From positions 3,677,001-3,741,000 of the forward strand of contig NC_092571.1 of assembly GCF_037975245.1 (NCBI RefSeq): a stretch of 64,000 nucleotides of DNA, given 5' to 3'. The position numbers and the translations under genes were made by a program. The notes beneath the pieces are model-generated. The model saw only the letters and a list, made by a program, of their open reading frames with translations. It was not told where the DNA came from and ran no database searches. How positions within the stretch are numbered: position 1 is the first letter of the stretch; every line of letters begins with the position of its first letter. Below, one piece after another: positions 1-64,000 of this stretch. This DNA is from Apostichopus japonicus (lineage: Eukaryota > Echinodermata > Holothuroidea > Aspidochirotida > Stichopodidae).

Positions 1-1115
1 TTGACATTTGTCCCTTGCGTTAGCGCTAAATTTATAAATTCCGAATCCGCAAACCACATACGCCAACAGAAGCTTCGCAGAATAATCGCATTTGTAACCG
101 ATTTTGCCAACAATTTTAAATTATTACCGCGGCTAAGTTCCCTCTTTTGTGATCTTGCAGTATCTTTATATTATTGACACATACTTGTAACATTATAGTT
201 GATTGTAAACGTGCTCTTTATCATAAATATTTGAATTGAACAGAAACTTTATATATATCGACCTAGGACTATAGTATAGGCTAGGCCTAACAAACCGGTT
301 CCCTACTAGGTATACCACATGGTACAATTGCTAACGTTAGACATATCCTAACGTTATAGTTGCCTAGCTTATAGGGGCCTTACCTAGTTGTACTCAAGTT
401 AACACCTATATTTAGCCGCATGATTTTAGGAAAGTTATCGTCAACTAGCAAACATTATAGCAATTTTCAAAATTTACGCAATTGCCTTGATTGTTGCTTC
501 AAACATGAAGTGTCCTATTGCTGGCATAATAACATACTTTGCAAAAGTCATTAGCCTAGTGAAGTTCAAAGCATACACGTATATGCTACAAATGTGAGGA
601 TGCCCTACACTGAACATTATGAAGATATGATTAAACTATCAATCTAATTTAAAGTGAGGCTTCATTTGTACAGTGTAAGATGGTCAGCTCTTACATAAAG
701 TTTTGTTTTGTACCATAGTTTTACTTATTTATTAGTGCAGTGCTCACTGTACAGAGGGCTATACATTTGTACAGTATATTTGTATGTTGTCTTGTGGCAG
801 CATAAGGGTTGATTTAATAACAAAGTTCTGTCTCTCTTCTGGGTTGCTAGGCAACTATCTTGTTCTTCCTGGAAATTAGCCCTCACAGGAAATGGGGTCT
901 GTGTGTTTATATTTTAGGAACAAAGGAGTTAAGTGAGGGTAAAGGGATTTGGCAGTTGGCTATGAGAATCTGAGCAAGGCAGTTGTAAAAGAAGAGAAAT
1001 ATAGTTTAATGGCTGGATAGTTTCTTTTAAACCTTAATTTACATAGTTCAGTTTACTGTAGTCCTAATTATTTTATGGAAGTTGTGATATTCAACTGACA
1101 GTCTGGGACACTATT
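1..1115. other. no recognisable gene
   Basis: AT-rich sequence with no open frame or splice-bounded coding block that I can support on either strand. Upstream exons of the GH31 gene at 9.6 kb could lie here or outside the window, but none could be recognised. Confidence 0.5.
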
Positions 1116-1119
1116 TATT

Positions 1120-1275
1120 ATAAAGGATACTATTTACTATAAAGGATATTATTTTACAATAAAGGATATTCCAGGACACCATCACTTATAAAGGACATTA
1201 TTTTACTACAAAGGATATTGACATTATTTTACTGAAAGGATACCCTGGAACACATATAAATTAAAGGATACTTTT
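1120..1275. repeat. imperfect short tandem repeat (ATAAAGGATAT-like)
   Basis: The words ATAAAGGATA and ATTATTTTAC recur with spacings of roughly 20-40 bases through this stretch. It looks like a degenerate minisatellite. No coding potential is seen. Confidence 0.5.
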
Positions 1276-1799
1276 TTTGATGGGATCGGACATTCATAAT
1301 ACCATTTATTGGGTTCAACTATACTGATGTCGTAGAATATCTGATGTCGTGGAAGATCTGAGGTCGTAGAATACTTCAATGTCACCAGCAGGCCAACTCA
1401 CCAGAACAGACTTTTAAATTAAATGTATTTCTTTACATTTTGGGTGCACACCTCATGACTGTAAGTTGTTTCATTTAATTCTTTGACGGGGCCCAGATCA
1501 GCTGTAAACTGTTTGTTATTCATAATTATTATTTCTTTTGATCCAATCCAGTTGATTTCTCCATTTTTTATGTGTCTTGTTCTGTGTTAGGTCATCACAC
1601 CAAACCCAGAGTTCTCTGATCAAGAACAAACATTTATTTTCAGTGGCTAACACCCTCACATACAGTATAGATGTACTGTTAAAAAATGAAAAAAAAAGTT
1701 AAAAAATCTACTGTTAAAAAACTTCTTATAGTGTGGTGTTACTGTTATATAAGTGTAGATAACACCAGTTGAGAAACCCAGTTCAAACTACTTAAAAAT

Positions 1800-2040
1800 A
1801 TAAGCAGTAAAACATAGTTCACCCAGTTTAACCTAGCAAAATATAGTTGACCCAGTTGAACCCAGTAAAACATAGTGGACCCAGTAAAACATAGTTGAAC
1901 CCAGTAAAATATAGTTGACCCAGTAAAACATAGTTGAACCAGTTGGACCCAGTAAAACATAGTTGAACCCAGTAAAACATAGTTGGACCCAGTAAGCATA
2001 GTTGAACCCAGTAAAACATAGTTGAACCAGTTGGAAAAAG
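1800..2040. repeat. 20-bp minisatellite
   Basis: Tandem copies of CCCAGTAAAACATAGTTGAA, with occasional short insertions of the type CAGTTGGAC. Because 20 is not a multiple of three, the array gives overlapping open frames rich in FYWVQL-like strings in all three minus-strand frames. These are a by-product of the repeat, not genes. Confidence 0.85.
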
Positions 2041-2068
2041 TTCAAATTTGGGCCAATTTCCGTATAGA

Positions 2069-2109
2069 AAATTCCAGTTGAACCCAGTTCAAAAGTTCAA
2101 CTGGAATTT
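2069..2109. repeat. 15-bp perfect hairpin at the minisatellite edge
   Basis: AAATTCCAGTTGAAC at 2069-2083 is followed, after 11 bases, by its exact reverse complement at 2095-2109. The stem contains the same GTTGAAC word as the minisatellite just upstream, so the array and hairpin probably share an origin, perhaps the end of a small foldback or MITE element. Confidence 0.6.
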
Positions 2110-2111
2110 CC

Positions 2112-4925
2112 ACCAGGGTGTGCCCTTCTTGGCCCTTTAACCTGTTATGTTATGTGTGTTGTTATTTTATGTTATATTGCAATCTCTTAGTAATGACATT
2201 GGTTGTAAATCAACTCTTGTCTGGAAGTAAGCGATCCTTGATCAATTCAATCAGATAGCTTTTCGTTGTTTAAATTCCCGTCATTATCATGATATTAGAA
2301 ATAACGCAATACTGATAGGAAACTGAACAAAAAGACAATAAAATGGTTTCACAACATTCTAAAACTATGGCCATATCTAACGTTTAGAACAATGTGTGAA
2401 TTAATGTTGAACACATTGTTTTTATTGTTCTGTTAGCAATTATGTTTAGAGTGTTATAGGTTTAGGATAATTTAATGACTTTGTATACGAGGGCATGATC
2501 GCTTACATTACAGAAACTTCAACTGGGGTGCAACTGTAGGCAAAGAATGTGTAAGAAACAATGCAAGCACCCGTGGTGCACATACATATATTCTCATCAG
2601 CTCAATCCCTCGATGAAATAAAGACCTATTCTACCGGGTGGAAATAAGAATTACGGATTTCATTTATAGCGTTAATTAAATAGCATACACCGCTGATGCT
2701 ATCTGCTAAGCCAACAGAAAATGAAAGCCCGCAGCATTCGCTAATTTCCTTTCCAGTATATTATTTTTTATAATTTATAATTTATAGTATGTTGTATTTC
2801 ACGCACAAGCAATATAACAATATATGTAAGTTATATTGCACTTTCAGCGTGGTTATAGCAATGCCACTCATGATAGTTTTTAAGTGATTTTAGATAACTA
2901 TATACTTTATAAGAGTTTTGAGACAGATGCATTGTTTTATCTTTCGCAAGCCACTTTAACGACTATACTGTCTGTACTGTGAACTTGCTGCTATAGTGTC
3001 AACAGAAATCTTAGTAATCGCCGAGAAATACAATGAACTTTGAAACCTCACAAAAAAGCAAACAGTTTTTATAGCTCAATGCAGCCTTTCATACCTTATC
3101 CACCATTATCAGCGTTGTCGGAAGTTTTCATAATCCTCGATGAAAACGGCCGAGTTGTAAAAACAGATCATGTGAATTTTTCGCACGCTCCTTGAGCTAA
3201 AACTCGCATATCATTCTGCACTGCCCAATGTCAACTTTAATCTCTCTCGGTAAAACCGACAAATCTTTCGTCCATAATTATAACTTTTATACTTGGTGAC
3301 ATGATTACACCACGCAAATGTGAAAGCGAGGTGCATTTTCTCACTATCATTGGAGGACTCTATCAATTGCCAATGTTTAACGTTCTTGATTTAAAATAAA
3401 CCTCCAGTCAATCTTTGCAAAAATGCCATAATTGCAAAATAATATGTTTGGCGGTTTTCGACAGACAGATATATCTTGTAACAAATATAATGAAAATATA
3501 CATTCATGGAGGTTACAGAACTGAGCTATAATAGCGCAAGGCTTTATAACAAAATGGCGACTCTTGCCTGTGCTACATCGATAGAGAACAGCTTTAAAGT
3601 AGTATAAACTGGTTTGAATGGCATAAATAATTATAAATGATATCATTATTCGACATTTGAAGTCATGATATTTAATTTCCCATTATTATGTTAATTAGGT
3701 AATCAGTGTAGAGAAGAGCATGCGCATGGCGTTCACATGTTTGTTGTCTTGTCATTTATAGTAGAATATAAACCACCAGGCTATAGGTTCTAGTGACTGA
3801 GCAAGTCAGCCAGACCCTTCTATTTTAATCGGTGGCCCCTTGCCTGCATGCCTGGCAAGGGAGGCTACAACCCGAGGTCAATCAGTGGCCCAGGAAAACA
3901 TTGAAAATGGACGGGAATGGGCAAATGTAATAAGTATATAGTGCATTTCCATTCTCAAAAGATAATTATATACGGAAAGGGCAAAACTTGGGGTCCGTTG
4001 ACATAACTATCCCCAAGGGCCCATCAGACTTCGATGCCCCCCCTACTCCCGCGTAATTATAATGTTGTGCCTGTTTTGTAACGAGTCATAGCTCGAGTAA
4101 TACTGAAGGTGACGAAACTCGGACTTGCGGAAATGTTAACCATTAAAATAACACAATGATTACAGCTATATTCACTTGAATCCAGTCGCGAACATGTCAA
4201 TGAGTTGAATCGGAGATTCAGATGAAGACTTTAACATATCCAATGACAATGAACAAACATCGGATCGAGGAATGACGTCATTTTCGATAAATTTACTGTT
4301 TATTTATTATCAGCTAGAGTAAGTGAGCCATTTTAGACAATGAACATAACGGTTCAATATTAACTTCATATACGGTTATAAAGTATAATTTCATCTAATA
4401 GTATGGAATATATTAAATTCCCCTTAATTATTAATCTCTTATAGCAACTATATCGATATTCGACATATTTCACGCTCTCGAGCTCGATGATAAGGAGAAA
4501 GTTTACGTTTTTGTTTGTAGATTTTAGAACGCATGTGTTCGAACTATACAAGCACGCAGGTAGGCGAAGCATACTTTTCTTTGCTTCTTTTTATAATTGG
4601 TTACTTGAAACAATGCGCTAATTAATAGTAAAGCTTTTAGGGATGTGCGTATTTCAGCCAATGATCAGTAAATAACATCATAGTAATCTCCATCAGCGAT
4701 CTAGGACGAATTTGACGTGATCGCCCAGGTTTATCAGATCGGAGTTATCATTGGAATCGTGCACGTGGACGTGCTGTTTATTCCTACAATTGATTCAACT
4801 TATTTTACCATCGAGTATTCATCTTGGTTAAACAACATAATTTTATAACCCTCACGTGATGTATGACGTTATAGGTCACGTCATATACACATGCTTCTGC
4901 ATCCTTCACTGAAAACTTAAATTGG
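2112..4925. other. no recognisable gene
   Basis: About 2.8 kb of AT-rich sequence. The open frames are short and lack splice-bounded or family-like features. I see no RNA gene or mobile-element terminus in it. Confidence 0.45.
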
Positions 4926-4928
4926 TTC

Positions 4929-5290
4929 ACCGACTAACATAACGTTAGTCCATTTGGTGCCTCTCCCGACTAACATAGCCTTAGTCAGTTGCTATACCGA
5001 CTAATTTATTCCTTAGTCAGTTGGATTTCTTAGTGGGTCATCTTAGTCCGTCAACTTAGTCGATCAACAATTTCTTAGTCGGTAAATGTATATTAGTCAG
5101 TTACATTAGTTGGTGACATTAGTCGGTCTTTACCGACTAATTTATATGAGCCACCGACTAGTTTATAGCAGGTTTTACATTAGTCAGGATGGTGCCTCTC
5201 CCGACTAACCTTTCTTAGTCGGTATCGACTGACTAGTTGCACTGACTAGAATCACTGAAAGAATTAAACCCGACTAGTTTCACTGACTAG
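4929..5290. repeat. block of TTAGTCGGT / ACCGACTAA motifs (left)
   Basis: More than a dozen copies of TTAGTCGGT, its complement and close variants occur in both orientations within 360 bases. Dense, mixed-orientation short motifs of this kind are often subterminal transposase-binding repeats of DNA transposons. A second block of the same motif lies at 9.14-9.38 kb, so the two could be the ends of one roughly 4.4-kb element or two separate insertions. No long terminal inverted repeat was confirmed. Confidence 0.5.
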
Positions 5291-5609
5291 CATCACTGAA
5301 AGAAAAGAGAGCAGAAGAAACACAAATAATGTGTACGTTGGCAGTATTTATTTCTGATAAAACTTCTGATGTCTACAAAGGCTGACTTTCGACAGATAGG
5401 GAAGAAATCACTGTAAACAAAAATCTGAAAATATGATTTTATTCCAACAAAGTTAAGACAAGTTAATGGATCAAACATGAATCGCAAAAGTATAGCACTG
5501 CACAATAATGCAAAGTTGAATCTTGGGCAAGGGTTCCTCATGACTTTCGTTTTATAGTGGTACCCCAAATCGACACCAGTTAAGTCTTCACGAACAAAGA
5601 GTGTTTCTC

Positions 5610-5668
5610 CTAACTACAAATGGCCTCCCACTTGTCTTCAGGAAGCCAAAATCTGCACCATAATTGAC
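5610..5668 (-). CDS. possible terminal exon of an unknown minus-strand gene
   Basis: On the minus strand a convincing acceptor (TTCTGTTCACAG) is followed by a short open stretch reading QLWCRFWLPEDKWEAICS and a TAG stop at 5610-5612. Its tryptophan-rich composition looks coding rather than random. It lies just inside the left TTAGTCGGT block, so it may be the last exon of a gene carried by a DNA transposon. No upstream exon or family could be assigned. A further weak minus-strand candidate lies at about 7323-7519, after the acceptor TTTCTTTTTTCCAG. Confidence 0.22.
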
Positions 5669-5920
5669 CTGTGAACAGAAAATATGATATACGTGTAAGC
5701 ACAGATACAGATATAGCACATGATAACTCACATTATCATAAACATACATTTACATTAAAATTTTATAACATATTGGGAAGTATACATTTAAATCTAGGTC
5801 CCTCAAATTATAAGCCAGGAATAGCAGCTTTACCAAATAATTATTAGCTTTGCACAGCATAACACCAAGTTATTTTTCAAAGCTTAATAATTATGTTAAT
5901 CATGTTAATAATGATCCCAA

Positions 5921-7159
5921 TAGACCGGGAGCCCAGAGGGTTTGGTTAGCTGGGAAGGTAACCAATTGCCTTGTACATCACAATGTTCACAGTGCCTTCC
6001 TGTATATGAAACCAGACGACTGGCAAACCGACTGTGGTGGGTGTGGCTGGGAGAGCAATTTTAAAGTCACCTGATAGCTAACCTAGATCAGTTTTCATGG
6101 TAACACATCAAAGTAAGTACAATGTGTCAGGTATGGCCCCAAGAGCAACAAATGGCCATTGCCAGTAATTATTGGTGGTGGGGTACCCCTGCCAGTGATC
6201 TATAATTGACCCCTCAAGGCTGACCTAGGTCAGCTCATGAGGAAACCACTTGAAACCTACTGGAAAATGTTGGTTAGGACTTCAGATACAACTGATGGGC
6301 ATTGCCAGTAATTTTTATTGGTGGGGTACCCCTGCCAGTAGACCCCCAAAATGCCCATCCCCCATTGACCTAGATGAGCTCATGATGTAATCAGTTGAAA
6401 ACTACTGGAAAATGGTATCACTTCATATGTAAGGGATGGGCATTTCCAGAATTTTATATTAGTGGGGTACCCCTGCCAGTAGACCCCCAAAATGCCCCCC
6501 CCCCCCTCATTGATCTAGGTCAGCTCATGATTTAACCAGTTGAAAACTACTGGAAAATGATTGACAGGATTCTATATGTAAGGGATGGGCAGACTCTGGC
6601 AGTGGTGGCCCACTAATATAAAATACTGGAAATGCCCGTCCTTACATATGAAGTGATACCTATCATTTTCCTGTAGGTTTCAACTGGTCAAATCATGAGC
6701 TCACCTAGGTCAATGAGGGGATGGGCATATTTGGGGTCTACTGGCAGGGGTACCCCACCAATAAAAATTACTGGCAATGCCCATCCCTTGTATCTGAAGT
6801 CCTAACCAACATTTTCCAGTAGGTTTCAAGTGGTTACCTCATGAGCTGACCTAGGTCAGCCGTGAGGGGTCAATTGTTGATCACTGGCAGGGGTACCCCA
6901 CCACCAATAATTACTGGCGATGGCCATTTGTTGCTCTTGGGGCCATACCTGACACATTGTTCTTACTTTGATGTGGTTACCATGAAAACTGATCTAGGTT
7001 AGCTGTTAGGTGACTTTAAAATTGCTCTCCCAGCCACATCCACCACAGTCGGTTTGCCAGTCGTCTGGTTTCATATACAGGAATGCATTGTGAACATTGT
7101 GATGTACCAGGCAATTGGTTACCTTCCCAGCTAACCAAACCCTCTGGACTCCCGCTCTA
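5921..7159. repeat. 1.24-kb foldback (giant inverted repeat) with internal tandem units
   Basis: The left arm from 5921 is mirrored almost base for base by a right arm ending at 7159; they meet near 6590 with a short spacer. Each arm holds about three tandem units of roughly 141 bp, marked by GGGGTACCCCTGCCAGT and GACCTAGGTCAGCTCATGA. Both arms give the same open string (KVTNCLVHHNVH...KPDDWQTDCGGCGWESN), so the matching frames in opposite orientation reflect the palindrome. The high arm identity points to recent formation or ongoing gene conversion. It resembles foldback-type elements; no clear target duplication was found. Confidence 0.85.
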
Positions 7160-9140
7160 CAGATCAGTGAAAATTTGACCAAACTTATGAAGCTTGCACG
7201 TAAATGATATACTAGACTGTTTTTTTTTTTAAAACAGGTTATGAAAAGTATCTTTAATATCATTAAACAGTTGGGTACAATAGTTAAACTCACTCTTCCA
7301 TCTTTTTTCTCTATGGTACTTGTTCCTTTGCTTTTTGGACTCTTGGATAAACTCTTTTGTTCTGCGAAGGGTACCAATATATCATCTTAAAACATGTCTT
7401 TAAGCCATATATAACACAGTTCTCCTCTTCTGTTGTTGCCTCCACACTGGTGTCGTACATCACAGGAAACCTCACCCTTGACTTAGATATTTGGCTTTTC
7501 AATTCCTGCTGGAAAAAAGAAACAGCAAAGTATTCATCATTTGAAAAAATAAATAAAGTTGTCACCACAAAGTTATGTGAGATTTGCTTCCACTATAGTC
7601 TCAAAAAACAATCCCAAAGTTTGAAGCAGACTGTATAAAGCTGAAAATTTGAACGAGAGTGTCATCACCATTGCAACCAGAATCAAATGCCCAGAATACA
7701 GAGATAATAAAACATGGGCTAAATCTTTGTTTGTTTTTATGATCTTTAAAAATATAAAATTTTAGAAACAGAATGCACTGAGCAAACTTATTTATAGGCC
7801 TAATCGTTTTTAGTTGTTATTTTGCTTGCTCACATAACAAGCCTGTTTAGACCTAGGCTAGAGGAGAATCAATACTTTGTTACACTAAGTTTGTCTTTCG
7901 GTCGTTTTGATTTAGTCTTACTAGTAGTACTAAAGTATATAATGGACCGGCGAAGACTAGAGAATACCCAGAGTTTTAGCAACTGCGTTAAACTGTATCA
8001 TCTGATCTATTATTTACTTCAATGAGTTTCATTCAATCTAGGATCAAAAAGAGAAAACTAATTAATCTTAACCTTTAAACTTTGCTACTAAACAGATATG
8101 CTTGAATTACAAATAAATGTCAAAAACATCATAATCTACGAATCGATGCATATACATATACATAAACAGAATAATTTGAATTCGCGCAAGTGAACCCTGC
8201 ACTACATTGGACAGAAAAAAAACGTGCAATTATAGACCAAAATAAACATACTAAATTTTCCGTTACTTCTACATAAAATATCAATACAAATACAACAACT
8301 TACTCTTTTGGCAGTATACTAAAAGCACATGTTATAATAACTTCAGACTATCAAGCTTTCCTGAGAAAAAACGGTTAATACTTCTTACAGTAAACAAGTC
8401 GACCGTGAAGGAATGTCGCAATTGTTTCCTGAGCGTGACCGGAAATTAAATACTAAAAAATGATAAATGAAAAGGTTAAATAGAACTGAAGCGTGCATCC
8501 TGACTGCTCGCAACATATAATACCGTTGACTAGCCAACATAATTTGTTCAGCCTACTGTGACTGTACGTTTGAAGATCTAGCCTTGCTTATTCAATATCA
8601 CAAAGCCTACCCATTTAGATTCACATGGGATATTACAGGAAATCTTTACCAAATGAGTGTAGACTTCAAATAAACTATTGAGACTTATAGTTCCAGCATT
8701 TGTTTGGGAATAAATTAGAAGATTATGTGCCACTGTTCAGTCTAGCCCAATACACACATAACACATTTTTAATTGGTGTTTAGAATGCACACTTTAGTGT
8801 TGAGAATGCACTGCAGTACCCAGTAGAAGCCTATAGGCTACTCACTGTCATTGCACTTGTGTATTGCGAAACGCCAGCGTGACAACGGTAGCGTTACACT
8901 AACCATAATACATGAGTACTAGTGCCAGTGGCCTAACAATTAACTTTAATTTTACCTTCAAGTTAAAGGAATAACAGGTAGGCCGATGATGGCAGTTAAT
9001 ACCTCCATTCTTCTAAAGACCTTCTTGGGTGATTTACGGTTGGAAGTTGCTTAGAGTGATCGTATGAAACTATGCAAAGTCCAGCAAGCTGCCGTTGCCT
9101 CTCGGTTTCCAAATTGAAGTGAATCGAATTGGGTTAAAAT
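7160..9140. other. unassigned sequence between foldback and right motif block
   Basis: Two kilobases with no supported gene. The best open stretch is on the minus strand near 7311-7568, after a strong polypyrimidine acceptor; its predicted peptide matches no family I know. If the flanking TTAGTCGGT blocks are transposon ends, this would be internal element sequence. Confidence 0.35.
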
Positions 9141-9142
9141 AC

Positions 9143-9380
9143 ATTAGTCCGTCGACACCGACTAAGCTACGATTATGCGTAAATCGGGTGTCCGTATCGT
9201 TCTTAGTCCATGGGTTAAAATACCTTAGTCCGTCGCCACCGACTAAGCTGCGATTATATTTTCCTTAGTCAGTGTAAACTGACTAAGAAGCAGCGATGAA
9301 ACGAAGATTTTTGCTAGTTCGTGTGCATTGACTAACGTTACAAACTAATTTAACGTTAGTCCGTGGCAATATTGACTAGT
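9143..9380. repeat. block of TTAGTCGGT / ACCGACTAA motifs (right)
   Basis: It carries the same words as the 4.93-5.29 kb block, including two near-identical sub-blocks (TTAAAATACNTTAGTCCGTCG...CACCGACTAAGCT) and AACGTTAGTCCGTGG, which is close to the AACGTTAGTCCATTTGG of the left block. It ends about 250 bases before the first visible GH31 exon. Confidence 0.5.
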
Positions 9381-9631
9381 TTATTTTTTCAATGTTCAAC
9401 ACCTCAATTACCCACAGCTCACACGTTTTTAAGTTACATTATTACCTTAACTTCATTTAGCCAAGTGTCAATCAGGTGCTGACATTATACCAGCTACTGT
9501 ACACTACTCCCCAACATCAGTAGTATGGTATGATTCAAACCCTGGAAATTCATAGGCCCCCACTTGTTGTATATGCATAAATTATGCATCTATTTTTGGA
9601 ATACGGTATCAGCTGTCTTATTCTCTTACAG

Positions 9632-12600
9632 GTGACTGTTTTAATCACAGACGCTGGCGGTTTGACGTATATAACCGTTACACAAGCCTCGAGTAACTTC
9701 AACCGCTTCTGGTTCCGAATCATGTCAACCGGAAGTGACGAACATGTTTATGGCGGTGGTGAACAATTTTCATACTTTGATCTAAACGGGAGGAATTATC
9801 CACTTTGGCTACAGGAACAGGTGCAAATTTTAAAATTTTTCATTACAAACAAAAACATGCATCATCGTGGATTAAAATGATAGTAAGGGGAATTTTGTTT
9901 TGGCTAAAAGGTGAGAGAAATGATCATATTCTAAACATCCTAGTGAGCTTTGCATTCAGTTCCTAAGTATCGTTTTCGAGACACAATTCTGATCCGTTTG
10001 TCCCCTGTTTGGCTGTTTCATTAAGATGCCAAACAAACACCTCAAAAATTACCAAATAAACAGTGCAAATTGCATTGATTTGCTGGTATAATGATTATCT
10101 GAAGATAAGTTTTGTTTTCCTCTCATTCCAACCTTTTCAATATTTCAAACCTATTCTAAACTGTAAGGTTAGTTTACTAGTTTGGACCAATACATATTAT
10201 ATTACTTCATACCTTTTCAGGGAGTTGGTAGAAACAAGAGCACATACACGACCTTCTTAGCGGATCAAGACAGTGGGTCTGGGGGAGACTATTACTCAAC
10301 CTATTGGGTTCAACCAACCTTTGTGTCGTCCAGGAAATACTTTGCTCACTTTACAAGCTCTACTAACGGGCAACTCGATTTCAGGAACGACGGTTTCCAC
10401 GAGGTTGAAATTTGGAATGCACCAGGTATAGTTTTAATGGAACATATGAAAAAGCTCCTTCTGACAAGAATATGCATGATACAAGTTTCCTATAGCAGCA
10501 GGGCAAGGTGATGTTGTTGGCAAAAGATATATACATCAGCACACGCACAGAATGGAAATATATTATTTCCCTATTAACAATATTCTTTCCAGACAGTTAC
10601 CACCTCTCCAAGTCTTCCAGGTCACTTTTTGATAGAAAAGTAACCCTACCCCATCTAACACTTTATAATTTATTTACACGTTGGGTATATCTCTTTTAGA
10701 CTCAGAGATATTCCCTGGGCAGCTCGTGATTGGAACGGCAACTACATTTCCAGATCTCTTAACCAAGTTGACTGGGCTCCTTGGTCGTCAGCCCAAGCTG
10801 CCTGACTGGTTGTATAACGGCGTCATCTTGGGAGTTCAAGGCGGTACAGAAGCAATGCTAGGGTATCTTGAGCAAGCTCAGGTAAGGTAACATTCATCAC
10901 TTATATCTTTGCGTGATGAAGTTGCATAGTACAGATTTCAATTTATAAGAGTTAGCCGGAAGAAAAAACCTGAAAGGAGACAAACCCAAGCATCATCATG
11001 AATCAATGTGAACCTCTTCTCCAAACAGTTAAGAAAAATCTTATATCATTGAGGATATATCAAAGATTTAATGTTCCTTCACACAGAAGATATGACATCA
11101 CCGAGTCTTCTACGAGAACCAAAAGTTGGTCGTCAACATTTTCGGTGGGTCGCAAACATATTCAGAAGTATGAAAATAGATCTACAGTTGTCGAAGCTTT
11201 TCAGCGGAGATCGATTAAGCTATGTTGTTAACATCAGGTCCATAACCCATGCTAACTTTATGGATTCTGAGCATCGAATCTGACGTGTGGTGAACTGGTG
11301 GGCGGTGGCTCATTCCTCATGGATGCCCCTGGGTCATTGCTATAATAGTGTGCATAATGCGATCAACTTCATGATTGCATTGTCCTGTGTCTCTTAGTTA
11401 GGGTTCAACGGATGTGAGCGTGCATCAGGTCGGGAAATAACGTCAAATACGTTTCTTACACAAGTTAGCGAACTAAATAGTGTGATACTTTACAAGAACA
11501 AAGCGCCAAGAATGAAACTCTCAGACAAGAAAAGAATATCATTTCTCGAAAGCGCTGAATTATCAAAATAAAAGAAGTGATCGCTTTGGGAGTACCGATA
11601 ATCTATTGTATTAAAATATTCGATCTATCTCTTGATCGTAGGTTTAGGTAAGTCCACTTACCAAAGTATCAATGTGATACTAAATGTGTACGGGAACAAT
11701 ATTTTAACTTGGGGACTGCTTCCCGCTTCCACCTTCACCTCATTAGGATTATCGACAGCCACAGGAATAACACAAAGTAAATAAATAAACTTGTCATTGG
11801 GTATGCCAAGTGCATTGGAAGAAAACGGAACATATTAATTGTTGAGGGCAGCTCATCATAACAGTGACAGTAATAGCATAGGCCTACTGTTATGTATACT
11901 CCTCAAGTTTGATGTTCTTTGGCAAAAATTCCTGTCATTGATATATGAATGTCTTTGCATTGAATATTGGTATAGTTCTTAGCATGATTCAACAGTTGAT
12001 TTCTGATCCAGGTAGGTGTTCTATACAGGACCTCCTAGTATTCTTTGTTTGTTCTCCCGCAGTAGCCTTATATAAACATGCTGATTTCTACATTCTCCTA
12101 TATGTTTATATAAGTATTCAACGCGATCACTTAAACTTGCAGCTCAAAATTGCAAGTGTGTTCGGGACAACGACTTTCTGACGTTTGTAAGATCAAGCTG
12201 AATAATTATGTAACATATTAATATGCACCGTAGCCGCGACGGAACCTCAGCATCCAACAATTATTTGTTCTGCTGGGATTACAAGTCTATAGTGTAGGTG
12301 CCACCACATGTTGTGGCGCCTAACAATAACACTGAACATACAGGTCCACTGTTAGGTAAGCTTTTCTTCATCATGATCATCATTTTTTCCCTTCAGAACG
12401 AGGGAATGAAAGTCGCCGGGCTTTGGATCCAGGACTATGCAGGTAGGATCACAACCTCGTTCGGCCGACGGCTATTTTGGAATTGGCAATGGGACCCCGA
12501 GCAGTATCCTGATCTGGACACGGAGATCATTCGGTTGAAAGAGGAGGAGAATATACGCTTGTTTGCTTACATGAACCCGAATCTGAATCGTGAGGGTAAC

Positions 12601-15600
12601 ATGTTCGTCGAGGCAGAAGATTTGGGATATTTGATTCGAAATAGTTCAGGCCAAACTTATTTGATTGATTATGGTGAGTTCTTCTGTGGAATCGTTGATC
12701 TTACGAGCCCCGAAGCATTTGATTGGTATAAGGCCAAAATAAAAACCAACATGATCGAATTTGGCTTCGACGGTTGGATGGCTGACTTTGGGGAGTACCT
12801 TCCTCCGGATGCAGTCTTTGACAACGGCGTCTCCGGGGAAGAAATGCACAACCTTTGGCCTGTTCTCTGGGCAAAGGCGAACCGTGAGGCAGTGGAAGAG
12901 GCGGGCAGACTAGGTGATATAGTGTTCTGGATGCGTGCTGGGTTTACTGGGTCTCAAAACTACAGTGTTATGACTTGGTCAGGGGACCAATTGGTCGACT
13001 TTAGCACAGCAGATGGCTTGGCCTCAGTTATAACGGGTACATTATCTTTGGGGATGTCAGGCTATGGACTGAATCATTTTGACATTGGTGGATACACGTC
13101 TTTATATGGTGTTATAAGAACGGAAGAACTTCTCTTAAGATATGCGGAGCTAGCAGCCTTTACACCAATGATGAGAAGTCACGAAGGAAACCGCCCTGAC
13201 GAAAATTGGCAGTATTATTCCAGTGTACACAGTATGAAGATGCTGGGACGCGCAACCGAGATCTATATCCTAATGAGGAACTATACGCAAAGTGTATTGG
13301 AAGAGGTGTATACATTAGGTTATCCAGCACAACGACCTCTTTTCTTTCATTACGATAATGACCCTCTGTCATTCGATGATTCAATGAAATATCAATATTT
13401 ACTGGGGAAGGATGTTCTCGTAGCACCGGTTTATTTACCTTCCTCAGAGACTGGTGATAGATGGACCCTTTACCTTCCGCCCGATGACTGGGTCTATCTT
13501 TGGGATGGTACGGCTTATGATGATGGGGGCGAATATGTTACTGTCGATGCTCCATTGAGAACTATTCCTGTCTTTTATCGAAAAGACTCGACGTATGCGC
13601 AATTCTTTCAAAACGTTGCAGCTAGTAAGTCAATTTTCCTTATTTTTGTTCTCAACTGTCAAGCCCCACGGGGATATGACTGCATCGCAGTCCTCATATA
13701 TGCTAGGATTGCCTTCATTAAACTTGTGATGCATCAAAAGGCAGTGAAATATATATCATTTTTTTTGTTCTTAATAAAATAATTGTCATTATTATGTAAA
13801 CTTAAATACTTTATCTGACTGAAAAATGCAACCGCAACTTCTATTAAAGTAGTGATTAATGAAAAGCACAACAAGTTAAACTATATCATTATTGGCATCG
13901 GGCCCTCGAAGTCAAGGAGGCCCGAAGTGAACACAACGTCAATGGGCCTCCGAGAACACTTCCAGGAAAGAAACACCAACTTCCTATTTGGATTGTATAC
14001 CAGAAACACTTGATGGGAGGAGGTGGGGTGGGGGCAATCATAGGGTTTCAGAGGGCACAAGATGATGTCATAATGTCATGCTGGAACCTTTATCAACCCA
14101 AGAACAACTGGTTGACTGAAAAATGCAAAAACAACTTCTATCAAATGAATAAGAAAAGACAAATATAACAACTTTAGTCATTTCATTGGTGGCCACGAGA
14201 AATCCTTTGTTTGTTGCCGAAATTCTTATTATTAACATAAAGCGAAAGAGCTAGTTTGAGGAATTTCAGTTATCATGCTAATCAGTTTAACGTTGATGAC
14301 GATGGGTGTATGTCTTCCTAAAGGAACGGTTTGCCACTTTCAAATCGGCCCAGGATCTTCTAGGATATGTACTCATTTTAGACTCTCAATGTGTGTTGCC
14401 AAATTTTAACTTCGACCTTTCTAGCTTACTCGGCCTTAAAGCTCAGTGAAAATAACACTTTCTATGCAATTTTCTATTAATTATTATTATTTTTATTGAG
14501 TTATCTGTCGTTTAACATTTTGGGCTGAATAAAAATTCGCCAGATTTTTTAACGAGTCCGTAGATGCTACAAACTTCAATCAAACTTTGCAAGCCTGCCC
14601 AACAGTCCATGCGCCAATCAAATCTCTCTGTTTTGTTCACGACGGTGAACTGTGTGCTAGCCTGTGTTAGGTCCATATTTTAATAGTATCTTTCTTTCAG
14701 TCTTACCCATAAAGCTTGCGAAATTTTGTCATTTCCTTCCATTGAAGGAATAAACAGGTGTTTTCAGACGTTCCCTCCATGATATTGGGTATAAAAAGTG
14801 GACGATACGAGTTTAGCAGGTTACATTTTTGTAATTAACATACTGATATGGACGGTCGCAGTGATTTGACGGTAAATCGTTTGCGCCAAAAGGGCAACAG
14901 AAAATAAATTTTGCGACAGCTTTTCTCCATTAAACCTACCCGGTCAGATTGCATTTAGAATAAGAAACAATGAATCTGCCTCGGAAGGTTGTTTTCCGAA
15001 ATTCATCAGCAAACCCACATTGAGACTTTAAGCTTTAGTTTATTGTATTGTATACATGTAATGATGGTTTTGAAATTGTTCAGACAATTAGCGAGCCTCG
15101 CAATCGAATAGCCATACGTGAGACAAATGTAACAAATATATCGAAGCTGCTCTCAGTACTAAAATCAACATCTCAAGAGCACTTTGACCGACGGTAAATT
15201 GCTAAGTTCAAACTTCAAGGAGTAGCTTAGCTTTACAGTGTCTCCGAAAGATAAACGGATGATTAATTGCTTTACGCGTTATCATGGAAATTGTAAAACA
15301 ACTAACACACGGGTTAAAAACTTGCAGTAAGTACTATATTCTAAAGTAACATGTTACACAACATGTTACACAATTACCAACATCCCTTTGAATTTTCCGT
15401 TTGAACGCTATTTTAGTAGTTCGTTTCAGACAACAAGATGCCAAATTCGGTGATTAGTGCTGTACGACCGTTATTGTGTACTAGGTAATAGACATAGCCT
15501 GTTTACATGTATCTGCTATGAAAGTATTAACCAATCATATGAATAAGCCAAACTGATTGCAGTAGAGGCAAAATTGTTGACGTATTCAACAAACGTGTTC

Positions 15601-16197
15601 TTGCATTAAGTAGTGTAACAAATTAAAGTTATATTTGTACACTGGCTTTTTTCGTGCTATCGAGACTTACGATAACGTTGTCAAGCGTAAATTTAATCCG
15701 TACTCCAAACACTCTCATTGGCAGAGTACGGGAAAGAATAACATCAAGTTCAGACGCTTTTATTCAGAATTGTCATGTACTGCTTATGTATGTATGAGCA
15801 ATTAAATACCCAGAAGAGGATCTCTTTGCAAATATTTTCTCCCCGAAGAGCTTTACCATATAAACTGAGAAACTATGCCTTTGTTTGTTTCATATTAGAT
15901 CTTGTAAGAATACTGCAAAACCATTGTCTCGTCTTATCAAAATCTTATTTACATTGCCTATAAATAAAACGCTCGTTGAGTAGACCTATAAAGATTTATG
16001 GACCATGATTTCAACTCCCAACATTCTCTAGTTATCGTTTTAACTGTTTTTAATCTTCTTTTATAGACACTCCTGCTATTCTGCCGACTACTACTATGGA
16101 CCCAGTCCCCACATCAACGGCGTCAATAGCTTCAATGCCTTCGGAGTTTGTACTATTAGTTACAATTTTCCTAGTGGGAAAAATTTGGACTCCATGA
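9632..16197 (+). CDS. GH31 alpha-sulfoquinovosidase-like glycosidase (5' end missing)
   Basis: Predicted to hydrolyse alpha-sulfoquinovosides, the head groups of plant and algal sulfolipid (SQDG). Five exons join in phase: 9632-9820, 10221-10425, 10700-10881, 12397-13624 and 16067-16197, giving 644 residues before TGA. Exon 1 has the YGGGEQFSYFDLNGR motif and exon 2 continues EQGVGRN. The GH31 nucleophile is Asp in MADFGEYLPPD (codon 12784) and the acid/base is Asp in SGDQLVDF (codon 12985). Residues equivalent to the bacterial YihQ QQRWY pocket are all present: Gln 10837, Gln 12430, Arg 12469, Trp 12478 and Tyr 13093. Compared with bacterial enzymes of about 680 residues, roughly 100 N-terminal residues are missing, and no start or signal peptide was found. 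The last exon encodes a Thr/Ser/Pro stalk and a hydrophobic tail, suggesting a GPI or membrane anchor (inference). Family sure; substrate well supported by motifs but untested. Confidence 0.88.
12397..13624 (+). CDS. catalytic-barrel exon of the sulfoquinovosidase-like gene
   Basis: A single 1,228-base exon encodes most of the (beta/alpha)8 barrel and the C-terminal beta domain: from NEGMKVAGLWIQDY, through both catalytic aspartates, the LNHFDIGGYTSLYG loop and TPMMRSHEGNRP, to the VFYRKDS segment. The acceptor is TTTTTTCCCTTCAG and the donor is GTAAGT after 13624 (phase 1). The open frame runs 99 bases upstream of the acceptor and about 160 bases past the donor, but neither part resembles the family, which supports the splice choices. 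Confidence 0.88.
16067..16197 (+). CDS. last exon: Thr/Ser stalk and hydrophobic tail
   Basis: It follows the acceptor CTTCTTTTATAG and joins in phase 1 to the catalytic exon. The peptide starts NTPAILPTTTMDPVPTSTAS, then a short spacer, the hydrophobic run FVLLVTIFLVGKIW, and stops two residues later. Small residues, spacer and a C-terminal hydrophobic run form the usual layout of a GPI-anchor signal, though a short transmembrane anchor is also possible. Bacterial YihQ lacks such a tail, so this would be an animal addition that holds the enzyme at the cell surface. An ATTAAA at about 16557 could serve as poly(A) signal. Confidence 0.65.
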
Positions 16198-17099
16198 ACA
16201 ACTTTACTTACTCTACAGGGACTATTATTTTCTGTTGTCGTAAAGTAGATGTTTCGTCATGTGTAAGCTTTTTTAACCTTTTAAACAAAACTCACAACAG
16301 ACCCATGAACTTTAATCGTCATCAGTATTGTGACCAATTTTTTAGCCAACTGAAATTGCTAGAAGTTGCCAAAAAGACATTCCTGGAGATTCTGATTCTA
16401 TTACTTTTTCACAGACATTGAGGAAGTGTTAAAATGGACAATCAATCATCTCAGTGTATAGAAATAGCTACGTAGTGGAGGCAGTAAAACGCTTGGTGAA
16501 ATTTGATAATGATTGCAATGAAAATCATCGGGTGTCTAGGCCTTCGTATTGAGAATATTAAAGTACTTATTGGGGTGTCTTGTTCTACGTATTGAGAATA
16601 CTAAACTACTTATTGGGGTGTCTTTGTCTACGTATTGAGTAAATTATACTACGTATCGAGTGTCTTGATCAACATATTGAGTATATACTTATCTACATAT
16701 GACACCTGCCTACTTTGAACTGTTATGGACCATTCGCATACCAATCGAATACACTCAAGCTCAAACTTCGTGAAGTAATCGACTGTTAGATATACGTTTA
16801 ATCTTTCCCCATCTTCTGTGTCTTTGTCTAGTTCAATTTTCTCCGCACAAATTTCTGCGAATAAATTGTACTGGGCGGGTTGATCGGAGTAGCGAGGGAA
16901 AGACTTTTGACACAGTTCAGCAATATTTCACTTTTAAAATTGTCCCAGTGATAACGACCTGATAGAATGTTTTGAGATTACGACATGAAAACGTTTCCAC
17001 ATTTCAGATTACATTAAGGAACCTTTTGTCTTCTTCAATGAGGTGAGAATTCTCAATCAAATAACTTCACATGAGGCTGTAAGGCACTAACGCGAACGG

Positions 17100-17880
17100 A
17101 CCACAACTGATAATGATAATGTAATTGTATATATGATTACATAGTCATTTTATACGACAATTTACTGATATAACACGATAATATATATAGAAGATACACG
17201 ATGATAATAAGAAACTACACGATAATAAATAGCTGCAATGTAGTCTACACGGTTATTATAACAAAAGTACATGGTAATTATAAGAAACTATGTCTATAAT
17301 AAGAAATTACACGACTGTAATAAGAAAGTACCGTACACGATGATAATCTAAACTGCATACGATGAAAAGCGCTGCGTCTTCATATGCGTTGGCATATGTA
17401 TGAGATTTTGAACATTTGTATTATTTTTAGAGGGTAAAGAATTCCCTCTAGATTGCTGTCAGCACAACTGTGTGCCCATTGTATTCTGTTCCGGCCGTGG
17501 ACCGGATAATAAGCACTACTATATAATAAGTTGTTATTGGTTATACGGGTAAGCGCGTCACACACACAAACAACACTCGACAACAGTGAAAACATAACAA
17601 TCAGCTATAACTTGTGAGTCGTGATGTCCACCGCATGAATAATATGCGTGTTCATATGGATATCGTTAGCAGTTTTTATAGCATCGTGTATATGATTATT
17701 ATTATCATCGTGTATCTTCCTAATATTATCGCGGACTTTAACGTGATCACCATGTAAAATATTATTATAATCATGAAAACTTAGAGTATTTTTTGCAAAT
17801 TAACATATAAATTTATATTATAATTATGATATAATTAATATTATTATGATATAATAACATAATGATTGTAATCATGATAT
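17100..17880. repeat. degenerate ACACGATAATAA repeats, opposed in two arms
   Basis: From about 17.1 to 17.37 kb the words TACACGATRATAA and AAGAAACTACACG recur; from about 17.68 to 17.88 kb their complements recur (TTATTATCATCGTGTATCTTCC). The block is therefore a loose inverted repeat of AT-rich minisatellite sequence. No gene is supported in it. Confidence 0.5.
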
Positions 17881-17975
17881 AAAATCACGTTACCACATCA
17901 TTTGTGTACCATTTGGCGTTCCATAGTGAACTGATTACCTCAATACGGTTATCCGAAACTCGGTTAGATTATTCT

Positions 17976-18200
17976 ATCACGCTTCTCGGCCTTTTGGCTA
18001 AGATCGTGTGCAAACAGTACACGATAGATCGCTCACCAACCTTTGACCTGATCATGTGTAGTATCTATTCCCTTTTCCAAGGAACTTGTGATACTCACTT
18101 AATGTAGCGTCGTTATGACCACATCGTTACAGTTCCAAATTAAGGGGACTGGGGGTTGAGAGCGGACCAAGTTGTTTGGGATTCGTGTCTCAAGCCATCA
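17976..18200 (+). mobile_element. U2-snRNA-headed repeat, copy A (longest head)
   Basis: Positions 17976-18005 match the first bases of U2 snRNA apart from two extra bases near the start: GCTTCTCGGCCTTTTGGCTA then AGATC. After a 48-base insertion (18006-18053), which ends in a repeat of the flanking GATC, the U2 branch-site-pairing segment resumes (ATGTGTAGTATCTATTC). Downstream the sequence leaves U2 and matches the body of the copies at 18.36 and 22.2-22.5 kb (GGGGACTGGGGGTTGAGAGCGG). It lacks the U2 Sm site and 3' stem-loops, so it is not a functional U2 gene. The layout fits a SINE with an snRNA-derived head. Confidence 0.7.
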
Positions 18201-18359
18201 AGTTATACAATTATAACTTAACAAGAAACTCAAAGTCACTGCTATGTTGTCTTCAGTAATTTGCAATTTGTTTATGTCTGTTATATTTTAAAATCCCGTC
18301 AACTCAAAACAACGACAATTAAATCAGATACTTGCATGACCAGCATATCTTTTTTTTTT

Positions 18360-18522
18360 GTTATCTGTTCCCTTTCGAGGGGAATGGTGATACATACCCG
18401 ACGATGATAACACAGTCACAGTCCCGATGCAATGGGACTGGGGTTGAGAGCGGATAAGTCGGTCGGTAGTTTGGTTTTCGTGCCCAAGTTCTTTCCTGGG
18501 TGACTTTTCTTAAAAAGTATCT
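18360..18522 (+). mobile_element. U2-headed repeat family, copy B (5'-truncated)
   Basis: It starts at TTATCTGTTCCCTTTCGAGG and runs through GATGATAACACAGTCACAGT, GGGACTGGGGTTGAGAGCGG and CCCAAGTTCTTTCCTGGGTG to CTTAAAAAGTA. Only the last bases of the U2-like head remain, preceded by a T-run. The body can fold three hairpins (CCTTTCGAGG; CAGTCCC...GGGACTG; a CCCA...TGGG stem). Confidence 0.7.
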
Positions 18523-18572
18523 CTCTGTACATGAAATACACTTGAGCTTGGTTACCTCACATACTTTACATA

Positions 18573-18602
18573 TATGTATGTGTGTGTGTGTGTGTTTGTG
18601 AG
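18573..18602. repeat. (TG)n microsatellite
   Basis: A short TG dinucleotide run at the 3' side of repeat copy B. Confidence 0.8.
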
Positions 18603-18609
18603 GGGAACA

Positions 18610-20685
18610 CCGCCAAGTGACTGATAAAGTCATAAAGGATGACATGTGATATAGCAGGGGGGTCCGAATTGGCTCTCTACGGGCCTAACTGGTGTTTGGG
18701 GGAGTTCTCGGGCGACCGAATGGAGTTGAGGATCGAATCAATTTCCATTTTCATTCACCTTGTTGACCTTCACATGATGAAAATAATTGAAAAAGTATGT
18801 CTTACTTCGATCGATTACTATCTCATTATTAGTCATCTTCGATGGGTTTGGTAAAATTATTGAAAACCGCAATACCGCTAAGCAATAATGTTGCCAGCCA
18901 TTCATTGAGCTGGAAGTGTCCAACAACTATAACATCATCACTAGGACATTCCAAAGTCCTCTCCGTCTTTACAGCACGCCGCACAGCATTTTATAACCCC
19001 GAGAGGGATTTGCTTTTCCCTCTTTCTCACGCCCCCATCCGCCCCTACCCATCTACCCACACCTCCAGCCTCCATCAAACCTTCGTCCTGCAACACCAAT
19101 CATTTAATATCGCTTCAGCCGGCAGAGCAGAGACATCCCCTCCCTCATAAACACACACACATCACCGCCACCAACAGTGGGGAGATGATGCTGTGTGCTT
19201 CCATGCATGGTAGGTCAGTGTGTTTATTTGTATCAGAGATTTTTGGATGAGAATGTTCTTTGGTTGAGTTATTATAAGTCCTAAAACAATTATGGACTTG
19301 CTTTAACAGAAATAACAGAAAACTGAAGTGATGTTACGACGCTATCATTAATTTGGAGGTATGTGCAGAAACATGGCCGTTTGGAACAGAGATATTTATA
19401 GAAATATTAGTAGCACTCAACAACCAAACAACCAATAGGGTGCAACGTACATAATATCGTGTCGCAACATTAGTTTTTCAAACAGCAGTGATGATGTCAA
19501 CGGAATCTATGAGAAGCGACTCAAATACCTCTTTCAAATCGATAGGAGGAGGAAACTTAATTTATATTCCGTTCGTTTATTTCTTTGTTATATAGATCTA
19601 AGATACAATTTTCATGTTCAATAACGTATCGGCAAAAGGAGGGGGGAGGGGGAGGGGGCTGCGGTGAAGAGAGAGTAGCTATGACTTTGAAAGGGATGCT
19701 ATTGCCTCCTATAACTTTATAGACTTTATAGAGATTTTAGCTGCTGATAGGGTCGACCATGTCAGAGTGTTGACAAAATGAATTGCACATATGAAAGCTA
19801 TAAAAACATCCAAACCCCGTCCTCGTCACCGTCCCTTCCTCATTAACATTCAGTCTTTCAAAGAACAAGATGATCAAGTTGGCTGATTATAGATCAAACT
19901 TTGATATTTATAAAGATGATTCTAATATTTTGTATTAAACTAAATACACACTTCTACATGTGTGTGGAACACAAGGGGGGGGGGTGCAAACACGCAAATG
20001 CCGCAGTTTCAGAGGATCAATAAACACATCAAGTCACTGCGGACTAAACAAGTCTTGTAGTTGAAGAATTCCCGATCTCCGTGTTTCCCAAATTTACTTG
20101 CATAAACTCAAAACCATATGAATCCTATTTCAGGTTTCGAAATACTGTGCTATTTCCAGCCATTCAGATCCCTAAATAAGATTAGTCACATGTTTATAGT
20201 TAACGTGTTTGACCTAATTAGTATTGTCCCTTCCTCATTTAAAAAGGTCTTGAAATGTGAATAGGTATTGTTTGTTGAAATTTCAGGCTTAATCCCAGTT
20301 CATGATCGTCTGCATAGAATATAGTGGTATAGGGAGACAACTTACAGCAAGACCTCTCTTGCGAGCATAATCTTATGCAACCTTTTGTGAATAAGAAGAT
20401 TTCACGGAATCCGTTTTTCTTTTACTGCTTGCTTCGAAGTCATTGATAATATCGGGGCATAGCCTATTGTACATTACGTTTTGAAAGGAAGCGACATTCT
20501 TACTGCTTGCTACAATGTAAACAAAGACATTGAAGCGTGAGCTTCTTGTTAATAAGATATTCAGATCCGTTGCTCTAATGAGAGTAAAACAGGATGAAGA
20601 TTTCGTTGAAGGCAGTGTCATTTACTGTTACCAATAGATTGTATCCAACCATTAATACCAATTTAAGCTCGTTTAAAGTTAACTT
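18610..20685. other. no recognisable gene
   Basis: About 2 kb with short open frames only. A poly-G-rich stretch near 19.63-19.66 kb and AC-rich sequence near 19.14 kb are low-complexity. No splice-bounded coding block was recognised. Confidence 0.45.
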
Positions 20686-20691
20686 GTCAAA

Positions 20692-20757
20692 TGGCTCAGA
20701 GGGTAGAGCAGTGGACTGGTAACCTGATGAACTGAGTTCGACTCCATCGATGGTTGG
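20692..20757 (+). repeat. tRNA-like sequence (tRNA-derived SINE head or tRNA pseudogene)
   Basis: A perfect polymerase III box A (TGGCTCAGAGG, 20692-20702) lies 32 bases before a near-perfect box B (AGTTCGACTCC, 20735-20745). The D-stem GCTC/GAGC pairs, but the anticodon and acceptor stems do not close well. This is therefore a decayed tRNA or, more likely, the head of a tRNA-derived SINE rather than a working tRNA gene. Confidence 0.45.
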
Positions 20758-20759
20758 TT

Positions 20760-22210
20760 ATACACGTTTAAAATTTCAAATTCTCTTTCAGTAGTCGACG
20801 CTGAAGTCTTGATATATTAATTCAACCATATAATTTACTAGCTGATGTGATGGCCGATGCTGTTAAGAGGGTGACGAAAGACTCATTCCTCGTCGGTCGT
20901 GTAAATCGTGGCTAGGGTTCAAGACAGGCCTGAGGCGATAATACCTCTGGCTGTGGCATGGTGCTTTTTGTGGCCTAGGATCTCGTACCATGTCTCCCTT
21001 GTTGTCGCAAAAGAACCCGGGAGGATGCGCAGAGGGTCGGTCAAATCGACCAGAAACGTACTAGGTGGCGTGCGTGAATCCTTGCCTTTGGCAAGACTGC
21101 GAGACACTCTCTGCGTCCGGCATGCTTGCAACCACCGTCCACTGAATACGTGGCTTGATGAGGCGCTATTCTCCTAAAAGTGAATCTATGGATGCCTTTA
21201 AGAGCTATATAATTATTTTATATTAAAAAACACCCTGTTTCAAAATAGCGCCATCGAATTCCTTAAAAGCCGCTCTTTCTCTTGTCACTCCGAAGGTGAA
21301 TGGATTTTATTGTAATGGGTTATTTGCAACACATTCAAACAGTCATGCGGTTAACAAGGGTTTCCAGGAACTTAATTAAACTCATTGTTTGACATAAATG
21401 TGTTGGTAAAGATTTACTAACACAACCGACACCAAAACAAGCATTTTATTCGTTGCAATGCCAGAGACATCGAAGCCAGCGAGACCATGAGATAACATTT
21501 TAATATACATAGAATTCATTCTATATCACTTCTGGAAGAAAGCCAAAGTGTACCAGTGTCAATATGGTCCCATTCTAAGCCACAGTGTTGTAGCAAATTC
21601 TCATACCGGATAGGTAGTTTCGGAAACTAAGTGATTCTTACGAAATTTGTTTAAGATTCATCAAAAAATACCCCGTATTGTGTTTTGATAACTTCAGGAA
21701 CAAAATTAACTTTGTTATGCCATGGACCGTTAAAAACCACTGCTCTCAGTCTTGCTAGGGTTGTATTCTTATAGCACATTTACTTATTTTTTTTGTTATG
21801 ACCATTTAAACAGCTGAGGTTCACTAGTTTAAGTGACTGGAACTTTTAGTTCTGTACACAGCCCATCAGACTAGTTCCTCGGTTGCACTACAACACTCAA
21901 TGGGAAAAATTAAGATGACATGTTTATAATTTATTACAAATTTGTTGAGGAAAAATGATGTTGAAAGCCATCCAAGGGTGCTTCGTTGCTTATATGAAGT
22001 TTAAAGTATTTAAAAAGTATATTAAACGATACATATCTTGAAAAATACTGGAATAACTACAGAAACATTATGGGACTCAAAGTTGTCTGTTTTCTTTGTA
22101 TTATAATATATCAGGACTAAATTTCTGCCTTATTAATTATTTAAATATTTAAGTTAATTATCAAGTTACAGCAAAATCTATCTGTCGATCATTCTCCCAT
22201 GATTGAATAC
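20760..22210. other. no recognisable gene
   Basis: It holds a GC-richer island at 20.9-21.18 kb that is open on both strands. Its peptides match nothing I know. The rest is AT-rich with no supported features. Confidence 0.4.
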
Positions 22211-22216
22211 CGGGAA

Positions 22217-22370
22217 TACTTTCTAAGGAATGTCACCCAGAAAAGAACCTGGGCACGAAAACTAAACTACCGAACGACTGATCCGCTCCCAACCCCAGTC
22301 CCCTTGCATCGGGACTGTGACTGTGTGATCATCGTCAGGTGTGTATCACCATTCCCCTCGAAAGGGAACA
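22217..22370 (-). mobile_element. U2-headed repeat family, copy D (headless, tandem with C)
   Basis: Minus-strand copy running from CTGTTCCCTTTCGAGGGGAA to a CCTTAGAAAGTA tail. It lacks the head and follows copy C head-to-tail; the join reads AAAAAGTAACTGTTCCC. The AGTA shared by the element's 3' end and the AGTATCTG of its head suggests a tandem duplication through that microhomology. Confidence 0.75.
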
Positions 22371-22372
22371 GT

Positions 22373-22545
22373 TACTTTTTAAGAAAAAGTCGCCCAGGAA
22401 AGAACCTGGGCACTTAAACCAAACTACCGAACGACTAATCCGCTCTCAACCCCGGTCCCCTTGCATCGGGACTGTGACTGTGTTATCATCGTCGGGTGTG
22501 CATCACTATTCCCCTCGAAAGGGAACAGATACTACACATGATCTT
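22373..22545 (-). mobile_element. U2-headed repeat family, copy C
   Basis: On the minus strand it begins GATCATGTGTAGTATCTGTT, the U2 branch-site-pairing region, then continues into the family body (CCGACGATGATAACACAGTC; GAGCGGATTAGTCGTTCGG; CCCAGGTTCTTTCCTGGGCG) and ends TTTCTTAAAAAGTA. Identity with copy B over the body is high, so the family is probably fairly young. Confidence 0.75.
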
Positions 22546-22549
22546 CGAG

Positions 22550-23740
22550 GATGTCTTCAACTCTTCGGTATATCCATTCGTTGTACACGTCTCAGGATAA
22601 AACTAGTTTGATCTCGGAAGAATGTTATCCGATACCTGGTTCTTTATTCTATTTTTTTTACAAGTCAATGGACTACATTCGGATGAACAATGAACAGATG
22701 AAGAAAACTGCCATTACTGGAATACCAAGTAGTCCCCGTTATGTCCAACACGTAACACACTAATGGAACCACATCTTCCTTATTCGAAACAAGTTTATAA
22801 CAACAGAGAGTGATTTATGCCATTCAAGTGGTGCATTTGTTTTCATATTACCGAAACATGTACGACAAGATGTTTACGCTAGCAGTCCAGAATTCACATT
22901 TAACATTTAGCGTTTTAATCGGCTTCCGGTAACACGTATCAAGCATTCAATTGATGACTATATAACGACGAAAAGACCTTAAGCACATGGACATTAATAT
23001 CCTCTTACTTGAGGTACGTATGTGAGGCTCATTTGCATTCATTATTATCAGTCCAGTATTTTCATAATAAGGAACGTCAGAAGTCTCTTCGAGGAAATTT
23101 AAGGTCCCTGAAGAAGCACCGTGTAATGGTATCCCCTCAGTAGGACCAGGGACGATTATATTAGAAAACTTTTACGACTTCTTCTTCATCGGTTGGAGAC
23201 ATGAACATAGTTGCGGAATTGGTATTATTTGGGTAATGATTTCCATTAGTCCTATTGTGTATTTCAGAGGTCAACGAAGGACCAATATTTGCAAAATAGC
23301 TGTTAAAAGCATTGGACATTGTATAAGGATCAGTAGTGTCGCCATTTTAAAGAGCTTTGAAACAATGTTACAGAATGTTCGACTGTTTGGGTTGTACCGC
23401 ATATACATGTTATATATTTATGTAATATTCTGTCTGCCATCAAGGAGGGTGGGGGGGGGGGGCTTAGCCCCGACTGATTCATACAAAATCCTCCCAGAAG
23501 TATGTGTCGTTACGCCTGAATTACGCACGTGTACCATGAGTACGGTCTGGCGTTAACTGCTTTCATATCATCTGACATAATTTGGATAACGTGTTAGCAT
23601 CAGAGCCTGTGATCGTCCGAACGCAATGTGCTAATGAGGAGTCTTACCTTCGTTTCTTAAGTGTGGAAGGGGTGGGGTGGATAAGGGAGTTACGATTAAA
23701 GTTCGCTTTCGCTCATTACTGTATATAATCTTTTTGTTCC
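22550..23740. other. no recognisable gene
   Basis: Short open frames only, with a G-rich run at about 23.45 kb followed by CTTAGCCCCGACTGATTCATA, similar to G-run repeat fragments seen at 36.1 and 46.9 kb. Signal-peptide and collagen-repeat exons expected upstream of the gene at 23.74 kb were looked for and not seen. Confidence 0.4.
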
Positions 23741-23742
23741 AG

Positions 23743-25037
23743 CTGTTATCAATGCTCATAGGATTTGCCCTCATTCGAAAAGTGGAACCATTTACGTGTA
23801 CTGGGGGCACACCGACTGCAACTACAATTCGGAATTAGTGTACAGTGGTATGTGTAATATAAACGCGTGGTGCTTAATAAGCTTAAGTGGAATGATAGCA
23901 CAGTTTCGAAACCGGTGCGCCATTCGGTCCGAGGCGCCGAAGGCACCGTTATTCGTCTGGTCGTGAAAGTCATAGCTTTTTCAGTTGTGTCAAAAGAATT
24001 GCTTGGTTTCAGATGAGAGAGCGCCATCGGGTTGACCACTGAGCAGGTAGCAAGGCTCAGGTCCGTCTTTGGTTTCTTGATTACACTAGACGAATTATAC
24101 CTCTAAGATCCCGACACTTTGCCAAAATGACAATTGAAACAGTTATAAGGGTTCAGGAAATTCTCTTCGATAGGAGGAAAGGGTTCGACAAGTGGTAGGA
24201 TTCGGTGTCGTGATATTAGATGACAGGAACTGAGTATTTCGTTTTTTCTGATTGATTTTTAAAATGAATTGCATAGACGTGTGAATTTCTGATTTCCATA
24301 TTTCCAGAACAGAAACCGAAATAGATTTAAAAAATTAATAAATACCTTGTTTGGCTTTTCTCATGTGACCTTTATAAATTCGTGACACAGACACTATGAC
24401 ATCTTTATCTTTACTTTGTTTTCCTTGCTTCCTTCATCAACTATATTTGCACAGTCTCTACTCTCTATTTATACACAAAGAAGTAAGTTTGTTCTCAGAG
24501 TTTGTACAGTATTATAAATCCCAAATCGGATCTGTATCTCTTCAGGAATCGCCGCCGGTTCGAGGCACCGAGACCTTCCCGGTGCAGGTTCAAATGTTCT
24601 CTGTGTCCCGACTGATCATGAATTTGATAATCCTGTTGCTGGTGAGGGAGGTGTCCGAGCTTTCCTATACAGTGTGGAATATCAGATCACTGACTTCCCA
24701 CTTTACCAAGGTTTCAACTTTTATATATAACAGTTTATAAAGCCACTGGCCGATTCTCCCACCTTATAGTCCCAGGGACGCAAACATGCCCCTCTGATGA
24801 ATGGAAACTTGAATACGAAGACTACTTGATGGCTGAACGGTCCCATGGTGTCCACCGCAAGTCTCAGTTCTTGTGTATGGATAAAGACTCCCAACCCATG
24901 GCAGGATCTGAAACATTAATAGTGGTCGACTAACAGTGGTAGAGGCGAGGTGCTCTCACATTGGAGGGGGCCTACCGTGCAAAGCGTACGTACACCAGCG
25001 GAATGAGCTTACCTGTGTAGTTTGCACACTCTGGTGA
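23743..25037 (+). pseudogene. short-chain collagen C4-like paralogue, damaged
   Basis: Exon 23743-23847 (phase 1-1) encodes GTIYVYWGHTDC...ELVYSG, matching GATYIRWGRTTC...KIYSG of the intact gene at 30-40 kb. Coding resumes at 24546 with GIAAGSRHRDLPGAGSNVLC and runs on through ATGRFSHLIVPGTQTC, WKLEYEDYLM and QFLCMDKD to GGLPC...LTCVVCTLW and TGA at 25035-25037. The frame is broken near 24711-24745 (a stop and a shift where the PCAVC motif should be) and by one missing base near 24909. The intron found before WTLEY in the intact gene is absent. No signal peptide or Gly-X-Y exon was seen. Probably a pseudogene; a sequencing error could explain one break but not the lost motif. Confidence 0.75.
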
Positions 25038-25118
25038 AACATATGGACTAGACAGTTTACTACTTTCAGATTGGGATCTAACACTCGCATGAGTTTATAG
25101 ACGATCACTGCAATAACA

Positions 25119-25124
25119 AATAAA
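25119..25124 (+). terminator. AATAAA poly(A) signal candidate
   Basis: AATAAA lies 82 bases after the CVVCTLW stop of the damaged collagen-like gene. The position is plausible for its 3' end, but the motif is common in AT-rich DNA. Confidence 0.35.
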
Positions 25125-27435
25125 TGTAAACGTTTTATGTTATATTACAATGATGATGAGAAACTAGTGTACTGCTTTACTGCTTTAGTCACCCAGAGTT
25201 TAAACATTTATTCGGACGATTTATTCGGAACGGATCTGTTGATCACCGTTTAGTATGAAATCACAGTACATAGGTGAGCCTGGCTCGACTTAAAAATATT
25301 TTAATTTCCGCCCTCTTTATGTGTAAGTGATTAGATTGTCATCATCGCGTATTCCAAACCCTAATAAAACAGCAATTTCAATTCATGTCTCACACATTTG
25401 TACGATCGTCCTACTATAAAACAGCATACCGACGGAGCCAAAAATGGTCAACATCTCCGTTTGGGGTGGGTGGGGGAGGTGGTATGAAAGTATTCATATA
25501 TACTAATACGTCGGTAATCAACAGTGGTGAAGTATCTGTAACTTAAAGAGCCAAGTTACTTAAAAAAGCATCTCTCAAGAAAGGACGGAACTGGTCATGA
25601 TGTGGAAACCACATTCAACACATTAAGTCAATTACATGTCCAATGCCTAACGGAATTTGACTGGATATTATAAACCAATTACAAATATGTTAACGTAATC
25701 CTTTACCATTATAGTTCAGTCCTCTAGTATGCCCGTCGCCACCCTTAAGGTGTTCCATGCGTAAGCCACGAAAGTTATAATATAACTACTGTTCTGTGTG
25801 CTTTGGTTCAATACATAGTACAGTGTAGCGGAACACAGCCTATATCAACCTATATAGTGATACCAGAAGCTGATCTTGAAATTCAATACTCTCAAAATGT
25901 TCAAAAGTGGAAAGTATATTCTAGGCTGTTGGGATACTTGTCATCAGTTGCATCTTTATCATATCACATAAAGAAAAACTGAAGGGTATATTTGTTTCTG
26001 GTTTTCCTTAAAAACGACTGCGAAAATGTTAGATTATGCTGTAATAGTTTCCGAAATATTAAGTTGCATATCATAAATATATAGTCAGTATAAATTAAGC
26101 TGAGGGACAAAAGTAATAAAGAAAAGTACTTCCTGTCAAACTAGGATGGTTATAGACTACTATGCATTTTAAAACACGATAAAGGATGACCAAGATAATT
26201 ATAGTAACTAAGCAAAATATTGATTTCAAGTGGGAATATCCTCAACGTTCCCGAACTTTAAGTTTCCTTCTATGTTGATCGATTTTCTTTGTGCCAAAAT
26301 TCTTTTCGGAAAAATCTCCCACCTGTTGTGCCGAGTGATTACATTCAATCTAATTTTGTTTTGACACGTTTAAATTTCACTTCGAAGTTTGGTAGCGAGG
26401 CTGCTGTTTTTTCCCTGTGAAGTACGTATTGGTGACGTCAGTGTTAATCCTTCTGAAATCCTTAATCTTGATGTTATTTATTTTTCATAAAAACTATATG
26501 TAGCCCTAATATCCGCTCATATAGCGTTCGACAGTTTTTTTCTTCGCAAAAAGGCGACTGTTCAAAAACCCAAATTCTTACATCGCTATGAGCTGTCTGT
26601 TTGGTCCAGTGATTGCTAAATGCAGTTCATATAACTCTTGTTTTACGATACGATTTTACGATACGAGGGTCGCTCCGCGCTGCTTTTTTTGTTGCTATTA
26701 TTACTGTATGAATACTGGATCTTTTTCCGATTATGAAAGACGGACACGTTATGAATTACGAACCTTATGAACAATGACCCTTATGACTAATGGTCCTTAT
26801 GAATATCGGGCTGACCCCAGTAGTTGAACATCAAGAAAAAATATTGTTATAGAGGGAAAATTTCCTGCAGTGTTACACATGAAAACCTAGGCATATGGCT
26901 TAGTAGCGGTATTGCTACTGATCTTTTAGAAGCTCTGGAAATAAAAGAATCGTCAAAGTGTCCCAAATACAGGGCGAATCTTTGATAGTGTATGTGCATA
27001 GCAACGTATCGTAACCTATAGTAAGTACTTGCTACAGGCCCGTAGTCTGAACAGTGAAACTTTTACTCAGTCGGAGACAGAACCAATATTGAAGCCCCAA
27101 TTTAATTAGCTACAATATGATTAACATAACATGATAGCCTTACTAGCTGTTAGCCTTCAATGGAGACTTAAAGATCTTCTTTATTGGTCCAATTATAGCA
27201 CACTATAGCTAGGAAAGTTTTGTGATTACGTAATCGACCTGCCACGGTCGTAAACCAACCTTTAAAGTTCTAGACTGTACAATTAGCCTGCATAGCTTCT
27301 TAACACCATGTAGGCTCTTTGAGTAAACACTGTGTGGAAATATGTCCATGTCTACAGTGTATACGTAGTTAATTATACAGCGTTCACACAAAGACCCTCA
27401 TACAAGAAAAAGTAGTTCCGGTAAATTTTCATCAG
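25125..27435. other. no recognisable gene
   Basis: AT-rich intergenic sequence with no supported coding block on either strand. Confidence 0.45.
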
Positions 27436-27439
27436 TCGC

Positions 27440-27745
27440 CAAATATGAAACTATGATTTATCGCTGATAAACTATGCTTATCGGTCGATAGACATGGTTT
27501 ATCGCCGATAAACATTTATTTTCGGCGAAAACATGGTTTATCGGTCGAAAAACCAAGTTGATCGGCGATAAACATGGATTTTTGAGAGATAAACTTGGAT
27601 TATCGAAAAAAAACTTGGAATATCTAATGAAAATCTATGTTTATCGTTCGATAAACCATGTTTCTCAGAAGATAGCATGTTTATCTGCCGATAATTATGG
27701 TTTTTCGAGTGATAAACATGGTTTTTCGACCGAAAATCTATTTCT
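27440..27745. repeat. degenerate palindromic repeat (TTTATCG...CGATAAA)
   Basis: The words GATAAACATGG, GGTTTATCGG and TCGGCGATAAAC recur about every 20-25 bases. The unit is nearly its own reverse complement, so the region can form many alternative hairpins. The plus-strand open frame across it follows from the repeat. Confidence 0.65.
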
Positions 27746-27749
27746 TCGA

Positions 27750-29025
27750 TTTATTGAACATTTGGCTTGCCATATACGATATGCGTGAACAAGCATATGT
27801 TGACGGTAGATGTAATCGTTAGGAGTGGCGCGCACGGCATTTCAAAGGTGGGTAGGGGGAGATGAACAATTCTTAAAATCCACCGACTGAGTTAGGCAGG
27901 TGTTGACCTATTTGGAAGGGCCATAGCTAATGAAGGATTCTATGAAGGAGGGTGTGACCCTGGGGTGGTTGAAGCCATAATAATTAATAATGAATAATAA
28001 TTTTAAAAAAACGTCACGTGGTGCATTCTGAGGCATATTTGGGCCATAAAAATAATGAGCTCTATAATCTAAGTTTGTGTTTATTAGATACTCTTGAGTT
28101 TGTGTGTGTGCTTTGATAAAGGTATAAACACCCGAATCAGTGGTCTAATTCTTCCCTAGCAAAAAGATAAACAGTTATTTGGCTGTATGTAGTCGGTAAC
28201 AGATACTAACAGACATTAACCGTGATATGGTTACATATGGAATGATTTCCATGAACGTAAACATCCCCATAGACGCGCGACTGCCATTTATTTTATAACT
28301 GTACATAATTGATACACATTAATCGAATTTCCTCCATGCGAAGTGATTGCGCAATTCAAATTAGTTGGTGACGATAGTGCGCATGACTCATCACTACCAG
28401 CAGCTAGCGACAAAAACAAAGAGATCTTGTTGGGTATCATGTGTCATTAACATAACCTCGGTTGACCACAAAGTAACTCAAATCAGACTTTAACATATGA
28501 TTCTGAATTTGTTATTGATAACAATGCGGTAATGTCATTTTTTGTAGTAAGGGATGAGAAGGGGAGGGGTGTAGTAGGGGGGCAGGTGAATTCTAAATCC
28601 AGGGGGTACAAGTTTAATCGAGATCGATTATATCATAGGTGGTTGAGAAGTGCTCTTGTCAAATATCCTTTATCAACAGAATGTTTATCTATGACTACAG
28701 ACACAAGCGCTACAATACAACCTATATATTTCTTATTCCTTCTTATTCTAATTCCTACCCAAACCTCTACAAGCCGTCTTTGACTGAAAATTGTTCAAGT
28801 TGATATTTAAAAAGACAAATATGACAGAGTGAAAGCTCTAAAATTAGACATTCATCCCACACCCTCACCCACCTCATCCCCTTGGCATCCCGTGTAAGGT
28901 GTAAGGAGTACGTTCATCATTGTGCATTTATTTTCTATGAATTCAGCACCCTCGCAACCCTTACCTATATCAGATTTTTGTGTAGATAGTTGCGATTATC
29001 TCCGAAAGTAACATAAAGATGGATA
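27750..29025. other. no recognisable gene
   Basis: Intergenic AT-rich DNA, with purine-rich patches near 27.85 and 28.55 kb. No gene is supported. Confidence 0.4.
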
Positions 29026-29027
29026 AA

Positions 29028-30180
29028 TTTTGTGGTCCATTGTCAAGCAAGTATAGTAACCATTATTGATGTTACGTTACTGATGCTATACCATAGTTTA
29101 TCATGATAAATTATACAACGAAGGCTTAGTGCGCACAGAGCATTGCTAAAACTGAAAACAAAAATGTGGCATATCGTGTTACACGGACAAAGAAATAGGT
29201 TTATGTTTAGTAAGATTATAGTACAAATGAAAGTGATCTGGCATCCTCATGTTTCATGAACTTATTTGTCTTACTTGTTTTTCTAAGACTGATCTCTGTT
29301 TTTGCAACAAGATACCAACAAGATGCTAAACCAGAAATTGATCAGGTTTGTTGGTTTTTGGTCCATTGACAAGAAGGTTATAACCGTATTAGATGGTACG
29401 TCACCGATGCTATACCGTAGTTAACCATGTCAAGCTTTACAATGTAGGCCTGGTACGCACATTTGTGCCGAGGCAGTCGGGTCCAAACGTATTAGATACA
29501 CCGTCTGAACATTTTTCCGCCCGCCCCGCCAGGCCTAGCTAAGTTGATCCGCCCTTTATCTTCGCGATATCACTTTCGATTTGCCCGAGGTAATTGTGCA
29601 CCGTGTATCATCCATCAGATATGACCTCGCGGGGTTGTGCAAGTCCATTTGAGTTCCCTAGACTGTGTCGAGGCCTAATATATATAAACGTTATGTTCAC
29701 GGATAATACTAGCAGCACTAGTATCGCAAAAGTTCTTGTTTCTTCGACAGTTCTTAAAGTTCAAAGTGATAGTAAGTTAATAGCTTCACAGTAATTTCTC
29801 ACTATTTCAATAAAAAACAGTTCTACAAGGAGAACCTCTTTGGTTGCACAAGCTTCACAATTTATTTACACTTCATTGATTCCAGACAATAGATCAAAAC
29901 ATATCTATGTAGAGATTTCATCTTGTGCTCAATAGGGAGGATAATCACGTAACTATCTGTGACAGTCTGTCGTCAGAGTGGGGGACATGAGGGGTATTGA
30001 TGCCATCTAGTTGTGCCCCAGATTTTCTATGAAATACTTTTATGGAGTAAGATTATAGTACCAATGAAATTTATCCGCCATCATCATGTTTTATGAACTT
30101 GTTTGTCTGATGTGTTATTCTGCTTTGTGTTTCTTTGTTTTTGTAAAACAAGATACCAGCAAGATTCTAGAGGTTCAAAT
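29028..30180. repeat. duplicated 5'-flank segments of the collagen C4-like gene
   Basis: Sequence at about 29028-29165 (GGTCCATTGTCAAG...GATGCTATACCATAGTT) recurs diverged at about 29358-29470. Sequence at about 29205-29335 (GTAAGATTATAGTAC...TTCATGAACTT...ACAAGATACCAACAAGAT) recurs at about 30045-30180, directly upstream of the signal-peptide exon. The promoter-proximal region has therefore been duplicated in tandem. No second signal-peptide exon was seen after the earlier copy. Confidence 0.6.
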
Positions 30181-30247
30181 ATTTAACAATACTTGAGTAA
30201 CCACCAAAGGAGGAGTTTAGAAGCCATTCTATAGCCAAGCAGCCAAG

Positions 30248-33200
30248 ATGACATCTTCTTACTTCGTGCTATCTGTGTGTCTCCTAGTGTGTGTGGACTT
30301 AGCAAAGTGTGATGACTTGGAAAATCACAAGGTAAGTAGGCAACAAAATCAAGACATTGGCGTTTATTAATTTAAGGAGGTAATGCAGAATATTGTTGGG
30401 ATGCTTTTTTCTTCTCAATGGGGTTAGTAGAGGTGAGTAAGAGTCAGTGTTTCACGATCCACCAATTTCGTAACTTTATTTTCACGACCATTGGGTAAAG
30501 GGTGTATGTGACACAGTTCGGATGGTCTACAAGCTCCCCCGTTCCACCCTGGCAAGGAACATTTCTATGGTAACCCTTTTGCCGATGAGGCCGTTTGTAA
30601 CCAAGTGTGTATGCAATCAGTAGTCTTTCTGTCAAGTGGTTTAGCTCATTTTCGGTGTGCGACCAGCCGGTGTATAGGGAGTGAGAGACATCCACTGGTC
30701 TTGGGAGGGTGCAATACAGCAAACGCCATCCACTGCAGGACACAGCATGCATGCTCCAGCGGATCTTGTCTTCACACAGGCGGGGTTAATTTCCGCTGTT
30801 ACCACCAATTGTTTTAGTAAACGTATTGAGTAAGTCGCTCCAGAGTATTGAGTAAGTCGCGCGACAATTTCTTCCCCTCACCTGGGAAAGTCTTGCCCTC
30901 ACCTGCTTTCAATGTCTTGTCCACATGTATATGTACCCTTGCTCGCCACCTGTGCTCTAGTACTTAAGGTTTACAGAACATGTTCCCCCTAATATATCCT
31001 TAGTGTCATGGTGATGCTTTTCAATCTCCTTCTGTCTTTCTGTGGAATAGAAGCTGAACCTATGTCTAAATTTAAAGCTTCATATTAATCTATTCGCAAT
31101 GTTATATACTTTTTCATCCAGTTACTCTGTCCTCTTCTCTCAGCGCAACGTAGTCTTGGAAAAGTCGTTTGTAATACTCTTTTTCTCGCGTGAAAACTGT
31201 TCATGCCTCAGAGTCCGTTTCTGTTTATCACGAATGTGCTTGCCCACTGTGTTTTACATGCCCGAGGATCTGTCCGATACAAACGTCTTGGACATTTCTC
31301 TCAAGAGGGGCGTGAATTTATGCAAACTACAAATCTTTATTCATATTTAAGTATTAAGTAAGTAAGTTAGTAAGTAAGTAGGTAAGTAAGTAAAACTTTA
31401 TTTCTCCTAAAAGGAAATTTGTATACTCGCAATGCAAAACATAAAGACGGATATCAAATGTAAATATATTATATGTAAAAATGTGGGTATATACAGATAA
31501 TACGATAAAAAAGGATAATAAAAATCAACGTAACATAGTATAATTAAAAAGCTTAATTTCACGAGGGATAAAAGAATCCCGGTATTTGTTTGTTTTTAGT
31601 CCCTGAAGTCTCAGCCTACCAATGCCTCTTGTCATTTGACTGTCATGCAGTTGATCACGGAGAGGGTGGCTAGATTCATCCCATATAAAGTCTAATTTAG
31701 ACTGAAAAGGGAATGGTAGACCGAATCAAATGAAGGCAGGGACTTACCAACCACCCTTTCTGCTTTCTTAATAATGCTATTGATATGATTTTGTCTGTAT
31801 TATTAACGTTACCACCCCAACAGACCAAGCAGTATCGCCAAACCCCACAAATGGTAGCACTATAAAATAATTGTAAGAATTCCGGACGCATATTAAAGTT
31901 GGACATTTCCTAAGACAGTATAATAAAGTTTAACGACGGAAATCAATTTACATTTCTTTCGTCTTGAAAACATTTAATTCAAGAAAATTTGTATCACAAT
32001 AATTTACGAACGATTGCAGCTAACTAAGGTACGTACTATCATCAATATCATTAATTAGACCAATCATGGCGGTATCATCAGCAAATTTAATGAGTGGGCA
32101 CCCTTCCTCCGAAGATCTGTAATCATATGTGTATAATGCAAAAAGGAATGGTGCTAGCACTGTCCCTTGAGGGTCTCCCTTATTAGAACAAATTTAATCA
32201 GAACGACAAGTAGGGCTAAGTTTAAAAAAATGTGTTCTGTTTGTAAGATAATTAATGAACCAGTGAATTATGCCATTGGGAACCATCATTTTTATAAGTT
32301 TGTCGACCAATATATAGGTTTTAATGGTATTAAAGGCGGATGAAAAATCAAAGAATAAAACACGGGCAAACTTCCCACGACAGGAATGTTCAAAGGTGGG
32401 AAAAAATCCTTTCAAGGATGGTATCTTTACAACTATGACTCGATTGGTATGCAACTGAAAATGATCTAAAAAGGGAACTACAAATGGTTTAAAACGTTCT
32501 AAAAATAAACGTTCATAAATGTTCATAATAATACAATTCATGTATTACCCATGGTAGCTTCCATGATATAATGTATACCGTCACTGGCCAGTGAAGATAT
32601 GTTCCATGCTTATCCTGCATGACATTCAAAGCCATAATGGACATCTTTCAGCTGCTCAGTGCATTTTCTGTATCCCTTTCTTTTTTATTGTTAGACCATT
32701 CCTTTTGATGTTGTCTTAATGTTTCTGGCCACATCAGAGTGAACGATTTCATCAAAGCAAAAGTTTTGTTTTGTTTTTCACTATTATGTTTAACTCATTT
32801 ATGTGCTCTCGATATAAACAACTACTGGCCTGTCAAAAAAGCTGGGAAGCGCGAGATTGTTGTTATATTACATTTTAAATTTTGTGGTATAGACACAGTT
32901 TACATGCTAGTTTTAAGGATATTCCGGTGGCAAGTTACATAACTCTTAAAGATAAACTAATTCTCGCTGTCTAGTTGGAACCCCTATCTTCATATCTTGT
33001 ATATCTAAATCGATCGACCCGCGGAATGATTGTTCCCTATTTTGACATTACTCCAGGAAGTGTATCACAGTAGAAGGTCTGTTATGTCATCATGACATGG
33101 CGGTGTTCTTCAATAGCTTTACTTTTGTATTGTCATGTTCTTGTGGATTTATCCTTTATATGTGATACATATGGAAAATGTACTTAGTTGTGAATTTCAT

Positions 33201-36200
33201 CAAAATGCAACTGTTTTTCTTGAGAAATGTATTACTTTCCTTTATGACTGAGTGACTTTAGCATTATAAAAAATTTAAACAAGCAATTGCCACAAACAGT
33301 TCGACAACATCACCAAATTTGAAAAAAAAAATGTCTTGATCAGATGCATTATATTCCCACGATTTGTTAAACCATCAACCTTAGCCACCGCTATTAATTG
33401 TTGACAGTGGTAGGTGATTTGATCATTCAGTACATTTTGATATCGTCGCAATAAAATTGTTGTATGCTGTATATACTAATATCCCACAGTTTTATAAAGT
33501 TCTTCAGTGTAATGCTCTCTGTTCTTTGCAGCGTAATGGACTCATTACATCACCCGAATCCGATGACAGTCTGCCGTCAAATGGTGGTAAGTACCTGTCT
33601 GACTTGGAATGACTCCGTATTCATCCTCACATCACAACACGGTTGCAATGTAATTGTACTATCCTTCATGGATGTGTACCCGTAAGCTACTCTATGCATG
33701 TTGGAAACCTAGTTTATATATAAAGGCAACCTTTAATTACTTGCACTGTATCATAACCAAAGGTGAATACCACTCATGGGCTACGCTGCGAGTGCGCACG
33801 ATTTTGAAAGCCTACGTGTTGTATGTGTGGTATCTACTGGGGCATGTTGACCAGGGATTACAAAAGGAAGTCGCATTTTGAAACGAAACTCTAGCTGTAC
33901 ACTATATTCTATACTATAAATATATATTTTCTAATGAATGATGTTTTAAATGATAAGATTACACTACCATAAGCATACCCCACCCGCTCCTACACAAATA
34001 ATCTCACAAATATGCAACCAAACACAGACGCACACATCCACAAATTGACCTCAAAGCAAAAGAACTGACATAAAATAATTATGCCTTTCGCAGGTTCAAC
34101 TTTCCTTCCAGCCAACATGCAGGCATCTTATTTTCTCGGTCAATGCGTAATGTGTCCACCAGGTGACCCAGGACCTAGAGGGGCCCCAGGGTCCCAAGGA
34201 TTGCCGGGACGAGACGGTCGTGATGCCATCCTTTTTAGTAAGTACAGATTTTGTTATTCATTTGATCCTCTGTGTATTGGCAATTACTAAGAATGAACCT
34301 TTCACACGCCGTGTGCAGCTGACAGTAGTTCAGGTGATGAGAAACGTGGAACCGCAATCTGCTACTCTACTAATACCTTTAATGGTCTACATATCGACTT
34401 TAATTTTAGCCAGTACCAGGAATCATGTTTTAGTTTTGTTCTATTCTCACATATTCCAATTCTATTCGGAGAATGCTCTAAACTAGAGGAAATTCTCTGA
34501 ATGAGATTCTGTCCCAGCTTTAATCTTCCTTTTTTTGAGGAGATTCTGTTCTGGTGTTAAATGAGTGTTGCTGAGTGTTGCTAAGGTTTCGCCTAAGTGT
34601 TGTACTTTCATTCTAAGTATTGAGACATACCATGACAACATTCCAGTAATTGTTTCCTCCCTGGTGGCATACATATGATCACGCTTAGAAATTTAACACT
34701 AAATTAGGATATCCCGGGACAGAATATTCTGTGTTGCCTCACAGTCAAACGTCCCGTTAATTGCCTAATCACAAACAACTGTTAAGCTCTTTCCGTCATC
34801 GGGGAAAATGGAAGATAATTATGATCATAACACTATGAACATTCTTTATATTATGAAAGCCCATGTTATCATTATGATGTCATTTTCTTACTTTAAGTAT
34901 ATATACAGGTGCGTATCCAGGGGGGGGCGTTTGGGGCGCGCGCCCCCCGGGTAAGGGAAAGAGGAGAGAAGAAAAAAGGGGAAAAGGAGGAAGGAGAGGA
35001 AGGAAGGGAAAAGAAAAAGAAGAAAGAGAGAAAAAGGAGAAAAAGAGGGAGTAGAAGATAAACGCCAAGACCTCGGGAAGAGAAAGAGGAACAGTCATAA
35101 TTACAGCGCTGATCCCTTTTATATACACAGGGTAGCCAGTGACAGATCGAGAATTACGGAGGGGACGTGCGCCTCACCCTACTCCTTACACCGACAACTC
35201 CATTTTTGACGTTCCATTTTTCCTCTCTCACTAATGTATCTATATACATACTATATATGGTCTATCATAACGCGAATGTGTGTATGGACGCCTTAAACAA
35301 TTGTACAATTGTGCTATGGAACCAACTGTGGCTGGTCTTGAACTCGACCGAGTCGTCGGGGAACATGACGAATTTCGGGAAGGGGGCGACCGCCCCCCCC
35401 CCCCCGAGCAAATATTCTTTATGATATTGCTAGTAATTTCAAACTAGACAATGATTAGATGCTACTCTCAAGGCCTGGGAAGTGTCATTTTCAGCGATCT
35501 GGGTGGCATTTTCGGCCAAAATTTTCTTGTACGCTTCGCGCCAACTCATGGTGGCGCTACGCTTAGATAGTTTGCCTACAGGTTTCGCCCCTACCTTGGC
35601 AAATTACTCGCTACACGCCTGTTCGAATTTGTAAAGCAAAGAGCAGATATCACATCATATCAGTGAGCATGAAAATGCATGTTCCAGGATGAACAGCCTC
35701 AAAACTGTATATGTGTGTAGTCAAAGGCGTAGGAGCCCAATTGGATTTGGGGGGCTGTAACGACTTGCCCGAAAAATATAAGCAAAATTTTTCGCGCGCA
35801 AAGCGCGCGTTCAGCGTGTCAAGGTCATTATCATATAAGCAAGCATCGGTCATTACATCGCATGGAATCGTGTGCCGTACGGTCAGTGAAAGTTGCGCAG
35901 TATACCGCCGGATGCTAATGTAAACAACGAAATGTCTTATGTAGATGAAGAAAAAGCATACAGGTCTAGTTATGTCAAAACTCTCTTTTACAGTATTAAT
36001 GGCGAATTAGTCGGCCAAGCCTAGATCTTCATTTTAATTACCAAGGAGATAATTTTTAAATTATTCATTTCCTTAACCTACATTATTGCTATTTATTTTT
36101 ATTTCAGTAGGTGCCCGAAAATTCTCAGCATATTGCCCGAATTTTGGTTGGGGGGGGGGGCTGCATCCCCCGCCTCATACACCTATGTGTGTAGTGTTCG

Positions 36201-39200
36201 GTTTCGAAATATCTGATATCGGAAATATCTGCTATTTTTCATTTCCTCCAACCAAGTTTTATAATAGCCGTTATAAGAGGTTTTAATATTTCTACACCAA
36301 TAAATTAACTCTGTCTGAATTTTCGAAAATTTCCTGACCAACATTCTTCATCCTACTTCCCTCTGTTAGTGCAATTTTGACCTATCTGTTAGGGGTTCAA
36401 GGAGGTTTTTCTATATTGATTTTCCATAAATTGAATTTTGTGCAACATTATGAATTGTTTTGTAGTGATTTTATTCACGAGAAATGTGAATTTTCAAATT
36501 CTCAACAAATAATAGGCTTAAAACCTTGAAAGTGGGGCTTTCGGATATTGTGGGCCGTGACGTAGAAACGCCTACAAAAGCAATGAATGATCCACAGGAC
36601 ATGCAATGAGGTCGAACATGATGTGTGACTGGTGACAATCTTCAAAAAGGTTATGGATGGGGAAAAAAACTATTGGGAAATACTTGGTTCTCAGGCAAAA
36701 GTGTACATCTGGTTCGTCATTTTCAAGCCCGAGAAGTGCCATTTCCGATGATCTGGGGGGTATCAAAACCAGAAAATTTCTTGTACGCTCCGCGCCAACC
36801 GATGGTGGCGCTCCGCTTAGATAGTAATTCGCGCCCCCCGGGTTAGAAAATCCTGGATACGCGCCTGATATAGTTCAATTTGTAAAAGATAAGTCCAGGC
36901 GCTTTGAGAGGAGAAGAACTCGGGGGGGGGGGGATAAGGTCAATATAAAAAGCATAGGCTCTCTATGTCCCAAGGCATGGATGTTAGGTGGTATCTATCA
37001 CGTGTTTATCATATTACACATGGTATCCACTCTTTATTTTGTCTACGTGGGCATTACTTTGCGGTTATTTTCATGTAGATCCAGTTGATGGTCCGCCTCC
37101 TAAACCACAACCTCCAATACCACCACCTCCACCCAAAGATGGTCCATTACCGGGTGCGACGTACATCAGATGGGGCAGAACAACTTGTCCTACAAATGAT
37201 AGGAAAATTTATAGTGGTAAGACATCCCCTTTGGGGAAGACTAGGTAATGTGTTCAAATCTCTGGTAGTTTTATTTCACCCATCCGATCCCACCTCATAT
37301 TCCCACACATACACCTTGAAGACCACATTCGTCCAAGTGTAGGCCTGTAAATGCACGCAATGGCGGGAATATTCATACCCCTCACACCCCTCCCATTCAT
37401 ATTCAGAAAGTGGTACTAAATACTATGATGTTATCAGTTGTAGTAAACAAGTGACAATATTTTCTTCAATCTGCATGACTGTTCGATTGACAATTGCTTG
37501 AATGAATGTTTAAAGAGAGTAATAATTAACGTAAGAAAATGTCAAAGGTCAGTGAAGTTCAAGGTTAATATACTTCAAACGTGGAGAGTATACAATGATT
37601 AATCGATGACTTTTCAGACTAATAACATCATATCGGTCATACACAGAAATTTGTGATCTGACACAACATGGATTGCCAACTTGTTGTCTTGAAAATCGCT
37701 AAAAGGGAACACAAATATCTGAATATAATAACCCTTCTGGGGTCACACTGCCTTTCCCCACCCTCCAGTAAAAAATTGTTAGATATGTTCCTTACAAATT
37801 TCAAGAATAATTCGGGTATTTCTGGTAATTGAACCAAGTTGCCTCAGTGTAACAAATCGTGGGTGATATCACTAAAGTGCGCCCTTCTTGTTTAGTTATC
37901 TGTGGAAACAAGACTTTATTACTTCTAATTTTCTAATGAATAAAACAGTATTAGTGTAAATGTATAACGTTTCTTCTTGCAGGTGTAACGGCTTCAAGCC
38001 ATTACGCTCACAAAGGGTCAGGCAGTAATTTTCTCTGTTTGCCGATGAATCCCATATTGAGCCCACACTCTAACCATCAACGCCGCTCGTACATAGAACC
38101 CCGCGGATGGCCAAGTCCCGCTGCAGCCCCTGCCGTCATCAATGCGCCTATTTATGGAACGGAATACAATGAAGCTCTTCCGAATAGTCCGAACATTCGG
38201 AACTCTGAAGCTCCATGTGCCGTTTGTCAGGCAACCGGACGACAGAGTGTTGTGATGATTCCGGGATCTGTTGAGTGCATTGGCGAAGGTGGGTGTCCCC
38301 CCACCCCATTCTCAGTATTTTCCATTGTTTTCTTGAAGTATAATAAGAAGCCGGCAATGGTCACAATAAGTGTCTTTATGTGGATTTTGGCAATATGAAA
38401 GCACTGATACACAAAACGGTTTATGTTCAGTTACCAGTTTCGACTACCTTCCAGAAAGGTATGTTGGATGTTGATGTTGGATTATTTCCCATACTTGATT
38501 TGACTTCATTACAAGGATTATTGCACATAATTTTGGTAGGAAGGCATGTGTCGGATTACTTACTCTTTTCCTCCCTGTATTTTACATTGCCGTTGTGCTT
38601 ATTATTTCCTTAAACTTGTATATGTTTTACTCTTGTTATTTCAACGCATTTCCGCATGTCCCAGCTCGTGTCTATGTCGTCACCCGATTCCTTGATCATG
38701 TACTTGTTATTGGCTTAGTACATGTTATTGACAATGCCCATGCTATTGACCAGGTACTTCTTATTGACCATGTAGCCTACTTGTTATTGACCATGTAACC
38801 TACTTGTTATTGACCATGTAGCCTACTTGTTGTTGACCATGTAGCCTACTTGTTATTGACCATGTAGCCTACTTGTTATTGGTCAGGTCCTTGTTATTGA
38901 CTATGTTCTTTCTATTGACCATGTCCTTGTTATTGACGATGTCCTTTTCATTGACCATTTCCTTTCAATTGACCATGATCCTGCTCCTGTCTGCATTCTT
39001 CATCTTGTACTTGTTATTTCTCATGTCCTTTGTCTTTGTTTATCTTTGCTCCAGGTTGCTTTCTTGCTTTTCACTTTCATTGCTCTTTGCGGTTACAAGA
39101 ATCTCTTCCCCTGACCAATTTCATTGCTTTTGCTTAAATCTTTGCTGTTATCTGTTCACCTTTGTTGATGCTTTTGCTCGTGTCATGAACAAGACAAAAA

Positions 39201-40366
39201 GATAGGATCAGGTCATGGAGAAGGGAGTGGAAAAGAAATGCGACACGGGCAAACTCTTTCTGTAGCTCATATTATGGTTCATTATGTTGCTCGTGTTCTT
39301 GCTGTTGTTACTCGTACCTTCTTTATGAAATATTCGTAAACATGGTCATGATTTATTATGACAGTTGTCATAGCAAAAGGTGCCATGGTTAAGTTAATGT
39401 TCATTAGTAATGAGTCTTGGCGGTAGGGAAGGGAGAGGGGGGGGGGATTCTTGGTTTGTTGAACGAGGGTGACACGAAGACCACATCGTGGAGGGTGTGT
39501 GCTTGGGTATATATTTATATGTTAAATCTACACCTTTGTGCTAACAAAAACCAAACGACCTATCAGATTTTCTCCACACGTGGTAGAAGGTATAAAAAAA
39601 ATTACCCTATGATATGAACTTATGTGTTCTCAGTCTTCATATGAACAGTCATACTAGGTCTAATTAGGCAACTGTAACTGTTCTTCCAGAACTCCAAGGA
39701 CAAGCATTTAAACTGAGGTCAACGATCAAGGGTTTAATAGTCAAAATTTACTTGTCCAATATTCTCCTAGTGGGAAGATGTCATCTGTAGGTAACGTGTC
39801 AATTGCAGACCATTAGAACGTAAAATGAAGCACAAAGTTAGTAATTAAAGTAAAACGTGGTTTTTGCTGTAAGTCTAACTCCAAGGGGAAATATTAAATT
39901 GTCTTAAGAAAACTGACTGTGGTAACTGATGTCAAGTGTATTATGGTACGCTAATAACTGTGAAAATTCTTCACCACTCTACCAATATTCTCAAAATTTT
40001 GCAGTGATAACATGAATCGTGATAACGACTTGTGCCTTGAACACCTTCAGAACCAAATATCAAAGGTCAAAGACATGACGACAAATGTTGACAAGACGTG
40101 CCTTTTCTTACATGATATTTTCGTATTGATTTGTAGGGTGGACTCTTGAGTATCGGGGATACATGATGTCATCTATCTATACTGCTTACAAATCTGAATT
40201 CATTTGCGTCGATAACCACGCAGAAGCAATTCATCGTAGCGGAGCGAGCAATGAAGAGTCGACAATTGTTCCAGTGCACGTTAAATGTAGTGCAAATGGT
40301 GGAGGTCTCCCGTGTGCTCCTTACGCTGATGGCCAAGACTTACCTTGCGTTGTGTGTACCCAGTAA
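30248..40366 (+). CDS. short-chain collagen C4-like secreted protein
   Basis: Six exons join cleanly (30248-30331, 33532-33586, 34094-34237, 37079-37216, 37983-38288, 40137-40366), giving 318 residues; all introns but the first are phase 1. Exon 1 holds a signal peptide (SYFVLSVCLLVCVDLAKC) after a good start context (AAGATGA). Exon 3 has only about seven Gly-X-Y triplets (GDPGPRGAPGSQGLPGRDGR) after CPPG; exon 4 begins with a proline-rich linker. Exons 4-6 encode the Cys-rich globular domain: YIRWGRTTC, IYSGVTASSHYAHKGSGSNF, APCAVCQATGR, WTLEYRGYMM, GGGLPC and the C-terminal LPCVVCTQ. The length and order fit invertebrate proteins annotated as short-chain collagen C4-like. It is probably an extracellular-matrix or secreted defence protein; the function of the family is poorly known. 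A damaged paralogue lies 5 kb upstream on the same strand. Confidence 0.88.
30440..31340. other. intron 1 sequence, no nested gene recognised
   Basis: The first part of intron 1 of the collagen-like gene. It is GC-richer at 30.45-30.82 kb and open on both strands, but shows no family resemblance that I can name. It may be old repeat sequence. Confidence 0.35.
31345..32541 (-). mobile_element. dead non-LTR retrotransposon (Rex1/CR1-like), reverse transcriptase and 3' end
   Basis: Minus strand within intron 1 of the collagen-like gene. It encodes reverse transcriptase segments in order: LDHFQLHTNR, ARVLFFDFSSAFNTI, WFINYLTNRTHFFKL, PQGTVLAPFLFALYTYDY, the catalytic IKFADDTAM (codons at about 32071-32091) and, after a break, LQLFYSATI...VCWGGNVN. 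In-frame stops after SPTCRSD and in YLS*LQ show it is inactive. An AATAAA and a short tandem (TTAC)n tail at 31347-31395 mark the 3' end, as in CR1-superfamily LINEs with microsatellite-like tails. No 5' end or endonuclease was seen. Confidence 0.8.
32545..33525. other. intron 1 remainder, nothing recognised
   Basis: AT-rich intronic sequence before exon 2 of the collagen-like gene. No repeats with clear ends. Confidence 0.4.
34906..36867. mobile_element. composite TIR element(s) in intron 3 of the collagen-like gene
   Basis: The left end CAGGTGCGTATCCAGG (34906) and the complement of the right end CAGGCGCGTATCCAGG (ending 36867) are 16-base terminal inverted repeats with one mismatch, flanked by ATATA on both sides. 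The segment next to the right end (TTGTACGCTCCGCGCCAAC, then TGGTGGCGCTCCGCTTAGAT) is repeated at 35520-35575, which ends at a decayed CTACACGCCTG. The region therefore probably contains two related insertions or an internal duplication. Other G-run fragments (35.7 and 36.1 kb) are also inside. There is no transposase frame, so it is non-autonomous. The superfamily is unresolved. Confidence 0.6.
34945..35060 (+). repeat. polypurine tract
   Basis: About 110 bases of almost unbroken A/G on the plus strand, next to a GGGGCGCGCGCCCCCC self-complementary run. It is part of the TIR element and could adopt unusual structure. Confidence 0.75.
38684..38980. repeat. 23-bp minisatellite
   Basis: Tandem TACTTGTTATTGACCATGTAGCC units, near-perfect from about 38760 to 38880 and degenerating on both sides. 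It lies in intron 5 of the collagen-like gene. The long open frames across it are repeat-derived. Confidence 0.8.
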
Positions 40367-40728
40367 TGAACACTGGCAGTATCAGCGTACAAAACCCTCA
40401 AGACAAATTGTTGACTGCATAATTGATATTTCAGTGACATTCAATGTTCATTTTTAATTTCTTACCTATATATAGACGAATTAACATTTAACAGTGATTC
40501 GTATCCCTGCCGCAACAGCAGTGATCGATGGTTAGGTAAATTACACGATGAATTTCGAGAAATAAGAGTGACAAAGTGACCCTCAACTGGGTTCACTTAT
40601 AAACTCAAATAACAGTTTTTTTAGGTCAAGAAATGAAAGCGCACAGATAACAGGTTTATGCATATTGGTAGCACACATTTAGTAAAAGTTGCATTTCATA
40701 CGGTGAAGGGCTCATATTGAACTATATC

Positions 40729-40734
40729 AATAAA
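40729..40734 (+). terminator. AATAAA poly(A) signal candidate
   Basis: AATAAA 362 bases after the collagen-like stop codon; a reasonable 3' end for that gene, but not unique in AT-rich sequence. Confidence 0.3.
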
Positions 40735-40739
40735 TCAAG

Positions 40740-43700
40740 AACGCAGCAGACTTTGTCTCCTCCAGCTTTTCTGGAACCGACGACGGTGACTGTCCGAGGA
40801 CGGTTTCGACAAAAAGCAACACGAGCAGCAAATGATTTATAACTACGGCTACACTTCTCAAAGACGTAGGAGGGAATTTCTGATTGTGTACACTGTTTGG
40901 CTGTGAGTGTATACGGTGAGAGAGAGGAGGTTCTGCGAAACCCCAGGAAGCATCATCATTTGCAACAGTTCTTATTCTCAGGTTTTTGTATAAGGTAGTA
41001 CGTGTCAGAAAAGAGCCCCTCAGCCCTAGACTTGTGGGGGAATAGGGATGGGGCATGAGCAAAATTGTAAGTGTAAGTTCATCACATTCAGTTGTCGTAT
41101 GCTGAGCTCCATTATTTATAGTCTCAGTTTTGCCGTCGTTTAATCCTCTACCAGCCTATCTCTTTCATCTTACCCCTCTCTCTCTATTCTGTCTAATTTT
41201 GCTATTTTTCATTATTCTATTGTACAATTAAGCTGTATGTCCATCTGTCCCTTATATATGTGACCATAGTCTGTTCTTGAGAGAATGAAAAATATAGTCA
41301 CTTAACGAGAGTTGTCATGTAGTCATATTACACAATTTTACAATGTCTTTTCCAATAATTAAGCAATTTCATGCAATAAATAGAACAAAAGCAAAGGGAG
41401 TATATGCCATAAAAGTCTGATTAGGCAAACACATATTATTAACCACATGCAAAAAACAAAGCCGAAATCCAGGCAAGATTTATTTACTTTTTACTCAACT
41501 GTTTGAAAGGAAATTTGATAAGGTAATATACTGAAATTCATTATTTTGGGCGTCCGTTGGCGTAGGAGGCGGGGGCGACAATATATTTCCGTGAAATATG
41601 ATGATATTGTTTTTGGTCACCCCTTTTTTATAACATGCAATGTTAATTAACACTATCACTGCCAATTCTGTAAACATGATAATGTTGACGTAACACTACA
41701 GCAAACGTTATACCAACATCAATCGCTAGTCGCAAACTAACAGTCGAATACAGGAAAAAGGAAATTTGTTTAAACCGTTGTGTGACACCAGTTCTTTAAC
41801 CTTTGTCTCAATTGTCTGCATGTAAAATTATTACTGCACGCTATTTCTGACTTTTTTGTATTAACCATATGCTCCAACAGTTTTTTATGGCCGTGTTAGT
41901 TAGATGATGTATCAGGAGTCCCTTCAAATGGAACAGATGCCGCGGACGGTGTTCATCAAAGGTTTGTGAGCGACTAAAAATTACATAAAATATCATGGTT
42001 TCTTTGTTCTCATATGCAGCAACTTAATCATCACGATTATAATCGTACCGGACACGTCACACATGTATTTCCTTTGTCTTCGACGCTGAGACACGTTTAT
42101 AATCTAAGGCAGCTGTTCAATCAGTTCAAAGTAGCTTTGTCAATATACTGCACTTGAGCGGTTTTCTTTTTTTTTTTCTTATTGTCTCTGGTTGTAATAT
42201 TAGCGCTAGCTTAATCACACAATAGCAAACCAGAAAAAGTAGGGGAAGGTCCAAACTTCAAATTTTAAGTACCAAGCATATTTTAATGCGAGAATCAGTA
42301 GCAAGGGCGTTGGTCATGGGTATATCTACCAAGCCTTAAAAGTCACAATAAATTAAAGCTTGAAACAGACCCGATCAAAATACAGTAAGGATGATCTAAC
42401 GTACCACGCATTTGCTATTATACTTAAATTAACGTCAATATGCACGACAGTTATACCAATATACGTGCGTGGCTTCAGTTATTCCGCCACATCAGAATTT
42501 AAGATTAAAAGCTCCAGAATCGAAGAAGTTGTTGAAGTGTTGCAAAACGATAAAAGAGAAACTTAAGTTAAATGTTATTCCTTGTCTTCAATATTTTTCT
42601 AGATAAGTTTTTGCAATACAGAATATGTTCATCTTTTGGTTGCGTTAACGTTAACACAAGCTTCGAACTGGATTCATGAACATTTCTCAGATTCTAAAAG
42701 GAAGAAATATAAAGTACCTCAATAAATCATCATAAAGGAGCGTTAGTAAGGTCACTCGTAGGTATCTCTATCGAACAGGATGTTAAAGTCACAATTTAGT
42801 CAATAATACACCAGGCACGTAAAAAATATACGCACTTAAACTTAATCCTCAGTTTTGTCTTTAATTACGACTGACGCAAATTGACTTACATGGGTAATAG
42901 TTAGAATCTGCCACATGGTTCAAGTTATTTCACCATTTTAGAATATTTTACACCAACGTTATGAAACAGCACGAAACGTCGACAACAACATATAAAACGT
43001 TGCTAAAGTTTTATTTCTTTTATAATGTGTTTTGCTAGATATTTTATTTTATTGCAATGCATATAGTGTATACATTGCCCTTACGGACGAACTTTAAACA
43101 GGATTCTTGAAAACGCTTTTATCCTTATTTGTTCTTAAATATACGCGATTATCCTGCTACCCTGTCACGTGTAAACCTCATTGGATATTCTGATTAAGAA
43201 CAGTTAAATAGTTGTTCAAGGGCACGATTGATGCCAGAGAGGATCCGTGGTTTTGAAAGGAGAGAATCCAACGTGCATCGAGTCGTTGAACGCGATTCCA
43301 GTTGAGAGGGCTCTGAATAAAATTGAATATCAGCTGTGGATATAGGCATGCTAGGGCATATTCCCGCTATGAATGAGGCCCATAGTTAGATCTACACGTA
43401 GTGTGTGGTGCATATAACTATTGAAATGTTTTTTATGTGTAGTTGAATGTGAGGAATATTCAACTCACACATCCCAGCTACTGAATGCCACCGTATTGTA
43501 AATATCTACATAAAGACGATCAGCCATTTATGCCCGATAGTGGTTTCAGAATTTGCGACTCCAAATTATATAGTACACAATAATGAGCCTATGTTATTAT
43601 CCATCTGATGTGGCTGATGGTTTGGTTCGTCAAGGTACAAGCAAGTTTGATATCATAACTGTTTAGATTTTGAGCTACAAGATGTGTGAAGTGAACATAG

Positions 43701-45700
43701 TATATAACCTCCGCCTCTTGCGTTTAAATCTTCCCATCATGTTTCGTCCAAGATAATCACCCTTGACACACATTTAGTGTAAAGGAAACTGCAATGGTGA
43801 TGGGGTTTGTTTGATTGCTGCAATAGCCTTCACAGCTTTGTATATGCGTTTTGCAACTGCGCTTTTGTTTTTATATCGGGTTATGGGGTAGGAGGGTTGG
43901 GGTCTTCAGGTTTTTTTCAAACAATAACAGGTGTATAGAATAAAATATGTGATGTTGCTTTTGCGGGATATGGTACATCCGATCTAGCAGGTTCTTTCGG
44001 TGGTGAATAATGACTTGCGGCTTCAAATTGAGGCGGATTTGTAACGTTTTGCCGTGACGTGTTATTTCGAGCCGTTGTTATTTAGGGAGCCGATGGGCAT
44101 ATGTGCTAGCTAACCCTTTACAACTTGAAGTTTGTTTAGGCGTTGTGTGGAAATGGGAAATGATTGTTGCTAGGATTTTAGTTTCTGTGGGGATCAGGTT
44201 TAGCTTGTACCGCTGTTTTGGCTGTGACGTTTTGGGTTCTGCTAGTGGGCGGGTCGCCCTCTTATTAAAGTTTACATTTAACAACACACCAAAACAGCCA
44301 ACTGATAGGATAAATGTATTTGTTAATATGTTAAGCTTGATGTACAATTTAATTTTGTTGAACAAAATGAATCACATTACACAGATATTAGAATAAACTC
44401 ATCGATACATACTGTTTCAATAAGGAAGTGACGAGTTGATTTACAACAGACACTGAAAAACGATTTCCTCATAGTGGAAATGCAACATAGTACCTATTAA
44501 ATTTAGACGTTCGATGAAACATAAAGCAGGAACTTTAAACATGTCAGCCACATCGTTACGGTACTAATTGCCAGTCACAATATTCGTAGGCCGTAGGTTA
44601 AGAAAGATATTGTCAGCAAAGATAAAACCCTGGCGAATATGCCAATGTACCCAAAATTAACACTAGTAGTTGTTGAAGGAAATATATATAGTGTAAATAG
44701 TATATGTGATCTTTTCAAGACTCCGTTGTTTCTTATTTAAACGACAAACGGATGATTGAACCAAACCAGTTCTAAACATTGATTTTTACATGAAAACGCT
44801 TTTGTCTTTTCTAGCGATGCTACCACTACATGGAATATATTTTCAGTCCCCGTTGTAATTATTAGCCCCACTCTCCACATCTAGAGTGAAATATTGTACC
44901 TTGCCAACGAGGTCATTGTCGCCTTCGGTATCCTGCGATAGGTATGAATTTTAATATAATTTTTTGGTTAATGCCATGTTAACACCTTTAAAAAAATGAA
45001 ATTGTGGGTTTTCATGTGTTAGAATGGTTTATCTACAATATTACAACACCACCCATTCACTACTTTCCGTAAATGCAGCTGCAAAAGCCAGAAATTCGCT
45101 GTCGAAGTATTCCCCTCAGACATCCCGAGCTGACTCTCCTGAAAAAAACAAAAACACAAAGCTTCCCAATGCAGTTCATATGACGTCAGAAAAGCGACAG
45201 TTTCAGCCAAAGCCGACTCCCCAATTGTTACTGTTACTGCGTCATACAGTTTACTACGCACAGGTAACTACAAGACACCCTCCTCTTCAACTGAAAGTTT
45301 TCTCCCGAATCTTTCGATTCTGAGGAAATTGGCCTTCACCTCTCAGAACTTTCGTAAGCTTTGACGAAAATTATTTTCTTCCCTACTTCTAACCTTTTTT
45401 TGTAAAGCCATTGAAAGCAATTAAAAATTTGCAATCAGCAGATTTTGGATTTAGTAATCTCTTTCTATAGACAACTGGAACACTTAAACAAATAGTGGTA
45501 TTAGTGCAGTTAACCATATTCCTTCCCTCTAGCTTTGTTTTATTTTCTGTTTGAATATGTTGGAGAAAGGACGGTTTCAATACTCCAAAACTCATAGACA
45601 GCCTAAATGTCTTGCTTTTTTTACCAATCATTGTTATGAATGAAGTATGTCTTGCTCGATGAGGCTGGAATAAAATGATTCTAAGATTATGTCAAAGAGA
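40740..45700. other. no recognisable gene
   Basis: Nearly 5 kb with short open frames only. A minus-strand frame at 40727-41062 contains a hydrophobic run (VINHLLLVLLFVETVLG) but no family feature or splice context to support it. A minus-strand stretch near 45.02-45.15 kb, after the acceptor TTTTTTTCAG, reads FDSEFLAFAAAFTESSEWVV in a frame broken by a stop, so it may be a decayed exon. Confidence 0.4.
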
Positions 45701-45723
45701 AACAAAATTGATTGCATCCTTAC

Positions 45724-45811
45724 CTGTCCTATTTCATGAAAGGAAGAGCAAGTAGGGATTTGGCAAACCTCATGTACTGACGGTCGCTTCTCTTCCGACG
45801 CATCCCATGAC
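45724..45811 (-). CDS. possible protein-kinase C-lobe exon
   Basis: Minus strand, between an AAG acceptor and a GTAAGG donor: KMLQSWDASEEKRPSVHEVC followed by QIPTCSSFHEIGQ. The pattern (hydrophobic-x-x-Trp-Asp-x(3)-Glu-x-Arg-Pro-Ser-x-x-Glu) is typical of subdomain XI of tyrosine-type kinases. No HRDL, DFG or APE exon was recognised upstream on this strand, and the acceptor tract is interrupted by G-rich sequence. It could be a kinase fragment or the tail of a gene whose other exons I could not see. Confidence 0.3.
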
Positions 45812-45899
45812 TGAAGCATCTTACAGAATATATCCACCCCCCAAAAAAAGGAACAGTAAAGAAATGAAAACAAGGACATTCATCTAGGCTGATATGGTT

Positions 45900-47155
45900 T
45901 CAGCCAAGGAAATCTACGTATTGTTATCTGCTTTACTTATACAAGGCTGTCAATAAAAGCAATGCTCGAATTGTAATGTTCTTCTAATATTTTTAGAACC
46001 CAGCTAAACATATATACACGCAATGACCCATGTGTACTGATTCATTGCTTACAGTTGACCAAACAACTTTATTGACAAGTACATGTAATATGGTTTCTAA
46101 ACAGGTACTTCATTACCTGCGTAATGATTTACAAGTAAAGTTGAAAGGATATCATCACGGAACTGAACACGGAAATAATTTTGCGACAAAGCAACTACAA
46201 ACAGGAAACTATATGCAACATTTGATTATGTGTTAAAGGTTTAAAATGACTGTTTTATTCATGATAACTAGTTTTTGCAAGAACATTTAAATAAATATAT
46301 TTGTATTGAAACATAGTTATCTTTAAAACAAGGGACGCCCAACATACATTCTTTTCACAGCACTCGTGTTGTGGTAAACTAAGCATTTGAGCGCATCTGC
46401 CTTAGACTTACATGCAAACTTAAGCTAACAGGTTCGCAGGCGACAAGCCTATGTTGCAGGTCACATTTGACAAAGTCTGTCAACGTTGTTAGTAATTATG
46501 TTCTCAATACACAGGTATCTGCACCGAGGTATTCAAAACCTCGTTCGATTCATTTTCAAAATAGTATTCTGTTCTCACTTCCCACCAGGACAGGCAAACG
46601 AAAACTAAGTACATAAGTAAACCGAGTTGAAGCTGGCAAACGTTGTACAGTAGTTCTATTAGGCATTTGTTTTGTAGAGTATTCAAAATCATACGAAGTT
46701 TTGTACAGTGGAGTATGAGGATCGTGAGAAGCAATTTCTCAAAGTTGCAAGGAAAATGTGGTAAATTTGTCTGATTAAAGGTCAATTTTGACTGAAATTT
46801 TTAGGTCATTCACAATCACAAGAAAATATAAATAGGCCTAGGTAAATTAGGGTGCGACAGTCGGAAATTCCGACTCTACCACTCAAATTTTCCAACTATC
46901 GTCAGTTTTACCAAGATTTGGGGGGGGGGGTGAGACACCCACACCCCCCTATAGCGACGTCCCGCCAAGAAGGGAAATATCGAAAAGGGAGGCTGTCTTC
47001 AATTTGTCTGCAAAAAGTTATGTATATTAATTGTGTATAAGACACTTACACAATGGAGATCTCTTCACCTAGACCCTTTCATATCACCACGAATCCCCTT
47101 ACGAGTTACTTTTAATAAATAAAATGTTGTCATATGGTCATGATCATATGGTTAC
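45900..47155. other. unassigned sequence with a G-run repeat fragment
   Basis: A minus-strand open frame at 46504-46785 ends near a GTGAGA donor, but its peptide is not clearly related to any family. At about 46.85-46.97 kb a poly-G run with flanking CACCCCC resembles the G-run fragments at 23.45 and 36.15 kb. Confidence 0.35.
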
Positions 47156-47159
47156 ATCT

Positions 47160-47255
47160 CGATGAAACCGGGGATTGGGGTTGAGAGGTTTTCAAATTGT
47201 TTTGGTTTTCGTGCCCAGGCCCTGATTTGGTTGCCTTTTCTTACACAAAAGTGTT
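47160..47255 (+). mobile_element. U2-headed repeat family, copy E (fragment)
   Basis: A diverged 3' part of the family body: GGGGATTGGGGTTGAGAGG, then TTTTGGTTTTCGTGCCCAGG, then GTTGCCTTTTCTTACAC. The head is absent. Confidence 0.55.
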
Positions 47256-47259
47256 AAAA

Positions 47260-50200
47260 TACCGTGGCCCTTGTTAGGTTAGTATGTACGTAATGCTTTC
47301 ACTTTAATATTTAAAGAATGAACAATCAGAACGTTTACATACATTTGTGTCCTGAATTTATAAGTGAACTGTAATATAAGTTGATTAAATATTGTATTGA
47401 ATGACATAAAGCTGTGTTCTTGCCATTGAATTCGAAGTGCCTTAGAAAGTACTGACAAAAGCCGTTCTTAAGTTATTCAGTGCTGACAACTTTAAGGGAT
47501 TCCATTAAACCTATACATGATTTTAGTAGATATAAAAGCAAAGCTGTACTAATACCTTTTCTAGCAGATGATAGATTCTCTTCTTTGTTACTTTCTCTGG
47601 CCAGAAATCATATACTTTGCAATTTTTAGTTTCGGTTAGAGTATTTTCCCAGACGTTAACTCAGGATGTTGATACTGTTACATTAAAAAGAAAGTGAAAA
47701 AGGTTTGAATTTAGTTACTGTAATTACTTCCTGATTGTAAGCGGGACTCACACTTCGAAGGAAAGTGGGACATTGGACATTGAAAAAGCAGCCAGGGAAA
47801 CCCCTCAAAACTGTCCTGACGAAACAGGTCATCCATGTATTCTGTAGCACTACTTTTTAGTTTTGAATGTAATTCAACGACTTTTAAATGACTGTTTCAA
47901 CTAATTTGTGACATGGGTTGTCGTCTCTGGTCTAATTTATAAATTAATTTTTATAAACTGAAGTAACATGTAATATCTTCAGTATCTTATTTTTTTTCAT
48001 TGGTCTAGTATGTTGCCACCCATCAAATTATGGAACACTACACTCAACATATAAGTCTCAGCTTGTCTTGCAAATCAAACTCCGTGTATTTCAATGCAAT
48101 GCAAAACGTATAAAAACTATTTTTTATAACAGTTTTGTAATATCAGTCCACGTTATTTTGAAATTGCTTGACAAAGCCAAAAGAGAAAAAATTGCATATT
48201 GGAATAGACTGCTACGCAGTATAGGTATTCCGTTTATTATAGGTGTTGTGATGATGTGTATTTAATGTAGCATAGTAAAATGTGATAATCTTCGTTTGTG
48301 ATTAACAAAGTTAAACTAGATATATTAAACCATTACGTTTTTTTTTCTGTCAAAAAGGCCAAAGCATATGTTATTTCAGATGCTCGCTTTGTCAAATATT
48401 TCACATCAACAGACCAAGTCGAATTATATTCAGTAACCCGAGAAATCCCAATTTGTTGACAATTACGAAGCAAAAAGTCTCTAAAGATGCCATTCGGGCA
48501 GAATTCTTGATATATATAGTGTGGAACTGTGGATAAAAATCAGCAACATAGGTTACATATAAATTGTCTTGAGACGCGAACTTGAAAATGCTTTTGTAGT
48601 TGCAGTATGGAGATATCTTTAGACCGTAATATTAAGAAGTAAACAAGTCACAACTAAACTAGGATTAAAGTTATTTAACCATCAGTTTTCTGTATGAGGC
48701 AATATTTTTTCTTTTAATGAAAGTCAATGGCTCGGAAGGAAACGATGTAATTCGTTAATCAATATCATAAGTTTAAACTTAAAGATTTTATTCCTTTTAA
48801 AAATATAAATAAGTTATCAACACACACATAATACATGTAAGAGCTTATTGTACTCATGACACAGTAAATGAATAAGATACACGTTTACAGCTCCAGTAAG
48901 GTCAAAGTATTAGTAGTACTCTGACGAGTTAGCAAGTATCACCTAAGTGACAGTCATTACACCTTCATGGTTGACTGTGGAATAATTAGCGACGTAAGCT
49001 AAGGTCAGAGTATCAATTGACAAGAGCAGACCATATGTGAATATATGGTCAACAGACATCATTAATACCAACTAGGAAGTCCACATATTCATTTCAATTT
49101 CGTTGTAAACTACGCAATTTCGAAATGGAACACTATTGTCCATATTCTCTTTGAAGAGTCCAGCAGGCCAGACACGATTGTTATTCCGGCATCGTGATGT
49201 ACTATAACAAGTTGAACTCTGATGGTGATGTTTCAACAACAGGTTATTTCGTATGTAACATTCTTTTGCAGTAAATATTCTTCAATGTGATCGTCATCAA
49301 CATAATATAAACCTTAGTGACCGTAATTATTGCTTTCATCTTTAACTCGAAGAACCCAGAAAGGGACTGAACATAACGATGTTAAATTATAGTGGTGAAA
49401 TCTTACCAATTGACAAATACAGAGACAATAAAAAGTCATGACATTCCTATTTTTGATTTCAACACGTACTTTCAACAACTGCAATATGTAACGTGGTTTA
49501 CCTAATGCAAATGGTCGCTCATCGGTTTCAAACTGTGCGCTAAGTCTCAGAAAGTGTAAAAATCTTGTACCTGTGCAACATCTGTAGGACAGGAGAGAGG
49601 GGTGAAGTAATATACAAGAAATGTTAATTGATAATATTGTATTATTTTGTTATATGTACTGACATTATTAATACTTATTGTTGTAGAGCATGAGCTTCAA
49701 TTGGAAGTCTAAACATATGTGTAGAGAAGGGCAGGGGACTGAGCCATCTACCCCTTCCAGCGAGTGGGACATATTATCGTCTAACGAACTCCATTTGAGG
49801 GAATCGATTAAATAGGCAGTAAACGTTGTAATTTTGGCTGATTTTCAAGGTCTGGTGGAGGCAAACATGTCTTAACTTATACCACTGCTAAGAGATATGC
49901 GGATCGTCGAATAAACTTAGGTAAGTGGATAGACGTAGGAAGCGGAACGAGGGGATTGGTATCTTTATTATCATTCTCCGTGCCTAAGATGTAATGAAGA
50001 GTCTTCCTCTACACTCGTTATTGGTTGACAGCTCTCTAGACGTTTAGTCCCTAGACATCGATGATGTTGATTTTATTATTTATTAGACAACTGGCCAAAC
50101 TTGTCTTGCGTGTCACAACTAAAACATGAGGAAGAACATTTCTAGAACACATCACCACAAACTATAATTGAGAGATTTGATTTTAGATTAAACATGAAGC

Positions 50201-50990
50201 AATGTAAAAGCTACTTCCTACACATTCTTCTACTTAGTTGCTCAAAAAATATGTTACTTGATGTATAATAATTTACCTGATATGGTTTTGGCGATGATAT
50301 TGAAACCATTATAGTGTTGATTAGAAAGAGTTGCCTTGTAGTACCTAAAAATCCCTATGCCTGGTATTTAACATACCAGTTGTACATCTTCCTGACTAAA
50401 CTGAGGGAGACTCGGCGTCTAATCAGCTTCCATTTGAGATATAATTCCTTGCGTTTGAACTAATTCAGAACAAAAGATTCTTTACAATGTGGGAACAAAG
50501 CTGGAGGGCTTCACATAAATAAAACGGTTATTTTAAGCTACACAGTTCATTGATTAATTCATAATGTGATCAACATTTAAAAGGTCTATCTTGAGAGGTG
50601 GTCTGCATGCTGTCCATTTGCGTGGTTTCTTGATCTCCCTCTGCAGTGATGGTATATTTAAAAAACGACTATGTACATCAATTTTTGCTTGCATAATTTG
50701 AGGCTGATATTGGTTAACAAAGTATTGAAGGTCAAAAGTCTTAAGTGAAACGTTATAACTTTTAAATTATGTAATATTTGAAACGAATGTGCTGCTTGTT
50801 CGGTGTGATTTCATATTATCATTTTAATGCGTATTACCTACAGCTCTTTTCAAATATAGGATGTTTGGGTCAGTTGTGAATATAATATCACTTCTCAAAC
50901 CTGTTCGTTTTGTAGAATTCATACCAACAATAGATTACCGTGCATCGAGTGATGAAACACAGAATACGTAGGAACCCCTGCAAAAGTGTC
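47260..50990. other. no firm gene; weak minus-strand exon candidates
   Basis: It could contain cytoplasmic-tail exons of the Ig receptor upstream on the minus strand. Splice-bounded candidates are 49502-49570 (RFLHFLRLSAQFETDERPF) and about 50382-50423 (TPSLPQFSQEDVQL). Neither matches a known domain, and phases were not reconciled with the receptor exons. Confidence 0.2.
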
Positions 50991-50996
50991 TGAAAT

Positions 50997-51590
50997 AAAT
51001 GACAGGCTCTTACAGAGATGGTACATATAATAAACGCCATCAAACAACATACAGGCTCCTACAGTGATGGTACATATACTTAACGCCATCAGACAACGGA
51101 TATGCTTCTACAGTGATGGTACATATACTAAACGCCATCAAACAACAGACAGGCTTTTACAGTGATGGTACATATACTAAACGCCATCAAACAACAGACT
51201 GGCTCCTACAGTGATGGTACATATACTTAACGCCATCAGACAACGGATAGGCTCCTACAGTGATGGTACATATACTAAACACCATCAAACAACAGACAGG
51301 CTTTTACAGTGATGGTACATATACTAAACGCCATCAAACAACAGACACAATCATACAGTGATGGTACATATAATTAATGCCATCGAACAACAGACAGGCT
51401 TCTACACTGATGGTACATATAATAAACGCCATCAAACAACATACAGGCTTCTACAGTGATGGTACATATACTAAACGCCATCAAACAACAGGCAGGCTTC
51501 TACAGTGATGGTACATATAATAAACGCCATTAAACAACATACAGGCTCCTACAGTAATGGTACATCCAATAAACGCCATCGAGAAAGAAC
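50997..51590. repeat. 49-bp minisatellite, about 12 copies
   Basis: Tandem units containing ACAGTGATGGTACATATACT, then AAACGCCATCAAACAACAGA, then CAGGCTCCT, with a regular 49-base period (for example GATGGTACAT at 51017, 51066 and 51115). Units differ by a few substitutions. It lies 3' of the last supported Ig receptor exon, possibly in an intron. Confidence 0.9.
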
Positions 51591-52283
51591 ATAAGTAACA
51601 CGTAATGTAAAGTATTATATGTATAGTGTTCTATCTTATTAATAGACTAACAAACAAAAGAACATAAATAACTCATAATGTGAGTCATTAGATGTATATT
51701 GTTTTATCCTACAACGTGAAAATCATAAAGATCAGGGTTCGGTCCAAAGTTTTGAAACGGAAATGTATATCAACAACGTAGCACAATATGAAGTTTCAAC
51801 GGACATGCTTTTAACACGGTAGTGTTTACAGACTAACGCCAAACGCAATTCTCCAATAAAATGATATACTATAAAATCGTAAGTATGTTGAATGTTAACG
51901 AGGCTTGTGCGTGTAACTGGTTAGTATATAACATCAAATATATATTTTTTAAATAAGTATTCCTTTTGCAACTTTCTTCTCAATTATAGATGATCGTGCA
52001 TCGAATAATAAATTGCAATAATTAGTTAATGTACACAAGTTTTGTATGGAGAATATACTGGTTGAAATACTCACTGATTCTCAACGTCAAAACGTGACTC
52101 TGCAGCAAAAATGGAGAGAGATTACTGATCAGTAAAAATCGAGCTCTATGATTATCTAATCTATAATATTTAATGCATCTCTTGATCGGTTTTTTTGGAG
52201 TCAATCATATATTACGACTTCAGTATCATGTGATATTTGTCACGTAGCACATACAAATAAGAAGCGTAAATGTTTGAACTTAC

Positions 52284-52511
52284 TAATTTTATGACGATAG
52301 TAACCAAAGATGCATGCGAAAGACATCGTGAAGGAAGCTGCACATGTTACTATGATTAAGAGCAACATCGTCACACCGGATATATTTCGGTCTTTGTCCT
52401 GCCGCATGGGAACTGTCGGATAATTAATATTATCCTTTTCGGAGGTATTTGTCCGGAAGCTACTGGCAGTACTATTGTGCTCAGTGTTATTTGTTTCGAA
52501 GGTCTTGCCAC
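52284..52511 (-). CDS. stalk and transmembrane exon of the Ig receptor
   Basis: 228 bases between CTTCCTCCACAG and GTAAGT, phase 1 at both ends, so it can be swapped without shifting frame. It encodes GKTFETNNTEHNST, a polar stalk, RNISGVTMLLLIIVTCAASF and a basic stop-transfer end (GYYRHKI). A second hydrophobic minus-strand frame at 52684-52893 (FAIICGAIAAYVIFICGKS) could be an alternative membrane exon, but its upstream acceptor leads through a stop. Confidence 0.65.
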
Positions 52512-54753
52512 CTGTGGAGGAAGTGCCAACACCATGTGCAATATCACTCTAAAGTCATACTATGTATTTGACAATATTGCTGGTTTAAATGTAACAACCA
52601 ATCACCGACTGTTTTTTGTTAAAGTGTCAGTAGTCCAGTAATGTTTTTTAATTTTTTTCCCAACATAACCCATATATAACCTTTCACTTTAATAAGGAGA
52701 AATAAATACCGGTGATTAAACTAACCCAAGTTTGATTTTCTGGTATTTTAAACATGATGATTTCTTTTCTTTCTAAGAGCGCTGATTTTCCACAAATAAA
52801 GATAACATAAGCCGCAATTGCTCCGCAAATTATAGCGAAGGAGGGAACATAGTCGATAACTAACCATAAGCATTGCATTTTGACTATCGGCATGAAATAT
52901 CATCTGCTAAAAATTAGAAATAATCTCCCTCTGCAGAAGGTGGCTAGCCATAATGTTTACTACTTTCGTCGAATGGAAAGGTTAGGACGTTCCTAACTGC
53001 AACTCGTAGTAGTTTGAAAATGAGCTACAAGGTATTTTGAAACTATGTGATTGTCATCATCGATGGAATCTGCTTGAATGAGGACTGCAAGAGTCACTGG
53101 CGATACAACAGAACTTACTTAAAAGAACACTCTTTGACGTGTGAAATGAAGCACTAATATATCAACTTTTATAAGCCTGGGTGTATTCACTACAGAGTAA
53201 GATATTTGGATTTATTACATGAAAAAAGTAACAATAACTTTTAAAGATTGTTTCTTAACCTTCCCCCACAAAGGATAATGGATTTTATGCCACAGAATGA
53301 CATTGTTAATAGTTTTTGACGTATAGTAATACAATGCTACCTTCAAGTGCTATTATAGATTTTAATGTTCCCACCTTCATTTGATGCAGATGTATAATTT
53401 ACTCCGTGACGAAGGGAAACGTTGGTGTTTGATATTTTATTTCAATTCTTCCAATGTGAATAATATTATTATAAACAACGTTATTTTGTTGGGAATGTTG
53501 TTTCTCTGCATTAAACCAGCCAAAGATCTTTCCGTCAATTTTGAACATCGGAGAGGAATAAGGTCTGATTTCGAAATGTTACATGATTCTGTACAGTTAT
53601 TTAAGATGTGCAATAGATATTAACTCTAGCGAGCAATCTACAAAATGGAAACGCAGTCCCAATGATAGCCTCTCCCCTCCCCAAATGAATGTCCCCGTTG
53701 CCCGCCCAACATTTCCATTTAGTCACTTTTTGTCGTTAATGCCATTGATAGATGGGTTTTGTAGTCATAAATGTACGATAGCTACTCATAATCAATATAG
53801 GACCGTCGGTCATTGAGCGTTCTTCACGTTGTCACACAGTAATGTTGTTCAATTTTTAGTGAAGCAGCTTATCATTTCTTTATACTAAATAATCACTTTG
53901 TATTTAATGTTGATTTGTTGTTGCTTATTACTAGTGGGACAACAATATATATGTTTATTCAATGCCGCGGCCCTTGTCCGTTATTTCGCAGGTACGATTG
54001 ACTGACAGCTCAGTTCTTTTCAAACAGTTTGCGCGACTTTCAATAGCTTCAAGGCTGGTAGCCTACTAATATTCGAAGCACCAAGTACTGTCAAGAATCT
54101 TGCTATTATGCATTAGACAAACAGGAAACGTATTTACATATTTAATACTGTTCATTAGAGTTTTTAAAATTTCCTTCCTGTACTCACCAAACTGGGAATT
54201 GAATTGATATCCTGCCCTTAATTGGGTAAGCCAGAGATTGTGATATGAGGGACTTTAGAGGTGTGAAATATATAGTATTACTCACCAAATGCAACCATAC
54301 GTGGTTGTGTTTAAAATCTTTGCGAATCAAAATCTTAAAAGTAAAAGTTCAGAGTTTAATTTTTTACTACTGAATTCTCGTAGCGTTTTTTCTTGCCTCT
54401 TTGCATGGTTTGCTTGTTTTCCAATATACTCAGCAACTGTTCAAGCTGACATACAACTAACTTTTAAACTGGATTATTTTTGTGCACGCACCTCATGCAA
54501 CCAACGTTATGTTACTCAAACTTGAAATATATTTTCGTCCAACCTACCTTCCACTTGTATCACGTATGGTATTTCTGGTCCATTTCCTTTGCAGGTAAAG
54601 TTTCCATTGTGACAAAGTGATACACTTTTAATATGTAGTGTGTTGTTCTCGTAAATTTCAACGGTGTCATTACATGGAAATTTGATATAAACAAAGTTTT
54701 CTATTATAAGTTGTCCATTGTGTAACCATCTGCCAATCTCTCCATCAGACAGT

Positions 54754-56310
54754 CAGTGTTCGATTTTTCCGGTATCGCATCGCAAAATGCGATCCAAAAC
54801 GACAAACTTGCGAGACGTTTTCAAATCAGCATCGCACATTGTGCCGATTTGTGCGATACAAATTCCTAGTCAGATTTGGGAGCAAACACTCAAACCTTAA
54901 CTTACGAACTGTCGATCACAATGTAGAAGTTATAACTTATTGAGTTTATACTCAATGTACAACTTATTCACTTGACCGAATAGCGAAAAAAAAAACCTGA
55001 AAAAATAATATCCTACCATAGTTAAGTGTAAAGCAAATAGCCTAACCACCTCGGCGGTTACGGATCTCACGTAACTAAAAGGTTCCTTGGCAACGTGCCA
55101 AAAAATGTTAACAAACAGGTGTTACACAGGGGATGAGCTCACAGTTGTTGGGAAGGTACCTGGGCAAATTCGCAGCACATGTACCGTGGTACAGTAGTTG
55201 GGTATAGGGTTAAACACTGCAGTTGTAAAAATGTACGCATAGTGCACGCTATTCATTGTTAGGCAGTCTAGAAACGGGGCTTTGCTGAACGTTGTTTGTT
55301 TCATAATATCGGAAGTTTTGTAAGTTGCACTTTTTAAAGATTGAAAGACAGATTAAATCTCTTTTCATTTTTTAACATAATATAGCTACTTTAACTTGTC
55401 ATTTTAAAATTTTCATCAGTTTCGTGACAATTTAAATAAAAAAAGTTGTCAGTATTTTGCATCCTCAACTGCGAATTTTTTCATCGCCAGACATCGCCAA
55501 AAATGACAACAATTTTTGGGGGCTTTCGCCCCCAGGATCCCCACGAGGGGTTCTACCCCATGACCCCACCATAGCCCTAAGACGGGCCCCTGGACACCAC
55601 GCCTTTATGCTCGCACGTTACGCGTGCTAGGCAGGCGAACACCGGTGGGAAATCGGCAGTGTGTTCGCGGGAAATTGAACAAGGTTTTCCAACACTGCTG
55701 AACTGTGCAGTTACTGTATGCATCATGTTCAAGGTTTTCACAGAGTCCTTTGAGGAAATGAATGGTTAGTACAGTGTATATATGCTGCACTAATGCTGTG
55801 TGTAGGCCAAGGTTCACGAAGGTCATTGGTTATATTCGCGCGCCGTAGACGGTTTTTAGATGTTACGGAGAGTCAGGTTTCCATGGATATTAATCGAAAA
55901 TGAATCTGAGTTTAACTGACGCTAAAGAAATGGATCGTCTTGGGCAGATTAACAAATCATTGCAAGTATAAATAAGTACAGGTAGCTCTGCTGTTAAAAA
56001 GAAAAGTTCAATATCGGTTTGCTGTTATCGGCAATTAAGCAAAATTTTACCGATACCGGTATGCTGCCGATATTGCAAATATCGGCCGATACCGATATTG
56101 AAAACGATTATCGTAGCAACACTAGTATAAATAATAATAATAATAAACAAACATTTTCTAGTTAATACATTGATCGCCAACATTTGGTCCGTTTTGTGGT
56201 AATTTCAAAACTGCTATTCAATATTGGGGAACTGCTATGCAACAAAAATATTGTATAGCAATTGTCGAAATTTGTTGCTATGCAATTTTTTGGCCATAAG
56301 TCGAACACTG
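54754..56310. mobile_element. non-autonomous hAT transposon inserted in the Ig exon
   Basis: 1,557 bases bounded by terminal inverted repeats CAGTGTTCGAYTT (13 bases with one mismatch) and flanked by the perfect 8-bp duplication CAGACAGT (54746-54753 and 56311-56318). CAGTG termini with 8-bp target duplications define the hAT superfamily. Subterminal GCATAGCA- and GCATCGCA-like words repeat near both ends. No transposase frame is present. The interior includes a GGGGGCTTTCGCCCCCAGGA hairpin and an ATCGGCCGATACCGATAT block near 56.0-56.1 kb, possibly a nested older element. Confidence 0.92.
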
Positions 56311-56929
56311 CAGACAGTGCACACGGAAGTTCAATGGATGATGAAATAGGTACGTAGCACACATGTGTGCAGTTGTCCAATACGGCAATTCTCGATGCAA
56401 TTATACTGTAACTATTCAGAAAAACGAGCATGAAAATTCTCCAAAGATAAGTCGAGGATACAGTTAAAGTAGAATTAATCTTTGCCGCCATTGCTTGTGA
56501 ATCCTCCACAAATCAAGGGATACCTTACTGGTGTCAGATTCATGTATTGAATGGGGCAGACATTTGTCGCTATCATCCCCGCTGTTGCTTTCTCGTTAGT
56601 CTTTCTCAGAATGAAGATGGCTTAAGCGTGTGTAGTGTCGTTTCCATGTGAAACTAATAGTGAAGGGTGCATGTAACAAAAGGGAATCCGTGCCTTCTTC
56701 TTTTTGACTTGTACATCGATCTTGACTTTTCGAGACAGCTATTTTGATTTAAAATGACGTATTTGCAGTCATTATTATTTCCTCATGCCATATCTGCCAA
56801 AAAGAAATGGGAAATTTTGCTGACAAAATGTATCGACAAAAAGATGAAGACTGACTCACAACATCTATAGTCCTCGACGTAACAGATTTACATAAATCTT
56901 ATCCCATCAAAAAGGAAAAAAAAAACTTA

Positions 56930-57400
56930 AAATGTCCTAAGATAGATCCTTGTGGATCACCACATACAGTATTTCATCGCCTCTGAATGTACATTGTTGA
57001 AAGTTCTGAATTGTAGAATTTGAGAAATTCTTCCAGCCAGTCAAGACCGATGCCTCTATACCATTAGGAGATTAACAGAATTTGGTGGTCCATGGTATCA
57101 GACGCTTTCGAAAAATCTAAGAAGGCACCCACTGAAACCATGTTCTTATCCATAACATCGTACATACCATCCAAAGCATCCGTTAGAGTCAGCTCAGTTG
57201 AATGTCCTGTGGAAAATGGTATTGCACTTTGAACAAAATACCATGCGTACTAGTAAAACTGAAATATCGGTTAACTATTCTTTCGAATATCTTGAAGGAA
57301 AATCCTAATAAGACAGAAACTGGACAATTATTGTTGCAGCTTTTTTCAACAGGAATGACTTTGGCTATTTTTAATTGGTCGGAAACAATACCAGTATAGA
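56930..57400 (-). mobile_element. decayed LINE reverse transcriptase fragment
   Basis: Conceptual minus-strand translation with stops and shifts shows reverse transcriptase blocks: VGAFLDFSKASDTMDHQILL, then WYRGIGLDWLEEFLKF, and GDPQGSILG at the lower-coordinate end; upstream material resembles the finger domain. It is a second LINE lineage, distinct from the copies at 31 and 59-61 kb, and clearly dead. Confidence 0.65.
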
Positions 57401-57409
57401 TAAATATAA

Positions 57410-58960
57410 ATTAGTAATGTAAGCAAGGTGTTTAACAATTAAATTTATTTGTTTTCATTCATTATCAAAACCAGCAGAATTATTTCCTGCCAAAAACATA
57501 TCAATTGATGAATGGTATGGAATTTTCTTATTCAACATGTAACAGTACAAGGAAGTATATACTTACAGATCTGCCAGTACTTCCAAAACTCCAAGAGTAA
57601 GGTGTATCGTAGGTATGGCTTCCACATATTCACCAGTCACCTTATACGCGTCAGCATACGACATGACACAATAAAGTGTTGAGCACTTCAGTAAGTGGAT
57701 CAGATATTTGCTATCAGCAATGGTGACCATCCATATTGTTACATTGGTTCAAAACTAATGAAATATATCATAGAAGTTGTTAGGATTGTAACCGTATTAT
57801 TTTTTAAACATGATCAAATGGATTTCAGTAAGCTCATGTTCATCGGCTCCTTGAATAAAAAAAAACACTTACGATTAGTGTTTGCTTGTACATCGATTAC
57901 TATTGTTAATTGAAAAATTGAAAAAAAATTGAATACAACAGGACTCTTTAAAATGTTAACGGAGCTTTTGTTTACGAATTTTCACAGCATAAATTAGTAT
58001 ATTTCATTCTTACGGAGCTAATATCCTCTTCAAGGTATGGAAATTGTGTCAAATGCTGAACATCTATTTTAATCTCTTTAGTTCTTTACATTTATTCAAA
58101 CATCACCGTGCTGCTGTAAACCCACCGCTGTGTTAAGTTCGATGTAGCCTACCCCTCTCAAGAAAAAATAGAACCACATCCTTCAATTAACGCATGCTGT
58201 CCTAATTCTAGCATACTGAAGCAATCAACACTGAACTAAAACACCGTCAAACTAATTAAACATTTTGTGCCTTGTTTGTACATAAAAAAGAAAAATACGT
58301 CCAAACTCTACCCTATTTTTTCCAAATAATATTGAAAATATCGAAAGATTCATTTTTTTGTCAACAACCAAATGTATCGTTCACCCATATCATTACACGT
58401 CCCAGAAAGGGAACACATGATTACACCAAGAAAGCCGAAAATTAAATCATTGAAACAACATATATGCTACAATAAAAATTATCTTAAAGCAGCAATATGC
58501 GTTGATTATCGAGATTTTCCAATACTAGGATACTATACCAATGACGTAAGCTAAGCTAACTGTAAAGTTTCAACTCAAACTATTCCCGGAAAGTGCAAAA
58601 AATATGACATTTTCTGATTTTCGCATTTTGAATCTTTGACTTCGATAGACTCCTCCCACTTATATGTACCTTGTGAATATGTATAACGGACAAGGAACTT
58701 TGAATAGCAAGGTAAATAATAAAAAAAAATCAGCTGAGGAGATGTACGTACTGCGCGAAGGGACAGTTGCGCCATATCTCATTGTATACGATGCCCTAAA
58801 AACACAAGAGAATTCGTCGCTCCGCGAAAATAAAACAGCAAGGATACATAACAGAGAAAGTCATGGAACCAGAAGAACCCAATCGGTACGTTACATTCGC
58901 GAGAACGATATTGTATCACTCTACTCGGTGTTACATAGGCTAGTTACTGTAGTACAATCA
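57410..58960. other. no recognisable gene
   Basis: AT-rich sequence with short open frames only, between two LINE fragments. Confidence 0.4.
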
Positions 58961-59065
58961 GACCTATTAGTTAGTTTAGTTTAGTAGAAAAAAGGATCAG
59001 GAGAGACACTTAAGTCCCCATCAAGGACCCTATAGAGAGAGGGAAAAAAATGAAGACACAAACAC

Positions 59066-59794
59066 TCAGACCCGATTACAATGCTTAAAGTGCTTGTCCA
59101 AAGCATTCTTAAACCCATTGACACTACTTGCAAATACAACTTTCTCAGGCCAACCATTCCACTCATTCACAACCGTATTAGAAAAAAAAGTTATGCCGAA
59201 TATTAATCCTATTATGTGACTTTTGGAGTTTAAGACAATGACCTCTGGTACAACTACTGTTAGCAAACATGAAAAAGTCGGTAAAGGATAAATTGTCGAA
59301 ACCATACACAATCCTGAAAACCTGGATCAAGTCCCCACGTAACCTCCTAAGCTCCAGTGTGGTGAGATTCAACAGTTGTAACCGCCTATTATAAGGAACA
59401 CTCTTTAAGGAACTAATCATCCTAGGAGCCCTCCTCTGGACCTTTTCAAGTACTTCCTTTTCCTTAGCAAAATATGGGTTCCAAGCCTGCACAGCATACT
59501 CCAGATGAGGCCTAACCAACTGCTTATAAAGCCTAACTACGATGTCCTCTTTCAAAAAACTAAAGTTCAAATCTTGATCATACCTAAAACCCTATTACCT
59601 CTTTTAGCAGCTTCAAGACAATGTTTGGAAGGTTGCAGCGATGAGTCAATGTAGATACCTAGGTCTCTTTCCACAGAGACCTCCTGTAACTCCACACCAT
59701 GAAGAATGTATGTAAACTTTTGGTTACTACTACCAATGTGCATTACCTTGCAGTTATCAATATTAAAAAGCATTTGCCACCCCTGAGACAACAT
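59066..59794 (-). pseudogene. LINE ORF2: C-terminal reverse transcriptase remnant
   Basis: It contains FNIDNCKVMHIGSSNQKFTY and ERDLGIYIDSSLQPSKHCLE, then after a one-base shift LVRPHLEYAVQAWNPYF, KVQRRAPRMI and LTTLELRRLRGDLIQVFRI, and after a second shift FFSNTVVNEWNGWPEKVV and the end. These are the thumb and post-thumb blocks of CR1-type enzymes. The FADD core is missing, deleted at the join near 59.79 kb. Confidence 0.8.
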
Positions 59795-60399
59795 CTAGAA
59801 AGTAACTACCCTTCCTACTACTGGAACCATCTATCCAATTAATGTCAGGAAAATTAAAGTCGCCCATAATAACAACATCACCTTTAGCAGCCTTTCTAAT
59901 TGTATCAAACAGCAAGACATCATTATCATCGCTGCTGTTAGGAGAACGGTAAACAACACCAACAGTGATAACATCACTGGACTTCTTGGAGTTGTCTGTG
60001 AACAACTCGCACCAGACAGAATTTACAAAAGACCCTTGCAACTGAGATTTCTCTACACTTACAATGTCATCTCTAACATACAGTGAAACTCCCATGACGA
60101 GTATCCCTTCTGTCCTGACGATACACAACATACCCCGGGTGAGAAACCTCAGCACTATCAATGTCCTCCCTTAACCAAGATTCGGTGATACCAAACACAT
60201 CAGGTTTCAGATCCTCAAATAGCACAGTAAATTCAGCAATTTTTTTACGAATACTTCTAGCATTGGTAAAGACAATCTTCAGCTTATCCCTGAAACTATG
60301 TACCTTAGCATGCCCCCTAAAGTTAGATCTATGATTATCACTTCCCTTGCTTTCAAAACGCGTATAATCGCCTCCACTAGGAACATAATCCTTATCCAA
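59763..60399 (-). pseudogene. LINE ORF2: APE-type endonuclease, frameshifted and truncated
   Basis: It begins in overlap with the end of ORF1 (GGATAAGGATTATG). FTNARSIRKKIAEF, DVFGITESWL, HPGYVVYRQDRR, then after loss of one G near 60092 VSLYVRDDIVSV, VGVVYRSPNSS, VVIMGDFNFPDINW. These are the endonuclease blocks; the C-terminal SDH block is lost because the sequence stops at YFLDVVS, where it joins the reverse transcriptase tail. Confidence 0.8.
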
Positions 60400-61219
60400 A
60401 TTTATTAGCTAAGTGCAACCCATCCCTGGCGAACAAATCCCTTCTACCCTGGAAAGATGACCACATGTCAACAAATGTGAAGCCGAAATCAGTACACAGA
60501 ATACGCAATAAACCATTCAAAGTCACAATCTTATCTGACTGAACCTTGTTGTCGAATCTTGGCAATAGACTACATATGACAACTTTAGCCCGAGTTGATG
60601 CTAGTCGACACATCAATTCGTGATACCTAGAGTGAATAATAATTTGTGACTCCTTCTGCACATTATTGGTGCCTGCCTGGACCACAACAACCTCTTCATC
60701 TGACACGATTTTGTTAACCCTTTTACTGACATCCTGGATTTTAGCACCTGGCAAACATACCCTGACCCTTTTTGCTTTATCCGCCCCGCAGAACTCTACA
60801 TACCGTACTAATGAATCCCCACACAATACCATCCTTCCTTTCGATTTCTCCCGTCCCCACTGACAGCTCTTTACAACCACACTTCCTTCGTCTATCACAT
60901 CACAATCACCACGCACTTCGTCCACTACTAGCCACTCACTATTTCCCTCCTGGGAGACTTCATTCCCATCACCAACATCACTCAACTCCTCCACAGGTAA
61001 CACGTCGAATCCATTACAAGTTGGAACATCCTCGCAAAAATCCCTTTCAATCACTGCACTACTTACAGTCCTACTATTCCCGACTTCCGTCCATTCACAA
61101 CAACAGCTATTTAATAGCTCCTCTAATTCCTTAAATTTCACACACTTATCGCAAACAAACACAATAGCTTTACAAAAACATGCAGAATGACAGGAACAGA
61201 CAATAAATAACGAATACAC
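60392..61219 (-). CDS. LINE ORF1 with SGNH-esterase-like domain
   Basis: An open frame of about 275 codons, still intact. The C-terminal half has MVLCGDSLVRYVEF (block I with the nucleophile serine), VVVQAGTNN, VVICSLLPRF and FARDGLHLANKFG (the Asp-x-x-His block), the layout of esterase ORF1 proteins in CR1 elements. The N-terminal part is Cys-rich (CSCHSACFCK, CDKC) and partly encoded by the proximal 5' monomer. No ATG opens the visible frame; the first start-like codon is GTG, so the true start may be lost. It ends overlapping ORF2. Confidence 0.75.
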   Translation of the reverse strand: MYSLFIVCSCHSACFCKAIVFVCDKCVKFKELEELLNSCCCEWTEVGNSRTVSSAVIERDFCEDVPTCNGFDVLPVEELSDVGDGNEVSQEGNSEWLVVDEVRGDCDVIDEGSVVVKSCQWGREKSKGRMVLCGDSLVRYVEFCGADKAKRVRVCLPGAKIQDVSKRVNKIVSDEEVVVVQAGTNNVQKESQIIIHSRYHELMCRLASTRAKVVICSLLPRFDNKVQSDKIVTLNGLLRILCTDFGFTFVDMWSSFQGRRDLFARDGLHLANKFG

Positions 61220-61615
61220 TAAGGCACAGAAAAACCTGCGAACACAGAAAATCGATACTCACGATTAGCAGCTTAGGCTCAACAGAGACTATACACTGAA
61301 CGATAGGATACACTGACGCTACAGACCTACCACCACGGACAGCACTGAAACAAGGCAGAAAACAGCACAGATTAAACACAAAAACATGCAGAATGACAGG
61401 AACAGACAATAAATAAAGAATACACTAAGGCACAGAAAAACCTGCGAACACAGAAAATGGATACTCACGATTAGCAGCTTAGGCTCAACAGAGACTATAC
61501 ACTGGACGATAGGATACACTGACGCTACAGACCTAAAACCAGGGACAGCACTGAAACAAGACAGAAAACAGCACAGATTGAACACAAAAAACATGCAGAA
61601 TGACAGGAACAGACA
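61181..61615 (-). repeat. 206/207-bp 5' monomers of the LINE
   Basis: The word TGCAGAATGACAGGAACAGA recurs at 61181, 61387 and 61594. Two complete, nearly identical units are followed by a short third that then diverges. Tandem monomers at LINE 5' ends often serve as promoters; here the proximal unit runs into the ORF1 frame. Confidence 0.8.
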
Positions 61616-61639
61616 ATAATAACTCCAAATAAACAACAA

Positions 61640-62585
61640 AACGAATTACAAGGTGTATGATGAAAAAAAAACGATCACAGAAAGGAAAGAATTTAAAGAG
61701 CTCCGAAAAGTACGTGTGTACGCTTCAACGAACATTACAATTGTGTGCGACTTACATTGGTTAGGCCTGAATAACGTTATGTACACGCTGTGCATTGTGC
61801 ACTAAAAGCAATGTAGCTATGAGTTTAGTGCAATGGGCGCCGTTAGTTTCCGTACCCGTTAGTTTCCTCTCTTGAAAAACCTTAATTACCTCCTCTAACA
61901 ACATGGGAGAAAATAACGTTTTTCAGGAGAGCTAAGTAACGTCTCTCAAGGGAATGCAATAAGGCATATTGACTAGGCCATGTGGAGATTTAAGTAGTGC
62001 TTTGTAGCAAGGGATTACCATGCCAATGAATAAGTCTATTTTTAGCGCCAAGTCATACATAGACATCTTTTCACTGATTGGTTGAATTTGAATAGGCGGT
62101 TTTGTAGAGCTGCCTGTGATAAATACTAACTGATTCGATGTGTCAGGGAGACACTTATCTCAGAATCATATAAAAGCCTTAATTATTTGCTAATTAACGT
62201 TCGCTGTGGGGAAAAAAGTATAAGAAAGTCTTAGTTTTGTCTTTTGTGATTGTATTATGTAAAAGCTTGATAGACACGGAAAAATTGAGGAAAAACGGTT
62301 ACTCAACGCAAAATGCTGCTTTAAATGTAAAAAAAAACAAAAAACACATGAAATAATGTAAAGGAAACAAAAAATTAAAAACAGAAATATTCAAACATGT
62401 TCACAAAAGTATAAATGAGGTGTGATTACACCAACAAATATAATCAATCAAAATCATCTAAAATGAAGAAAAACCCCCAAAAACATGAAATTATGGAAAC
62501 GGAAACGGAAAATTAAACACCAAAATATATATAAATGGAAATAGCCAGTCAAAGTTTCGAAGATAGATTTCTCACGTAAGTTAAG
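61640..62585. other. no recognisable gene
   Basis: AT-rich sequence beyond the LINE 5' end. Nothing supported. Confidence 0.4.
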
Positions 62586-62589
62586 AGCT

Positions 62590-63060
62590 TCAAACAGTAC
62601 CATAGTTCGTCTTGACAAGGTTCCACATGACTTTGTTTTGAATGCAGTGTATGTTGAAATATTGTCCAAGTGAAGCTTTACAAAGTCAGTTGACTCACAT
62701 TTTACATAGCTCAGTACCCAGGTTCGTCTTGACAAGGTTCCACATGACTTTGTTTTGAATGCACTGTATGTTGAAATATTGTCCAAGTGGAGCTTTACAA
62801 AGTCAGTTGACTCACATCTTACATAGCTCAGTACCCAGGTTCGTCTTGACAAGGTTCCACATGACTTTGTTTTGAATGTGATCCACACTCAAAGTGTATG
62901 TTGAAATATTGTCCAAGTGGAGCTTTACAAAGTCAGTTGACTCACATCTTACATAGCTCAGTACCCAGGTTCGTCTTGACAAGGTTCCACATGACTTTGT
63001 TTTGAATGCGGTGTATGTTGGAATATTGTCCAAGTGAAACTTTACAACGACCTTTGACTT
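62590..63060. repeat. 117-bp tandem repeat, about four copies
   Basis: Units starting CGTCTTGACAAGGTTCCACA occur at 62608, 62725, 62842 and, after a 13-base insertion, 62972. The period of 117 is a multiple of three, so the minus strand stays open for about three units as a 39-residue repeat (GTLSRRTWVLSYVRC, ESTDFVKLHLDNISTYTAF). The insertion and the lack of start or splice context argue for a minisatellite rather than a repeat protein, but this is not settled. Confidence 0.75.
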
Positions 63061-63069
63061 AAATCTTGC

Positions 63070-63960
63070 ATAGCTCTACCGGTTTCAGCCAATGTTTCTA
63101 TCTAAAGAAGAAAGACCAATAATAAATATAAAAAATCAATAAGAAACAATACTGGTCATTTTTGGCGACATATTTGTCTTACTCTAGAGAACAAATTACG
63201 ATGCTATCCACACTCAAAGTTATTTTTAAATCCAATTGAGAATTAACGTCTAGAGTTGATAAAGACAACGCAAACAAGATAAGGTCGACCTTACTTTATT
63301 GATTCAAACTTCTGCATATACCACCAGTGTACATAATCCAGTTAGTAAGGGCGAACGAACGAAGGCTGGGAGAAGCTATTTATCGTTTATGGATTGTCTT
63401 GTTTCAAATGTGTGTTAGATGTTCTTACCACTTGCACGATTTAATTTGTTATTGTTATTTGTTATTAAACATGTGTTCCTTTCTGACTCTTCCAGAAGTC
63501 TGATAGAAACAGTAATACGACGGCATAACAATGTAAGGTTCGATGTGTTATCATACTAACCTCTCTGTAATATCATTTCTGTAGTCTGATAAAGTAAAAT
63601 GAGGGATACACATATAACAATTAATACTGATAAATAACCTTGGGTTGAGGCGAGTAATTTAACAAAAATGTAAGGGTTAGTAAACCTCAACAATTTTTAA
63701 CATTTCTGATATGTGATAACCCATCATTTTTACTGCAAGAGATCCATTCCTCCCGGCTACAGGAATACCTTCTTTTAATGATCCCACAGAACTCATTGAC
63801 ATTAAAGTCATCACATGGATACAAAGTTATATCAAATTAAAACAAACGAGTGTGACATAAACAACGGTTGATAAGAAAAAGTCTATGTCAATATATTATC
63901 ATGTAATTGTTTGCACACAAAAAGAAGTTTGTATCTGTCCTTTGTTTTGGTTTGCACTTG
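63070..63960. other. no recognisable gene
   Basis: AT-rich sequence between the 117-bp repeat and the exon-like end of the window. Confidence 0.4.
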
Positions 63961-63968
63961 TGACTTAC

Positions 63969-64000
63969 CTCGCTCTCTGATGCTTCTGGTTGCCGCTGTG
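63969..64000 (-). CDS. possible 3' part of an exon cut by the window edge
   Basis: Minus strand: coding-like QRQPEASESE is followed by a consensus donor (GAG|GTAAGTCAC) at 63968/63963. The exon would continue beyond the window. Too short to assign. Confidence 0.25.

Follow-up and report, generated by a model that had tools for sequence, protein, structure and literature searches.

The window, that is, the whole stretch of 64,000 nucleotides that was analysed, carries a spliced copy of a gene for a sulfoquinovosidase (SQase) of the GH31 type (Table 1). Its five exons have AG/GT borders and matching phases and join into a single frame that stays open for 644 residues and, with the stop codon at 16195-16197 counted, comprises 645 codons, which bears out the five-exon spliced structure of the original prediction. 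That these exons constitute the whole gene, as had also been supposed, was not confirmed: the first exon at 9632 has no start codon. The window protein begins at about the equivalent of residue 91 of YihQ, and its residues 1-63, encoded by exon 2, form the end of the N-terminal beta domain.

Table 1. Exons and active-site codons of the window copy (window positions) and complete paralogues (contig C11)
Feature	Position	Strand	Basis
Exon 2 by the numbering of the paralogues (first one in the window)	9632..9820	+	splice borders, frame; N-terminal SQase profile E 4e-5
Exon 3, phase 1 at its end	10221..10425	+	splice borders; 205 nt also in A, C, D
Exon 4, catalytic barrel begins here; Gln equivalent to YihQ Q262	10700..10881	+	splice borders, alignment
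Exon 5, bulk of catalytic barrel and C-terminal domain	12397..13624	+	splice borders; residue alignment; fold model
Exon 6, linker rich in Thr, Pro and Ser, then hydrophobic C-terminal tail	16067..16197	+	splice borders; identical in A
Q262 equivalent	10837-10839	+	exon 4
Q288 equivalent	12430-12432	+	exon 5
R301 equivalent	12469-12471	+	exon 5
W304 equivalent	12478-12480	+	exon 5
Nucleophile, D405 equivalent	12784-12786	+	exon 5
Acid/base, D472 equivalent	12985-12987	+	exon 5
Y508 equivalent	13093-13095	+	exon 5
Copy A, complete, 743 aa	C11:3601528-3613775	shared with B and C	gene model
Copy D, complete, 750 aa	C11:22477485-22467382	minus	gene model

The window gene (copy B) is one of four SQase loci, A to D, on a single contig of 28.4 Mb, C11, in an echinoderm that is most likely Apostichopus japonicus. 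The products of copies A and D begin with a signal peptide and end in a hydrophobic tail, with the SQase in between. The roughly 99 codons of exon 1 encode the signal peptide and about 80 further residues, and the N-terminal beta domain, which is incomplete in the window copy, is complete in both A and D (N-terminal SQase profile E 2e-11 and 3e-12, respectively). The two proteins are identical at 523 of 740 positions with a dN of 0.22, and they share their intron positions although synonymous sites are saturated; the exon lengths of 205, 182 and 1228 nt and the phases are also equal. An exon with the layout of exon 6 is among those proposed in D. Signal peptides and anchors were called by inspection and hydropathy, which has a maximum at either terminus of the two proteins and reaches 3.0 (A) and 3.16 (D) over 11 residues at the C-terminus. 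The tail of A and D is probably an anchor on the outer membrane face, of the GPI type or as a single span.

A search of the whole genome with the exon 1 protein gave two matches, A and D, both of them away from the window, a missing match being no proof of absence. The interval of 62,500 bases between C11:3614501 and the first base of the window is free of N runs and contains no convincing exon-1-like sequence (best tblastn E 1.0); the best N-terminal profile match in it has an E of 0.29 and lies on the opposite strand. The bacterial N-terminus profile detects a signal-peptide exon ahead of two of the paralogues, and none in the stretches examined ahead of the window copy. Because exon 1 was not found for it, the window copy is regarded as a truncated relative, and it and copy C both resemble duplicates of A that have lost their 5' part. 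The description of the locus as a resident animal gene stands in part: the SQase sequence belongs to an animal chromosome, while the window copy, whole in its catalytic part, lacks, as far as the assembly shows, the signal peptide and exon 1.

The window copy could nevertheless be a working gene, either through an unrecognised new first exon or by borrowing exon 1 of A in a splice of about 85 kb. The orientation of A, B and C on one strand of C11 would allow this, and the splice acceptor ahead of position 9632 is intact. The changes private to B are also scarce in its exons (3 in 1932 positions) relative to its introns (37 in 4197; p 0.0005), and two of the three coding changes are synonymous by pairwise arithmetic; together with the intact frame, this hints at constraint or gene conversion over plain decay. 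The constraint argument, however, depends on just these three coding changes, and exon 1 was recognised in A and D only. Copy C, likewise without an exon 1 match in the genome search, has by the same arithmetic seven private replacement changes and one synonymous one, and a codon is missing from it eight residues past the nucleophile. We consider a working window copy unlikely, and infer that it makes no functional enzyme.

By sequence and modelled fold, the product of the window gene is a GH31 sulfoquinovosidase. With PRK10426 (YihQ), an equivalog model that NCBI names alpha-glucosidase and whose cut-off is 553 bits, the window protein reaches 794 bits. Pfam recognises the barrel (PF01055, 158 bits) and the C-terminal domain (PF21365, 61 bits) above their cut-offs, and PF13802, the N-terminal domain, stays below its own (23.2 versus 27). 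A phmmer search of the PDB with the window protein places the SQases 8r56 (4e-210), 6pnr (3e-201) and YihQ (3e-198) far ahead of the first non-SQase (2e-38), and identities to the four solved bacterial SQases amount to 48-54%. The AlphaFold2 model of exon 5 has a mean pLDDT of 90.1. In Foldseek, ranks 1 through 23 are all occupied by solved SQases (TM 0.95), followed by the YicI family (about 0.80), and the VIA Z values are 46-47 for SQases and 37 for the next family.

Alignment to YihQ reveals the complete set of catalytic and pocket residues. The segments MADFGEYLP and GDQLVDF, proposed to hold the nucleophile and the acid/base, are both found in the window protein, where Asp322 and Asp389 correspond to D405 and D472 of YihQ. 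The pocket residues Q262, Q288, R301, W304 and Y508, whose numbers and roles reportedly come from Speciale et al. 2016, correspond to Q178, Q204, R217, W220 and Y425, so that the full QQRWY pocket of the original prediction is confirmed in five of five positions; A and D have all five as well. The motif occurs in 83 of the 86 SQase rows of our first alignment (three of the 86 being animal), KERWY takes its place in the remaining three, and neither is found in any of the four non-SQase GH31 rows; the match is, therefore, not due to chance.

The first tree comprised 90 rows, four of which served as outgroup: YicI and, from the same genome, three MYORG-like proteins. The latter come from three of the further GH31 loci of this genome, which has 48 exon-level PF01055 matches in all, those of the SQase copies among them. 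The 86 SQase rows separate from the four outgroup rows at a support of 99, and the animal rows form a single clade at 100. Placement in a non-SQase GH31 clade had been named as an outcome that would speak against the SQase assignment; it was not seen in this one tree with its four non-SQase rows, which also rules against a MYORG-type grouping of the window copy. In the second and third trees, which have no outgroup, the animal clade remains at 100 and lies inside the bacterial SQases. The stem leading to it is long in all three (1.26, 1.46 and 1.71 changes per column in the first, second and third tree, respectively). For the second tree 27 of the 90 rows were dropped (the four outgroups, three long or odd rows and 20 near-duplicates), and the third combined 37 of the 90 with four new rows. 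The window row is present in the first and second trees, and copy C in none. Two loci were left out, L111 from the third tree for want of a usable frame and L023 from the rows because no frame had the protein-picking motif; the starts of the bacterial proteins were chosen by a length rule, unchecked. The first tree attached the animal clade to a rumen MAG locus, L066. This placement was flagged as long branches meeting, and L066, which has bacterial-looking neighbouring frames, was excluded from the second and third trees.

An ordinary animal GH31 enzyme of the MYORG, glucosidase II or acid alpha-glucosidase type shares the GH31 domain and could in principle resemble an SQase. The MYORG-like proteins, which have MYORG as their best PDB match, are identical to the window protein at 118 of 524, 116 of 535 and 104 of 512 positions (20-23%) and lack QQRWY, compared with 296 of 587 for YihQ. 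Glucosidase II and acid alpha-glucosidase, though absent from the tree, score far below the SQases in the PDB search. With the PRK10426 score, the tree, the residue comparison and the Foldseek result all against it, we exclude a non-SQase identity as very improbable. Bacterial contamination or misassembly has practically no probability left. The SQase family is otherwise bacterial in the collections searched, but the consensus-bordered introns and the four loci on one 28.4 Mb contig exclude such an origin. Moreover, no close bacterial donor was found in GTDB, with a top identity of 52% in the best segment among 80 loci retained from at least 563 relatives. Exon 5 alone reaches 57% with a Clostridium MAG (L012) among the 35 of those GTDB loci that were aligned, 53% among 392 genomes of the phylum of a Treponema MAG (G002, L079), and 53% among 369 genomes of the class of Reinekea (G003, L023). 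Some invertebrate proteins carry the automatic annotation sulfoquinovosidase-like. An animal SQase family in this genome is well supported at the sequence level.

A further possibility is that the animal enzyme has drifted, with its pocket unchanged, to another anionic or 6-deoxy alpha-glycoside of the animal or its prey, and is no sulfolipid enzyme. The long stem of the animal clade is compatible with such a shift, as are the near-invariant SQase positions altered in the animal copies: of 143 columns conserved to at least 97% in the 83 non-animal SQase rows, A and D both retain 129, and 14 are altered in one or the other. The Trp two residues past Q288, for instance, is Tyr in A and the window copy and Trp in D. 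Against it, the five pocket residues are intact in A, D and the window copy despite the synonymous saturation between A and D, and the negligible alpha-glucosidase activity of the E. coli SQase is ascribed in PMC5902678 to conserved sulfonate-recognising residues. We regard this drift as improbable, more so than a working window copy.

We consider it likely that the window contains a duplicate of an echinoderm GH31 SQase gene that is truncated at its 5' end and retains exons 2-6; the complete versions, A and D, would be secretory, tail-anchored enzymes that hydrolyse alpha-sulfoquinovosides of algal sulfolipid. The activity, location, substrate source and anchor type of A and D are here predicted. 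The complete product would enter the secretory pathway via its signal peptide, and the hydrophobic tail would hold the SQase on the outer membrane face. By homology, its substrates may be alpha-sulfoquinovosides such as SQ-glycerol, cleaved in a double-displacement reaction in which Asp322 of the window protein would attack C1, Asp389 would serve as acid/base, and the Arg, Trp and Tyr of QQRWY would grip the sulfonate. The likely substrate would be the sulfolipid of ingested algae, from which sulfoquinovose and glycerol may be freed at the surface of the digestive epithelium. More tentatively, and with slightly less than even confidence, we propose that an animal lineage possesses a secreted, membrane-anchored SQase of ancient bacterial acquisition that frees SQ from algal sulfolipid, B and C maybe being cassettes that are spliced to exon 1 of A.

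The bacterial GH31 SQases (YihQ, BmSQase 8r56 and the E. rectale enzyme 6pnr) have the same fold, nucleophile, acid/base and QQRWY motif, with 51-54% identity in the aligned region. The sea cucumber family differs from them in its animal host and spliced genes, and the window copy in lacking a first exon; the hydrophobic N- and C-terminal segments of A and D are absent from both bacterial proteins compared for this feature, YihQ and a clostridial SQase. AtSQase of Agrobacterium shares the fold and the reaction class at 48% identity, but its pocket is KERWY (K and E in place of Q and Q), whereas the animal rows are of the YihQ type. The NAD-dependent SqgA of GH188 acts on the same reported substrate class by another mechanism and belongs to another family than the GH31 window protein; PMC10755693 reports GH188 from bacteria, a few archaea, plants and algae.

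Sulfoquinovose is produced on a gigaton scale, according to PMC13372026, and its release and breakdown are credited to bacteria in passages of reviews of 2022 and 2026, which describe no enzyme or pathway for SQ degradation that has been characterised in a eukaryote. Term searches within PMC13219744, PMC6851490 and PMC9061262 found nothing on eukaryotic SQases, and no title among the matches listed for sulfoquinovosidase, sea cucumber, sea urchin and invertebrates in the open-licence literature has an animal SQase as its topic. In genome searches run without a positive control, neither YihT nor YihS of E. coli had a match with an E value up to 1, and YihV had a single non-significant one (E 0.55). 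A 2025 paper, PMC12330013, states that it was unclear whether SQ is degraded by animals, and found that germ-free mice and one human cell line do not degrade SQ. A chromosomal, spliced SQase family in an echinoderm makes the question of animal SQ degradation directly testable. It would also set two steps apart, in that an animal could cut the glycosidic bond and yet be unable to burn the sugar.

The window contains exons 2 to 6 of a GH31 sulfoquinovosidase (SQase) gene, numbered after the complete paralogues A and D, whose exon 1 encodes a putative signal peptide and some 80 residues. AG/GT dinucleotides are found at every intron-adjoining border, the phases are compatible, and the joined open frame comprises 644 residues followed by a stop; the five exons are those of the original prediction. 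Three further copies (A, C and D) lie on the same contig, NC_092571.1 (C11), of which the window spans 3677001-3741000. The genome searched was the whole assembly (671,581,487 bases, 35 contigs), in which COX1 pieces also occur on contig C29 (14745-16086 and 30842-31219) besides the mitochondrial contig C35; these are either nuclear insertions or unplaced mitochondrial assembly. For COX1 on C35 (16,099 bases), genetic code table 9 fits better than table 5, the one alternative compared, since AAA then gives Asn at conserved Asn positions; the order of genes on C35 is that of sea urchins and sea cucumbers.

Positions of the exons in the window and of the four gene copies on contig C11
Feature	Position	Strand	Details
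Exon 2 (first present)	window 9632-9820	+	AG/GT borders, frame
Exon 3	window 10221-10425	+	AG/GT borders, frame
Exon 4	window 10700-10881	+	AG/GT borders, frame
Exon 5	window 12397-13624	+	AG/GT borders, frame
Exon 6	window 16067-16197	+	AG/GT border, frame, stop
Copy A	3.60 Mb of C11	+	six exons, 743 residues
Copy B (window)	3.69 Mb of C11	+	exons 2-6
Copy C	3.89 Mb of C11 (3892725-3900381)	+
Copy D	22.47 Mb of C11	-	six exons, 750 residues

A phmmer search of the PDB with the window protein returned bacterial SQases on top (BmSQase, 8r56, E 4e-210; Eubacterium rectale SQase, 6pnr, 3e-201; YihQ of Escherichia coli, 3e-198), the first non-SQase being a YicI at E 2e-38. The protein scores 794 bits against NCBIfam PRK10426 (cut-off 553) and is 54% identical to 8r56, 51% to 6pnr, 51% to YihQ and 48% to the Agrobacterium enzyme AtSQase. 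The predicted QQRWY pocket and catalytic Asp pair were confirmed by alignment to YihQ, in which all five pocket positions and both aspartates align without exception. Over 90 rows, QQRWY occurs in 83 of 86 SQases and KERWY, the AtSQase type, in the other three; neither motif is present in the four other GH31 proteins. Exon 5 was modelled with AlphaFold2 (409 residues, alignment of 36 rows, mean pLDDT 90.1). Ranks 1-23 of a Foldseek search with this model are all SQase chains (TM-score 0.95), after which the score falls to about 0.80; in VIA, nine SQase entries have Z values of 46.1-47.2 and the entry after them has 36.7.

In a first tree, the outgroup consisted of YicI and three MYORG-like proteins encoded in this genome (best PDB match MYORG). 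All 86 SQase rows separate from it with a support of 99, and a single clade unites the three animal rows (support 100). The window row thus falls among the SQases and not in another GH31 clade, as far as a four-row outgroup defines one. The animal stem is long in all three trees (1.26, 1.46 and 1.71 changes per column), and the junction of the animal clade with a rumen MAG row in the first tree (support 95) was flagged as a meeting of long branches. With the outgroup, this row and other long rows removed and midpoint rooting applied, the animal clade falls within a set that includes YihQ and several clostridial SQases in the second tree (99 SH-aLRT) and in the third (100/99), where spirochaete rows also fall into the set. 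Matches at E 1e-80 or better, with 38-53% identity, occur in 56 of 392 genomes in the phylum of a Treponema MAG; the less similar of these matches, often in longer frames, are perhaps a second GH31 subgroup. The three MYORG-like GH31 proteins of the outgroup are encoded on contig C13, each in one long frame without interruption (572, 608 and 729 residues).

That the five window exons make up a whole gene was not borne out: the first of them lacks a start, begins at about YihQ residue 91 and has no exon 1 beside it in the assembly. A profile of the N-terminus, built from 79 bacterial SQases, detected a first exon upstream of just two copies, neither of them the window copy, and a whole-genome search with the exon 1 protein matched two places, at 3601528-3601824 (A) and 22477195-22477464 (D) of C11. 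Neither an N run nor a convincing exon 1 occurs in the 62,500 bases preceding the window. Homology between B and A stops between exons 1 and 2 of A, while B matches C at 99.6% identity over 10.6 kb of upstream sequence; most simply, an exon-1-less segment of A would have been duplicated, and then duplicated once more. A segment of about 4.5 kb (4908-9395) upstream of the first window exon, missing at the equivalent place in A and C, resembles a transposon insertion; it contains long inverted repeats whose arms (6104-6362/6717-6975 and 5921-6104/6976-7159) are 96% complementary. On the minus strand of the window, a LINE-like element (59766-61258), spread over more than one frame, includes part of an endonuclease-reverse transcriptase (PF14529) together with an ORF that resembles OSK/GDSL-esterase.

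Lacking some 100 residues of its N-terminal beta domain, the putative product of copy B would probably not adopt the SQase fold. Copy B nevertheless has an open frame with all key residues retained, and private changes, assigned by parsimony among A, B and C, are rarer in its coding columns (3/1932) than in its introns (37/4197; p 0.0005), with no such contrast in A (5/1932 and 16/4197; p 0.64). Copy B may therefore be under constraint or recently converted, although the numbers are small. Copy C has 8 private coding and 145 intron changes, a contrast inflated by its divergent third intron. Arithmetic on pairwise codon counts assigns two synonymous changes and one replacement to B, four and one to A, and one and seven to C, which has also lost a codon eight residues past the nucleophile. 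Copy C looks relaxed on these small numbers and, with exon 1 absent from the genome-search matches, the codon loss and the replacement excess, is perhaps decaying.

Copies A and D share identical intron phases and exon lengths of 205, 182 and 1228; among the exons of D the final one is the least certain, because it was chosen among several acceptor/stop candidates for having the best pyrimidine tract and an A-like composition. A and D are identical at 523 of 740 aligned residues, and a dN of 0.22 with saturated synonymous sites shows that purifying selection has long maintained both. Of 143 columns with 97% or higher invariance across 83 non-animal rows, both retain 129; near the pocket, the exceptions include replacement of Trp290 by Tyr (A and the window copy) and of Glu369 by Ser (D; YihQ numbers). 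A and D have hydrophobic segments following the initial Met (hydropathy over 11 residues of 2.27 and 2.15) and at the C-terminus (3.0 and 3.16), whereas the two enzymes used for comparison, YihQ and a clostridial SQase, have neither. Judged from these sequences, the animal enzyme is probably secreted and anchored, and the putative signal peptide and tail would direct it to a secretory compartment or the surface of the cell.

Known GH31 SQases are bacterial; the window, A and D genes belong to the same enzyme family but are animal-hosted and spliced. Arg217, Trp220 and Tyr425 (window numbering) are presumably the sulfonate binders. By the family mechanism, Asp322 would form the covalent sugar intermediate, and Asp389 would protonate the departing glycerol and then activate water. 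A paper on the E. coli SQase attributes its negligible alpha-glucoside activity to the sulfonate-recognising residues (PMC5902678). SQases of family GH188 are reported to occur in bacteria, plants, algae and a few archaea (PMC10755693), and two reviews describe eukaryotic enzymes or pathways for sulfoquinovose (SQ) degradation as not characterised (PMC9594981, PMC12890257). Among the titles listed from the open-licence literature on sulfoquinovosidases and SQ, none concerns an animal SQase.

YihT, YihS and YihV had no significant match in the genome. At best this hints weakly at a division of work in which the animal would split the glycoside and microbes would use the sugar it leaves. Deposit-feeding sea cucumbers ingest algal remains, and the likeliest use of the enzyme would therefore be to free SQ from SQ-glycerol in the gut.
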